Positions 1 through 64,000 of a stretch of 64,000 nt of DNA are shown in pieces. The stretch covers positions 1,178,001-1,242,000 of the forward strand of contig JBANDB010000001.1 in assembly GCA_037576215.1 (NCBI GenBank), given 5' to 3'. The position numbers and the translations under genes were made by a program. The stretch is from Armillaria gallica (Eukaryota > Basidiomycota > Agaricomycetes > Agaricales > Physalacriaceae). Positions within the stretch are counted from its first letter, which is position 1, and every line of letters starts with the position of its first letter. Under the pieces are notes generated by a model. It was given only the letters and a program-made list of their open reading frames with translations. It ran no database searches and was not told where the DNA came from.

Positions 1-105
1 CTCTGTATTATCGCCTTTGCTTCGCTTATATATATGTTCCTGCTGCTAAATTTACAACGTGAACACATCATGACTTTGCGCTCTTCAATTGGTTACGGTC
101 ATATG
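1..105. repeat. Inverted copy of the 37.9-kb and 44.5-kb repeat border
   Basis: This stretch is close to the reverse complement of about 37880-37985, and more loosely of 44540-44670. The shared words include the pieces around 'tatatatatgttcctgctgc' and 'catgactttgcgctcttcaa'. In the other two places it lies just downstream of the stop codon of a DUF6534-like gene, so here it is probably the edge of another copy of that block in opposite orientation, cut by the window start. No coding content is seen. Confidence 0.7.
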
Positions 106-109
106 CCCG

Positions 110-345
110 CGCTAAGTTCTCTGTAACGCAGTGGTTCTGTGGTCTCGTCGATTTGTCTTGTGTCGTCACCTATTCTGCCTAACTCTGTGAGATGAGAAGC
201 AAGCCTTGGCTCAATAACCCGAGAGACTCCTGTTCATGCTGCATACGTACACTTGTAAATATCAGTGTCATAGCTTTTCATAAATATTTATGACCATATG
301 TTATATGAACCGTTACTTCAAGGTACACCGGACGGTTAAGGACGT
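110..345. repeat. 3' flank shared by the first two type-1 F-box copies
   Basis: About 110-345 aligns by eye with about 10025-10345; shared words include 'aagttctc(t/c)gtaacgca' and 'actcctgttcat/actcctattcat'. Each lies immediately downstream, on the minus strand, of a type-1 F-box gene. It shows that the duplicated block extends past the F-box stop codon. Confidence 0.6.
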
Positions 346-347
346 CC

Positions 348-2106
348 TCACCTACGCCGCGACGCGAAATTTCCAAATTTGATGCCAATGTCTCTCGTAC
401 CTACTGAATCCACGTCTACTCCGACCTGCCGGAGAGGCCGAAGTCTGTCCAGAATAATAACATTTTTAAAGTCAGGCATGTAGGGGCATTCGATCGTGAC
501 GGAAAGATGCTGGTCACGCGAAGCCAGCATTGCAGATAACGCGTCTTGGATATGTCCTCCATCCAGACTGGCGGCAGACGCATTATCAGATATCGGAGAT
601 TGGGGAGGATATTGGGGGACATCAAGGTACTATAAAGCCAGCGTTCAGGATCCTCGTCAATTACGAATGCTAGGCTCGTAAGAGATTCAATTAATGGAAG
701 TGTCTCTTGCCAAAAGAAGTCTACGATGGAAAACTTGGTGGCTAATGACGTGAGCGAGCAGTGGGAGGAGTGGAGAAAGTCGCGCATAATAACGCCGGCC
801 GCTGTAGTATCTGTATGCCAAGGATGAGCAAAGAGAGTTCCACTCGCGAGATAACGGTCAAATGAGAGATATTTTAAGGAAGGTAGACGCAAGTGTCGGA
901 GCATTTTCACGGATGATACTGAGAGGCGCCAGACTTTGGGGAGGGTGATATGATGAGGGAAGTCAAAATCATCATCACACCTTTCTTCGAGATGTAACTC
1001 TTCGAGTAGACTACAAGTATGGAGATTGTGGATGGCAGAAAAGGACGCGGCGAGGTGCGTAATCTGAGAAGGAACTGCGAAGGAGCCGCGGTCGATTACT
1101 TTATGCAATACGACCTTTCGAAGGTTAGGGGCGTCGATGAAAACATCACTGACGTCCCTTAGGGGAACTGTAGTACGGATGCCGGTACGCTTCTGTTAAG
1201 GAGCACCGTCAGGTAATAAAACTTCCTTCCTTCCTTCCTACTATCCGTTGGGGGGCTAGGAGTCATGAGCGTTAAAGACTCCAAACATGGTAGTTTTCCA
1301 CTGGATTTCCTCAACTGTTCCAGCAAGTCCAATGGGATTTGCAGAAACGTACTCCTCCACCGATGGCGCTCTCGTAGCAATGAGGAAAATGCTTCGATAG
1401 CTTCACCAGAGCTGACATCACCTTCTGAGATAAATCGTACGTCAAGGGGAAGTTGACCGGAAAGAGGAAGAATGGTGTTCAAGAGCGGAGATGGATGAGA
1501 TACTGTCAATCTGGGGAATGTGATCTTGATATGTGACCAAAGTTCTGGAGAAGAAACGACAATGTTTCTCCAGGAAGCACAGACATGACCTAGTGTCAGT
1601 GTATCGTGCGAAAATTTGATGGTGGGCCGGCTTGAATGACTTGCCCACTGCCGTCCATCAAGATCCCCGGGCCTCTGATTTTCTCCAAACACGGAACGGA
1701 GAACATCACTTGGAAGGCGGCGGATAGGAGCTAGGGTCGATGAGAACTCTTTCGATACCCTCTGGATCATGGCACGATAGGTCTCCAGCTCCTCAACGTC
1801 CGTGTGAAGTCGATCTATCAGAGTGTCGTACACGGCAAGCTGACCTTCGAGGAGTGCAATGTTTGGAAGAATCCAATCACGGTCATTATCAAGGAGAGGC
1901 CGTGTTGCACGAAGGATACCCAGCATCTGTGAATAGTCGTATTCCGAAGGGAGAACTGGTTGTGGTACGGAATGTATAAAGGTATCACAGGATGCTAATG
2001 CATCTAACGCTGCCGGTGGGGCTGGCGTAGTGTGTAAGTCTAGTTTACTGCATAAGTTAACCTTCCCGCGAGACGGAAGAAAATAGTTACTTGTCTCCAG
2101 ACTCAT
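348..2106 (-). pseudogene. Type-1 F-box-like gene, copy 1 (frameshifted near the C terminus)
   Basis: Paralogue of the intact gene at 10345-12017. Start ATG at 2106; a 16-nt first exon (2091-2106), then a GT-AG intron 2040-2090 whose position is conserved in copy 2. The N-terminal third holds an F-box-like segment (LAPIRRLPSDVLRSVF) followed by HVCASWRNIV and SPELWSHIK, typical of basidiomycete F-box proteins thought to be SCF ubiquitin-ligase adaptors. The rest is an LRR-like C-terminal half with repeated 'LPNLRYL' and 'LRHLRLPSL'-type segments. A second gap, 1168-1241, behaves as an intron absent from copy 2; removing it restores the frame (see findings). Around 548-549 one G is missing from a run that is GGG in copy 2. 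This throws the last 60 or so residues out of frame; the lost tail is still readable in another frame down to 348. Either a recent pseudogene or a gene with an altered C terminus. Confidence 0.75.
1168..1241 (-). other. Copy-specific candidate intron (74 nt)
   Basis: Minus-strand GTAGG...CTACAG with a CTTAAC branch-like motif about 35 nt before the acceptor. Copy 2 of the gene (around 11150) lacks 65 nt here. Both the GT and the AG lie in sequence that copy 2 also carries, so splicing would remove the 65-nt insert plus 9 nt of ancestral coding sequence and keep the frame. The insert begins, in minus-strand order, with an AAGG tetranucleotide run. Confidence 0.6.
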
Positions 2107-2235
2107 GTTCAGCGTGCAGCAGGTAGTTCGCAGGCAAGAATTATCGCAAACTCCGACTGAAGTCCATTCATGGTCCGATGATGCCGGGCTATCTTTATCT
2201 TCTAATCGATCTTCGCAAGGTCCTCGACTCCGAGA

Positions 2236-3266
2236 ACAATACCGAGTCCTGTGTATACAAGATTCGGTCTATGCTAACCTGTGCATCTCGGTGGCGGTGC
2301 ATGATTGCGATAGTCCGACAATTTGCCGTGCCGTGCCGTTTTTGAGCACTGATTGCTCTTCCTCGGCTGTCTCTTAAAATTGCCTTCACATATCACTTGT
2401 CCAACTATATCCAGACCAAACACGAAGAATACAGTATTACCCCGTGTCACCAACCCTTTTTCTTCTTTGTTTTCCTTCGTGCTCGACGCTGAACACGATT
2501 CACATCACCAATGTTTTGGTGCGTACTCGAGATGTATGCATTCGTGATGAGATTTTAAAAAATTTAGAGCTGCTGTATCTCTGGTCACTAGGGTAGCTCT
2601 CGCCAAAACAGTTTCACACCTCTCTTCTCTTTGTGCACATTGCCATTTCTTCAATCTTGTTCCTCGACCTCGACTCAACAACCGCGGACACAGTCAGAGA
2701 GGACCGACATTCTCGGTCGCTTCTTCTTCCATGGACTATCGCTGGGACCGGTACCATTAACTAGATCAGTGTCTCTCCCGTGACGGTATGTGGCCTCTCA
2801 CTCAGTTCAGTGACTTCAGTCTGCCGACTGACTTGTATCACAGGTATTACGCCTCTGAGTAGCCTTCTCCGTCGCACACTGGTGTTCCACCTGTTACTTG
2901 GTTACCATTTGTCATTTCCAAGGCCATTCAACTCCTCACCCTCGCCATCATGAAATTTGAATGTATTCCTTGTCGTTTCCTTGGACATCGTCACCGTCGT
3001 TGCCCAGACTCGAGATGTATCACTCCACCTTGACATCTGTTAATTGCGAACCTCTCCGAAGAACAGGGAATCCCGCTCCTGCTCTTTTTGTTTACGCCGG
3101 AATTTTCTTCACCTTGTCATGATTGTCGTGAATATTATCAGTTGGTCGGTACAAGCTCAATAACAGTATTTTGTTGTACCATTCAATGCATCCTGTGCTG
3201 CCCATGCAGGGCAGCCCACTCCATTTTCAGGACTCGGATCTGCCACGCCCTGATGGCCCACCGCTT
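2236..3266. other. About 1-kb insertion between two divergent F-box genes
   Basis: In blocks 2 and 3 the divergent type-1 and type-2 F-box genes are separated by only about 210-240 bp. Block 1 has the same flanks (about 2107-2235 and 3267-3340) but about 1 kb of unrelated sequence between them. The insert has pyrimidine-rich tracts and no long open frame. Its ends show neither obvious terminal repeats nor a clear target duplication by eye. It could be a solo LTR, another transposon remnant, or an insertion by recombination. Confidence 0.45.
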
Positions 3267-3369
3267 TATATCAACGTGAAGAACAGTCGCCGAATATTCA
3301 AGAGAAATCCGTTTTATTGCCCTGCGTATCGTGTAATACAAAATGCTAATTACAAGGACCAGAGGAACC

Positions 3370-4945
3370 ATGAATGTGACCGATGCAATGTTACACTTAG
3401 ACGCAGTGGCGCATTCAATACCAGAGCCTGTACTCCCACCCAATTCTTTGAATTCTCAGATATCTGGTATCCTTCGTGCAACGCGACCTTTCCTTGATAC
3501 CGACCGTGATTGGATACTCCAAAATATCGAGGTCCTCGAACTCGGAACAACAGCTCTCGGCGTACGACGCCACGCTGAAACGCATCGATGAAGTCAGATC
3601 GGAGATCCAGAGCCATCGCGATGCAGTTCACAAGTCCACGGCGGCCTATTCTTCAACACTAGCACCGATCTAACGTCTTCCTAGCGAAATATTTCGCGCT
3701 GTGTTTTGCGAGGTACAGAATACGCAGTGGTGCAACATGGGGTGGTTGGAATCAGAATCAGAATCAAAAGATTACAAGTGCTGGATTTTTCGCAGGGTCC
3801 ATGGAAGCTCAGCCATGTATGTGGTGCCTGGAGGGATATTATTTTATCCTATCCCCAGCTCTGATCACATATAGTCCTGCAATATTGGCCACCTCATCCT
3901 TGAACGGAGACGCTGCACCATACAGTATCTGCACCGCAAGCCATGATTCCTTGGTCGGCACAGCATCCTCTGGATATCGTGTTTGAACTTCAGGACGACT
4001 ACAAGCAGTTTGCGGCCGTCCAAGTCTTTCCCATGGTCCTCAAGATAACCTTGACTTTGTTGGAGCAGATGAAGCTGGTTCGCGAAAAGATCCCTTGTCT
4101 TGAATCTTTGACCATGAAAACTACGTTCATACCATACTCCAGCAGAAAGGAGCTGCCTGAAGGTATTTGAAGTGCGTTCATTGATGCTCCTCGCCTCCGC
4201 AAGGTCGTTTTACATCATACCCATGGGCTCGGTGATTTCATGTTTCCTCTTCATGTCACCCATCTGGCGACATATATGGGTAATGTTTCTAACCTTCAAG
4301 CCTATCGGTCTCTCGCGGAATACTATTTCGTTGACTATGAACATCCTGGTCTCGTTATTGATTTTCCTCATCCCATCCACCTTCCCAGTGTCTGACGTCT
4401 CTTTGTATCATCATCGCAACTACTTTCGTTTCCGCGCCTGCCTTCCTTAGACAATCTCATGATTTGTTCCATCAACGCATCTGACAGTCACGTACATGAC
4501 GTTATCTCGGTGATGAACGAGTTCATCTACCGTTTTCGTTGCTCCCTTACCAGTTTATCCATTCATAATCCCGTTTCATTCTATCAGGTCTTCATCTAAG
4601 ACTGTCTCTTGTTGATGGACCGTCTGGTGTCCCTAGAAATCGGACACCTTGAGGATGAGAATGCTATGTTCGATGCACTTGCTTCTATCGGATTCCTCCC
4701 AAATTTGCAGCATCTGTCACTGCAGATTCCGAGCTACATGGAGCCATCATTGTGGAACCAATTTCCCGTCATATGATCACATCACGAAGCCAATATCTTC
4801 GTTCGATCTGAATATCCTGTGGCAATTACGACGAGGGAGGAGAGAATTAATGAACATCTTGCGCCACTACGGTCACCTGGACTCCCCGTCGTTGTTTATT
4901 GGGCGAGATACTACGGCTCGATAACCCGTTTTGGAAAGTTTGAGT
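3370..4945 (+). pseudogene. Type-2 F-box-like pseudogene, copy C
   Basis: Begins MNVTDAMLHLDAVAHSIPE, matching the intact type-2 gene at 26848-28479. An indel near 3540 breaks the frame after NIEVLE. In the F-box itself an in-frame TAA interrupts LAPI-RLPSE (about 3670), where the paralogues have CGG. Further frameshifts follow, but family segments remain recognisable: HGSSAMYV from shifted sequence, SAQHPLDIVFEL near 3960 and REKIPCLESLTMKT near 4085. The similarity ends near 4945, matching the end of copy D. Clearly non-functional as an F-box protein. Confidence 0.85.
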
Positions 4946-5029
4946 GTGCATAATACCCCGCTGGATGGCCAAGTACGGTTGTGTACTATACATATATTTA
5001 TCGAGTTTGGCACAATAGGCTATACAGTC

Positions 5030-5420
5030 GGCGTCAAAAATAGAAATCCGGAAATATCATACATGTACCATCTTATAGGATACCCACGTCGCCAGCATCT
5101 ATTCCTTCTCGAGCTTATTAAGGGTACCGACGCCGGCTTCAGAGTCTCCGTTCAAAAATTACCGGTCCGGGAGAAGGGACGGTTGTACACTCGCCGGATC
5201 GAATATATCCACTAAACGACCAGAAAGGATATGTCCGAAGGAAGTCGTGATAACGGGTAACGCTCAGTAGTGTTGGCGGCTGCCATATGTTTATTAGCGC
5301 AGCAACCATATTCTCACCGTCCAAAGCAAGAAATCAGCCTTTCCACGCCAAATGGGATGTGCTGGGGGTATAGAAAATCTCTCCCAGTATTTTGAGAGAT
5401 GCTAACCAAATACTTGTACG
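5030..5420 (-). pseudogene. Methionyl-tRNA formyltransferase fragment (block 1, first)
   Basis: On the minus strand this aligns with the middle exons of the MTF copy at 16759-18173. Examples are the degraded 'cagcatctattccttctcga' region, the 'cgaaggaagtcgtgataacg' region matching the [15 protein letters not shown] part, and the 'ctcccagtattttgagagat' region matching APLKMLGES. It has no usable frame. It sits directly after the type-2 F-box pseudogene, as in block 3. Confidence 0.6.
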
Positions 5421-6060
5421 AACCGCGCACTCAATATCAACTACTCAAGCTAAGCGCGCAGTAAAAGATACATCATGCGTGGTTGTGTTTTTACGGTAGA
5501 TTGTGTGTGGTGCTACGAAAGTTGAGTCGTCTCTCCAGTGACTTTACAATTATTCCTGCTGGGATCGGGCTCGACCAGTTCTGCCAAAGTTCTGCGATTT
5601 CGCCCGCTGTTGACGGCCACAACTCGGGCAACAGTTCTTTCAACTCGCCAGTCTATTGACTCAGAACAGCGGCCATACGAGCCAGGGCAATGCTGGGTCT
5701 CAATACAAAACGCAAGGATACGCCAAGTTCGGTGTTGCTGATGAAGAGGACGAAGAAGGGTTTAAAATCGGAGATGAGTGCGAGGAGGGCAAGGATGGTG
5801 GGCTACGCCTGAGGACGGCGCCGAAGTTGGCGTAGAGGCGTTGGGTGCCGGTGAATCCTCAAAATCCAAGGCCGACAAAGGCATCTTCTCTCCAGAATGG
5901 GCCACATTCCACTGACGGGTCACGGCAGAAACCGCGACGGCATTGTCTGGTGTACCAAGTTCATTCAAACTGACGCTGCAGCTTGACGTCTCTACGTGCA
6001 ACAATAGCGTGGGCTAGATTCGTCGCAAACTAGAACGCATAGATTTGTCAAGGACGGCGC
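5421..6060. other. Spacer with weak BRR2/MTF-like debris
   Basis: No gene is recognised. Around 5745-5900 a minus-strand acidic/serine-rich reading resembles the degenerate N-terminal debris of the BRR2-derived fragments elsewhere ('ggagatgagtgcgaggaggg', then 'tcaaaatccaaggccgacaa', which also occurs near 8300). This is too short and too decayed to call a gene. Confidence 0.3.
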
Positions 6061-7650
6061 TTATGGTTTTATCCATAAGTGCTACTGGGAAGAAACACGC
6101 TCGCTATCCCATCTAACAGGAATTTTAGCTTTGGAAACATCAGCTCTTATTTCTGGGTAGCACAGCGCTCTTCTTGAACAAAGATTTAGCACGAACAGCG
6201 AAACCTCTCAGAGAATCCAACCCCGACGTCGAGCTCTCGCCGGAAACATCATTGCTACGCCCGAGCTGGACGCCGAGGATTGCGCTTATGGCGAACAAGT
6301 AAAGCGCCCAATGCTCCTGCCAAGCACGCCCGGAACCGACCGCAATGTTCACCATCCATTCCCTCGGCCTATCTCGCGGTATTTCAGTCCCTCGACGAAT
6401 GGACAGGACTAGCCCATCTACACAACGGACTAGAAACCGCGCATTTCGACCCGACACCCACAGACTCGTCCAGCACGAATGAGGGTGGGTGAGCCTATAC
6501 CGACGGGGAACCAACTTGGATGGTGCATCCATGAAAGCACGTACAGGGTATTGGAATGCTATCAAAGTCAAAATGAGATGAAGGTAGCGATAGTTCTAAG
6601 ATCAATCATACCTGGTGTCCAATAGTTCGATACCGACAAGCGGAGTCGGCGGACGTGAAGGAACTCACGAAGATGAAAGCCTCATGTCAGCAACAGAGCG
6701 CCCTGTGCTTCGTTGTGACTTAACCTCGACATTCGGAGGCTAGCGACGTCCAAATCTCCTGCTTCGGTCCAACGTTGTCATACATTGATACGACGGCAAT
6801 CCCATTATCAGCCATTGGAAGTCCCGCATTCTACGAAATATTCTCCAAACTGCTGCATCGTGCTGATGGCCAGCAGGAGGAATGCCACAAACACAGATTC
6901 GAGAGTTTTGACCAAAGTTTTGCTGCCATGATGGAAGGTCGGAGTAACGGGTGTGAATATATGTTGTGCGAGATTAGCCAGAGTCGCCGTCGACATCGAT
7001 TGAGAGTACCGGCTGGCGGGACGAAGAGTGGGCTATGGATTCAAGCAGGAGGGTCCGGTCAGATTCAACAGGGAAAGGCTAGCGGTCAGTCGACTATTTG
7101 AGTGGGTCAGATGGATATTGATAAGTGCGACTAGCATCGTTTTCAAAACGATAAGGCGATCATATGTCAACGTCGATTGGCATGGCATTGGCCCTGTTGG
7201 GCGAAGGGCAGGAATATTGTGGTCGATGCAATAGCCGTTATGTTGATTAAGGAATAAGCAGAATGAGTCAAACGACGAGAGTCGTAGTCGATGCGGTGGT
7301 CTCCAAATTCTTCGAGGAAGGTGCAGGGAGAAGGAAAATAAGTGATGGCACCGTGCTGCACGGAAGCTTGCGGCTGTCATATATTAGCATGCTAAGCGAA
7401 GTAAATCTAAACAAGTTCTTACCATCCAATGCCTGAAGATGAGATTATCGCCAAAGAGTCTCCATATACTTTGAGGGGAACTGACGAGACGTCTGCATCT
7501 TGTCCCGCAGTCCACAAATAGACAGTTTCGACCATGGTCATCCTACACGTTCATCAGGATTCTTTACGATTTCGAGCGACGCGGTGGTGCGATGTTGGTG
7601 CTCTGTCATTCGCTTGGCCAGGGTTTCAAGTTGAGCAGTAGGAGGACGCC
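6060..7650 (-). pseudogene. Degenerate MTF copy interrupted by unrelated sequence (block 1)
   Basis: The C-terminal MTF exon is visible at about 6140-6600 in shifted frames (FLVRCVDGLVLSI, PSKLV). The middle and N-terminal part is at about 7420-7650: the 'accatccaatgcctgaa' and 'cctacacgttcatcaggatt' words match the MTF at about 17757-17940. Between them, about 6740-7380, is sequence shared with block 2 (about 12990-13900) but absent from the block-3 MTF. Blocks 1 and 2 therefore share an inserted or captured segment. No full-length frame is left. Confidence 0.65.
6740..7380 (-). other. Unidentified segment shared with block 2 ('gene X')
   Basis: This is similar to about 12990-13900. The minus strand of block 2 reads as a helix-rich peptide (LDPSSNLPLPPQAISMLHLI, then EQLAGLSHGIREL). 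Block 1 keeps a shifted relative (HGSKTLVKTLESVFVAFLL). A related piece also seems present at about 49560-49850. I do not recognise the family. It could be an exon of a large helical-repeat protein caught inside the MTF copies. Confidence 0.35.
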
Positions 7651-7939
7651 AGGAGATAGTCCGCAAAGATGAGTTGAAGAATACTTGTAATGAATCAGCA
7701 TACCCAGAAGGTCAAAGTAAATTGCCTAGGCATACTTTCTGGCTACGAACACAGGTCATCGACAAGAACAAGCCCTGGAGGAAAATCAGCCTATGAAGAA
7801 CGAGAAACAATTTATTCAACATATCATCAAGCTTCAGTAGAGAAATCATGCGTAGACCTGAAGAGGTGCCCGCTTGCGAAAGCAGCGGCTAGCTGGGAGT
7901 GGTGTGGCGGTGGATTTTCGTGCACGGACCCTAGGTGAC

Positions 7940-8040
7940 GCGATCATGGTCAGTGCGTGAGAACTTTCGGGTACGCGCTGTTGACGCGACCGTCCTACTC
8001 AGGGCACTTTACTCGAACCCGGCGGCGAAACTCAGCCCCA
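7940..8040. repeat. Block-end repeat (5' flank of MTF)
   Basis: The pieces 'gtgacgcgatcatggt', 'gcgtgagaactttcg' and 'gcgaccgtcctactcggg'-like recur at about 13950-14020 and, more diverged, at about 18189-18290. All three lie just upstream of an MTF copy. They mark the end of each of the three tandem blocks and probably derive from the ancestral MTF/BRR2 intergenic promoter. Confidence 0.65.
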
Positions 8041-8044
8041 GATC

Positions 8045-8700
8045 TTGGCGATGCTAGCCTGCGAGCATTTCTCTCAAGATTGCCGACCATGGCACCGAAG
8101 ACGAGCTAAGCCAATGTTGGACCCTAATATGGAACGGGTGATAGACGACGAGGTTGGCGTTGCTGTGATTTTCGACAAAAGAGAAGAATGGGAAGAGGTC
8201 AAAGAAGGATTTGAAAATAGGGATGAGTCAGAGGATGATGGCGACGACGAAGAGGCAGGGACAGGGACAGGCCGAGTTAGCGAATACAGCGCTGGATCTA
8301 CAAAATCCAAGGCCGACACTCCATTCACCGTCCAGGTATCCTCAGACCCGGTCACTGCTGCCAACAAAGCCTCCTCACTTCATTCTTGGCTCCGAGGCCG
8401 CGAGGGAGCTCTTCGACTACCGGAGTTTTCATCGCGTTATTGTCTGGCCGCGTGTGTGTGCTGAGTACTAAGCTCATGCTGTCAATGTTCAAGACGTTGC
8501 TATGTGCAAAATGGGGTTCGTCGTGGTTCGTCGTGAACTAGCGCATCATCAGACGGAGGCACGCCCGCTCACCGCCCCCAAGCTTAACCACTTTCAGAGC
8601 AAGCTTTAACCCCCATTGCGTTTGGCACCGATGAGCCTACTCTTCTTCGCACGCCTACCAGCGCTGGAAAGATATGCTTCGTAAGTTGTATCTTGGTTCG
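8045..8700 (+). pseudogene. BRR2-type spliceosomal helicase N-terminal fragment
   Basis: BRR2 is the U5 snRNP Ski2-like RNA helicase that unwinds U4/U6. The reading contains the acidic N-terminal motif DDEVGVAVIFDKREEWEEV and GFENRDESEDDGDDEE, then TPFTVQVSSDPVTAANKASS. A few hundred bases on comes FGTDEP, then a degraded Walker A (TPTSAGK in place of APTGAGK) near 8630-8680. The sequence between the N-terminal helical region and Walker A is deleted, and no helicase motifs follow. It is head-to-head with the MTF fragment at 6060-7650, the arrangement also seen at 43.9, 48.8 and 59.3 kb. Confidence 0.65.
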
Positions 8701-8939
8701 CCGCCGACTATTCTTGATGTTTAGATTAATGCTGCCATGCCTACGGTCCTGAGCCGAGCTTCGTATACATATTTCAAGAACATTTGGGAGTGCAAGGCGA
8801 AAGGAAGAAAACAAAACATGGTGGTTCGTCAAAAGGTGAGGGACGTGAAGATGCCCGAGTCGCATTATCAACAGGGCATTACGCGTGTCCTGTCTTCCGT
8901 CTCTTGCGTATTGCCCTCTGGCTCGTGTCTCCAGTACGT

Positions 8940-9150
8940 TCTGCTATCTCCAATTGCTACAAATTTCATTTCCAACTTTGCAGTGTTTTCAAGCTATGCC
9001 GTGTCGCATTCCTATGAACGACCCGACCAATGAAAATCTCACAAATTTGGTCGTTTAAGCGGCTATGCTTGGGTCGTGCCTTACGCTTGAGAGCAGGAGT
9101 ATTGTCGGGAGTTTAACCAAAACCTCAGCGGCTATATCAGGTCTTAGCTG
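8940..9150 (+). pseudogene. KMT6/E(z) first-exon fragment
   Basis: The plus strand matches the start of the KMT6 gene at 29696-32257 (minus strand). The gene has LKCFQVTPRRIPMNDSTND and this fragment reads LQCFQAMPCRIPMNDPTNEN. The match resumes with 'agagcaggagtattgtcggg' against 'ggagcaggagtattgtcggg' in the gene (about 32095). It is truncated after about 200 bp and carries stops and indels. Confidence 0.75.
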
Positions 9151-10024
9151 TCAGTTCCACAAGTCTTATGAAGTATAAACATCGTTTCCTTGCCTTAATA
9201 AGAACAAGCTGGAAACGAAGCGAGGGTCCTTCCGACGGGCCACCAAGTCCAAGACGTGCTCAGGATCCGCCATTGTACGTCCAGGCGAGACATCGGGGCC
9301 CGTTACAGAAAGACGATGTGGGTGAAAATAAGGTGGATCATGTACGCTCTAAAGCGATGAATAGAGAAGTCCAAAATAAGAAGGCTGCGTTCCTTCTTTT
9401 CCTTTGGGATCAGTTTCAACCCTTTCAGTTTCGTCTTATAAGGTGCTGAGGATTTTTGATAGTGGTCCGGCTGAAGTCATGTATGCTCTGTTGCTGTCAC
9501 CGTCGTCTCGTCTGCGAGTTTGAGGCGATTCCAATTTTCGTCTGGTCTCCTCTGCGGCCGAGCCTGCATTCAACAATGAGATGCTTGCTGACAAAATAAA
9601 CACTAATTTCTCCCTGTTCTTCTTCCCGCAAGGAGGAACGACGCATCCGTTGAAGCACGATCAGTTGGTCGGTCCAAAGACACCTGTAACCAGTCTGTCG
9701 TTAAAGCATTCATGTCAGCAAAATGTTTTAGACCCACACGTCTGTTCGCCCGATGAACTCTATGACACTTCGGTCCGTGAGCACGTCTTGGGAAGAAAGT
9801 TGCTATCACCGAGGCCGTGTGCTTCTTGTCACTCCTTCGAGACTGACCGGTCAAGCCAATACTTAGGGAGGGTGGCCGTGAGACGAAGGCCTGGCGAAAA
9901 GAGTCATGGATGGTGCGATGGCGAGAAGGGTAGGTATTGAATGTGTTGGTGTACGACGACTTTGATTGATGCAAATCAGGGTTGATTTGTGAGTGAGCCA
10001 GGCGTAGAGTCATATCGTCGGAGC
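9150..10024. other. No recognised gene
   Basis: Plus-strand 9168-9449 is open for 93 codons (RSKAMNREVQNKKAAFLLFL) and 9581-9940 for 119 codons; the minus strand at 9603-10013 is open for 136 codons. None has a motif I recognise or a counterpart in the other blocks. The first could be an exon of an unknown gene; the overlapping second and third are probably chance. Confidence 0.3.
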
Positions 10025-10344
10025 AAGTTCTCCGTAACGCAATGATTGTGTGGCCCCGTCGACTCGTGGGACCTCAGTGACACAAGAAACATGCCTTGCA
10101 TCAACAACTCCTATTCATACTGTATATACGCTGTAGGAAGATTTTATTAGTTGTCATGCTCCTGAGCAGAAACGTGACAACGTCCGTACTACAGTCAGGA
10201 ATGAATAAAATGTACCACAAGATAATAACTGTTACGGAACCGAAAATATCAGACACTGAGGTATCATAACAGTCTATATATACCCCATGATCATATACTA
10301 TATGAACTATTACTCGTACGCCAGACAGTCAAGATCGTCCTCAC

Positions 10345-12017
10345 CTACGCGAAATTTCCGAATTCGATGCCAATCGAGCGTCTCATATCCGCTGCTCTCA
10401 CGTCTACTCCGAGCTGCCGGAGTGGTTCAAGTGTGTTCAAAATACCAACATGTTTATCGTCAAGCATGTTGGGGCATTCAATCGTGACGGAAAGAAGATG
10501 CTGGCCACGCGATGCCAACATTGCAGATAACGCGTCTTGGGATATGCCCTCCATCCCGACTGGCGGCAGACGCATTACCAGATATTGGAGATTGGGGAGG
10601 ATATTGGGGGACATCAAGATATCGTAGAACCTGCGTTCAGAATCATTGTCAATTTGAAATTCTAGGCTCGTAAGAGATTCAAGTAATGGAAGTGTCTCTT
10701 GAACGAAGTTCGAAGCGCCTACAGTTGGTGTGGCTAATGACGTGAGCGAGCAGTGGGAGGAGCGGAGAAAGTCGCGCATAGTAACGGTCGCGGCCGCTAT
10801 GGCATTTGCATGGAGCTGGGGAATGAGAAGTCCACGTGGTGTGAAATAACGCCGAAATGAGAGATCTTCTAAGGAAGGCAGACACAGGTGTCGGAGCATT
10901 TTCAGGGATGATACTGAGAGGCGCCAGACTTTGGGGAGGGTGATAGGATGAAGGAAGGCGATATCGTCATCGCGCCTTTCTTCGAGTAGACTATAAGTAT
11001 GGAGATTGTGGATGGCAGAAAAGGATGCGGCGAGGTGCGTAATCTGAGAAGGAAATGCGAAGTAGCCGCGGTCGATTACTTTATGCAATACGACCTTTCG
11101 AAGGCTAGGAGCGTCGATGAAAACATCACTGAAGTCCTGTGGGGTAACTGTCCTACTATCCACTGGTGGGCTAGGAGTCATGAGTGTTAAAGACTCCAAA
11201 CATGGTAGTTTTCCACTGGATTTCTTCAACTGTTCCAGCAAGTCCAATGGCATTTGCAGAAACGCACTCCTCCACCGATGGCGTTCTCGTAGCAATGAGG
11301 AAAACACTTCGATAGCTTCACCAGAGCTGGTATCACCATCTGAGATAAACCGTATGTCAAGGGGAAGTTGACCGGAAAGAGGAAGAATGATGTTCAAGAG
11401 CGGAGATGGATGAGCTACTGTCAATCTGGGGAATGTGATCTTGATATGTGACCAAAGTTCTGGAGAAGAAGCGACAATGTTTCTCCAGGAAGCACAGACT
11501 TGACCTAATGTCAGTGTATCGTGCGGGAATTTGATGGTGGGCCTGAGAAAACTTAACCGTGACCATCCATCAAGATCCCTCTGAATTTCTCGAAACACGG
11601 AACGGAGAACATCGCTTGGAAGGCGGCGGATGGGAGCTAGGGTCGATGAGAATTCTTTCGATAACCTCTGGACGTTAGCGCGATAGGCATCCAGCGCTTC
11701 AAGGACCGTCCAAAGTCGATCTATCAGAGTGTCATACAGGGGAAGCTGTCCTTCGAGGAGTGCAATGTTTGGAAGAATCCAGTCACGATCATCGTCAAGA
11801 AGAGGTCGTGTTTCACGAAGAATATCAATCGCTAGTGCATAGTTGTCGTCGGAAGGAAAGACTGGTTCTGGTATCAAATCTATAAAGGCATGCAAGCATG
11901 ATAACACATCTGCCGCTGGCGGCGGGGATGGTGTAGCGCGTAAGTCTATGATTCATGGCATAGGTCAGTGACCTTCCCACGAGACAGAATAAGATAATTA
12001 CTTGTCTCTTGAGTCAT
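10345..12017 (-). CDS. Type-1 F-box-like protein, intact copy
   Basis: Two exons: 12002-12017 (MTQET plus one base) and 10345-11945, joined across a 56-nt intron (11946-12001, GTAATT...CATAG), giving about 538 residues. The same 16-nt exon and intron start occur in copies 1 and 3, which supports this start. The F-box-like segment is LAPIRRLPSDVLRSVF at about residues 107-122, followed by LGQVCASWRNIVASSPELWS. The remaining 400 residues hold irregular leucine-rich repeats (LPNLQYLVMRLPP, MLRHLCLPSLEDL). Such proteins are expected to bind Skp1 and present substrates to an SCF ubiquitin ligase; the substrate is unknown. It faces a truncated type-2 F-box gene across about 210 bp, so the two shared a divergent promoter. 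It ends ...IEFGNFA. Confidence 0.85.
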
Positions 12018-12229
12018 GTTCAATCTGCAGCAGGTAGTTCCAAGGTAAGACGGAAGTAATCGCAGACCAATCGCAAACTCCGACTAAAGTTCATGTACGG
12101 TCCGCCGGTGCCGGTGCGATCTTCTACTCCGACAACGTGGAGAACAGTCACCGAATATTCTAGAGAAGTACGTTCTACTACTTTGCGTATTGTATAACAG
12201 AGAATGCTAATTATAAGAATTAGAGGAAC

Positions 12230-12692
12230 CATGAATGCGACTGACGCAATGTTGCACTTGAATGCAGTGGCGCTTTCAATACCAGAACCTGTACTCCCAC
12301 CCAATACTCTGAATCCTCAGATATCTGGCATTCTTCGTGCAACATGACCTTTCCTTGATACCGACCGTGATTGGATACTCCAAAATATCGAGGTCCTTGA
12401 ACAGCAGCTTTCGGTGTACGATGCCTTGCTCGACCGTATCGATGAAGTCAGATCGAAGTTGCAACGCCATCGCGATGTTGTTCACAGATTCATGGCGCAA
12501 TATTCCTCAACACTAGCACCAATACGGCGTCTTCCCAGTGATATTCTTCGCGTAGTGTTTCACGAGGTACAGATTTCGCTGTGGCCGAACCCCCAGGAGC
12601 TCTTAGCCGCACTGGACTTTTCACAGGGTCCATGAGAGCTCAGCCATGTACGCGGCGCTTGGAGATATGTTATTTTATCCTATCCCCAGCTC
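12230..12692 (+). pseudogene. Type-2 F-box-like pseudogene, copy E (3' truncated)
   Basis: Reads MNATDAMLHLNAVALSIPEP, then meets an in-frame TGA where relatives have CGA (LRAT-stop-PFLDTDRDW, near 12345). It continues through the F-box (TLAPIRRLPSDILRVVF) to about SYPQLELG. Similarity stops abruptly at about 12692 inside 'cccagctcgagctggg', a short palindrome, and continues directly into MTF-like sequence. The downstream two thirds of the gene are missing. Confidence 0.85.
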
Positions 12693-12694
12693 GA

Positions 12695-13960
12695 GCTGGG
12701 ATCGCGCTAGTGGCGAACAGGTAAAGCGCCCAAAGCTCCCAAACACAACGACACCCCAGGCTCGTCCCGCACGAATGAGGGTTAATTGGGTAGCCTCTAC
12801 CAACGAGAACCAACTTTGATGGTGCATCTAACAAGAGCCTACACTTTGATTAAACGCTACCAAGTTCAAAATCAGATGAAGGTAGCGGTGGATCTGACAA
12901 GAAGCATACCTAGTGTCCAATAGCCGACATGCACGAGCGGAGTCAGAGGACATGAGGGAACTCCGGAAGGTGAGAGAGCCCGACGTCAGCACAGAACACC
13001 CAGCACTTCGTTGTAACTTAACCTCGACGACCAAATCTCCCGCTTCATTCCAACGTTGCTATAAATTGATACGATGGCAACACCATTATAAGTCGTCAGA
13101 AGCTCTCGAATTCCATGGGATAGGCCTGCAAGCTGCTCAATCAGATGAAGCATACTGATGGCCTGGGGCGGCAGCGGGAGATTCGATGAGGGATCGAGGA
13201 ATGCTGCAAACATACACTTGAGAGTTTCGATGAGCTCTCAAGGTCAATGTTACCCCTAAGCTATGATAAAACATAGGAGCAACGAAGTGTGCAAACATGC
13301 TGTGCGAGAGGGTGTTGCCCCCAGTCAAAATGGCAAGGCACCCGACTGCTGCCATGCTTCATGCAATCCCAAAGAAACTATCTCTCGAGTCCACTGCATG
13401 CACCAGGCAGTGGGACAGCATCTGAATTAAATACAGCCAGAATCCCACCCGGCAAGATGCGCAGAAGGTGGATAGCTCGGCTAGATCATAAATTCGGTTG
13501 ATGTGCGACAACGGGGGCAGGACGTCATCTGTCAAGGTTCTCGTTGGCGAAATCATCTATGATATCTGGCTGGTATGTCGTCAGTACCTCTTCTAACAGC
13601 GCAAAGGGATGGCAAAGAAAGATGGCAGTCCTCGAGTGTTAAACGCGCACAGGGAAGGTTAGATTTCGTCACCGGGTTCATGTTGGTGGCTGGATTCCAG
13701 GATAGGAGACTCGTTGGTGGAAAAATGTCTGACTGGCTGACCCTGGTCCCTGACATGGACAGCGATGATAGTATTGGTCCTAGAGACGTGTTAATGTTAC
13801 TGCCGGATATTAGAGAACGATGTGGAGATTTATCTCAAGCCATGGTCCCGTGACTGATGGAATAGCCCTATGTTGGTAAAGGAATAAGCGAAAAAGAATT
13901 AAACTATGAAATTTTGTCAAAGCAGCAGCTAGGGACGTAAATGGGCCAAGTGACGCGATC
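12695..13960 (-). pseudogene. Degenerate MTF plus 'gene X' copy (block 2)
   Basis: About 12700-12930 matches the minus-strand MTF C-terminal exon ('cgcacgaatgagggt', 'gatggtgcatc', 'aaaatcagatgaaggtagcg'). About 12990-13900 is the unidentified segment shared with block 1: minus-strand readings CMFAAFLDPSSNLPLPPQAI near 13170-13215 and GTRVSQSDIFPP near 13720. The MTF middle and N-terminal exons are not recognised here. The block-end repeat begins near 13950. Confidence 0.55.
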
Positions 13961-14024
13961 ATGGTTAGAGCGTGAGAACTTTCGTGGTACGCGCTGATGC
14001 GACCGTCCTATTCGGGCTTACTAG

Positions 14025-14403
14025 AACTAGGGTCGATGAGAATTCTTTCGAGACTCTCTGATCATGGCGCGATACGCCGCCAGCACTTCAAGTGCCGTGT
14101 GAAGTCGATCTACCAGAATGTCATACACGAGAAGCTGTTCCTTCGAGGAGTGCAATGTTTGGAAGAAGCCAGTCACGATCATTACCAAGGAGAGGCCGTG
14201 TTACACGAAGGATACCCAACACCTGTGAATACTCGTCTTCGGGAGGGAGGACTGGTTCTGGTATCAAACGTATAAAGGCTTCCAAGTATGATGAAGCATC
14301 TGCCGCTGGCGGTGGGGATGGTGTAGTGTGTCAATCTATGAGTTTACTGCATAAGTTGACCTTCCAGCGAGATGGAACAAAATAATTACTTGTCTCCAGA
14401 GTC
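14025..14403 (-). pseudogene. Type-1 F-box-like gene, copy 3 (N-terminal remnant only)
   Basis: The start ATG at 14403, the short first exon and the conserved intron start are followed by about 280 bp of coding-like sequence matching copies 1 and 2 (the region up to 'actagggtcgatgagaattc', just before the F-box). The rest of the gene has been replaced by the block-end repeat at 13950-14024. One-base differences also disturb the frame. Confidence 0.8.
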
Positions 14404-14644
14404 ATGTTCAAGCGTGCAGCAGGTAGTTCACTGTTCAAACTTGTTACTTGTCGGCACAAATTATCGCGAACAAATCGCAAACTCCGACTGAAAGTCAATT
14501 TACGGTCCGACGATGCCTGGTATCTTTATCTTACAATCGATCTTCTACTGACTCCGAGGACGGATATCAGCGTGAAGAACAGTCGGCGAATATTCAAAAG
14601 AAGTACATTTTAAACTTACTACCTTGCGTATCATGTAACAGAAA

Positions 14645-16253
14645 ATGCTAATCATGAGAATCAGAGGAACCATGAATGCGACCGACGCAATGTTACACTT
14701 TGATGCAGTGGCGCGTTCAATACCAGAACCTGTTCTCCCACCCAAAGCTTTGAATTCTCAGATATCTGGCATTCTTCGTGCAACGCGACCTTTCCTCGAC
14801 ACTGACCGTGATTGGATACTCGAAAACCTCGAGGTTCTCGAACAGCAGATCCCGGTGTACGATGCCTTGCTCAAACGCATCGATGAAGTGAGATTGGACG
14901 TGCAACGCCATCGCGATGCTGTTCACAAGTCCATGGCAGCCTATTCATCCACACTAGCACCCATCCGGCGTCTTCCCAGGGAACTTTTTCGCGCTGTGTT
15001 CCGCGAGGTACAGATTTCGCTGTGGTACAACACGGAGGACCCGGAATCATACGACGAATTAAAGATTACCAAGTGCTGGTTTTTTCACAGGGTCCGTGGA
15101 AGCTCAGCCATGTATGCGGCGCCTGGAGAGATATTGTTTTATCCTATCCCCAGCTGTGGTCGCATATAGTCCTACAATATCATTGGACAAGCCATCCGAC
15201 GGAGACGCTGCATCATACAATATCTGCACTCCAAGCCATGATTCTTCGTTCGGCGCAGCATCCTCTCGATATCGTGTTTGAAGTCGAGGACAGCGACAAG
15301 CATGATGCGGCCTTCCAAGTCTTTCCCATGATCCTTGAGGAGTCATATCGATGGAGGACAGATACCCTTAACTTTGTTGGAGGAGATGAAGATGGTTCGC
15401 GAAAAGATTCCTTGTCTGGAATCTTTGACTATGAAAACTGCGTTCATACCATACCACGACAGAGAGGAGCTGCCTGAAGACATTCGAAGTGCGTTCATTG
15501 ATGCCCCTCGCCTTCAAAAGGTGGTTTTAGATTCGCGCAGTTATTCGAAAATTTCGTGTTTCCTCTTCATATCACCCATCTGGCGACATACATGAGCAAT
15601 GTTTCTAACCTTGAAGCGTATCAGTCTCTCGTGGAATGCCATTTCGTTGATATAAACATCTCGGTGTCATTATAGACATCCCTCCTCCCATCCACCTTCC
15701 CAATGTCCGACGCCTCTTTGTATATCACCGCATCTACTTTCGTATCTGCGCCTACCTTCCTTAGACAATCTCATGATTTGTTCCATCAGCGAGTTGATAG
15801 TGTACATGACACTATCTCGGTGATGAACGAGTTCGTCCACCGTTCACGCTGCTCCCTTACCAGCTTATCCATTCATAATTCGGTCTTATTCTATCAGGAC
15901 TTCATCGAAGACTGTCTCTTGTTCATGGACAGTCTGGTGTCCCTAGAAATTAGATCGTTCGGAAGGAAAATGATATGTTCGATGCGCTTGCTTCTATCGA
16001 ATTCCTCCCAAATTTGCAGCATCTGTCACTGCTGATTCCGACCTCCATAGAGCCTTCATTATGCGATCAACTTACCGATATGATCAGTTCACGAAGCCGA
16101 TATCTTCGTTCGATCCGGAATATCTGGTGGTCATCCCGACGATGTGGAGAGAGTTAATGAACATCTCGCCCCACTACAGCCACCTGAACTCTCCATGATT
16201 GTTCATTTGGAGAGATTACACCGATCCGATATCCTATTTTGGAAAGTTTAAAT
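14645..16253 (+). pseudogene. Type-2 F-box-like pseudogene, copy D
   Basis: The first about 140 codons are open and include MNATDAMLHF, FLDTDRDWILENLEVLEQQ and the F-box region STLAPIRRLPRELFRAVF. Near 15065 the frame shifts; the next part (GPWKLSHVCGAWRDIVLSYP, LRSAQHPLDIVFEV) is open in another frame until about 15355, where bases are missing after EESYRWR compared with the intact gene. It shifts again (IPCLESLTMKTAFIP) and again near 15540. At least three indels make it a pseudogene. The divergent partner is the copy-3 remnant 240 bp upstream; the MTF copy follows tail to tail. Confidence 0.8.
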
Positions 16254-16758
16254 GCGCTTAATACTTCGTTGGATGATTGTGTACTGTTACACTCTACATA
16301 TATCAGATGATCGAGTTTGGTGGCGCAATAGCCTGTACAGTTGGCGAAGGCGGGCTGAGACTTGGGCTTTTTTTGTTGAAGAACTTGATACCGGGAAAAC
16401 TTGGTATCAAAGAGTCAAACTTCGTGTCCTTGGATGTAGGTTCAATGAAAACGGAGTCGAACTCTAGGGCTCAGTATGTGATAAGTAGTCTCATATGATG
16501 GGTAAGAGGTGGCCGCATGCTTTCCAGGATTGTACGTCATGGAAGTCATACTATGCTATATCACTGTGATAGCATCGTGAACGTCATCACGTCCAGAGCG
16601 AGAACCCACAGAGATCGTCGAGGCGGCCAGGCGCGGCTGCATAGGCTATTTGAGGGGTTTCGCTACGTGGCCAATCTGTTCTTGATGGAGCGCTGAGCTG
16701 CGGAGAGATAGGAGCCGATGTATCCAATTTATATCCAGATGGGGCATATGGAGCACGC
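16254..16758. other. F-box/MTF intergenic spacer
   Basis: No gene is recognised. This is the 3'-to-3' spacer between the type-2 F-box pseudogene and the MTF gene. A related but diverged spacer lies at about 4945-5030 in block 1. Confidence 0.4.
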
Positions 16759-18173
16759 CTATTCCACGTAGCGTTTATTGATGAACCTATAGGTGCCGTC
16801 TTTGACAAAATTCATGCTTTTGACCCCGTTCCACCAATCCTTGCCAGTACCCCAACGGCTACCCTCAGGTTTCATCCTTGGTATGGACAGGACTGACCCA
16901 TCTATACAACGGACTAGAATCGCGCTTTCTGACCGGTAAAGACATGACACCCCAGGCTCATCCCGCACGAATGAGGGCGGGTTAGCCTCTACCGAAGGGG
17001 AACCAAGTTGGATGGTGCATCCATCAAGCGCATACACAGTAATGGGACGCTACCAAAGTCAAAATCAGGCGCAGGTAGCGGTGGGTTTGACAAGGATCAT
17101 ACCTGATGTCCGATAGCTCGATACCGACGAGCGATAGATTCGGCAGACATGGTGGTAAAATCCACGACAGAATCGTCGTACGTGATCAGCGGTGCATGGG
17201 ATGCTTCTCCGACCTGCGGAATTGCTTTTGCCTAAGAAAAATAATTAGTAGGCTGGACCATACTATCTGAGAGAAAACTCAACAGTTCCTGCTATCATAT
17301 CTCGTAGTATAGAAACTAGCAGCTTGCCTCCCTGTAGGGCCGATATGTCTTGCAAATCAGAGTATGTCGTGTTCGGAGCAATAGCCTGTGCAACCGCCGT
17401 GTCAAAGAAGGCAAGGCTATAAATGGCCGCTCATACCAGTTTGACTGACCCCCACACGTCTCCAGCGTCTATTCCTTCCCGCCTCTTCAGCATGCTAATG
17501 ATAGAAACACCAGTCTCAGATTCTCCATTCAAAATCGCGTGTTGTATTGGTGCTGGTCCGCGTAACCTTGGGAGAAGGGAGGGGTGGACGTTCAGCCTCC
17601 TCGTCGGGGAAAAGTGGCCAAGAAAACGAGAAGAGATGATACGCCCGAAAGAGGCGGTGATCAGCAGATTATTGTGGGACGCGCCGTCAGAAAACGGTGC
17701 AGGCGGCTGTTATATGTACATTAGGATGATGAGGGAAGCAAGTCTGGACAACCTCTCACCATCCAATGCCTGAAAGCAGATTTTTCATGAGGAATGAGAT
17801 GTACGGGTATCTCTAAGGATTCTCCCAGCATTTTGAGGGGCGCTGCCGAGCCATATGCATCAGCATTGGTCTTGCCCGTGATCCCAGCGACTCACAAACA
17901 GAAAGTTTCGAGCCCCGTCTTCCTACACGTTCATCTGGATTCGTGGCGATTTCGAGGGACGACCAAACATCTAGGAAGGTGGTAAATGTATCCAGTGACA
18001 GTGCGAATGGCCGTGGCGAAACCTTGTGCTCCGAATAGTTCCTTCAGGACGGTACAAGAGAACTCTTCGCGGCCAAGAAAAAGGATTTTGAACTTTTCTT
18101 TTGCTGATGAGAATGGCCTGGCATGTCTGGTCGTCCGTATGGGCGTGAAAGGAGAGAGCCGTGGCCAAAGCAT
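16759..18173 (-). CDS. FMT1: Mitochondrial methionyl-tRNA formyltransferase, nearly intact copy
   Basis: It would transfer the formyl group of 10-formyl-tetrahydrofolate to initiator Met-tRNA in mitochondria. Exon 1 (18023-18173) starts with an Arg/Ser/Thr-rich presequence and [19 protein letters not shown], the family's N-terminal strand. A 52-nt intron (17971-18022) follows, then [18 protein letters not shown], an intron, and [20 protein letters not shown]. After a further intron come [15 protein letters not shown], the catalytic [20 protein letters not shown] (Asn/His region) and [19 protein letters not shown]. The C-terminal exon (about 16759-17047) has the formyltransferase C-domain sequence [15 protein letters not shown] and [11 protein letters not shown]. 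Near 17340 the reading from DLQDIGPT into [12 protein letters not shown] needs a one-base shift, so it may be a very young pseudogene or carry a sequence error. Exon limits are by eye. Confidence 0.7.
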
Positions 18174-18188
18174 ATGATAGAGGGTGCG

Positions 18189-18290
18189 TTGTCACGTGCT
18201 GAAAATACGCGTTGCTGACGTGACCGTCTTACTCGGCCCGCCCTTTACTCGAACCTGATGGTAACACCCAGCCCCAGACCTCTGGCTTGT
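18189..18290. repeat. Block-3 end repeat (MTF upstream region)
   Basis: Diverged match to 7940-8040 and 13950-14020 (the pieces 'gaccgtcttactcgg' and 'ccctttactcgaacc'). It lies 5' of the MTF start, so it may contain its promoter. No BRR2 sequence follows it here, unlike block 1. Confidence 0.5.
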
Positions 18291-18580
18291 TCACTTATTA
18301 CCCACATTGAAGTCGCATTGCAGTAAATAATACGTGTACATGACAGAAAGCCCTAGAACCTAGACGTGAGTAAGAACTGGTCTAGGTGCTCCGGCCTGGT
18401 GGCTGAAAGGTCTTTTTTACCAAGTTATTTTAGATTCAAGGTCAAGACTCAGAACTGTACCCAGGCCGCGACGTACTGGAAGGATAAATCGATACTTTTG
18501 TTCAACAGCTGCTCATGCAGCCTTAGAACTATTCGTGGCAGCTCTAATAACGGCACTACGACCACTTCCGGGGGGAACCG

Positions 18581-18796
18581 TTAAACGTCCTCATCGGAAG
18601 GAGCCTGGAGTTCCGAGTCCGCATCAGTTGTGGCGAGGAGCCGCCCTGGAATCTTCTGCCCTCGTCCCCTTGACGTACATGCAGAAATGAACGCATCGAT
18701 ATTCTGTACGCTAGGCAGGCAAGTTACCAAGCTGATTCCTCGCAGATGATCTAACGTGTACTTCTTGGTACCAAGCGAGGTTGCGGCGAGGTTCAA
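18581..18796 (-). CDS. Possible terminal exon of an unidentified gene
   Basis: Seventy-one open codons read NLAATSLGTKKYTLDHLRGI, FISACTSRGRGQKI and a stop after an acidic tail (SELQAPSDEDV). The hydrophilic tail before a stop looks like a true C terminus. The residues hint at the LRR end of an F-box protein, but I cannot confirm a family and found no convincing upstream exons. It may be a remnant. Confidence 0.3.
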   Translation of the reverse strand: MNLAATSLGTKKYTLDHLRGISLVTCLPSVQNIDAFISACTSRGRGQKIPGRLLATTDADSELQAPSDEDV

Positions 18797-18799
18797 TAT

Positions 18800-19496
18800 T
18801 AGTATGGTCCATGCCCTAATTTAACGATCCATTAATTTCAGCATGCTAAAATCGCATGGGGGTGTCTTCTCTTTCCCTGGGTTTTCCTTCCATCACCTAA
18901 AAGCGTTCGGAGCAACTGGAGGGGCAGGCAATATGATGCGATCATCCTCATTGCTTGCAGATTATGACGCATGGTCTAAAGGTGCCACTTTGCCGACGGC
19001 GAGTGTGGAGGTTCTCCGCTATACGGAACGAAAATCCCGGTCGAGCGACGGAGGGCTTTACGCGGTACATCGTATCGCTTCATCTCAATTGACGTCAGGT
19101 GTACACCTACTGATGATCGATTGAATATACGTTCTGTTGCTCCATACGGTTTCCGGGGCCACCGTAAATTTCCAGATTTATCTACCTTATCTGGAGGAAT
19201 TGAATTGATCCATCAGGTCAAAATCTCATCTGGAAGCCTGAGGACTTGTACGTCGTCTTGTCTTTGGGAATTCCCGGGTCAAGTAAATCCTAGTACGTGG
19301 ATTCGTTCTGAACTTTGACCATGACTCTCTGATCGCAAGAATAAAGATACCGTGCTGTCGGAGTCAAAACGTTACAATAACCCCTTCCGTTTATTTCAAT
19401 TTCCTCCCCCGCATAGTCGTGGTCGGAGTCTATCGATGCATCCAAGATATTTAAATGTCTTTTATGTTTCGCGTCCCTCGCTGTTGGTACCCGGCC
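18800..19496. promoter_or_regulatory. Upstream region of the 19.5-kb F-box gene
   Basis: No gene is recognised. A TATA-like 'gatatttaaatgtc' lies about 50 bp before the ATG at 19497. Pyrimidine-rich stretches (around 19390-19420) are common in fungal promoters. A plus-strand frame at 18843-19124 is open for 93 codons but carries no recognisable domain. Confidence 0.4.
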
Positions 19497-20563
19497 ATGA
19501 CGACCGTCGATTACTTTCCGATACAGGATCTTCCGACAGAACTAGAGAGAGAGATCTTCGAGACTGCCGCACGCATGCGACCTGGTAGTGCTCTTGATCT
19601 CGTCCTCGTAGCTCGCAAGGTCCGGACATGGTAGGTACCTTAATGCTTCACCACCACTTCAGCGGACGCTGACGCCCTGCTAGGATACAGCCACTGATCT
19701 ACGAGATGGTCACGCTGGGGACCGATGACACTTCCTTGTTCCTACGAACGATGGATGAGTTACCGGTAGCATTCTTTCAACAGAATGTTCAGAGATTGTG
19801 CCTCACCGTATCTGTAGAGCCCGAGGCTGCAGCGCGAATTCTAGCGACTTGTTCGGGCCTCCAAAGCCTGGCCTGTTGGGTCGACTTTAGAGCAGCCCAT
19901 CCTCAGGTACAATTCTCCCCGTTGATCGCTTCACAGCACCTCCGACGACTTTCCATGGAGATCAGGCATTTTCGACAGCTCTGTAGAGACCCACTCTGCT
20001 ACGGCGCCCTGTTTCGATCTCTAACCCACTTGGACCTCATATATTGGGAACCCGGCGAACTAGCCGTCTGGGAATTGGCGGCCCTACCATGTTTGACGCA
20101 CCTTTGCATTATTATTCGCGATCTCCCCGTCACAGAAGCATATCTTCTTTCTGTCATTTCTATTTGCCCATCGCTCAATGTCATGGCGGTCCTTATCGAC
20201 GAGGGGGCCGATCCGGTACCTACGCGGGACTGGAGAATTGTTTGGTTGCCATATCCTGTTATGGTGTTAGACTGGGAAGCGCCGTTCCGAGGGCAGGAGG
20301 ATACGTGGTCCAGGGCGGAAGATATCGTAAAAAGCAGAGAACGGGAGCTGGCAAGTTTGCCCCGTCTAGGTGATTTGACTTATTGCCTGGCAGCCTCGAG
20401 GTGGAAACTAATATACTTTTGGAGATTTGGCACGCAAATGGACCTAAAGGTTTTGCCCATCACATGGTCACGCCACACGGTTGCGAAGCCAGAGTTAGAA
20501 TTCACTTGGTCGCTCAAGCGCTCATCACTCGTAAGGTCTACTGGGTCATCCTGTTGTCCTTGA
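19497..20563 (+). CDS. F-box-like protein (basidiomycete family), two exons
   Basis: Exon 1, 19497-19630, starts MTTVDYFPIQDLPTELEREI, a compact F-box-like motif at the very N terminus (IQDLPTELEREIFETAARM). A 53-nt GT-AG intron (19631-19683) splits a Trp codon, and exon 2 (19684-20563) continues IQPLIYEMVTLG. About 337 residues in all. The body has LRR-like segments (SLTHLDLIYWEP, PCLTHLCIIIRDLP) and a charged segment (DIVKSRERELASL) near the end. This size and layout are common in Agaricomycete F-box expansions. It shows no close similarity to the type-1 or type-2 families in this window. The last 60 residues could differ if an unseen 3' intron exists. Confidence 0.75.
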
Positions 20564-21094
20564 CTAATTAATTCCGATTTTCATCTGTAGCACGCTGGAC
20601 GTCTTGTGCCGTTACGCGCACGTTCCCAGGAGAACGTGAAAGCGATAGTATTTCTAGACCCGTCGGGTATCAGTGGCCTCGCTGGTAGATAGCACTCTCC
20701 TGTAAGGGAAGTAGATACCCATGGCCCTTCTTCCGTTGCATACATACTGGTTGAATCGCGTGGGACGAGATTGATACAGGAACAATACTAACGGCGAACA
20801 ATAATGAATAATTTATTTGTCCCGACTTCCAACTTCTAAATTCGCATGCGCGTTTTATATGAATCTTACGAAGCATACAATGTGGGTGGCTAACATCCTG
20901 GCAGCAAGCGCATAAGCCCCTCCGGAGTTGGCTATTTTCTGCGGTCATAAGCGGAAGAAAATTGCCCGAACCCAGGGCACAGCAAGGAGGTTCGAAATAT
21001 ACATTTACAAATTAAGAGGAACCTGCCGGGCTCTAACTGACGACATGAATGTTCACTTACGGACTTCCACCATAATGCAGCCCTACGACCGTCT
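20564..21094. other. Convergent intergenic spacer
   Basis: The 3'-to-3' spacer between the F-box gene and the epoxide hydrolase. Nothing recognisable; AT-rich around 20800, compatible with 3' ends and polyadenylation of both genes. Confidence 0.5.
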
Positions 21095-22252
21095 TCATTT
21101 ACCCAGGAATCGCAGCAGCTCGGTAACTACCGCTTCGCTCTTCTCCTGTTGAACCCAATGGCCCGCATCGTCGATAAGCACCACATCTCTTTCATCCATA
21201 CTCCCACAGATCTCACTCTTCATTCTCACCAAAGCCCCTGGAGCCTGATAAACGCCCCAGTCCAGCTTACCCGCAATGAACATCGCGGGGACCTCTACGC
21301 CTTTTCCAGCATACTCGGACAAATCTCGAGACCACTGAGCGTCGATGGCGCAGCGGTACCAATTCAGGCCGCCTTGAAAGCCTGTACGGGAGTATTCGTG
21401 GGCGTAGGTGGAGAGCTCGGAGGGTGTGAGCCAGGGTATTTCGGGCGTGTCTTGGGATTGGTGGACCGCATCAGGCATGCTTTCGTGCTGGAGCATCACG
21501 TAGTACCTCGGCAGCTCTTCCATTTCGTCTATTGACGCAAGAGGATGAGGAACGCTGTTTCCCAGCCCGGTGCCGTCTGCAGCCTTGGCGTGGAAATACG
21601 CACGGAGAAACTGCTCCAATGGCTGACCTTGCATTATATGCTTGTTAGCATCCCGGGACGAGAAATATGTCGTGTAGTGTTTTCGGGGAGGATTCATTAG
21701 GGATAGTGTTTTTTCGACTGCATTGACATGGAAAAGAGGTGCGTTGGGCGCGCTAAGACCCGTGAATGGGGCGCTCATGAACACAACAGATTGAAAGATG
21801 TCTGGGCGGGTAAGAGCACAAAAACCTGCAACGAGGGATCCGAAATCATGCCCCACCACTGAAGCGGTTGAGTAGCCAAGGGCATGAACCAATGTGACGA
21901 TATCTTGGACTAAGTGGGACATACGGAAAGGCGCCAAATCGTCGTCATATTGAATAGCCGACGCGGCCGTTCTGCCGTAGCCCCATTGGTCTGGAGCAAC
22001 AACATGATAGCCTGCCTGCGAGAGAGGGTAAATCACTTTGCGCCATGAATAGGCGAGCTCTGGAAAGCCATGAAGAAGGACAACCAGAGGAGCATCGGAT
22101 AAGGGTTCAACGGTTTCTAATATGTGGTAATCAGAGTCTCGTAGTCGAATTTTACGACATTTGACGTTGGCGAGCGTCTCGGGGCGATGTGAGCAGTAAC
22201 AATCGGAGCCGACCATGATTACGACTGGGGGGAACAACCCTGGCCAAATCAT
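21095..22252 (-). CDS. Epoxide hydrolase (alpha/beta-hydrolase fold)
   Basis: Single exon, 385 residues, close to the usual length for fungal epoxide hydrolases. Visible catalytic features: oxyanion motif HGFPE (61-65); nucleophile Asp136 in VVGHDFGS, an Asp rather than the Ser of lipases, which points to epoxide hydrolysis; Asp331 in AGKLDWG and His365 in DDAGHWVQ completing the triad; lid tyrosines in HYTTYF (193-197) and LNWYR (296-300). It would open epoxides to vicinal diols through an ester intermediate, in detoxification or secondary metabolism. The start may be Met1 or Met13; the N-terminal 20 residues are hydrophobic but do not form a clear signal peptide. It is transcribed away from NUP96. 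Confidence 0.9.
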   Translation of the reverse strand: MIWPGLFPPVVIMVGSDCYCSHRPETLANVKCRKIRLRDSDYHILETVEPLSDAPLVVLLHGFPELAYSWRKVIYPLSQAGYHVVAPDQWGYGRTAASAIQYDDDLAPFRMSHLVQDIVTLVHALGYSTASVVGHDFGSLVAGFCALTRPDIFQSVVFMSAPFTGLSAPNAPLFHVNAVEKTLSLMNPPRKHYTTYFSSRDANKHIMQGQPLEQFLRAYFHAKAADGTGLGNSVPHPLASIDEMEELPRYYVMLQHESMPDAVHQSQDTPEIPWLTPSELSTYAHEYSRTGFQGGLNWYRCAIDAQWSRDLSEYAGKGVEVPAMFIAGKLDWGVYQAPGALVRMKSEICGSMDERDVVLIDDAGHWVQQEKSEAVVTELLRFLGK

Positions 22253-23240
22253 GGGTGCATCACTTCCACAGTTATTCAGAATTCAGGCCCCTCGGGCCGT
22301 GCCGGTTTTCCGATTGAATGTCGCAGGCAATCTCCGTTTGACTTGAACGTACTCCGAGCAAGCCTAAAAGTAATAGACGTTTCCAAGAATATTACGGCGA
22401 CTTTTCTGTGGCGCGAGTCGTTGTGATGTCGTACGCCAAGACCTTGAACGTATGGTGGCAAGAGGACTCCAAGGCCGCCGCCTCTGTGACCCTCGTGGTG
22501 TTTGTCTTGTTTATCGATCCGAGTCGAGTCACAGGCTCTAGTGATTGTGTAGCGATTCTGGACTTTGGTGGATAGACCCCAGGCGGATTGGAACCGCGTG
22601 CCCAAATGTCATGTCAAAACTAAGACGCGTGGCAACCCTCAGCGGAAGGCTTCCGATGTATAGATGTGACTACAAAAGTGACTTTGGTTATTCATATGGC
22701 AGCAGGACAAAGGGCAGACAGATAGGTGCACCAAGTTACGAGAACTTGACGCGTGGTATCTGGTATATGTTTCTATTGGCAGCCGCCATACAGAGCGTGC
22801 GCAGCGATGGCTTACAGAGTCGATAAATCGACGCGTTGGTTTTTGGCTGGCCTGCTTGAAGCTCCACGGATCTACGTGAGTTCAGTCTCTTTGGAGCGCC
22901 AGCGGCATGAAAGGCAAAGATCCGAACTGGAACCTCGTGAGTAAACTTCTGCGTTGCCTCGTTCTTCTCTAAAGCTAAACTAAGTGGATGAGGTCACGGG
23001 CATGAAATAGGCGGGAAAGCTCAACATTATCCTATTTCATTGTCCGCCTGTGGCGATAGACTTTTGGCCTTCAAATGAAAGAGCTGGTGTTACACTAGCA
23101 GCGCGGTAAGTACGATTCTAACTACTGCGTGGCTGTGTTGCCTTTTCGGCCCGGAGCGGGGATCGCCGAATGTTCTTGTCTAGCCACGTGGCCGAAAATG
23201 GCTGAGCCTTGGACAATTGTCCTGATCATTTCTTCAAGTC
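22253..23240. promoter_or_regulatory. Divergent promoter region, epoxide hydrolase / NUP96
   Basis: About 1 kb between two divergent starts. Several short open frames (e.g. 22276-22605 minus, 22545-22826 plus) lack recognisable domains. The CG-rich 'gcccggagcggggatcgccg' block just before 23170 and the CT/AG-rich stretch before 23241 are plausible promoter DNA for NUP96. Confidence 0.4.
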
Positions 23241-25992
23241 ATGGCTCGTTTCCGTGCATTCTCGAGTGACGACGACTCCAGCAGCGACGATGAATCTTCA
23301 GCGGTGCCGATAAATGAAAAGGCTGGGCAGGCCTTGGGCGTCCATTCCGACGACGACATGGACGATGAGGAAGAAGAGGAAGAGGCAGAGGACGAAGAAG
23401 AAGAAGAGGAGAACGAGGATGCTGAATCGACGAGCTCCGGCTCTTCAGAGATGCTCGAGGAGGACCTCATTGCGCCGCGGCGGAGGAAGGAGGCGCTAGT
23501 CGAAGATGAGGACGGTGAATACCAGGAAGTCAGAGACGACCGCTCGCCACTGCCAACGGCGCCGTCAAGACTGGGCCTCGATACGCAACGGATGCACGTT
23601 ATGCAGACGTCTTTTTTCCGCATGCCAGAAGAAGCAGAAAACATCCGTGCAATGATGCAGGACGTGCCACAGCCGACCCTACGCGTACACAATACCCTGA
23701 ACAGGAAACATAGCCGCGATTCAGATGGCGACGGGCTGAGGTTCGAGTCCAGAGAGGTTCGTTGCGCCCGATTTTCTATATTGTGTTTTTTAACAATTCT
23801 TTAGCGAGCCTCTTTCGCGCACGACATTGAACCGCCAGCTTACCGCCCGTCGCGAAAATATGCAAAAGTTGCAAGTTCAGCGTCTGTCTTTGGTGGCCAT
23901 GAAGATGCCTCGGTAGATGCGGGACTGTCATTCGGGCGCTCGTTTCGGGTGGGCTGGGGTCCTGGTGGCACATTGGTTCATCTAGGTAGCCTCACCGGAC
24001 CGGCTTCTACACTGTATGTGACAATCTATTCAAACTTATCTGCAAACTTATACTCTATTTCTTCAGAAAATCTACTTCAAATTCCTCCACAATACACAAC
24101 ACCCGGGTTCCCTTGTTTTCGAAGCCTGCTTCTCCGCATTCCTTAACTTCTCAAGAACTTACTACCAAGCTCTTGCAGCACCATCTATCTCATTCGCCTA
24201 TAACCCCAGATGACGCCGGCATACCATTTGCTGACCCTACATCCCCGAATCTACATTTCGCTTCATTTGCGTCTCTCTTTCCTACGACAGATCATTCCTA
24301 CGAAGCCACACTCTTCCGATTAGGCCAGGCTCTATTCGACCCCCTGGACCTTCGGCTTGGGCCTGATATTACCGTCGATATCAAAAACCGTGTTTCGGGA
24401 TTAGCACGGAAAACTGCTCTGACTGCATGGCTGGAGCACTCTGTAGGACCTACAGTCGACGCTGCACTACGTGTCCCGGGAACAAGTGCTACAGCACGTG
24501 TATGGACGCTGTTGACGGGAAACCAAGTTGAAAAAGCGTGCGAGGCGGCAATGGACGCCGGTTATGTTAAGCTTGCGACACTCGTGTCGCAGGCTGGTGG
24601 AGAATTTGACTTCCGCGAGGATGTGAGGGAGCAAATAGAGCTGTGGCGGGCAGAGCACGTCGATGTACACATTGATGAATACATCAAGCGAGTGTATCGT
24701 TTGCTTGCCGGGTTAGCAGATACAAAGGATTTGGACTGGAAACGCGTATTTGGGATGCACCTGTGGTTCAACGAACCGATCGATGCACCTATTGCGGAGA
24801 TATTCCGGGCATTTGAGCGTTCCGTCACATCTCTGCCGACAACCAAGGATGGCCGTCCGGATGGGCTCTTTTCGATCCTGAGGCTATTCGCAGACCCAGC
24901 CTGTTCGTTGACGCGAGTGTTGGATCCGGCGTCATTCGGGTCTTCACGTATCGATTACACACTTCCATGGCATTTGTATATCATCCTATCACGGTGTATG
25001 CGCGTCAGGGATTTTTCGGATCGTGGCGATCCTGGTGGTCGGAATGTCGAGGATATGGAGGAGAAGAGGAAGAGGGAGAACGGGTAGATGGACACAGTCC
25101 TACAGCGGATTTAATGACAAGCATGTACGCGGGTCAGCTTGAACAGCTCGGGCTCATACAAGAAGCGGCGTTCGTTTTGTTGCATATCGAAGGGTCTGCC
25201 GGGTATGCCAACTATATCAATTAATTTATCCTTTTCGCTAATTATTTTCTCTTTCTAGCCGAGAAAAGGCTGTCAAAGACCTATTGGCACGGTCCGCGCA
25301 CTTACTAGATGACTGGATGGTCCGTGGCTTGGTAGGGAGTTTGAAACTGCCTATGGCCTGGGTGCAGGAGGCACAGGTAAGCTGGGTTTCATGATGTCCT
25401 CGCGGTACTGATGCATTGCATAGGCAATTTATGCCCTCTATCAAAACTCGCCCTTCGAGGCCTATGAACTGTATCTTTCGGCTAGGCTGTACAACCCAGC
25501 GCACGACATTGCTGTTGCAGAGCTCGCCCCCGAGGCTGTTTTGCGGAAAGACTTGGAACTTCTCAAGACCATGTTTGCGCGGTTCCAGGGACACGCCGTC
25601 GATGGCTGGAGTACTAGGGGAAAGGTGATTTTAACCAATTTCTCTCCTCTCTGTAATTGATCTAATTTAATCTGCAGCTATTCGTCGATTACGCAAATGT
25701 GCTTACACGGTTACCAGAATTGTATGATGACGAAAGCACGAGCGCGGAGAAGACGGAGGAGATCGAGACGTTGACGCGTACCGGGGCGAGGCTAGTTGGC
25801 CTTTTACCAGATGTGTTGGACGGACGGCACAAGGAAGCCTTGTCAATGATGCTGGATGCACTGGTGAAGATGGTGGATAGGGAGAAACCGGGTGCATTAA
25901 CTCAACTCCACCATATTGATGGGACGACACGGATCCAGCATATACGCGCGACGGGTGTGAAGCGATTTCTGAAGAGTATACAGGTTAATTAG
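23241..25992 (+). CDS. NUP96: Nuclear pore protein Nup96 (free-standing gene)
   Basis: Scaffold nucleoporin of the Y (Nup107-160) complex. Exons by splice signals and frame: 23241-23756, 23805-24013, 24067-~25040, ~25070-25202, 25259-25376, 25424-25624, 25678-25992; introns are 47-56 nt. The N terminus is Ser/Asp/Glu-rich (about residues 8-75). Exon 2 carries the Nup96 signature SRKYAKVASSASV and GRSFRVGWGPGGTLVHLGSL. Exon 3 holds the helical Nup96 domain (VEKACEAAMDAGYVKLATLV, DVREQIELWRAEHVDVHID). Exons 4-7 continue it (GHSPTADLMTSMYAGQLEQL, FEAYELYLSARLYNPAHDIA). In animals and some fungi Nup96 is released from a Nup98-Nup96 precursor; here the start Met and acidic N terminus imply a separate gene. 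A two-base phase change near 25035-25075 has no normal-sized intron to explain it. Confidence 0.85.
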
Positions 25993-26847
25993 TATGTTTG
26001 TATTCGCTTTTGTCTGAGTAATTTGTCGTTATGTATGTCACTCTCACACAGATGAATTCTTCGTCGGTTTTGACTAATGATTCTGCTCCATCCTTCCTTC
26101 GATGGCTACGTCAGAAGACTCCGTGGTGTGTGACTACTGAATCGTTTTGAATATTAGAAACCCCCAGGCTAGACTTCGGTAGACCATATACCGATCCTGG
26201 TTGGAAATAATTTTTTAGATAAAGATATCGTTTCGGGGTTTTGTTCGAGCAAGTTGTCCCAATTTCTGGCAATGTTCGCGTGTTAGCTATTATATTGTGA
26301 GCCAGGATGTTTCTGGGCATGATGCGGCAACAGGAGAAAGCCTAGTTGCGGTGAGTGGAAGCGGAGAAAAAAAGGGATAGGTAAGTTTTCCCGGTTAAAA
26401 GTCTGTCTTGAATAACATTCCTGACTCCCGATGATTTTAGTCCGAAGGAAAGTGGACGGAAATGGTTCGCGGAGCTGAAAACGTTTCCTCAGACGTGTTT
26501 CCGTAGGAGAATTTTACTGCTGACCAGACAGAAACTGTATAAAGAAATTTTTCAGTACCACTATGCATTAATTTGTGCAAACGTTTAGTGTTTAAGTTTT
26601 ATTTAAATAAGAAGCATTTTGTTACTACAATTTGTGGCAGAATATTCACTGTGTAGGTAGTGGTACCAAATATAGTCAACATCAGTGTGTTTCCCCTTGT
26701 GAATAAGTAGGCTCAGAATTTGTTCAGAACACATAGACTAGATAGCATGGATTTTGGACACTGAAATAGGCATAACATAAGTGTCCAAAGAAGAAACACG
26801 CAAAGGAAACAGCCCTGTAGGTGTCAATGATAAATGGCTCGGCGCGT
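25993..26847. other. Intergenic, AT-rich
   Basis: The 3' spacer between NUP96 and the convergent F-box gene. AT-rich (26520-26640) with no recognisable gene. The short minus-strand frames at 26111-26320 and 26724-27023 are not supported by any domain. Confidence 0.5.
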
Positions 26848-28479
26848 TTAGTCGAGCGCCAGGAGCCCAGTACTGCATGTTGCCGGCTCCCATGAAGTGG
26901 ACCAAAAATTTCCAAACAGCCTTCTGGGCCTCTCGTGGACGTTCGCGGAGGTGGAGACGATAAGTTGTAGTCCAGGCGGCCGTATCGGAGCAAGATGTTC
27001 GTCAATGCTCTCCACATCGGCACGAGTGAGACAAGAAATTCTGATTGAACGAAGATATTGGCCCCGCATACTGACCATGGAGGTAAGAGGGCCCCATAAT
27101 GAGGCTTGTATGGAAGTAGGTGTCCAAAGGGTCAGATGCTGCAGATTTGGGAGGAATTCGACGGAAGCAAGAGCATCTAAGATCAATTTTTCGTTCCAAA
27201 TGAGCCTAACGTCTAGGCTGTCCAGAGTGTCCATCAATAAGAGAGTGTCTTCGATGAATGCCTGATCCATAAAGTTGTCGGTGGTGAATTTGGTAAGGGA
27301 GCAACGAGAACGATAGATAAAATCGTTCACCATCGTGACAGCGGCATACGCATTCTTATCACCGGTCATGAGGTCATCTAAGGAAGGTAAACGCAAATGG
27401 GAAAGTATACTCGGTGACGATACCATTAGGCGCCGGACTTTAGGAAGACAGATGTGATGAGGGAGGAAGATGATGTCGTGACCGATGTTTTCGTCTGTTT
27501 CAAGATGACATTCTACGAGAGACCGGTAAACTTCAAGGTTAGAAACATTGTCCACGCATGCCGCCAAATGGGTGATATGATGAGGAAACATGAAATCGCC
27601 GAGATCATAGGTGCCATGTAAAGCCACCTTTCGAAGGCAGGGGGCTTCAACGAAGACACTTCGGACATCTTCGGGCAGCTCGTCCCTGCTGGATTGTGGT
27701 ATGCATGAAGTTTTCAAAGTCAAAGATTCCAGACAAGGGATCTTCCCGCGAACCACCTTCAACCGTTCCAACAGAGTCAAGGGTATCTGTAGATGCATGC
27801 TCCTCCACCGATATGACTCCCCGAGGATCACGTAAAGGGCTGGGACGGCCGCATATTCATTGGGGTCACCATCAAGTTCAAACACAATGTCGAGAGGATG
27901 CTGTGCCGAACGAGAAATCATGGCCTTGAGTGCAAGTGTATCTGGCTCCATTGGATGAATTGTCCGAAAGTGAAGGACAATATATGACCAGAGTCGAGGA
28001 TATGATAAAGCAATATCCCTCCAAGCACCGCATACATGGCTCAGTGCCCACGGACCCTGTAAAAAATCTAATGCTGGAGGTTCCTTCCACTCCCATGGTG
28101 TGCAGGTCCTGGGGTTGCCATCCCACCACTGCAAGAACTGTATCTCGCGAAACACGGTTCGAAGAACGTCAATGGGAAGACGTCGGATAGGTGCTAGTGC
28201 TGATGAATAGGCCGCCATGGACTTCTGAACTGTATCGCGACGGCGTTGCATCTCTGATCTGACTTCATCCATGCGGTCTAGCAAGGCATCGTACACCGAG
28301 ATCTGCTGTTGGAGATCCTCGATATTTTGGAGTATCCAATCACGGTCGGTATCAAGGAAGGAGCGCGTTGCACGAAGAATACCAGAGATCTGGGAATTCA
28401 GAGTGCTGGGTGGGAGTACAGGCTCTGGTGCGGAACGCGCTACTGCATCCAAGTGGAACATTGCATCCGTCGCATTCAT
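26848..28479 (-). CDS. Type-2 F-box-like protein, intact copy
   Basis: Single exon, 543 residues, the only uninterrupted type-2 gene in the window and the reference for copies B-E. It starts MNATDAMFHLDAVARSAPEP. A helical or coiled-coil-prone stretch (DLQQQISVYDALLDRMDEVR) precedes the F-box-like segment ALAPIRRLPIDVLRTVF at about residues 101-117, followed by GPWALSHVCGAWRDIALSYP. The rest is LRR-like, with ISRSAQHPLDIVFEL, RGKIPCLESLTLKTS and FLPNLQHLTLWTPTS. Expected role: Skp1-binding adaptor of an SCF ubiquitin ligase, substrate unknown. The last about 45 residues (after GLQLIVSTS) differ entirely from copy B, so the C terminus is not conserved. Confidence 0.85.
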   Translation of the reverse strand: MNATDAMFHLDAVARSAPEPVLPPSTLNSQISGILRATRSFLDTDRDWILQNIEDLQQQISVYDALLDRMDEVRSEMQRRRDTVQKSMAAYSSALAPIRRLPIDVLRTVFREIQFLQWWDGNPRTCTPWEWKEPPALDFLQGPWALSHVCGAWRDIALSYPRLWSYIVLHFRTIHPMEPDTLALKAMISRSAQHPLDIVFELDGDPNEYAAVPALYVILGESYRWRSMHLQIPLTLLERLKVVRGKIPCLESLTLKTSCIPQSSRDELPEDVRSVFVEAPCLRKVALHGTYDLGDFMFPHHITHLAACVDNVSNLEVYRSLVECHLETDENIGHDIIFLPHHICLPKVRRLMVSSPSILSHLRLPSLDDLMTGDKNAYAAVTMVNDFIYRSRCSLTKFTTDNFMDQAFIEDTLLLMDTLDSLDVRLIWNEKLILDALASVEFLPNLQHLTLWTPTSIQASLWGPLTSMVSMRGQYLRSIRISCLTRADVESIDEHLAPIRPPGLQLIVSTSANVHERPRRLFGNFWSTSWEPATCSTGLLALD

Positions 28480-28650
28480 GGCGCCTCTAAACCTCCTGTT
28501 TTAGTAACACTTTTGTCATATACGCAAGGCGGGACGTACTTCTCTTGGATATCGCAAAGATAAGTATCCTGCTAAGTTGGCATCCGTCGGAGTTGCGTCG
28601 GAGTCAACTTTTAGGTCGTGGGTTGTGATACTTATCATTGTATTGCGGCG
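28480..28650. promoter_or_regulatory. Type-2 F-box promoter flank
   Basis: Upstream of the intact type-2 gene. Words such as 'gtacttctcttggatat' and 'gttggcatccgtcggagttg' recur, diverged, upstream of copy B (about 34575-34640), so the promoter was copied with the gene. Confidence 0.45.
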
Positions 28651-28658
28651 CATCGGAT

Positions 28659-29261
28659 GCCGAACACCACTAAACGCCGGACTCGGGTATCTCAGACTTT
28701 CATGCCTGATACCTCTCATAACCTGGAGCTTCTCAAGCCAGTTATGGTAGAGTTCATCAACGAAACAGTGGCCCTGCAGAACCGAGCCGAAGGCCTGAAA
28801 AACCCCACCGATTCACTGAGTCCAGGACAATGTTAAACGAATCGCTTGCGGACTTGCTATACGTAGTGGATATTGATGCCTTAACGGCAAATTAGTCACA
28901 GGCGTCTTTACATCTAACAGGACTAACCAATGATCCATGTGCTCCGACTCGGACGAACACGTCGTTCCAACTTCCTCCTGGCCAGGTGTGAGAAATAACT
29001 CTTTGCCTTTTCAGCGAGCATCTCATCGCTGGACCCAGATGAAGGCGCGCTCGCTACCCTTCAGGCCGCAGAGCAGGCCAAACGAAAATTGGTCACAGTG
29101 GCATGCCCCTCAAGCCTGCAGACAAGATGACAGCGACAGTAGCTAAAAGCAACCTAGCTGCCGGAGGCTTCAAATCCTCAGCGCCTCGGAAGAAGAAAGT
29201 GAACAATTCGAAACTGACCACGAAGGAGAAGAAGGAACGCAGCATTGGACGTTTTTGATAT
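28659..29261 (+). pseudogene. Unidentified gene, probably decayed
   Basis: An ATG at 28659 opens into SHNLELLKPVMVEFINETVA and LQNRAEGLKN, a helical reading that looks like real coding sequence. A shifted frame continues with MLNESLADLLYVVDIDALTA and then a stop. Further on come LDPDEGALATLQAAEQAKRK (another frame) and a lysine-rich end, KSNLAAGGFKSSAPRKKKVN, with a stop at about 29260. The pieces occur in sensible order, but joining them needs frameshifts not explained by introns. I do not recognise the family. Either a degraded gene or one with sequence errors. Confidence 0.35.
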
Positions 29262-29695
29262 CCCTCTGCGTCGCCCTTCAGAGCGTGCGTGAACTGCATT
29301 ACGTTCACCAACCCACTTCAATATTTGCCATGCCATCCAGCAGATCCTTCGCAGGCTTTGAACCTGGCGGCCCTTTGCCCGGGTGCTCGCTAGGTCCCTC
29401 GTTTCGTTCCCACCTCATTCCTGTTGAGGCTACTTCAATGTTGTGGAAGAGACTAATACTTATTTACGACAGACGTCACGCAGATGTGATAGTGAGTTCT
29501 GAGTACCGACGGCCAATCGAATAGCATTAGCGCATCTACGATGAAAGGACAGGAGATAAAGTCAAGTCTGACCCAATAAACGCAATCATAGACCTGTCTG
29601 GGCGGTCTCTCCGAATGGCAGATGGAGAAACAGCATAGCTAGAAAGTATGTCTCTCCATGAAGCTAACACTGTTTCTGGTTGGGAAGAAAAAGCC
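29262..29695. other. Spacer, possible 3' end of KMT6
   Basis: The minus strand at 29536-29700 stays open (FSSQPETVLASWRDILSSYA) if one more GT-AG intron follows the KMT6 SET domain, so the last KMT6 exon could extend here. Otherwise nothing is recognised. Confidence 0.35.
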
Positions 29696-32257
29696 CTAGT
29701 CAGTATTTGAGGACGTCGTCCATGACACACTGACACACTTACAATCACTTTGAAAGAAATTATCTCCATAATCAAATAACAGTTCTTCACCGGGTTGTAC
29801 TCTCCGATCTGCATACGCATAGCATTTAACGTACTTTGCTGTTCGACTGGAAAACAACGTACTGGCATATATCCCAATGCGGTGTTCCCCGTTTACCAAT
29901 TTAGCTTTCACGAGGCAATTTTAGGACGAACCATCGTTTGTGATGCCGATTCCACTCACTCATAGAACGACAATTAGGTCGCTTGCTATGATTTATATAG
30001 CGCGATTCGTTTGAGAGGTACGTGCTGTCCACTGTGAGTGTCTTGTTTAACTCGAACATATAGTTTCGCTTTCGATGTCGAGCAAGATCGCTTCAGCATG
30101 TATGAGAAAAATTCCCTAGAGCACGCAAGGCAACGTACCATCGTGTATCCACCGATGGCTCGAAAATGAGTTCCCCGACGTATTCTGGTTTCTTGTTAGG
30201 TAGGTAAAAAGCGTCGTTTGTCCGGGACTTGCCGATAATGTAATCATCTTTCTCGGCGGGCTCTAAAAGATAGAGGCCCAGCCCCCATTGGCTGTCCTTG
30301 ACCTCCACCGCCTACAATAGGCGATATTATTGATCGCCGAAACTCACGAAACGAGAAAGAGGGATGCTACCTTCTGCCTGCCACACTGGATGGCCATGTT
30401 CTTGCAGATGGTGCAGTCATCCAGATCTAGGTGTTGTCAATTGATAAAAAGAACATTTGAACCAAACACGGACCTCTAGAATAGAATTTCAGTCAGAGCT
30501 GACGAGCAGAGTAATCGAAAGGCACACCTAGCTCTTCCCTTGTGACACAGTTCAGGATCGCACTCTTTGTTCTCCATGAAGCACGAGCAAGGCTTCTTCC
30601 GACATTCTCTGGTTGAGCAATCACAACCAGTCCGTCGGCGGATACACGGCTTTCGATGACCGGCGCATTGGCAGTTACGCATGCAGTGAGTGCTGTTTTG
30701 AAAGCATAAGCAGCCGGAATGGGCGTCGCAGGGACCATCATGCTCGCATGGTATATTGCTATGCCTCCGTCAGGATGTGATACACGCGAAAGGCCAACCA
30801 CATACGGAGTGAATGCATGATGGTCTGTATCTGAGTAGCGCTGGGGATCAAGTTCGGCGATAATTGCGAAGGCAAAGATATATACCTCTGATCTTTAAGT
30901 TCCTGGAACGCATTGGGGGTCTCTGGCGCGGGAGAGTGTCCACCAAATCATCTGGGATATATGCACATCGCCGTTTAAAGATCTACAGGCAATAATCAGA
31001 CAGTATCGCTGGTGGAAGGTAAGATAACAGAGGACCTCTCGGCAAGGTTTCCTACAGATGGTCGTGAGTTCGCACGGAGTCATGTCTGGGGCATGGTCCA
31101 GCATAACATGCAGCGCCTCAATGTCCTCGGGAGTCCAATGAGTCTCCTAAAGGTCATGAATGAGCACGCGCAAAGACCGATAAAAGAAAACCTACAATGT
31201 AGGGCGGATTTCCATGAAGGAAACAGTTTGCACTACAAGGTCCCGAAATATCGTCAGATAACCTGATGTTCTTCTTTTTAGGTATTTGCTTCACGGGTAT
31301 TGGACTATATTCCCCTGCGAGACCTATTATTAATGCAACCTACAGGTTTTCGAAAGCATACCTACAATGAACCATGCAATGACTGACAAGACAGTTTAGA
31401 TTGTTGCAAAACGTTGAAATTTCGCGCGTCCCGGACCCAAACTCTGGCCGAGAGAATGACGTTGTGAGCCATGGGAGCAAGTCCCTGCATTAAAAATCAA
31501 GTCAGTTACCTAGTGTGCGCAGGGAAAGGCCATCTACCTTCGACGACCGAGATTCACAATTTCTTGCATGTGCAAGGGAAATACATCAGTCTTGTCTATC
31601 TCTTCCAAGGTCATATTATTCAGATCCATCAAGTTCTGCGCCGCAGCAGAGATGACGATCTCAGCTAAAACGGAAATCAGAACAGGAAAGCATGAAGGGA
31701 AAATTAGATGAGGCATTACTATCGGGATCATCTAGTGTTTGCCACTCAAATTCCTTGTAATAAGTGTGATGCAGCTGGTCTCCATCCTGCGGAATCTCAA
31801 TAAACCGGGGATCGTCCGCGAATGGAATGAAGGACATGCTATCAGGATCGTCGCCATGGAAGACACTGCGACTGACCAGAGGCGAAGATTCATATGCCGA
31901 GCACTCTGGAAACAGTGCTGTAACTTCAATAACTTCGACGGGTAGCCAAGAGGTAACGGTTCTGCCATTTTGATATTGCTGGATGCAGAATCCATCAGCC
32001 GTCAATGTCTCTGAGTCGCCGATTTCCCATTCGTCTTCATCGTCTTCGTCTTCCTCCAGTTCCTGTAGGGCTAAGTTTTGGATAGACTCCCGACAATACT
32101 CCTGCTCCCAAGCGTAAAACGCGTCCCAGGCGTCTCTGAAGGCTGCTTGAACCACAAAAGTCGTGGGATTGTCATTGGTCGAGTCGTTCATAGGAATGCG
32201 ACGCGGCGTAACTTGAAAACACTTCAGAGTCAAAATTTGTGGCAATTGTATATCCAT
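29696..32257 (-). CDS. KMT6: E(z)/KMT6-type histone H3K27 methyltransferase
   Basis: Catalytic subunit of Polycomb repressive complex 2, depositing H3K27 methylation. Exon 1 (31720-32257) starts MDIQLPQILTLKCF and includes an acidic run (ELEEDEDDEDEWEIGDSE). Exon 2 (31538-31664) reads ISAAAQNLMDLNNMTLEEID. A Cys-rich exon near 31400 (FCNNLNCLVSHCMVHC) corresponds to the region before the CXC domain, followed by a W-T-P-E-D-I-E segment near 31110. The CXC is clear: CMRNCQCAGHRKPCIRRRTG and CDCSTRECRKKPCSCF, ECDPELC (30540-30690). The SET domain follows: VEVKDSQWGLGLYLLEPAEK, an intron, PEYVGELIF, then RYINHSKRPNC (the N-H-S motif) near 30000, GEHRIGIYA, an intron, and PGEELLFDYGDNFF. All key SET motifs are present in order with GT-AG junctions, so it is probably functional. 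The exact C terminus is uncertain. Confidence 0.85.
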
Positions 32258-32716
32258 GTTTGGAGAAGAACGCACTGCAGAAGTTTTTCAGAAATATATC
32301 ACAGCTAAGGTAAACTATGGTGCTGCAATAACAGAACAGCAAGCTAGGGGAGCAACACGAAAGAGATGGGGAGAAAGAGAAATGAAGGCAAGTCACGCGT
32401 AACGCGTTGATAACGCGACATCTGCGACATTTTCACGGCCTTCACGGCCCGTTCTTCCGTCTCGACGATGTCTTGACCGTGATGACCGACTTGTGACCGA
32501 CTGTAAGGCGCAACACTTGATTAATCCAGCATTCATTCAGTATGTTGCCCATAATTATCATAACGCTGAACGAGATAGGTACTAGAGGCTTTCCATCTGA
32601 GTCCGTCATCTTCCTTCTCTTTTGCTATTAAATTACTATGTGATAGAGACTGTAGCAGTACACGACCGTAGTGGTCCTGTGGTCCGTGCAACGAAGTATT
32701 ATCCAGATTGAAACAT

Positions 32717-34524
32717 TCAAAGACTGGATATCCCGTCGTTATTTCCACGCATGAAAACAATCAGTTGGAGTCCAGGTGGACGTAGTGGCGCAAGACGTTC
32801 GCTAATTCTTTCCACATCGTCGGAAACGGAACAGAAAATACTGATTGAACGAAGATATTGGCTGCGCGAACTGATCATAGCGGTAAAGGGATCCCAGAAC
32901 GAGGGCTCTATGGAAGAAAACAACTGCAGCGTCAGGTGCTGCAGATTTGGGAGGAATCCTATGGAAGCAAGAGCATTGAAGATAGTTTCCACGTCCCAAA
33001 TGAGCCCGATTTCCAGGCACACCAGAGTGTTCATCAACGAGAGACAGTCTTTGACGAAGACCTGATCGATGAAGACGAAACTATTGGTGGCTAATCGGGT
33101 AAGGGAGCAATGAGAACGGTAGATGAAGTCGTTTACCATCTTGACGGCGGTATGTACCTCGGGCGTGCGGTGACCATAAACTATGAGGTCGTCTAAGGAA
33201 GGTAGGCTCAGATGCGGAAGTATACGTGTTGACGATACAAAGAGGCGTCGGACATTGGGAAGGTGGAGATGATGAGGGGGGTCAGGACCTAGTCCTGCGT
33301 CAAGATGGCATTCTACGAGAGACTGATAACCTTCGAGGTCAGAAACATTGTCCACGCATGCCGCCAGATAGGTGATATGATGAGGAAACATGAAATCACC
33401 GAGATTATAAGTATCATGTGAAGCCATCTTTCGAAGGCACGGGGCTTCAACGAAGGCACTTCGGACATCTTCGGGCAGCTCCCATCTGCTGGACTGGGGT
33501 ATGTGCGAGGTTGTCATAGTCAAAGATTCCAGACAAGGGATCTTTCCGCGAACCACATTCAGCCGCTCCAACAAAGTCAAGGATATCTGTAGGTCCATGC
33601 TCCTCCACCGATATGACTCCTCGAGGATAACGGAAAAGGCTCGGAGTGCCGCAGACTCATCGTGGTTGAAACTAAGTTCAAACATGATGTCAAGAGGATG
33701 CTGTTACCCGCAGAACCAAAACCAACCGCCCGAGCCAGGGCAAATAACCACCACAGAGGTCCGTTGCTGTACTACACACACAACGCCACCATCCCCGAGT
33801 TGGAAAAAAGCAGTGTATTGAACGGAGGGACCAGGTGCAAGAGGGAGGAGGAAGCCTGAGCATTCGCCCCGCCACCGCGTCTTAGTAGATAGTGTACTTG
33901 TTGCGGTTAATCAAATGCAGAGTCCAAAAAAAAAAAAAAAAGAGGATGCTGTGCCGAACGGAAAATCATGGCTTTGAGTGCAAGTACCGTATGATATAGT
34001 GTTTCGGTTCGATGAATTGCCCGGAAGTGAAGGATTATATGGGACCAGAGCTGCGGATAGGATAAAACGATATCCCTCCAAGCACCGCATACATGACCGA
34101 GCTTCCATGGTCCCTGTGAAAAATCCAACACTTGAAAATCCTTCGGGGATCTTGATTCCTTCCTGTTCCACCACATCGAAAGTTGTATCTCGCGAAACAC
34201 AGCACGATAAATGTCGCTGGGAAGACGTCGGATAGGTGCTAGTGTTGAAGAATACACTGCCATGGACTTCTGAACTGTATCGCGACGGCGTTGCATCTCC
34301 AATCTCACTTCATCGATGCGGTCTAGCAAGGCATCGTACACAGAGATCTGCTGTTGGAGATCCTCTATATTTTGGAGTATCCGATCACGGTCGGTATCAA
34401 GGAATGGTCGTGTTGCACGAAGAATACCAGATATCTGGGAATTCAGAGCATTGGATGGGAGTACAGGCTCTGGTATTGAATGCGCCACTGCGTCTAAGTG
34501 TAACATTGCATCGGTCGCATTCAT
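32717..34524 (-). pseudogene. Type-2 F-box-like gene copy B, split by one insertion
   Basis: From the start at 34524 the frame is open through the F-box (STLAPIRRLPSDIYRAVF) to RSAQHPL. Then come a poly(A) tract and foreign DNA, and the gene resumes in frame at 33704 with AQHPLDIMFELSFNHDE and runs open to 32717. Apart from the insertion (33705-33939 plus a duplicated 13-bp site) no stop or frameshift is seen. The two halves together match the 543-residue intact gene except for a shorter, different C terminus (RPPGLQLIVFMRGNNDGISS). It was probably functional until the insertion. The first part could still make a truncated protein of about 205 residues that keeps the F-box. Confidence 0.9.
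33692..33952 (+). mobile_element. Poly(A)-tailed retroinsertion with 13-bp target-site duplication
   Basis: The direct repeat aagaggatgctgt occurs at 33692-33704 and 33940-33952. Between them lie about 235 bp ending in a run of about 16 A on the plus strand. The layout (5' boundary at the repeat, 3' poly(A), 13-bp duplication) is that of LINE-type target-primed reverse transcription. The body has no clear Pol III A or B box and no similarity elsewhere in the window. One plus-strand frame is open into the insert and stops near 33857, leaving about 65 nt before the tail, which would fit a 5'-truncated mRNA copy. It could equally be a SINE. Confidence 0.85.
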
Positions 34525-34544
34525 GGTATCTCCAATTCTCCTGA

Positions 34545-37500
34545 TTTAGGATTTCTTTTGTCAAACCACAAGATGTAACGCACTTCTCTTGAATATTCGG
34601 CTGCCCTTTAAATTGTCGCCCGTCAGAGTTGATAGGAGAGATGATCTGGATCGTCGCACCGTAAAGCCGGAACAAAAAGTTCAGTCGGAGTTCAAGTTCC
34701 CGCTTATAATCGTCACCACCCGGTTTGCACTACCGGCTGCAAAATTCATGAATCTGGGGACAGGCGTCTATATTAACGCATCCACTAATCCATAGATTTA
34801 CACACTATACCAGTCCCGGCGGCAGAATGCGGCAAAAGCCAAGCAGATGCGCAATCGCACTGGGTGCCTACTAGTACTTACATATAACTAAGTAAGGCCG
34901 GCAAGCGGCAAGGCCCGCTACCTTGACATCACACGAACACGGGATTCCCCGACTAGAAAGGATACAATCGGGCAAGACTTTGCTTCTCAACTGTGGCTGG
35001 ACGCGGGGAAAAAGTTCGCTCGGCGGCAGCTGCGCCGCCGCCAGCTCACATTTTCCCTCGCGCCCATTCCTTAGAGCTTTTAAATGCTATGAAGCATAGG
35101 ATTCATAGCTTCCATGGCTAGCGGCATAAACACTAAGTGTGAGGCATTTATAGGTAGTATCGCTCTGACCACCACAATACTTCTACGGTGAGCACATGAA
35201 GATGGGAAAGACGACAAGAAATGCATGTACCTCGATGACCATACCAGAATCGATGACGGTGTATACAATACTGGGCGAGTGAGCGTGACTGAGCCACTGG
35301 GAGATTAAACCATCAACAGTATTAGAAATGGTGGTTTTGCGGCTAGCAATTTGTTGTATCTGGGTGACATGGTGCGACTCTTCAGGGCGTCAGAGTAGTT
35401 ATCGTATGTAAGGCTGTTGTCACTTCGATTCTGCGGTATTAGCGTATTAAGGATAGCGACAGCCATATATACCTTCGTGAAGAGCCGTGACCGTTCTGCT
35501 AGAGGTGGCATGCGACTGGGAGTTGGTGTGGCACTCCTCGATGCATCGAAGACTTGAGTAAAGTCGTCAGATAGCTGGGGGGAGCGTCAGAACGCCACTG
35601 TTCACATTACTGGATTATGGGAGATTACCTGTGCGAATCCGCGATAGGAACACTGCCTCGACATCGTGACTTGACTCTGAGAGTGGTCTCCGGCGAGTCT
35701 GCCAGGTGGAGATCTATCCCCAAATTTCTCCTGGGCGCATCTCTCAGTCTCTTCCTCTACCCTTTAAAAGATCTAGTGAATATTTTGGACAGAAAACTAG
35801 ATATTGAATGTAAAATACACACCTTTTCGAGAGATTCTGGACAAGCCTCCACAAACGATGCTCGAAGACATTCACAAGACAACATACTAGAAGCACGGCG
35901 GCAAATGAGTCAAAGTCAGGGACTCGAATGGCCCGTCTGCTCTGCTAAGAGGTTTGCGGGTCAACGAGTGATACAGTGGCACACAGAACGGGATTAAACG
36001 ACTCAAACAGACCGGCAAGCACTACTGACGACACTATCTCACCATCGAAACGTCTTTCGTCCTTCTGAACTGGTTGTATTGGCAATAGATACATTGTGAG
36101 TGCTGACAGTAGCAACCTCCGTTAAAGCAAGGTATGCCGGGGACGATATTGCGATGTCGAAACCGTGCGTGCCCTTTTTGTGAATGTAGTGCCGCAGATG
36201 GAACTTGAGAGAGATTTCTGGAAGGACTGATGTCAAGGAATTGACCGAATACTGAAGACGGGCAGCATACCTATACCAAAGAACATTTTAGAGCTAATAT
36301 TCCATGATGCTCAATGTAAATATAGTTGACGCCATAGACTGAACGTACAGCCATTGCCGTGACTGGTATTCCATATATCCTGGAGAACCAGTGAACACAA
36401 TTCCACAAAGTACATAGTCAAAGAGGCCTCAAGCACGAAGGCTATCTTCACAGACTACACAGTCTGAGAGTTCGTTCCTGTACCATCCAGCACCCTCTCC
36501 ACCCGAAGACTCGATGCAATGAACTTGAGCTATTGCCTTCGACCGAATAAGGTCAACCGCTCGAATTCCGCATTCACGACACAGAGCAGATACGAATGTT
36601 TGTCGACCTAGGGCATATACCATACTCAACGTACTCAATCGGTTTGGTGTACAGCCGCTGAAGACGCTGCTCGATGCTTGTTCCGCTGCACACCAGCAAC
36701 AAAGAAAGGGGTGAAGCAGTCCATGTATAGCGCAAGTTTTCCCGATGATGTTCGAGGACACAACACAGGCAACGAAGAAGGTATGAGGATATACATACGC
36801 GCTCTGACATACTTGCACAACATCCAAGCACTATGACCCACTTTTTCCCTGACAAACGGACCTGCCAGCAAATGTTCCATAATACGCGAAACGCGTGCGA
36901 CGTCGAGGATGATCCTGGCAGGTAGTACCAGCCACTAGTCCATGACCGAACAAATTTGCAATGACAATGCCTTCAGAAGCAGACGGAATAAAGGGCGGAG
37001 AGGTTAGCCGACACGCACTGTCGTATGTCTAACAGATTACTTAGTAACCATCGATGCGTTCGTAACCGAGCTTGAGATGTGTCTAGAAGGAGATAAGTAC
37101 CAGTGTAATGATACTTACACGGACTCACACTGATGTTCACAGCACACGACTGAAACCAGTCGAAACCCAGAACAACAACATCGGTAGGGAGAACCTCCTT
37201 CACCTCCAATTCCAGTGTACAAGAATGGACGAACAAACCCCTACCGACATGTACCTTAGACAGCCTCCCACCATGAACGTGTACGACAGCAGAATAGCGA
37301 GAAGTTGGCCATTCCAGCGCGATGGTACAGCTATATCACTCGTTCGCTATGATGCACGACGTTAACGTCGCCATAAAGAAATACAATGCCGTCAGGCACT
37401 AATTTACGGCTAAAATAGGCAGCCAAGTCAATGGTTAACGGCACAGCATCGGCACCTGCGACCGCAGACCATTACAATATCTCACGCCACATACCACATA

Positions 37501-37600
37501 GGGGGCACTTAAGTTGGCTGACAGAATGCAGTGCAGGGCCAAACGGAAGCACAATAGGGCGCTATCTATAACCCACTACCAAGGTAGCGGGAATTCTATA
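34545..37600. other. 3-kb region without a recognised gene
   Basis: Open stretches are short and scattered. Minus-strand pieces around 35090-35500 (TTISNTVDGLISQWL-like, then SPSIVYTVIDSGMVIEVHAF) and 36430-36880 could be decayed exons of a multi-pass membrane protein of the kind common in Agaricomycetes. On the minus strand 36973-37236 contains EVKEVLPTDVVVLGFDWFQS, which looks protein-like but is unidentified. The plus strand at 35617-35997 is open for 126 codons with no known motif. A GC-rich near-palindrome (ggcggcagctgcgccgcc) lies near 35024. Confidence 0.4.
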
Positions 37601-37609
37601 CTAAAAATC

Positions 37610-37870
37610 AGTCTTCCCTCCCGATGAGGTCTATCCACTGGTTTCAGATATCCTTGGTGCAATCCGACCTCTGCTTGATACTGATCATGACTGGATTCAC
37701 CCAAGCAGGACAGCCTCCCGTGTATTACACTTTGATAGATTTCGGAGAAGTGTCCCATTCACCGCTGAGCACTGAGCGCTGATCATGCAATGTACGACAA
37801 CATGGCTGATTTTACCACCATGTCCGCCAAGTTCGTCGTTCGAGTCTGATTGCCACCTTCCTTGTTGACT
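37610..37870 (+). pseudogene. F-box and MTF fragments at a repeat junction
   Basis: About 37617-37710 reads as the pre-F-box segment of the F-box families (SDILGAIRPLLDTDHDW, compare SGILRATRPFLDTDRDW). Directly after, about 37735-37860, the plus strand matches the MTF exon reading [15 protein letters not shown] in the intact copy ('ggattttaccaccatgtctg' there, 'tgattttaccaccatgtccg' here). Two gene fragments are thus fused. The same MTF piece ends just before the next repeat border at about 44520. Confidence 0.65.
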
Positions 37871-38010
37871 ACAACGAAACCGATTGAAGAGCGCAAAGTC
37901 ATGATGTGTTCACGTTGTAATTTAGCAGCAGGAACATATATATAAGCGAAGCAAAGGCGATAATACAGAGCAGACCAAACAAAACATAAATAACACATTC
38001 GTTTCCTTCT

Positions 38011-40034
38011 TCAGAAGCTTACAACTTTGGAACCAGAGTCAGTTTGTGTCGAATGAGCAAGTATGAATGCGCAAGGTCATTATACAAGTACTCACAGAAG
38101 AGTTTCTGTCAGTATCTCCCATGATATCCACCGTGGTTGTGGCATTAACATCAACGTGCTGCTAGAATGTTTCGACCATAGATCGATCAGCACGAGGACA
38201 AGAAACAAGCAGGAGCGTAGCACCTTGTTCGTGTTACCAGCTCTCGCGGTGTCTGCTAAAGACTGACTGTGGGCGCCGAAGGTGGCGAAACACAATGTGT
38301 TGGCATTGTCGGTGGTTGAAAAGTTATCATTGACCGATTTGGTAGGTCTACGGGCATTCAACCTGAAGGGAGACCGTAAGGACAGATGATTGCGCGGAGA
38401 ATCACGAAACGAACGTTGCAAGGAAGGAATTCGAATATACTTGGGGATGGTGTACATGTTAGCTCAAAGCTCGAGCACGCGAAACGAACATGTTTCACGT
38501 ACAGTTTGCAACTATCTGGTAGATAGACAGATATACGAGGTTCTTGGGGTAAGCTATGTTCTGAGAAGCTCCAATGTCAGCGATGATAACGACGTACGGG
38601 GATGATAGAGTAACTCACGAAGGCAATGACGAAGATATCCGCAACCCTGGAGATGAAGTTGTCACTGAAACGATAGCACAGGAATATAGTATGCCTCTAC
38701 GAAGTTATAAGACCATTGTGAACGGCATAGACAATGAGCCTATTAATCAACGTGTCGGTGCTATAATGTCATTGAGTCTTCCAGTCAGTTTGATTGCGCC
38801 GCAGCGTGGAATGTCGTACCGTTTGATCCCCGTACGACTGCTGTGGAGAAAATAGCAAAGTAACACAGCGACCAGGAGATCCGTCACTACATAGAGAGTC
38901 AAGGAAGCCCTGATGAGGCTCTGTACAACGGAGGTAAATATGCATCAAGATCATGTCCGACGAATGCTTACAGCCATAGTGCCACGGTCAAACAGAACGA
39001 AATACTTCAGATGCATACTGAAAATGACAATGAGACAGACACGCCTGAGAACCACTGTCAGTCCAAACCTATAGCCAGTGACACCTAAAAGGCAAAAGGG
39101 ATAATTTCCGATGAACGTCCTTCATATAAGAGGCTTAAATACGCACTCATGCTGGTGCCTAGATGGAGGCTGCGTTACGGCAGATAGAAGAAGAGCATGA
39201 GACACTCACCCAAGCGACAGAAAGAGGGAATGACCTAATTCCAAGATGGGTGTCACTGAACAACGCAAAATCATACGAATCTCACAACGACAGCCACTAG
39301 AGGTATATTGTGGTTCGACACTGCATAAAATATATCAGAAGGTGGTAATCGGAACAAAAGGAATTGCAGCAACAATAATATATCCGTCGGGCGTAAAATA
39401 AGTAGACAAGCAAAGCAATAAGGCTCTACAATCATCCTCATTAGAGACTACCTGAAGGAGTTACGGATAGCGCTAAACCACGTACTGTTATGCCGACATT
39501 GAGCTAGTAGGCGTATGTATGTAAGAACTTGAGGAGGCAGATGTGGAAAACTCACAGATACCGACCTGGCATATATTTCAGTCTTCTCCTTCTCGCGTGA
39601 AAAATCTAATACTTACCAGGTTCCTTCAGCTAGAGCAGCTGGATCCCCATAATGGAGTACGACATAATAGTAAATGGCATGGCTACCGAAAGCCAAATGC
39701 AAAACTTCCAAAATCCTACGCAAACGTGCCGTGAGATTCAGTGGGCATTATTTGATTGGTAACGATGAGTACAATATAGTGCCGACCTGCGAGTCTGTCA
39801 GTGCGGGATCGCTGAGAAGAGGAATTTTTTAAAGCTTACCAAGGCCTTGAGGACGATACCGTCAGAGTAGCGAGTGAAATAATACCACATTTGAGTGCAG
39901 GCAACGCCAAACAGGCTAGACAAACGAGGAGATCAGAATACAGAAGAATGTATCTTGGGGTTAATGAACCATGAAGATACGATGATACCAATGAGGAATG
40001 CGCCAAAAGTACCATTGAGTGAAGCTTCGGCCAT
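38011..40034 (-). CDS. DUF6534-like seven-transmembrane protein, copy 1
   Basis: Integral membrane protein of a family expanded in Agaricomycetes; function unknown, sometimes compared to receptors. Start ATG at 40034 (MAEASLNGTFGAFLIGIIVS). Separated by 50-60-nt introns, the exons read FGVACTQMWYYFTRYSDGIV, AIYYYVILHYGDPAAL-type sequence, LYVVTDLLVAVLLCYFLHSS, TDTLINRLIVYAVHNGLITS (the family's most conserved segment), VADIFVIAF, LVYLSVYQVVANC-type sequence, YSNSFLATLNARRPTKSVND and a polar tail ending SGSKVVSF before the stop at 38011-38013. All these junctions can be joined with GT-AG introns. The middle exon around 39300-39500 is poorly resolved and may contain a lesion. About nine exons. 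Confidence 0.65.
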
Positions 40035-41640
40035 TTGAAAGTAGCTGAGGGGAGAAAGTGAGATTGCTGCGTTTATATCGTCATGAGGGTCCTTCCCGTT
40101 GATGACGGGACTCCAACATCAATGAAGGACATGCTAGCTTGCTCCAGCGCTCCATGAATGCATCGCTTCGCTCCATTGTCCACTGGTCACTGATCCGTCA
40201 CAGTGCATCAAGTGGGATTTCTATGGGCACTGGCAGATTCACAGCCGATGGGATTACAACATTCAAGGCGGCTGCTATTTTGGGCAGAGCAGCCAAAAGG
40301 TGGGTTCGCTGTGTATGGGATAGGAAGGAGCCTTCATGTAAGTAGTGAGCGCATGATATCAGATCGAAGATGTTTTAAGCACCTGTGGGACCCCATCAAG
40401 TGAGGCATAAACATCGGAGCTCTTTGGGCACCGCCCGCCATGTTAGGAAAGCCTGTCCCGCCGTGCCTAAGACGCGTAAAAACTAAAAGAACAACAAGGA
40501 GTTTCACACCAACACATCAACACCTAGAGTCACGAGTGTTAACTTCGCAGTGAACTTTGATGTTGAAGCAATGGACTGGTGGGTGGTTCGGCTCCGGTTC
40601 ACCGCCAACTCTAAAAGATGCCGCCAGCAAGTACTCAGACTCCAATGGAATTGACTATATTTTCCGAATGATGTCGAGCTTCGAAGCTAGGTTATAGAAA
40701 CAGGGGCATCTAACCAAAAGATATATCAGAAGACTGCCGGATGCACACAAGCCGTGATATATCAATGCAACTGGCGCTACAGTTAACGGGATGGCCCATA
40801 TATCAACTGCACATCGACATCGCGTAACTGTCTGCAGAGCCAGAATTCCCTGCTCGCTCAATGGCGGCTCAGTAATCCCAACCGTGCGCCGCCACGCGAT
40901 GGATATGACCTGCTATCTGTCTATCATTCAATACCATAAGTTCTGGGATCAAAATCGATCTTCGACTAGACGCCTTCCCTCTGGCCTTCCGGGTCCCCTG
41001 CTGCTGCTGTTACTAGTCGGTACCTAGATCCGCAATCTTACCACCACGCCAAATCCAATTCGTTGCATTCGATGTTTTCGATGCACCTATGTCTCCTTCT
41101 GGCCTCGGACGGGAATCTGCGTTCGGAGGTCCAGGTTTCAGATCGGCGCCAAGCGGATAGATGTTGTAGCGTCAATCTTGGAGCTATACAGTCAATGATG
41201 CAGATCTTGATGTTATAGCACCCTCGTTCCTAAAAGCATGTTAATTCCGTGACGGAACATATTGAATGAGCTACATTTACCTTGACCGGTGATCCGCTTT
41301 GTGAAACATGCGCTTCCAACGCCGCCAAGCCACAACTAAATCTACTCGTTCAGACCAGAAATTGATATCTGTGAGGTACTGGCTCGCTGCACAAGATGCC
41401 GGAGGTTTTCGTGGACACTTGCTGGTCCTCACCCCGTGATCCTCCCTATTCCTAGCAGCGCCCAGATGTTAGTGGTATTAAAAAAAAAAACGACAGCGTA
41501 CCGCTAGTTCACTTGCTCCCCACTTCGAGTCCCTAGATGAAATGTTAGCATACGAAGAACAAAGAACGGTGTAACGTACCACCGGGTTTCGGTTGAGAAA
41601 TGTAGGTCTGATTCCGGCTCTACTGTTTCTTTCACGGACG
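40035..41640. other. Upstream spacer of DUF6534 copy 1
   Basis: No gene is recognised. Parts match about 46690-47700 (for example the 'cctcgttcctaaaagcatgt' region at 41223 and 47699), so it belongs to the duplicated unit. A short A10 tract lies at about 41480. Confidence 0.45.
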
Positions 41641-42640
41641 CGCTCTAACACCGCCTATGTCGGTCGTGCATAGAACATTGTCGAAGCATACTAGAATCGC
41701 CCCGAAGATCACTCGTACTTCAGTAGCTGATATCCCTGTAGCCGCGCAACCGTAGAGTGGACGATATCCGCATGCTCTCAACTCAAACCGACATTGGCAT
41801 CCTGATAGTCGACACCAAGACATGAGTCTAAGCATCAAAGGGTAGTCGGCAACGAAACTCAGACGGAACTAAACAAACATACCTTTCCAGCGCCGGTAGG
41901 TGCGCAAGGAAAAATGGACTCATCGGTATCACAGTGGTACGCAATGAGAGCTCACTTTGAATGCGGTTAAGGTTGGGAACGGTGAACGTTCCTCCAGGGG
42001 AGCAGGGATGTGAATATATTTCTTTGAATGAGCCGCCCGGAAGTTTACACCCCTTGTTGGACATGAGGTGTCAGTGACCGCCCTGACTGAAAGCCATGCT
42101 CTCTAGATACATGTTCGCCTTGGCCTGGCCGTCGTGCCAGGCTGAGTGCGGCAATCTTAGGCACCAGACAATGACGTCGCGGCTATTCAGGAAGCTTGTC
42201 GTTATATGAGCCAATTCTCGCAGTCTCGGAGGTTGACGTGGGACTCGGAGCCAAGAATGAAGAATACGGAGCAGGTTTCGTCGGCAACATTGACCGAACG
42301 CATCTGTGGTCCTTTCCTTCGTAGTACTGCACGCCCATGATGATCACCATGTAGCTAGCAACTGGAATCGACCATGCGGTATCCTTTGAGGCCAAGAGCA
42401 CTTGAACAGCTCCACTCTCGAACAGGCGATGGACGATCCGCTTGTCCTGCTTATCCGTAGCTTCAGCACAGTGAATAAGTAGATTGTTGACGTTGAGACG
42501 ACTTTGTTTCCGCGAGGTAATAAGGACGGTGACAAGTTTTGTGGGTGCATATTCGGCGATGGTCAAGTATGCTGGCTTCGATATGAGGGAGGGGAAGCGC
42601 AGTGTTGCGAATAGTTGCATTTTCATAAGGCCGTGCACTA
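41640..42640 (-). pseudogene. BRR2-derived fragment with helicase motifs
   Basis: Around 41883-41931 the minus strand reads DTDESIFPCAPTGAGK, the Walker A of the first RecA domain, followed by a splice-donor-like GGTATG. At 42183-42638 the sequence (upstream on the minus strand) is from the second helicase cassette: KPAYLTIAEYAPTKLVTVLI, then RIVHRLFESGAVQVLLASKD and YMVIIMGVQYYEGKDHR, a strong match to BRR2. Between them lies MSNKGCKLPGGSFKEI, from the region before the first cassette. The order of segments is not that of a real BRR2, so this is a rearranged pseudogene. Confidence 0.75.
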
Positions 42641-42899
42641 ATAGAGAAAAACCAATAAGCCCAAGTCGACGAAGAGTGAAGAAGGGACGTACGTAGGCGA
42701 GAAATTAAAGATAGCAATCCCGCGGGCTCAGTCAGAGCCGACGGAAGACAGCTCAAACTAACAAGCCTTCTAATACTCTAAGCCTAGTGCAACCTTCCCT
42801 TAGACCAATACTGTCATGGGAGCGGCTTTGACTCGGAACGCGTCAAAGTCGGAAGTACCGATAGTCTCATCGTGGTACTTCGTTCAAATTTGGATCTAA

Positions 42900-43935
42900 G
42901 GATGAATAAATAGTAAGCGACAAGATCAGGATAATGCTCTAAGAAGCATACCTTTCCAGCGTGTAAAGAAGACTGCTCATCGGTATACAAGGAAATAGGG
43001 GAAGTTCACTCCGAACTTGTGGACGAGCGAACCTCGATCCCAGCCCAAGCCCTTCGAATGACGCGGATTTTAGATAATTTCGTCGTGATACGAAAGCGGT
43101 GATAGTCGAAGAGTGGGTTTTTGCACGAATGTGAGGGTGAAGAAGTCGTTGGCAGCGGCAACTCGGGCCTGGGCACACGATGTTGGATTTGGGGGATTTT
43201 AAAGACTCGCTACCAATGTCGAGTATCTCTTGGCCAACTGTCGTCGGTTGCAGCCTAGTCGTTCCTGCCCTCTTCGTCGTCCGACCATTTCTGATTCTAG
43301 ACGCCTCTTCATTCTCTTCCTTTTGTCCCCTTTTCATTGAAATCTCGCAACATTAACCAAGAATGTGGAGTCGTTTCCGTCGCGCCATCAGTTGATAATC
43401 GGTGATCGAAGCGCAGTCATGGGAGGAAAGTGCCAAATTGACTGATGGTCGTGAAAGTGGATGGGGAAACATGGAAGCGGACATGTGGGATGCTATGAAG
43501 TGTAGGGATCCGGCGCTGGAATCTGAGCTGAAGATCTGAGGTTAAGCTTGCATAGTGAAGTAAGACCGGATCCTTTAGATCTGGAAAAGAGTGCCGGTTA
43601 GAGAATTGCTAACGAAATCGAAGTATTCGCTCACCTTCACAAGATAAGCCTGTTGGTCAACGAGTCATGACGCCGTGATAACCTCGAGGCCGAAAAGGAA
43701 ACTTTTAAGGACATCAGAAACACGAAAATAAGCAGGAAATACGAACGAGCTCACAGTGAAGCTCGATGAACTCGACGATTGGATTTTGCGGATCCAGCGC
43801 CTCTACGCCAACTTGACCGCCATCCTCAGGTGCATCCTCGCCGTCCCGCTGTCGTCGTCCAACTCTTCTCTATTTTCGTCGTCAATCCTTCCGCTCCATA
43901 TCGGGATCGTTACTCTTCTTGGGCGGACTGACGAG
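42900..43935 (-). pseudogene. Second BRR2-derived N-terminal fragment
   Basis: The minus strand at 42939-43337 reads KRGQKEENEEASRIRNGRTT, closely matching 57900-58070 (EGQKEEDEEGSRIRNGPTTK), and ends near a degraded Walker A region. A further acidic N-terminal piece (MERK..DDENREELDDDSG) is at about 43840-43930. These are copies of the BRR2 N-terminal region, present in addition to the fragment at 41640-42640. This extra stretch is missing from the second tandem copy. Confidence 0.55.
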
Positions 43936-44525
43936 TCGAGAGAACTGTTCGCCGGTTACAAGTTCGCCTCTTGCTAGTGTCGCAGGGTTGGGGACCGGTG
44001 TCACCGCCAGGTTCGGTGACTGGCAAGGCAGGGCATCGGTGACCCGGGACGGTCACGCCAGCAGCGCGTCCTCGGATGTTCTCACGCTTCGAGCCTCCGA
44101 CACCGCGTCGACCACGATACCGAACCTTCCAAATAGGAATCACATCGACAAGCACTAACAAAAATTCAACAAAGCCATCACCTACTACGATCCTTCGATA
44201 CAGCGACTCGCTCAGTGCCTCCACAGTGGACTACCACTGCACAGAAAACCGGATAGAGCATGATAGGAAGGAGCGAGTAGACGCTGGCGATATGTGCGGG
44301 CCAAATAAATGGTACGAGTATAATGCTTGTGGATTTTCGTTTTTGACGCCGATTGTAAAGGCTATTACACCAAACGCGACGTACCTTGATTTTGTTGGCC
44401 CTGCAAGGAGGTAACCTGTTTAGTATGGGATATGATATCAGCAACGGTTGAGTTTTCTTCCAGCTGATATGTTAGCGTGCTAATTAAAATACTTAGGCAG
44501 AAGCATCTTCGCATGTTGGACCGTT
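43936..44525 (+). pseudogene. MTF fragment (head-to-head with BRR2 debris)
   Basis: On the plus strand about 44270-44520 matches MTF middle exons: the region after GIDAG ('gtagacgctggcgatatgtg'), then AITPNATYLDFVGPARR (compare [11 protein letters not shown] in the better copy), and the 'gatatgatatcagcaacg' piece. The 43980-44150 stretch is also found at about 59190-59340. Only fragments; it ends at the border of the second tandem copy. Confidence 0.6.
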
Positions 44526-44696
44526 AACGTTCATGACCGAAACGGATTGAAGAGCGCAAACCTTCGCATCAAGGATACAATGTGTTCAACGTTTGTAACT
44601 TTAGCAGCAGCAACATATAGATAAGCAGAGCAGAGGCGATAATACAGAGCAGATCAAACAAAACATAAAAAACACATTCGTTTCCTCCTTCAGACT

Positions 44697-46691
44697 TCAG
44701 AAGCTTACAACTTTAGAACCAAGGCTAGTCTGTGTGTCGAATGAACAAGTATGAATGCGCAAGGTCATTATACAAGTACTCACAGAAGAGTTTCTGTCAG
44801 TATCTCCCGTGACTTCCACCGTGGTTGTGATATTAATATCAACGTGTCGCTAGAATGTTTCGACCATCAGCACGAGGACAAGAAACAAGCAGGAGCGTAG
44901 CACCTTGTCAGCTCTCGCGGTATCTGCTAAAAGCCGATTATGATCACCGAAGGTGGGGAGACTAAATGTGTTGACATTGGTTGAAAAGTTATCATTGACC
45001 GGTTTAGTAGGTCTACGGGCGTTCAACCTGGAGCAAGATCGTAAGGACAGATGATTGCGCGGAGAACAAAGAAACAAACGTAGCAAGGAAGGAGTTCGAA
45101 TATACTTGGGGATGGTTTCCATGTTAGTTCGAAGCTTAAGCGTGCGGAACGGACATGTTTCACATACAGTTTGCAACTACCTGGTAGACAGACAGATATA
45201 CGAGGTTTTTGGGGTAAGCTATGTTCTGAGAAGCTCCAATGTCAGCGTATAACGACGTGCGGGGGTGATAGAGTAACTCACGAAGGCAATGACGAAGATA
45301 TCCGCAACCCTGGAGATGAATTTGTCAGTGAAACGATAACATAGAAATATGATATGCCTCTACGAAGTTATAAGACCATTGTGAATGGCGTAGACAATGA
45401 GTCTATTGATCAACGTGTCGGTGCTATAACGACATTGAGTCCTCCAATCAGTTTGACTGTACCGCAGTGTGGAATGGCGTACCGTTTGATCCCCGTACGA
45501 CTGCTGTGGAGAAAATAGCAAAGTAATACAGCGATCAGGAGATCCGTCACTACATAGAGAGCCAAGGAAGCCCTGATGAGGCCCTGTATAACGGAGATAA
45601 AAATGATCTAAGATCATGTCCGACGAATGCTTACAGCCATCATGGGGCGGTCAAACAGATCGAAATACTTCAGATGCAGACTGAAAATGACACATGAGAC
45701 AGAGACGCGTGAGAACGACTGTCAGTCCTAACCTATAGCCGGTGACACCTAAAAGGCAAAAGGGATGACTTTCGATGAATATCCTTCATAAAGAGGCTCA
45801 AATACGCACACATGCTGGTTCCTAGATGGAAGCGGCGTTATGGAAGATAGAAGAAGAGTATGAGACACTCACCCAAGCGACAGAAAGAGGAAACGACCTA
45901 ATTCCAAGGTGAGCGTCCGAGTCGTTGAAAAACGCGAAAGCATATGAATCTCACGACGACGGCCACTAGAGGTATATTGTGGTTCGACACTGTACAGAAT
46001 ATATCAGAAGGTGGTAATTGGAAAAAAAAGAATTGCAGCAACATTGATATATCCGTCGGGCATAATACAAGTAGACAAGCAAAGCAATAAGGGCCTACGA
46101 TCATCCTCATTGGAGACAAAGTTACGGACAGCGCTAAACCACGTACTGTTATGCTGACGTTGAACTAGTTGGCGCATGTATGTAAGAGCCATCGGAGACA
46201 GATGTGGATAACTCACCGATACCGACCTGGCATATATCTCAGTCTTCTCGTTCTCGCGTGAAAAATCTAGTGCTTACCAGGTCCCTTCAGCTAGAGCAGC
46301 TGGATCCCCATAATGGAGTATGACATAATAGTAAATGGCATGGCTACCGAAAGTCAAGTGCAAAACTTCCAAAATCCTACGCAAACGCGCCGTGAGATCA
46401 GTGGATATTTGATTAGTAGAGATGAGTACCATATAGTGCCAACCTTCGAGTTTGTTAGCGCCGGGTCGCTGAGAAGAAGAATTTTAATGCTTACCAAGGC
46501 TTTGAGGACGATACCGTCAGAGTAGCGAGTGAAATAATACCAGGTTTGAGTGCAGGTAACGCCGAACAGGCTAGATATACGAGGAGATCAGAATACAGAT
46601 GAATGCATTTTGGGGAGTTAACGAACCATGAGGATGCGATGATGCCAATGAGGAATGCGCCAAAAGTACCGTTGAGTGAAGCTTCAGCCAT
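44697..46691 (-). CDS. DUF6534-like seven-transmembrane protein, copy 2
   Basis: Same exon pattern as copy 1. Start ATG 46691 (MAEASLNGTFGAFLIGIIAS); FGVTCTQTWYYFTRYSDGIV; LTFGSHAIYYYVILHYGDPA; LYVVTDLLIAVLLCYFLHSS joined across a 58-nt intron to TDTLINRLIVYAIHNGLITS; VADIFVIAF; NLVYLSVYQVVANC; YSNSFLAT then LNARRPTKPVNDNFST after a 52-nt intron; tail RHVDINITTTVEVTGDTDRN; terminal exon ending TSLGSKVVSF, stop 44697-44699. Coding exons and introns are both conserved between the copies, which argues that both were maintained for some time. The fourth transmembrane region (about 45900-46150) is hard to read and may be damaged. Confidence 0.65.
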
Positions 46692-47690
46692 TTGAAAGGA
46701 GATGAGGAGAGAAAGTGAGATTGCTGCGTTTATATTGAGTATCATGAGCATCCCCGTTGATGACGGGAATCTCGTATTGGATACACAACGTCAATGAGGG
46801 ACATACCGACTCGTTCCAATGCATTGGTTCGCTCTATTGTCCACTGGGATCAGTGCATCAAGCGGAAGAAGTGGTCGCTTCTATGGGCACAAATAGATTC
46901 ACAAGATAGCTTGCGGATGGGATTACAGCATTGAGAGCGGCTGCTATTCTTGGGCGGAGCAGCCAAACCAACCATTGGCTAGGCGTGAATGGGATGAGGA
47001 GCCTTCATGTAAGTAGAGAGCGCATGATATCAGTCCGAAGATGCCTGTGGGACCCCATCAAATGAGGTATGTATATGAACATCCGAGTCGGAGAAAGTGT
47101 GCATTGGTGGGTGTCGAAGCTCTTTGAGTTACCGCTCATATCAGGAATGGTCACGAGGAGTGTGAATTTCCCAGTAAACTCTCATATTGATCGATCAACG
47201 TAACATTAAAGTTCACTTCGTAAACTTCAATGGATTGATGTGTGGGTGATCGCCAACTTTAAAAAATTCCGCCAGCACTCATAACTCCAATGGAATTGAG
47301 TATATCTTTTCCGAATGATATCGAGATGGCTAGGCTATAGAAACAGTTAACGGGATGATATATCGGCATCCCGTTGCCTCGCCAAATTAACCTGCGTTCA
47401 CTGTGTGAACGTTACTACCTACCTACCCTGCTCGCTCAATAGCGGTTCTCAGCCCTAGCACTCCCGACCGTGCGTTTCCATGTGATGGACATGATCTGCC
47501 ATCTGTGACCACGAGTTCTGAGATCACACGAACCGAATCAGAAAATAAAACTTCCACAAGCGGGAGGAAAAACTGACCCGTTTCCTTGGACCCTTCGATG
47601 TCCATGGTGACGATCCCGTTCTGCGCGGCTGCAGTTCGAAAATAGACTCTGTAGCGTCAATATACAGTCAACGATGCAGGTCTTGATGTT
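46692..47690. other. Upstream spacer of DUF6534 copy 2
   Basis: Counterpart of 40035-41640, with deletions. Nothing recognised; likely the gene's promoter and decayed sequence. Confidence 0.45.
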
Positions 47691-48570
47691 ATAGCACCCT
47701 CGTTCCTAAAAGCATGTCAATTCCGTCTGTTTCTTTCACAGGGATGGGATGCGCTCTAATATCACCTATGCCGGTGGTAGAATATTGCCAAAGTATACGA
47801 TGTGAACTCGCTACTCTAGAATTGCCCCGAAGTTCCATAGCTCTAGTCACGCAACCGCAGAGTGGACGATATCCGCACGGTCTTGACATCGGCATCCTGA
47901 TAGTCGACACCAACACCTGAAACATGAGTCTAAGTATCAAAGGGTAGTCAGCAACGAAGCCCAGAGGTAACTAAACAAACATACCTTTCCAGTGCCGAAG
48001 GGAAAATGGACTCATCGGTATCACAGTGACACCCAATGAGAAAGTTCACTTTGAACGCGGTTAAGGTTGGGAACGGTGAACATTCCTCCAACAGAGCAGG
48101 GATATGTATATCTTTGAATAAGCCGCCCGGAAGTTTACGCCTCTTGTTGGACATGAGATAGCCCTGGCTGAAAGCCATGCTCTCTAGATACATGTTCGCC
48201 TTGGCTTGACAGTAGTGACAGGCTGAGTGCGACAATCTTATGCACCTTTCAGGAAGTTTGTCGTTATATGAGCTGATTCTCGTAGTCTCGGAGGTTACGT
48301 TGAAACATTGACGCGTGACGTTGGACTCGGAGCCAGGAATGAAGAGTACGGAGCAGGCTTCGTCGACAGCATTTTGAATCGGCCTTGGATGATCTAGTGC
48401 CACTTCGCCCATTCCGCCGCCGTCCCCGCCCTTCATCCCTGATTTCAAACCCTTCTTCGTCCTCTTCCTATGGCTCCAACCTCGTCGTCAGTCACCCGTT
48501 CCATACTGGGATCCAACATTGCCTTCGCTTCCTGAACATCATGGTCGGTAATCTTCTCTTCGACGGACTG
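47690..48570 (-). pseudogene. BRR2-derived fragment (second tandem copy)
   Basis: The minus strand contains the acidic-region start (MLDPSMERVTDDEVG near 48480-48530), GYLMSNKRRKLPGGLFKDIH near 48130, and DTDESIFPSA-LER near 47990, where the Walker A has lost about 8 bases compared with 41883-41931. Part of the N-terminal helical region (SESNVTRQCFNV, RISSYNDKLPE) is also present. Strongly truncated, with no helicase motifs beyond the damaged Walker A. Confidence 0.65.
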
Positions 48571-48989
48571 ACAAGTTGAAAGAACTTTTCGCAAGCGAGT
48601 GTCGCCGGAGTTTGGGGTTGAAGCTTGAAGGGCAGAGAGGACACGCTCGGATGGCGATGTCGGTGGCCTCGGCTTATCGCTCGTTTGATGAGTCACAGTG
48701 TATTGTCTATTCACTGAGGCCGACGGTGAAATAAGGGCAGTGGACGGAGTCTTGAGAGACGACGGGAGAGAAGGATCTGTGAGAAGGCGGGCGTGCGACG
48801 ACGGGCACGAGCTGTTATTGACCTGGACGGTGCATGGTCGAGGAGGTCGTCGTGGAGGAGAGACTGACTGGAGTAGACTGTCAATTTAGATATGGCGGCA
48901 ATTAGGAGAGACAGCCATTTTCATGACGGGACAGCGACGTTGAAGGTCAAGGTTGTTTGTGATCGTTAGCTCCCGCTGTTCACGTTTCT
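48571..48989. other. BRR2/MTF head-to-head spacer
   Basis: The intergenic region between divergent BRR2 and MTF fragments. No convincing gene. The plus strand at 48698-48889 is open for 63 codons without a motif. Confidence 0.4.
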
Positions 48990-49860
48990 TCGACTCTTAC
49001 CATCATCGCGTTTCGAAAACGGCGGCGCCATACGAGCTCCCCGTCAAACTTAACGATGTTACCAAGTGCACGTTGAACGACGAAGTACAACCAAACATTA
49101 AATAACCCTAACCATCGCTGGATCATTGGCAACGCCAGTGTTGGTACGGACGTCTCGTCAGCACCCCTCAAGGATTTGGGGGAGTCCTTAGCGATACTGG
49201 TGTATCTCATCCAGCGTGAAAGGATCGATTTCAGATATTAGAAGGTGAGAGTTTGCCCAAACTTTCTTCACTTGCTATTCTAACACACACATGACAGCTA
49301 CCACCGTCTTCTAACAATCTGTCGCCCGATAATCCTCACAACCAATTAGACGTATCATCTTCTCTCGTTTCCTTCACTACTTCTCCTCGGCGAGAGGACA
49401 GAACGTCTACCCCTCCCTTCTCCCGGACTGGCACCAGGACTCCGAATGGAGAATCGGAGACTGGATCCATCGTTAGTATGTTGAAGAGGCAGGAAGGAAT
49501 AGACGCTGGCGACGTCAGATAAAATGGTACGAGTGTGATGCTTGCGGATTTTCGTTCCCTCATCATTAACATTCTACAGCCGCTTTCGTCGTTTGATTTA
49601 TTCCATTGATTCCTTGACCAACATACGGTGACTTCATCGACCATTGGACCATGATTGGAGATCTCCATATCCCTACCCTTCGCTCTCTGCGATCTGGTAG
49701 TAACGCGTCTCTAGGCGCGATGTTAGTGTCACTGTCCGTGCCAGGCAATTTCACATTTGTATATCTGGTTAGAAGGAGCCGGCGATATATCCGCTCGATC
49801 TCATGGATGACTTCGCCGGCGAGGCCCTGCGCATTGTCCATCAACTGGCTTCATGATTCC
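48990..49860 (+). pseudogene. MTF fragment (second tandem copy)
   Basis: On the plus strand: a degraded presequence region, then 'cctcaaggatttgggggagtcc' matching APLKMLGES, a 'ggtgagagtttgcccaaac...acag' intron matching the intact gene, 'ctacccctcccttctcccgg' matching the HPSLLPR-coding part, and 'gagaatcggagactggatcc' matching ESETG. Frameshifts and deletions are frequent. About 49560-49850 resembles the unidentified segment seen in block 2. Confidence 0.65.
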
Positions 49861-50554
49861 ACCAAATTATCCACCTTCTCCACCTCCTGTCGGGGGATCT
49901 CGAATGGAATGCTTAAAGACTCCTTGTTGACTTTTTCATTATCGACTACGACGACGACGTACGGTTGGGAACCACTCGGTGAGCTGATCACGAATGGCCA
50001 TTATATTCAAAATTAACGAGCCGACTTAGGATCGAGCATGTGCGTTTTCAATCATCGGCAGCGATACCTCCACCCTGGTGGATCCAGGACCCTGTGTCGT
50101 GGACGACCTAGCGGACGCGTTGCTCCTCAGCATCTTCGACCTCACAGACAACCCTCCGTGCTGAGGAGGACAAGCGATGTTGGCGCCTGCTAACCCCGAT
50201 TCCCCGTCGACGCCAGAGGTGTGCACCACCCACTCTCCCGACGTATCTGCTGGAATCGCGGCCTTGCAAAATAAAATTTCCCCAAGGTGAGGTAAGTCAA
50301 GCCTTGCGGGCAAGCATCTAAGAGCTTGATAGAATGAAGACTTCTATCGCGTTACCTACACGCAGCAGCCCAGGAGAAGTCGGGGTGGAACTTGCAGGCT
50401 GTGATGCCTCGAGGTGAACACCTTTCGTTTAGCACTCCCTCTCGACCTCCGTGCCCTTTTAAGCGTAGAAAATGGGAAATAGTATGTATGATTATTCCTT
50501 CTCGGTTTCAGTACTCATTAGGACGACGTTAGGACTGTCCAGTTTTTCGGCGGT
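49861..50554. promoter_or_regulatory. Upstream region of HET gene 1
   Basis: No gene is recognised. The minus strand at 50026-50313 is open for 95 codons without known motifs. Confidence 0.35.
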
Positions 50555-52692
50555 ATGATGGCGATTTGGAAACGCATACGCTCTGTCTTTTTGACATCCT
50601 GGACCAGTAAAGATCCATCTCCTGACGAAACACCTATACTTGACGAAAACCCCAACACCACCGTGTCGTCCGAGCCGCAAGAGCCGCACAGTACTAGGTC
50701 TGCTTCAGAAGATGCTGGTCCTGCTTTGGAGGCGACACCAGACTCGTCGTCCTGCTTGCAGCCAGAATCACCATCAAATGTGGATTCGCAGACTGATGCC
50801 ACGGAAGAGCAACCATCTGAAGATACTTCGGGTGATTCCTCTGAGCTTCGTAGCGATGATGACGATCCACGGCCTCCGGAGGAAAGTCGATCCGCAAACT
50901 ACTTGCATCCAGAACCACCGTCCATTGTGGATTTGCAGTCTAATGCCTCGGAAGAACAACCATCTGAAGATACTTCGGGTGATTCTTCTGTGTTTCATGG
51001 TAATGATAACGATCCATGGCCTCCGGAGGTAAGTCAAACCGCAAACAAGCAGGAGGGACATTGATAAAACATTTCCAGGACATCTCTCTTCCTAAAGTCA
51101 CCATCTCCGCCTTCACTGAGACGGGTCAAGCGAAATCGTCGATCGTCGTTCCCAAGCAACGGGCATACACCGGGAGAAAGCCTGTGATATCATCTCGCCT
51201 CGCTGACATTCCCTGTGCTACCCTCGGCGTTCAGGGCCTCTTGGATCAACTCAACTCTACGCTCGGAACATCATACACCCTAGACGATCCATCCCTCTCT
51301 GCCCTTCTTGAAGACTGCATTGCAGACAACTATGACCTTGGCATGGCATATGGCTGCCTCCGCAGGACGTGGTATATCCATGACTGGAGTGCTATACGAG
51401 ATGCATTGCGCAGATTTGAAGAGGAGGACTGGGAGATTCGACAGAAAGCCTTCGTTGGTAATCGGATTCAAGTCTTCGATGAGGTAGATTTACCGCCTCG
51501 ACGTGTTTGGGATTTGTACAGCAATCGGGTGATGCCATGGTGGACTCAGATCTACCAGCCTCAGCCGATCTCGCATGCATGGGTGGATGCAAAGGATCGT
51601 GTCGATGTGTGGACGCCCATCAACGGATACAAATGGCCCGTTCCCATACCGAAAGACACCAGCCTCGACCTTGTCCGCATTGAGATGTTCAACATCAATC
51701 TCGGAGCGGAGTGTATGTGGTTGGATGTTCTCTGTTTGAGACAGGTGGGTGGACCGGAGGAGGATTTGCGTGCGGAAGAGTGGAAGTTGGATGTGCCCAC
51801 CATCGGACACCTGTATCATGGGGCTGATGTGGTGATTTACTTGGGTGGGCTGGGTCGGCCTTTGAGGTTGAAGGACGGCGACTTGGATAACGATCGGTGT
51901 TGGTTTAGACGTGCGTGGACAGTGCAGGAGGTTGGGGATAGCAGGGTGATTGCTGGGGACATGCCGGATGGACCAATGCATGCCAAGCATAGGAAAAGAA
52001 AGTATGAGACCGAGCTGCTGACTAGGTTTCACAACCAGCGGCGGTCTATTCGGGGCATCAAGTATTCGGTGTTTGGGGCACTGGAGGAGATGCAGCACCG
52101 GGTATCGACAAACCCGGTGGACAAAGTTGCGGGACTGGCATTTCTTATGCGGTCCGAAATGATACCAGCATACTACGAGGGCGAGTCCCTAGAGGACGCA
52201 TGGACAGCACTCATGAATCTGTCAGCTGGAGAGTCTCGGGCAGCGTTGTTCTCCTTTTATCCTGAACCGGGCAATGCGGGTGCGAAATGGAGACCGTCGT
52301 GGGACCAGCTTATGACGAAGCCTCTGCCCAGATACTCTGACAGGGTTGACATGGTCGACGTTGATTGGAACGAGGAGATGAATGAAGATTCATGTCATGC
52401 ACACTGCATTGAAAAGGGGCTGGTGCGGGGGTTGGGTGTCGTGGAAGAGGGTGATCGATATGGAGAGTTGATTGTTGAAGGCAAGGATGGGACAGAGCAT
52501 GTATTCAACATCATGGCCGCCCACGAGTACCCAATTCCCGAAGGCACATACACATTGATCTGCACTCATACAGCGTCGTATAAAGATTGGGTTATCGGGC
52601 GAAGACTGCCAGGAGAAAGGTTTGAGAAGATGTCGGTGTTGCGACTATGCGATGAAGAAGAATGGGGGGCGGTTAAAAGATCTGCATATTAG
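50555..52692 (+). CDS. HET-domain (heterokaryon incompatibility) protein, gene 1
   Basis: HET-domain proteins trigger growth arrest or cell death when genetically unlike hyphae fuse. Exon 1 (50555-51028) starts MMAIWKRIRSVFLTSW and is a Ser/Asp/Glu/Pro-rich linker containing two 49-residue tandem repeats (EQPSEDTSGDSS, DPRPPE / DPWPPE). A 50-nt intron (51029-51078) leads to exon 2 (51079-52692), starting DISLPKVTISAF; total about 695 residues. The HET signature lies in exon 2: PISHAW (about 51565), GAECMWLDVLCLRQ (about 51704) and CWFRRAWTVQEV (about 51899). NPVDKVAGLAFLM follows. No N-terminal signalling domain such as NACHT or TIR is visible. The whole frame is open and CpG-normal. The intron position is identical in gene 2 at 61 kb. 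Confidence 0.9.
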
Positions 52693-54562
52693 TGGAAAGT
52701 GTCGGAATATTCTTGTTTAAGTACACGCTGTACTAGCTTTTCTTAAACCGAGCAGTTATTCATACCTGGGTGCGAAGGACTTTTTTCTTATGAAGCGCTC
52801 ACGCAGCCGCTGCTCGGTATAAAGGCTCGTCGATTACAAAGACCCGCACCATACTACAATGCACTATGTATCTCTTTGCACGTTTGTTTAAAATGAAAAG
52901 AAGGGCAGGAGAAAACCGAAAGACAAGGAGAAAGAGTAAGATGGAAGTATCTTGGTGAGACGAGTTATCTCAGCATCGCGACAACTCTATCATAACATCT
53001 TGCTTGTTCCTCATGGTTTTCGCCACAACCGCCACCAGGATGTAGTCGCGCGCCGGTGAGCAGGGTGGTGCTTGATGGGAAGACTCCGTGTCAAGGATTT
53101 CTCTTTTAAGTCTTCTTCTTCTGTTGACACATAGGGACATATTTCATCATCTCTCGACCCGTTACTTGCAGTACATCCGTGAGATAGTTGATATATCGAT
53201 GCTCCTTTCCTTCGTACAACCGCATGCCCGTTGAAATAATCTTGCAGGTATGGAAGCATACAAGGGATCAGAGCACGAATACGGGATTGACGGAGTACAT
53301 GGGCGGAGTACGTAGTCAATCGAGTAAAGAAGAGAAAAAATTTTGATTCTATTTTGACTCGCCCAAAATAGTCGCCACCCAGCTGTAATGACATGCGTTA
53401 TGGAAACCTCAGGTCAGTATACGAGCACATGGTGATGCCGTTCATTTATTCTATGCTCATCATTGCACGGCACGGTACCTTCAGGCACGCCGTACGCATC
53501 ATGCCGAGCTTGCTGATTAAGGAAGAAGCAGGAGGAAATGTATAGAAGATTCTAGTAAATAGTCTTTTAGTATAAAAGTAGGTACTGTAGTGTACATCTT
53601 CATGTGTTTGCAGAGCTCAGCCAAGCGCAATATTATTGGCTCGACACCGCGCGTGTACATACTGGGAACGAACTGATCCCCTGTTTTACAGCAGGTTAAA
53701 TCGGCACACCCGTACTATGCTCTGAACGATCAGTGGCATCGACCGATTTCAACAGATGGGACTTAAAAGCTGTATAAGTACGTTCCCCGGGAAGCATGAT
53801 GGAATGTGAATGTTGGCACATTCAGAGACTCTTTAAGCCTCACAGATTGCCGCTTTACTCATAGTGGGAGTGACTGAAGTGGCCGAACTGCGCGACCCTT
53901 GCTCCTTCCTCGCATTCAAACTAACTGCTCATTTCTCTCCCACTTTCTTAGAATCACCGACCGAGCATATACCTTCCTCGCGTCCTGCTGCGGCGACAAA
54001 ATCATCCTGTTGGCATCTCACGCGCTGCTGAGATAGGCTTGTTAGGTTCGATAGGACTGGGACATCAGGTGTCAGCGTCTTTAACTCGGGAGTGAATCAA
54101 CTCCCGTATTTACAGGTGATAGATGTTACATACTGAAACTGTTAGAAGGAAGGAAGCTGATTCTATTAGCCTGGGGAAATGCCGGGAGCTGAAACTTCCT
54201 GTGTTGGCGACATCTTTTATACCGGAAGACGCGATGGGATCTCCTTCGAAGATTTGATTTCTTTGCTCCGCTTGTGGATTATATGTGATTTCTCTTCAGT
54301 ATTCTGCGTGAGGGCATTCTTATACTAGGTGAGCACAACTTCGTCGCGGCGGTAACACTCACGGAGTTGTCAGTCGCTCCGGAGCAACGTGTAGTCCATA
54401 CACCAACATCGGCGCTTCACCATCTTAAAGCGCCGTGGAGTATCAAGAATGAATCCAGCATTGTGGTTTGTGATGATCTTGACATGTCATCTTTCTGGTA
54501 TAATATGGTATCCAACTCAACGATCTTTCATTCTTACTCTTCTTCTATCCTTCGCCTCAGAG
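52693..54562. other. Intergenic; HET 3' flank shared with gene 2
   Basis: About 53505-53630 matches 62880-63000 downstream of HET gene 2 ('agtaggtactgtagtgtaca' against 'agtaggtacagtagtctaca'), so the HET duplication includes over 800 bp of 3' flank. A minus-strand frame at 53011-53394 (127 codons) has no recognised domain. Nothing else is seen. Confidence 0.5.
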
Positions 54563-55964
54563 ATGAGTAGCGGAATTTCAGATCCCTTTGGGAGTGTCGT
54601 TATATGTGAGTAGAGCTCCTGAGTCTTCACTTGTATGGTTGGCTTGAACCGTGCGTACTTCTAGCGGTATTTTTGAGCATCCTCCTCTTGGGCGCCATGA
54701 TTGTACAGTTATACATTTACTTTGACCGCTATCCCAAGTTAGCAAAACCGTTCCCTTCTATCGGATCCTCTGATTTGTTTTTCAAGAGATAATGTCTGGC
54801 TCAAGGTCTTCATCGTAGTTCTCTTTACCTTGGACATTCTCAACTCTGTTTTCACCATTATGTGGTACGAGATATAACAGCAACAGCTAGCGTGCTTAAA
54901 TTGTGACATCTTCACAGGGTTTATAAAATTCTAATCGACAACTTTGGGAACATCGTCACGTTGAACAAGCGTCAGTAACTTCTCGGAACCTGCCACCGTC
55001 GAATATCTATGCTTACGCCTTCTTTTGCAGCTGGCTGGACTCTTGAAACTGACCCTATTCTGACGGGCGTCATGTCAGGAATGGTTCAGGTTTTTTTTGC
55101 GTGGAAGATCTGGGTGTTAACCAAGTACGTTATATATCCTTCGAATAGTCAAGTACCGTTTCTGATTCAACTCCACGGTTGTAGGAACTATTTCTATGTC
55201 GGTGCGATCCTTATCTGCGCATTGACATCTTCAGCGGGTGCTATAGCAACAAGTATAGCTGGCATTCCTATCATGAACTCTGCTGATTGGGAGGAGATCC
55301 GAAATAAACTGTATAAGCTCTCCCTTGTGTGGCTTGCTCCAGCTGCATTCGGAGACCTCATCATTACAGTCGTTATCACCGTATCTTTGCAGCGAGCAAA
55401 GGGCTCTATCAGGCGAACCAATCGTGTGTTAAACAAAATTATTCGATGTGAGTTTCTTGTTCAACTGGGATGATTCTGCTGTACGCTAAAGCATCTGACT
55501 TGATAGTGACTATGCAGAATGGCAAGTTCCATACTCTTCCGTAGCCCAGTGCGCCATGAGACTTAATATGATCTACAGGGCTTCTCACTGCGACCGTTGA
55601 GCTGATTGATCTAATTTTGATTCTTGCTGTGGAGGCAAGTGTTCAACTCGAGTGTCTTTTCACACATGCTTACTTATACTTCCAATACTCAGTCGAAGCC
55701 TTACCATCTTTGTGCGAGGTCTCCGATTTCTGTTCCGTTCGGCCCTTCTAACCATTCTTTCCAGGCGTCGCATTCATCTTACCTAAACTCTACACGAACT
55801 CAGGTACGCCTATCTATAGATGTTGATTCAGTGATGCTGATGGTTATCCAGCGCTTTCGAGTCTTAACGCGGTGCGTAAAGCGGCATCTGTGTTAGTTAT
55901 TCGTATACTCACTGTGGACGATTTGTGTTCAGCGACAAATACACACTCACGATGTTGGAGATGA
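54563..55964 (+). CDS. DUF6534-like seven-transmembrane protein, third gene
   Basis: Multi-exon; the exons join in frame. They read MSSGISDPFGSVVI; VFLSILLLGAMIVQLYIYFD then RYPK; DNVWLKVFIVVLFTLDILNS; VYKILIDNFGNIVTLNK; AGWTLETDPILTGVMSGMVQ with VFFAWKIWVLT; NYFYVGAILICALTSSAGAI; LSLVWLAPAAFGDLIITVVI; RRTNRVLNKIIR, the family's conserved loop (its place is TDTLINRLI in the other two copies); QNGLLTATVELIDLILILAV; EASVAFILPKLYTNSALSSL; then a short tail and stop at 55962-55964. Hydrophobic segments fit seven membrane helices. One intron (55522-55578) has a GC donor. It is clearly diverged from the pair at 38 and 45 kb, so it is an older paralogue. Function unknown. Confidence 0.75.
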
Positions 55965-56580
55965 AGAGAACTCTTTGGCCATGTCGTGGAATATTGGCGA
56001 GGTAGAATTTCTTCGAAAACATTTTCATCATCTGACGATGGTTTCTTGTTCGTTGTAGGGTCCACCTCGATCACAGGGAGTAGGTTCAAGTTTCTCGTCT
56101 CCCTTTCGCTCTAGTCTCATGCGGATCAACAGGTACTCATAAGTGTTGAGTATGAGACTCATGAGATGAGAGATCCTCACAACCAGAAGAATCCCAGCAT
56201 AACCCTCTCAGACGATTGAAGTTGGTGCAAAACTGAGCCGAAAAAATGTCTGCAGATGATAGCGGGAAGAATATACAGAATACTACGATTGTTTGGGTGT
56301 TATCTGTTCAACAATATATCGACAAACGGAAGTCGTTGCGCGAAGACGTTTACACCCTCAGAAGAAAACTCCCGGGCATCCATGGAGTGTGAACTTGAAC
56401 ATTGATAGGGAGGGAGGTAATATATCGGTCTACAAAGCCCTGAAAGACGATCTCCATCCCTTCATACAGCTGCAGAGCGCCAACCCATAAGCGAAGAGTA
56501 TGCCTCCAGTCTCAGTCATTCTTGCACCCTTGGGGTTCAAGTTGGCCTTAGCCTGGCAAGCCGCTTTATAGATACTCGCG
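55965..56580. other. Spacer without a recognised gene
   Basis: Short open frames only. It lies between the convergent seven-TM gene and BRR2 debris. Confidence 0.4.
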
Positions 56581-58075
56581 GAACTCGTATCTGCATATAG
56601 TGGCTACGAAAATTTACCGATACGTACACGTGACTGATTACCAATGAACACGCGAGCCGCGAGCTCGACAATCAACAATGCCATGACTAGATGCTCATAT
56701 CGCAAGCAATCTGAATGAACTATGCCACGACCGGCCAATGCACTCGTCCTGCTTATCCATGGCCTTGTGGAAATAGCCGATACCTTTCTTCAATGTCTCC
56801 GTTCCCGCAAACAGTCAAGATATGTCATCCACAGTGCCGTGGATGCCTAGGGTGAGATGCCATCTTTCCGTGGGGGAACAAAGATGATGTCAGGTTTTGT
56901 GGGTGCTTCGACACATTTAAGATAGAAGATAGCATACAAATAAGTGCATCTTGACCAGTTATCGCAGTTTCGGATCGTGCCCAAGTCAATCTGCGCGTTG
57001 AGGTTGCCGACCAACCTGGATAACAACTATGGGCAGATATCAGTGGAGCGCTTTGCCATTTGTATCGTACTGCGGACGACCCGCACGTCCAACCGTTTGA
57101 ATTGCATCCTGGAAAACAGGTCGACCCATGTAGATCTGGGTTCGTTCTATAATGACTATATGGGCTAGCAGTTTGACACGAAGCAGTACGCAGGAGGACC
57201 TGAACGTGAACAGCTCCTCCACCAGGGAACAATCTTCCCGCGACATGATATTGAAATTAAAGGGAAAGAGAAAACAGCGAGTTTGACGTTGTTGGCTTCT
57301 TCAGTCAGAATGTCCCGTGTAGCATCGACGAACGGATTAATCGTCTCCTTCTCCACATGCCGTGTCCCTCTCAGAAATTCCGCCGTTGTTGCTGCGCAAG
57401 CACACGAAAACCAGAGTTAACCTCACCGAGGACTTCGCTCGTCACTAGTACTGCTTGTTCACCTGACTCCGATGAAATATTGCGGGGCTCGGTCGGAACG
57501 GGAAGTCCTTTTAGTTCGGCTATGAGTTCTGTAAAGATGACCCTCTCTGCGAGCTTTAGAATCGTCTGGTCCGGTCAACGTCGGCCAGCTCTGCTCGGAG
57601 ACCTCATATATTGGCTCGCTCCGAACGTGGCGAAGCTTGATGGACGAACTTTCATCCGACGGTCTCCAGCCCTTCGCAACTTCAACGTCGACGCGGTTTC
57701 CAAACAATTTCATCGTGATATGGAAGCGGTGATAGTCGACGAGCTCCATGAATGGGTTTTGCGCGGAGGCGAGGGTGAAGAAGTTGTAGGCAGCAGTAAC
57801 TTGGCCTGGGCACACTGTCTCGGATTCAAGGGATTTTAAAGATTCGCCATCGATGACGAGTATCTCTACGCCAACTGTTGTTGGTTCGGTTGCAGCCTAG
57901 TCGTTCCCACCCTCTTCGTCGTCGGACCATTTCTGATTCTAGACCCCTCTTCATCCTCTTCCTTTTGTCCCTCTTCATTGAATGTCATAGTCGATAATTC
58001 TCTTCGACTTGTTCCCCAGTTCTCAGATATCAATGACCAGTAAAGAATGTGAAATCGTTTTTGTCGCGCCATTAG
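56580..58075 (-). pseudogene. BRR2-derived pseudogene with both cassette remnants
   Basis: Reading the minus strand from 58070: acidic N-terminal part (EEGQKEEDEEGSRIRNGPTT), the helical region (VTAAYNFFTLASAQNPFMEL near 57790), then KETINPFVDATRDILTEEA (57300-57355), SREDCSLVEELF, LLAHIVIIERTQIYMGR and the helicase motif VI region DAIQTVGRAGRPQYDTNGKA (57045-57110). Further on are second-cassette pieces (LKKGIGYFHKAMDKQDECIG near 56780). The order is BRR2-like, but large parts including Walker A are missing and stops are frequent. This is the most collinear BRR2 remnant in the window. Confidence 0.75.
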
Positions 58076-58479
58076 CTGATAATAGGTGATGAAGCCCAGT
58101 CATGGAAGCAAAGTGCCAGTGGTCACGAAAGTGGATGGATTGTTGTGGGAAACATGGAGGCGGACGTGTGGGATGCTATGAAGTGCAGGGATCCAGTAGT
58201 GGAAGTTGAACTTGAGCTTGCATAGTGGTGGTCAAAGCAAGACCGGATCCTTTAGATCTGGAAAAAGTGTAGGTTAGACCATTGCTAGCGAAATCGAAGT
58301 GTTCGCTCACCTTCACAAGATAAGCTTGATCAACGAGTCATGACGCCTTGGGGCCGAAAAAGTGAATCTAAACTTTTAAGAACATCAGAAACGCGAAAAT
58401 AGCAGGAAATACGACGAGCTCACCGTGAAGCTCAATGACCTCGACGCCATCATCGTGGTGATAAGCTAAATCAGACCAG

Positions 58480-59245
58480 GCAAGTGAAGGCGGATCAGGA
58501 GATCATGACATTCGACCTCGTCAATATCAAAGACGCGTTCAACATCCTGAAGAGCTCGTTGAATAAGAGCTCAAAGATGGGTAGAAGGTGTCCGGGAGGA
58601 TATGAGAGCGGGAGAACGAGGGAGGAGAGAAAGTCGGTAGCCCGTCGTTTAGATACACCCGTTCGTTGTGGTCTCGATCCTATGCGTCTACAGAAAGGTG
58701 CTGAAAGATAGAGAGATGTAATCGGCGCAAAATTTATAGCCCTCGGAAAATCGAAAATCTGGGAAAACGTTCAGAAGTCTGGAAGAGTTTCCCATTGCCA
58801 TAATAGACTTACGACTGCCTATATTTTGTGCGAACAGGGACCCAAGCATCCAGGGAATATGATCCTCCCTCCGTCGGACCATGCCGTCTTGATTTCCAGT
58901 CGTGAACTCGAGATTAACGTGAAAGATGCGCAGAAGATGAGGAGAAAAATGGATTTGAGACAGTCAGACAGTCGTCAGGTTGACGTATCGCATACTTTCT
59001 GCATCCCAAAAGCTATGCTACCTCCCCGAGCAAACGACGAAACTCCCTTCGTCCGGCGATCCCCCGCTAGTTCGCAAAGAATCCCGTCTATGTCCTTTTC
59101 GCGCACAGCAACTTCAACATTGACATGCTCATTCGCATGAGCTTGCCGCACCAGACAATGGCACGAACTTTGTCGAAACAGGGTTGGGCTCGGAGTCAAG
59201 AATGAAGAGTATGGAGAAGCATTGTCGGCAGCTGGCACTGAGGGA
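58480..59245 (-). pseudogene. BRR2-derived N-terminal fragment
   Basis: The minus strand at about 59040-59150 reads HANEHVNVEVAVREKDIDGI followed by LCELAGDRRTKG, the pre-helicase helical region also seen, degraded, at 63420-63520. The remainder to 58480 is unreadable but carries sequence shared with about 43540-43760 ('gaccggatcctttagatctg' at 58242 and 43563). Confidence 0.55.
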
Positions 59246-59469
59246 TAGGACAGCGGGCAAAAGACGGTGGCCCGGGACGGTCACGCTAGCGGCGCGTACT
59301 GGGATCTTCTCACGCTCAGACCATGTCGACCACGATCCCCGCGCACCTAGCAAGCTAGACAGTAAAACTCTTTTCACCATGAACATACGACTGACTAATG
59401 GTCAACTTCAAAAAGGTCTGCTCAATGCCCGTTGCATTGGATTGCCACCCAAGGTTTCGCCTGTGGCTC

Positions 59470-60445
59470 CTTGACCATCTCTGGATCCGTTTATCAGCTT
59501 CCTAGATGTTTGGCCGTTGCCTCACCAGTCCTGATGAACATATAGAGCGATGAGGCTCGAAGCTTTCGGTTTATGAGTCGCTGACATGCTGGGTGCGGCC
59601 GGTGCTGATATTTGGTTAGCGTTCTTCGAAGAATCTTTCTATATACCGGTCCATCTCATTCCGCATGAAAAGTCGATTTTAGCTATTGGACGGTGAGAAT
59701 GTGAACATATAGAGGGTCACTGTGCTAATAAATATAGAGTAGCCGGCAACACCGTTTTCTGAGCGCGCGTTACTCAATCATGATTCATCTGGTCGTAAAC
59801 TCCCTTCTTGTATCATGAAGAGACTGAACTTCGACCCGCCCTTTCTCCCGAGATATCGTTGACCGGCGCCCATACAACACGCGATTTTGATTGCAGGCTC
59901 TGAGGCTTGTGTTTCTATCATTAGCGTGCTCGAGAAGGAGGGAATGGATACTGGTGGCGTGTGGGCGTCCGATAAGACAGTACATGCGCGCATAATGTTT
60001 CTGGGCTTTTGTTTTTGACGCAGACTGTACAGGCTATTGTGCCAAACGTTACTGGTTAGCTATTCTGACACTATACATTCTCACTAGGTATGATTCTTGT
60101 TAGTTACACCGCTACCTTGATCTAATTTCGACCTCGCTAGCATCCCATCACCGTTTACGCACTTGATGGACACACCATCCAACCCGGCTCCTCGTCAGTA
60201 CAGGATAACCCACCCTCATTCGTGCGGGCGGAGCCTGGGGTGTCGTATCTTTACCGGTCGAAAAGCGCAGTTCGAATTCGTCAGTCCTGTCCGTACGGAG
60301 TATGAAACCCGTTGTGGGACTGAAAGGCCAAATACAAGATAATAAGATGGAGATAGGAAGCGCGCCTATCTCGAGTCGTGCTTACTGATATTTAAACCTA
60401 TACGCGCCGTCCTTGACAAAATTCATTCCATTCGCTAATCCTTGA
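59470..60445 (+). pseudogene. MTF pseudogene (head-to-head with BRR2 debris)
   Basis: Fairly long but degraded copy on the plus strand: presequence-side intron and 'cctagatgtttggccg' (matching the DVWSS exon start), 'ccggtccatctcattccgca' (matching PVHLIPH), 'gcccatacaacacgcgattt' (matching APIQHAI), then the C-terminal exon ('gcacttgatggacacaccat', 'ccaccctcattcgtgcggg', 'aaagcgcagttcgaattcg'). Stops and frameshifts occur throughout; the DWWNGVK part is lost. Confidence 0.75.
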
Positions 60446-60544
60446 CATAATACACTTGTTCCCAGTTTCCAAGTTCAAGTTCACCCGGGAACAAGCTCAG
60501 CCTGCTATGAGTTCGGGAGGACGAAACGTCCATCATGTTGTTCA

Positions 60545-60675
60545 CATCATTACGGACCGAACCTCTTGGACCTGAACCTAAGGTTCAGGTTCAAGGTTCG
60601 GAGCGGTGGGAGGCGAACCTCGAGGTCCAGGTTCGAGGTTCAGGCAAATGTGCCCAAACCTGGACCGAACCTGAC
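60545..60675. repeat. AGGTTC/GAACCT direct and inverted repeat cluster
   Basis: Many copies of 'aggttc' and its complement 'gaacct' in about 130 bp, including the palindromic 'cctgaacctaaggttcagg' and the direct series 'ggttcaggttcaaggttcgg'. It could fold into hairpins. It lies about 400 bp upstream of HET gene 2. It is translatable in one frame (60535-60837) but looks like a repeat, not a gene. Confidence 0.7.
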
Positions 60676-61025
60676 CCCGGCCAGACTAATATTACTGCCT
60701 ATCTCAAGGCAAACAGCTCTTTGTTTAGAACTCCCTTGACTATAAGAGTTTTCCAGCGCAACCAAGCCCTCCTTTCTCGCAAGTTCATCGAACCCTGGAC
60801 AGTCATCCCGAGGCACCTCCCTGCCTTCATTCTCTAGCACGTTTCGCTCTACCCTCTCCGAGCGTTGATCCTGTCATCAACACTGCATATCCTTCGAAGC
60901 TTGGAAAAGCAGAAACTGGTACGTATCGTTGATACCTCTTGTTGTGAGTACTCACTACAACAAGATTAGCTGTAGAGTCCAAGGTCCTTATACCACTCAC
61001 TTTTTGGCTGTTTTTTGGAAGTGTT

Positions 61026-62811
61026 ATGTCTGGTGACTATGACAAAGAGCCGCGGCCTCAGGCTCCGGACTTTCCGGAGGTAAGTCAATCAACAAACAAC
61101 TGAGGGGAGATTAAAAATATATTTCCAGGATATCTCTTTGCGTGAAGTCACCATCTCCGCCTTTACTGACATGGGCCAGCCGGAATCATCAATCATTGTT
61201 CCGTTGCAACAGTCATACACCGGCAGAAAGCCGGTGATATCATCCCACCTTGCTGACACTCCCTGTGCTGCCTTTGATGTTTCTGACCTCTTGGACATAC
61301 TCAATGACAAACTCAGAACATCATACTCCCTGGACACTCCATCACTCTCCTCTCTTCTCCAAGACTGCATCAACAAGAACTACAACTTTGGCACAGTGTA
61401 TGGTCTCCTCCGCCACATATGGTACACCAATAACTGGAGCACTGTACAAGATAAGCTTCACAAGTGGGAAGAGGAGGACCAGGAGATGCGACAAAAAGCA
61501 CTGGTTGGTAAACAGATTATCAATCCACACTTACCACCTCGATGTGTCTGGGATCTATACAGCAATCGGGTGGTACCATGGTGGAGCATGGGTATCTCTG
61601 TTAGTAACCAGGACTGGGGTGACCTGTGTCAGCCAATATCACATGCATGGATGGAAGAGAAGGACCATGTCAATCTGTGGACACCTATCAATGGATATGA
61701 TTGGCCTGTTCCCATCCCAAAAGATGCCAACCTTGACCTTATCCACATTGAGATGCTCAATCTTGGAGCAGAGTATGCATGGTTAGATGTCCTCTGTTTG
61801 AGACAGGCACATGGACAAGGGGAGCATTTGCACACAGAAGAGTGGAAGCTGGATGTGCCCACTATTGGAGCAGTGTATCAATGTTCCATCCCAGTAGTGT
61901 GTTACTTGAGTGGGCTGGGGCTGCCTTTGAGTTTGAAGGAGGGTGACTTGGATAGTGATCAATGTTGGTTTAGACGTGCATGGACACTACAGGAGGTTGG
62001 CAGGAGAAGAGTGATTGCTGGGGACACTCCAGATGGACCGCTACACAAGTCAAAGGATAAGGATGGGGACTATGAGACTGAGTTGCTGACTAGGTTTCAT
62101 AAGCAGCTGCAGTCTATGAATTACATTTCATATTGTAATGTGTCTGCCAGTGCAGTGCTAAGGAGCATGCAGGATCGGGTGTCTACCAACCCAGTGGACA
62201 AAGTTGCAGGGCTGACATTTTCTCTGATGTCCAAGAGGATACCAGCATATGATGAGACCCAGTCTCTTGAGGAGGCATGGACAGAGCTGGTAAATACAAT
62301 GGATGTGGAAATTCAGGGGAAGTTGTTTTATCAGTATCCTGAACCTGGAAATGCAGGCACAAAGTGGAGACCATCATGGGATCAGGTTATGACATAGTCT
62401 TTGCTCATAGATAACATTGGCTCCAACATCAAAGTTGAGCAGAATGAGATGAATGAAGACTGGTCTGATACAGAGTGTATTGAAACAGGGTTGGTTCAAG
62501 GGTTAGCTGCTGTGGAAAGGAATGATCAACATGGAAAGTTGATTGTTAAAGACAAAGATGGGATAGAACTCATATTCAACATCATGGTCATCCACAAGCA
62601 CCTGATATCTGATGACACATACACACTGATTCACCATGAGTCCAGGACCAGGACTGGGTCCCCATCACCTTATTGGGTCATTGGACAAAGACTGCTAAGG
62701 AAAAAGTTTGAGAAAGTGTCCACAATTAAAATTATTGAAAAACTCAGATGGAGAGAGATATCAAAGTTGTGGAGGCTGCAGACCAAACAGTGTCAATATA
62801 TTCTGGTTTGA
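61026..62811 (+). pseudogene. HET-domain gene 2, interrupted by a premature stop
   Basis: Paralogue of HET gene 1. Exon 1 (61026-61079) encodes a short start, MSGDYDKEPRPQAPDFPE; a 49-nt intron (61080-61128) sits at the same place as in gene 1; exon 2 starts DISLREVTISAF. The HET signatures are kept: PISHAW, GAEYAWLDVLCLRQ and CWFRRAWTLQEV. After SWDQVMT (62395-62397) there is a TAG where gene 1 has a Lys codon. The same frame then stays open to 62811 with gene-1-like sequence (NIMVIHKHL, YWVIGQRLL). Either a C-terminally truncated but HET-complete protein or an early pseudogene. CpG is almost absent from 62178 onward. It lacks the long acidic linker of gene 1. Confidence 0.8.
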
Positions 62812-63225
62812 GTTAGTAAGTACACATGCAATATGCTAAAAATTTGTGAAAGAGCTGAGAAGATGGCAATCCTGCAGCACATTGCTGGTTAAGAAAGAAG
62901 AAAGAGGAAATTAAAGAGTGAAAAGTTGTAGTAAAATAATATTTAGTATACAAGTAGGTACAGTAGTCTACAATGTACTTTACATGTGCATTCATTTGCT
63001 ATCATGCAAATAGTGAAACATCTTACAAGTATAAGAGTTGTTTCAATTTGTATACATAGAGGAAAGTGGCAACATGCTGGTAATTGGAGAGAGAGCTGCA
63101 AACAATCCAATGAGGCACACATAATTGTTTTATGTGACAGACATGTTCATCATGAAGTAAAGGAATTTTATCAATAATGATGAGGCAAACAAGATTCCCA
63201 CAACTGCTTCACATTGGCCTAAGTA
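62812..63225. other. CpG-free 3' flank of HET gene 2
   Basis: No gene. Part matches the 3' flank of HET gene 1 (53505-53630). The stretch contains no CG dinucleotide. Confidence 0.6.
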
Positions 63226-63935
63226 TCAAGGAATCATCAGCAACAATATCAAGACACAGTTTAGGAAACATACCTTTCCACCGCCAGTAGTTGGTGCTAA
63301 ACGCAATGAGGTAGAACTTGTTTTAAGCTTGGGAGCAGGTGACCACCCTGACTGAAGGCTATATTCGAGTGTGGCTGACTTGGGTACCTCAGGTTTGCCT
63401 TCATTAATGTCCATAGTGTCTGACAATCCCCCGCTAGTCTGCAAAGAATCCAGCTCATGCTCCTTTTTGCGCATGGCAACTTAATGTTGCTCCACACGAG
63501 CTTGTTGCCCTAGATAATGGTGCTGCAGTTTTTAAGGAATTTTGTCATGATATGGAAAATCTAGTAGTCGAAGAGCTCCATGAGCTGGGTGTCAGTCACA
63601 AAAGTTGGTCAATGTTCAACTAGGTGTCAAGAATGGAGAATACAGAGTAGGCAACCAGCACTGAACTCAGGGTCCTTGTCGACTTTGGATTTTGCGGATC
63701 TGGCACCTCTGCACCAACTTGGCCACCATCTTCAGGTGTAGCCCTGCCATCACATGCTTGTGGGTTAACTCATCTCTATTTTCAAACTCTTCTTTGCAAC
63801 TCATCATCAGTCTCTGAATCCTTCTGTTCCATATTGTGATCATGCCATAGCCATTACTCTTCTTTGACAGACTGACAAATTGAGAGAACTGTTCACTGCT
63901 TACTAGCATCGCAGGGTTGGGGATGGGTGTCAATG
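63226..63935 (-). pseudogene. BRR2-derived N-terminal fragment at the window end
   Basis: The minus strand from 63933: ITIWNRRIQRLMMSCKEEFE then NRDEL (acidic start region), a remnant of the helical region, then PEVPKSATLEYS, SQGGHLLPSLK and LRLAPTTGGGK, a degraded Walker A (APTGAGK in BRR2), followed by a splice-donor-like GGTATG near 63270. Frameshifts separate the pieces. At 63900-63950 MTF-side intergenic sequence begins again ('tcgcagggttggggatgggt', compare 43979), suggesting another head-to-head MTF copy beyond the window. Confidence 0.65.
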
Positions 63936-64000
63936 CCAGGTTTGAGTAGGATGGTGGTCAGGACAGTCACACCAGCAGCATGTTCTCAAAAATATTCACT

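Follow-up and report, generated by a model that had tools for sequence, protein, structure and literature searches.

A CpG-free run at the end of a HET gene in Armillaria gallica, read as a probable scar of gene-body-type CpG methylation on protein-selected genes

Mosaic gene-body methylation has been predicted from bimodal CpG observed/expected (O/E) ratios, with mean modes of 0.54 and 0.85 in the mosaic cluster (PMC6336885); the groups named for that cluster in the source include no fungi, whose gene bodies it calls ultra-low to weak. Gene-body methylation is described as largely lost in fungi, perhaps since coding DNA was mutated by it (PMC13297926), and according to a review most fungi are without it, although exceptions exist; a table of the same review gives 4.34% 5mC by HPLC for Armillaria bulbosa (PMC7862722). 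In Coprinopsis, multicopy genes carrying 5mC derivatives are known (PMC8889193), and for the NLRs of Arabidopsis an epigenetic partition of the family has been noted (PMC11093987). Among the full-text matches listed in a search confined mostly to papers outside subscription, no title or abstract opening dealt with CpG-depleted HET genes or with gene-body methylation in Armillaria.

The HET family of Armillaria gallica described here resembles mosaic gene-body methylation as portrayed in PMC6336885 in its two CpG O/E classes, most copies lying at 0.12-0.39 or 0.71-1.03, and in its loss of silent-site CpGs. It differs from the mosaic cluster of that source in that one multicopy mushroom family is split and that the depletion often reaches beyond the 3' end. 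As in the gene-body ('mosaic') methylation of animals and plants, the promoter side is mostly spared. The likeness to the Coprinopsis multicopy genes lies in the mushroom host and in marks derived, here presumably, from 5mC; those genes are described as not expressed (PMC8889193), whereas the HET decay appears to be filtered by protein selection and the promoters are mostly spared. The CpG decay of Basidiomycota transposons as reported in PMC4352252 has the same signature of CpG turned to TpG/CpA, but here host genes are affected and the decay depends on codon consequence.

The window analysed is the whole 64,000-base stretch C1:1178001-1242000 of an 86-Mb assembly. A dinucleotide scan of the window found CG starting at 62176 and then at 63282, with none in 62178..63281, a run of 1104 bases (not assigned to a strand) for which an earlier, sequence-only reading had already given the same limits. 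The window total of 3567 CG in 64000 bases predicts about 61 for a run of this length, and the runner-up gaps measure 408 bases (61567-61975) and 217 bases. The depletion that this reading implied is also apparent in 1-kb bins: CpG O/E is 0.79-1.20 in the first 61 bins versus 0.27, 0.05 and 0.21 in the last three, in which TpG and CpA O/E stand at 1.39-1.65.

The void, which from the letters had been seen to cover the end of HET gene 2 and its flank, spans the final third of the gene and some 470 bases 3' of it, and it is the deepest portion of a CpG-poor tract of about 14.8 kb (contig C1, about 1,239.0-1,253.8 kb; CpG O/E in 500-base steps). The left end of this block, at 61051..64000 of the window (no strand), takes in the gene 2 body, its 3' flank and DNA beyond. 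Depletion had been said to grade from 61 kb towards the window end; a 5'-to-3' gradient was indeed seen, but the window holds just the first 3 kb of the tract, which runs on for about 12 kb beyond. Since two of 20 random 500-base samples of the genome fell below CpG O/E 0.5 (0.22 and 0.42, with a TpG/CpA excess in the 0.22 sample only), CpG-poor DNA is a minority of this genome. Transposon domains were sought in nine ORFs of four CpG-poor stretches (three from the gene 2 block), and just a weak F-box hit was obtained.

HET gene 2 (g2; 61026..62811, + strand) was modelled by eye, with an ATG at 61026, exon 1 to 61079, an intron at 61080-61128 (GT...AG) and exon 2 at 61129-62811; the ORFs 61138-62397 and 62401-62811 share one frame. 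The first of these ORFs matches PF06985 (E 4.4e-5) and the second gives no PF06985 match. Gene 2 aligns to gene 1 along its length and carries an in-frame TAG at 62395-62397; it is probably a pseudogene today. At this position gene 1, the close relative C1_1341 and many further copies read AAG, a codon set apart from the TAG by an A-to-T transversion, and CpG decay therefore did not produce the stop. On the spared promoter side, which comprises the 5' flank of gene 2 with its first exon (60001..61050, + strand), CpG is near normal, the O/E being 0.82 over the 800 bases that precede the protein match. Upstream of gene 2, nine AGGTTC/GAACCT motifs stand within about 110 bases (60559-60672). As a common boundary element these repeats were rejected, given that the 5' flank of gene 2 has nine of them and every other tested HET flank 0-2.

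HET gene 1 (g1; 51016..52692, + strand; 558 aa), the CpG-normal paralogue, holds 93 CpGs at O/E 0.83, and its description as rich in CG was accurate; it had been placed next to the void, whereas it lies 10 kb away. Gene-1 CGs had been noted to read CA or TG in gene 2, and the 92 aligned CpGs bear this out (CA 40, TG 20, CG 10, other 22), as does the change of ACG to ACA ahead of the stop. The proposed CpG bias of the C-to-T/G-to-A decay is likewise supported by the counts, with transitions at 30 of 82 CpG positions of gene 2, as against 55 of 471 outside CpG. C1_1341, the nearest relative of gene 2 among the copies sampled, shares 88% identity with it; of the 149 transitions that separate the two, just 16 fall at CpG, so most of the CpG loss precedes their divergence.

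With the gene 1 protein as query, the HET family was matched at no fewer than 78 places (78 of 520 first-look candidates scored). The analysis covered 36 copies, including the fragment C1_1275frag. They were not sampled at random: 17 derive from the window and from loci picked mostly among hits with gene 2's own end, and 19 were hand-picked from the 78-place list while their CpG content was still unseen. Within this one family, the CpG O/E values fell into two groups, 0-0.39 (13 copies) and 0.58-1.03 (23 copies). Two classes, as known from coding sequences under mosaic methylation, are therefore present among the 36 copies, with C6_587 (0.58) in between.

Transversions alone were used for the tree, so that CpG decay should leave its shape unaffected. 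On it, the 13 CpG-poor copies fell in five all-poor clades, namely clade A (g2, C1_1341, C1_1275frag, C1_1273, C1_1371), clade B (L036, L039, L041, L048), clade C (L042, L044), clade D (L046) and clade E (L050); parsimony required four state changes, or five if CpG loss is irreversible. That CpG decay itself had produced this clustering in the tree was rejected for clade A, which is recovered from transversions alone (98%, 95%). The ratio of CpG to other transitions was 1.7-3.6 in the 13 poor copies and 0.5-1.6 in ten of the 11 rich copies shown; given that C6_587, counted as rich at O/E 0.58, reached 3.9 and so matched the poor copies, the split is imperfectly clean. Among the 120 matches listed of 1307, those closest to the gene 1 protein stood at 95% and, in Armillaria nabsnona, at 84%, and the named ones belonged to Armillaria, Desarmillaria and Guyanagaster. 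The protein of L041 has relatives at 72-83% (protein level) in A. nabsnona, gallica, borealis, solidipes, ostoyae and fumosa. The flanks of C6_587 (L021:3050-4760) are CpG-normal, and this copy is perhaps at an early stage of the same decay.

To assess the consequence of CpG loss for the codons, we took the 33 CpGs shared by 60% or more of the CpG-rich copies and tallied the states found at them in the 13 poor copies. Where the C is at codon position 2 (NCG), the 74 states were CA 64, TG 0, CG 2 and other 8; where it is at position 3 (NNC followed by G), the 115 states were TG 76, CA 12, CG 7 and other 20; and at CGN arginine codons (C at position 1), the 225 states were CG 125, CA 58, TG 16 and other 26. 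The poor copies thus kept 125/225 arginine-type CpGs versus 9/189 silent-type ones. When losses were counted site by clade at the 60% cut-off, NCG had become NCA 29 times and NTG 0 times, and NNC before G had become NNT 35 times, with the G changed to A in 5. Pooled in this way, silent versus other directions numbered 95:10, 64:5, 21:3, 19:1 and 10:1 at cut-offs of 50, 60, 70, 75 and 80%. Strand bias cannot explain this direction, because the favoured product switches with the codon position. In the rich copies, the few lost sites gave CA 30/TG 3 at NCG and TG 36/CA 6 at position 3, the direction expected for selected genes. Gene 2 alone showed 10 silent versus 2 other changes at 60% and 2 versus 1 at 75%, on few sites; it retains 6 of 18 conserved arginine-type CpGs, and the copies of clades B-E retain 7-14 of 18 (7 in L048, which has four stops).

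Five poor copies (C1_1371, L039, L041, L042 and L046) had no internal stop in the aligned reading. Four of the copies were simulated as unselected, with half of the differences to a relative placed on the copy, and the chance of remaining free of stops was P 0.010, 0.008, 0.003 and <0.0005. One stop each was found in g2, L036, L044 and L050, three in C1_1341 and four in L048, and C1_1273 and C1_1275frag are broken. Breakage is not special to the poor copies, since CpG-rich copies such as C10_456, C6_587, L049 and L053 bear stops too. The dN/dS ratio was 0.44-0.77 in nine pairs of poor copies, a relaxed range, versus 0.21-0.54 in six clean rich pairs; four frameshift-disturbed rich pairs gave 0.61-0.79. 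The fragment C1_1275frag was omitted from dN/dS as well as from the profiles and flanks below.

Flanks were taken as 800 bases from the ends of the protein match, for gene 2 including the short first exon on the 5' side and the last 45 coding bases on the 3' side, and the rich set consisted of the 12 of 23 copies with 10-kb loci. CpG O/E was higher in the 5' than in the 3' flank in 12/12 poor copies (medians 0.92 and 0.11) versus 3/12 rich copies (0.96 and 1.06), although the difference over 800 bases was small in C1_1371, L041 and C1_1341. Copies inside a clade are not independent, and with one vote per clade the asymmetry had p 0.06. The 5' flank was at 0.80 or above in 10 of the 12 poor copies, the exceptions being C1_1341 (0.41) and L046 (0.48), so that a depleted body is joined to a CpG-normal 5' end as in mosaic methylation. 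Inside the gene, the poor/rich ratio of silent-type CpGs was 0.47 and 0.52 within nt 0-300, 0.13 in 300-450 and 0.01-0.06 further on; in L046 and C1_1273 the 5' coding end is emptied too. The gradient as a by-product of protein constraint was rejected, because it is present for silent-type CpGs.

The genome was also searched for DNA methylation machinery, and PF00145 was matched at five places. Locus L029 matches PDB chain 7r76_A (entry name Rad8) with an E of 4.7e-79 and is a DNMT5 relative, 7r76 being, we take it, Cryptococcus Dnmt5. By their motifs, L031 may be DNMT2-like, and L032/L033 are candidates for a DNMT1-type enzyme. A PDB search with one L032 ORF gave nothing, and a DNMT1-RFD search found no match in the genome and none in the control genomes either. 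The three hits of a Tet_JBP search of the genome were all under the cut-off. The DNMT5-like gene is present on two contigs (L029, C9:3880866-3881372; L030, C18:67597-68103) with 3507 identical bases, which may reflect a recent duplication, a shared haplotype or assembly redundancy.

Collectively, we favour the reading that the void is the scar of long-lasting gene-body-type CpG methylation followed by deamination on protein-selected HET genes with spared promoters, and on the sequence evidence we regard this as reasonably probable. That methylation and deamination lie behind the CpG loss is very probable: CpG transitions exceed those in other contexts, TpG and CpA are in excess, and relatives of CpG methyltransferases are present in the genome. 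Action on genes under protein selection appears nearly as secure, and gene-body-type targeting seems somewhat more likely than the edge of a heterochromatin block. A subset of HET genes would have been CpG-methylated in the line of descent, probably in four or five separate lineages. The methylated unit would start a few hundred bases inside the HET gene and cover the body and usually downstream DNA, the promoter and the first ~300 coding bases being mostly left unmethylated. Silent CpGs would then have turned almost completely into TpG or CpA, while selection kept the arginine CGN codons or slowed their replacement, and both effects are seen as patterns in the poor copies. Some copies, including gene 2, have gained stops and lost arginine CpGs too, presumably at a later time. 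The trigger would be the transcription unit rather than neighbouring heterochromatin.

The strongest competing explanation is that a methylated, repeat-rich block downstream spreads through the 3' end and body of the gene and halts at the open promoter, the border genes being passengers kept functional by their spared promoters; we consider this a serious possibility, though not a probable one. The block at C1 1,239-1,253.8 kb harbours a dispersed repeat of ~1.37 kb besides a decayed F-box copy, the copy C8_2828 has a CpG-normal body yet a CpG-poor 3' flank (0.27), and in Pleurotus much genic methylation is thought, according to PMC6627472, to come from spreading out of transposons. Such an edge is difficult to reconcile with two of the 12 poor copies in which the depletion is limited to the gene, C1_1371 (3' flank 0.98) and L041 (gene plus <400 bases downstream), both CpG-normal on either side, and random insertion next to repeats would not be expected to give the same orientation in five clades. 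The 5' flanks of clade B align across 775-820 bases, and the 3' flanks of L036, L039 and L048, with CpG O/E of 0.06, 0.03 and 0.00, align with one another over just 49-69 bases, so inheritance of the 3'-flank depletion as one repeat was rejected for this clade; L041 and L048 do share ~390 bases, and 128-136 bases of L036 can be aligned with L050 and L044. Either the gene and promoter moved and new downstream DNA became CpG-poor, or copies survive only in such places.

The sequence-only reading had invoked premeiotic silencing of duplicated DNA, as in the RIP of Neurospora or the MIP of Ascobolus, as the cause of the gene 2 decay. This fits poorly, and we consider it unlikely. As described in PMC13297926 and PMC4352252, those processes likewise act on cytosines of repeated DNA; the transitions here are CpG-biased, gene 2 is duplicated and now bears a stop, and the CpG signatures of some basidiomycete transposons are ascribed to a MIP-like process (PMC4352252). 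Changes blind to codon consequence would be expected, and the HET copies do not have them, as the silent direction (64:5) and the unequal retention of arginine-type and silent-type CpGs demonstrate. Duplicates as such are not targeted either, most examined copies (23 of 36, at CpG O/E of at least 0.58) being untouched; most of the depletion predates the split of gene 2 from C1_1341, and five poor copies read through without an internal stop when aligned. The same codon-consequence bias and the age of the depletion also speak against a one-off inactivation of gene 2.

F-box-like copies served as a control. A CpG-normal ORF of this family (26848..28479, - strand), which has no Pfam hit itself but has window relatives with one, provided the reading frame for the decayed copy in the gene 2 block. 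That copy kept 2/24 arginine-type and 4/28 silent-type CpGs (2/17 and 0/15 at a stricter cut-off), which does fit the codon-blind loss expected of RIP or MIP; a second decayed copy, C1b, kept 8/24 and 11/29 (arginine p 0.05 versus HET). Silent versus other directions were 12:10 in the block copy and 8:8 in C1b at the looser cut-off, and 11:3 (p 0.60 versus HET) and 6:3 at the stricter one. As a control for direction the F-box copies are thus weak, the result depending on the cut-off; the arginine-CpG loss of the block copy holds at both. Neither decayed copy looks selected, and parts of the block may therefore be subject to a RIP/MIP-like process.

Removal of CpG by codon or DNA-content selection, or derivation of the block from a CpG-poor genome, in either case without methylation, has nothing more than the low CpG itself in its favour and is very improbable, since the lost silent CpGs are mostly deamination products (CA in 64 of 72 lost at NCG), intergenic flanks are depleted as well, the best protein matches are from Armillaria and its relatives, and the poor copies nest in the same family tree.

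To return to gene-body-type methylation, a stronger form of it can be put forward only tentatively: a true gene-body methylation system may split a self/non-self family into methylated and unmethylated parts, with a mark that is tied to the transcription unit, travels with the gene, re-forms over unrelated downstream DNA and lasts as long as protein lineages common to several Armillaria species. The mutational cost of gene-body methylation has apparently been borne for long by genes that kept their proteins, and the CpG-normal paralogues offer internal controls in the same genome. Long reads could be used to test for methylation of living gene bodies in mushrooms and for an epigenetic partition of self/non-self families.

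Several minor observations concern the surroundings of gene 2. Short CpG-poor fragments 3' of the gene (63418-63583) resemble CpG-normal DNA at 59051-59099 and 57693-57751 at 75-76%; since these look-alikes sit 4-6 kb upstream, the local duplication took in more than the HET gene. The F-box-like family has several CpG-normal copies in the 64-kb window (3361-4869, 14621-16289, 26848-28553, 32513-34596) and is a second expanded family beside HET. The ~1.37-kb repeat within the CpG-poor block (L010:3541-4867, C1:1245541-1246868) recurs near full length in at least 39 more places at 85-93% (best 40 of 281 first-look candidates scored); its CpG O/E of 0.46-0.66 is less depleted than much of its surroundings, and it is thus perhaps a younger insertion. 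A block of about 21 kb at L014-L016 (C1:1,329-1,350.5 kb), with CpG O/E mostly intermediate at ~0.3-0.65, is related to the gene 2 block, with the order of its HET and F-box parts swapped.
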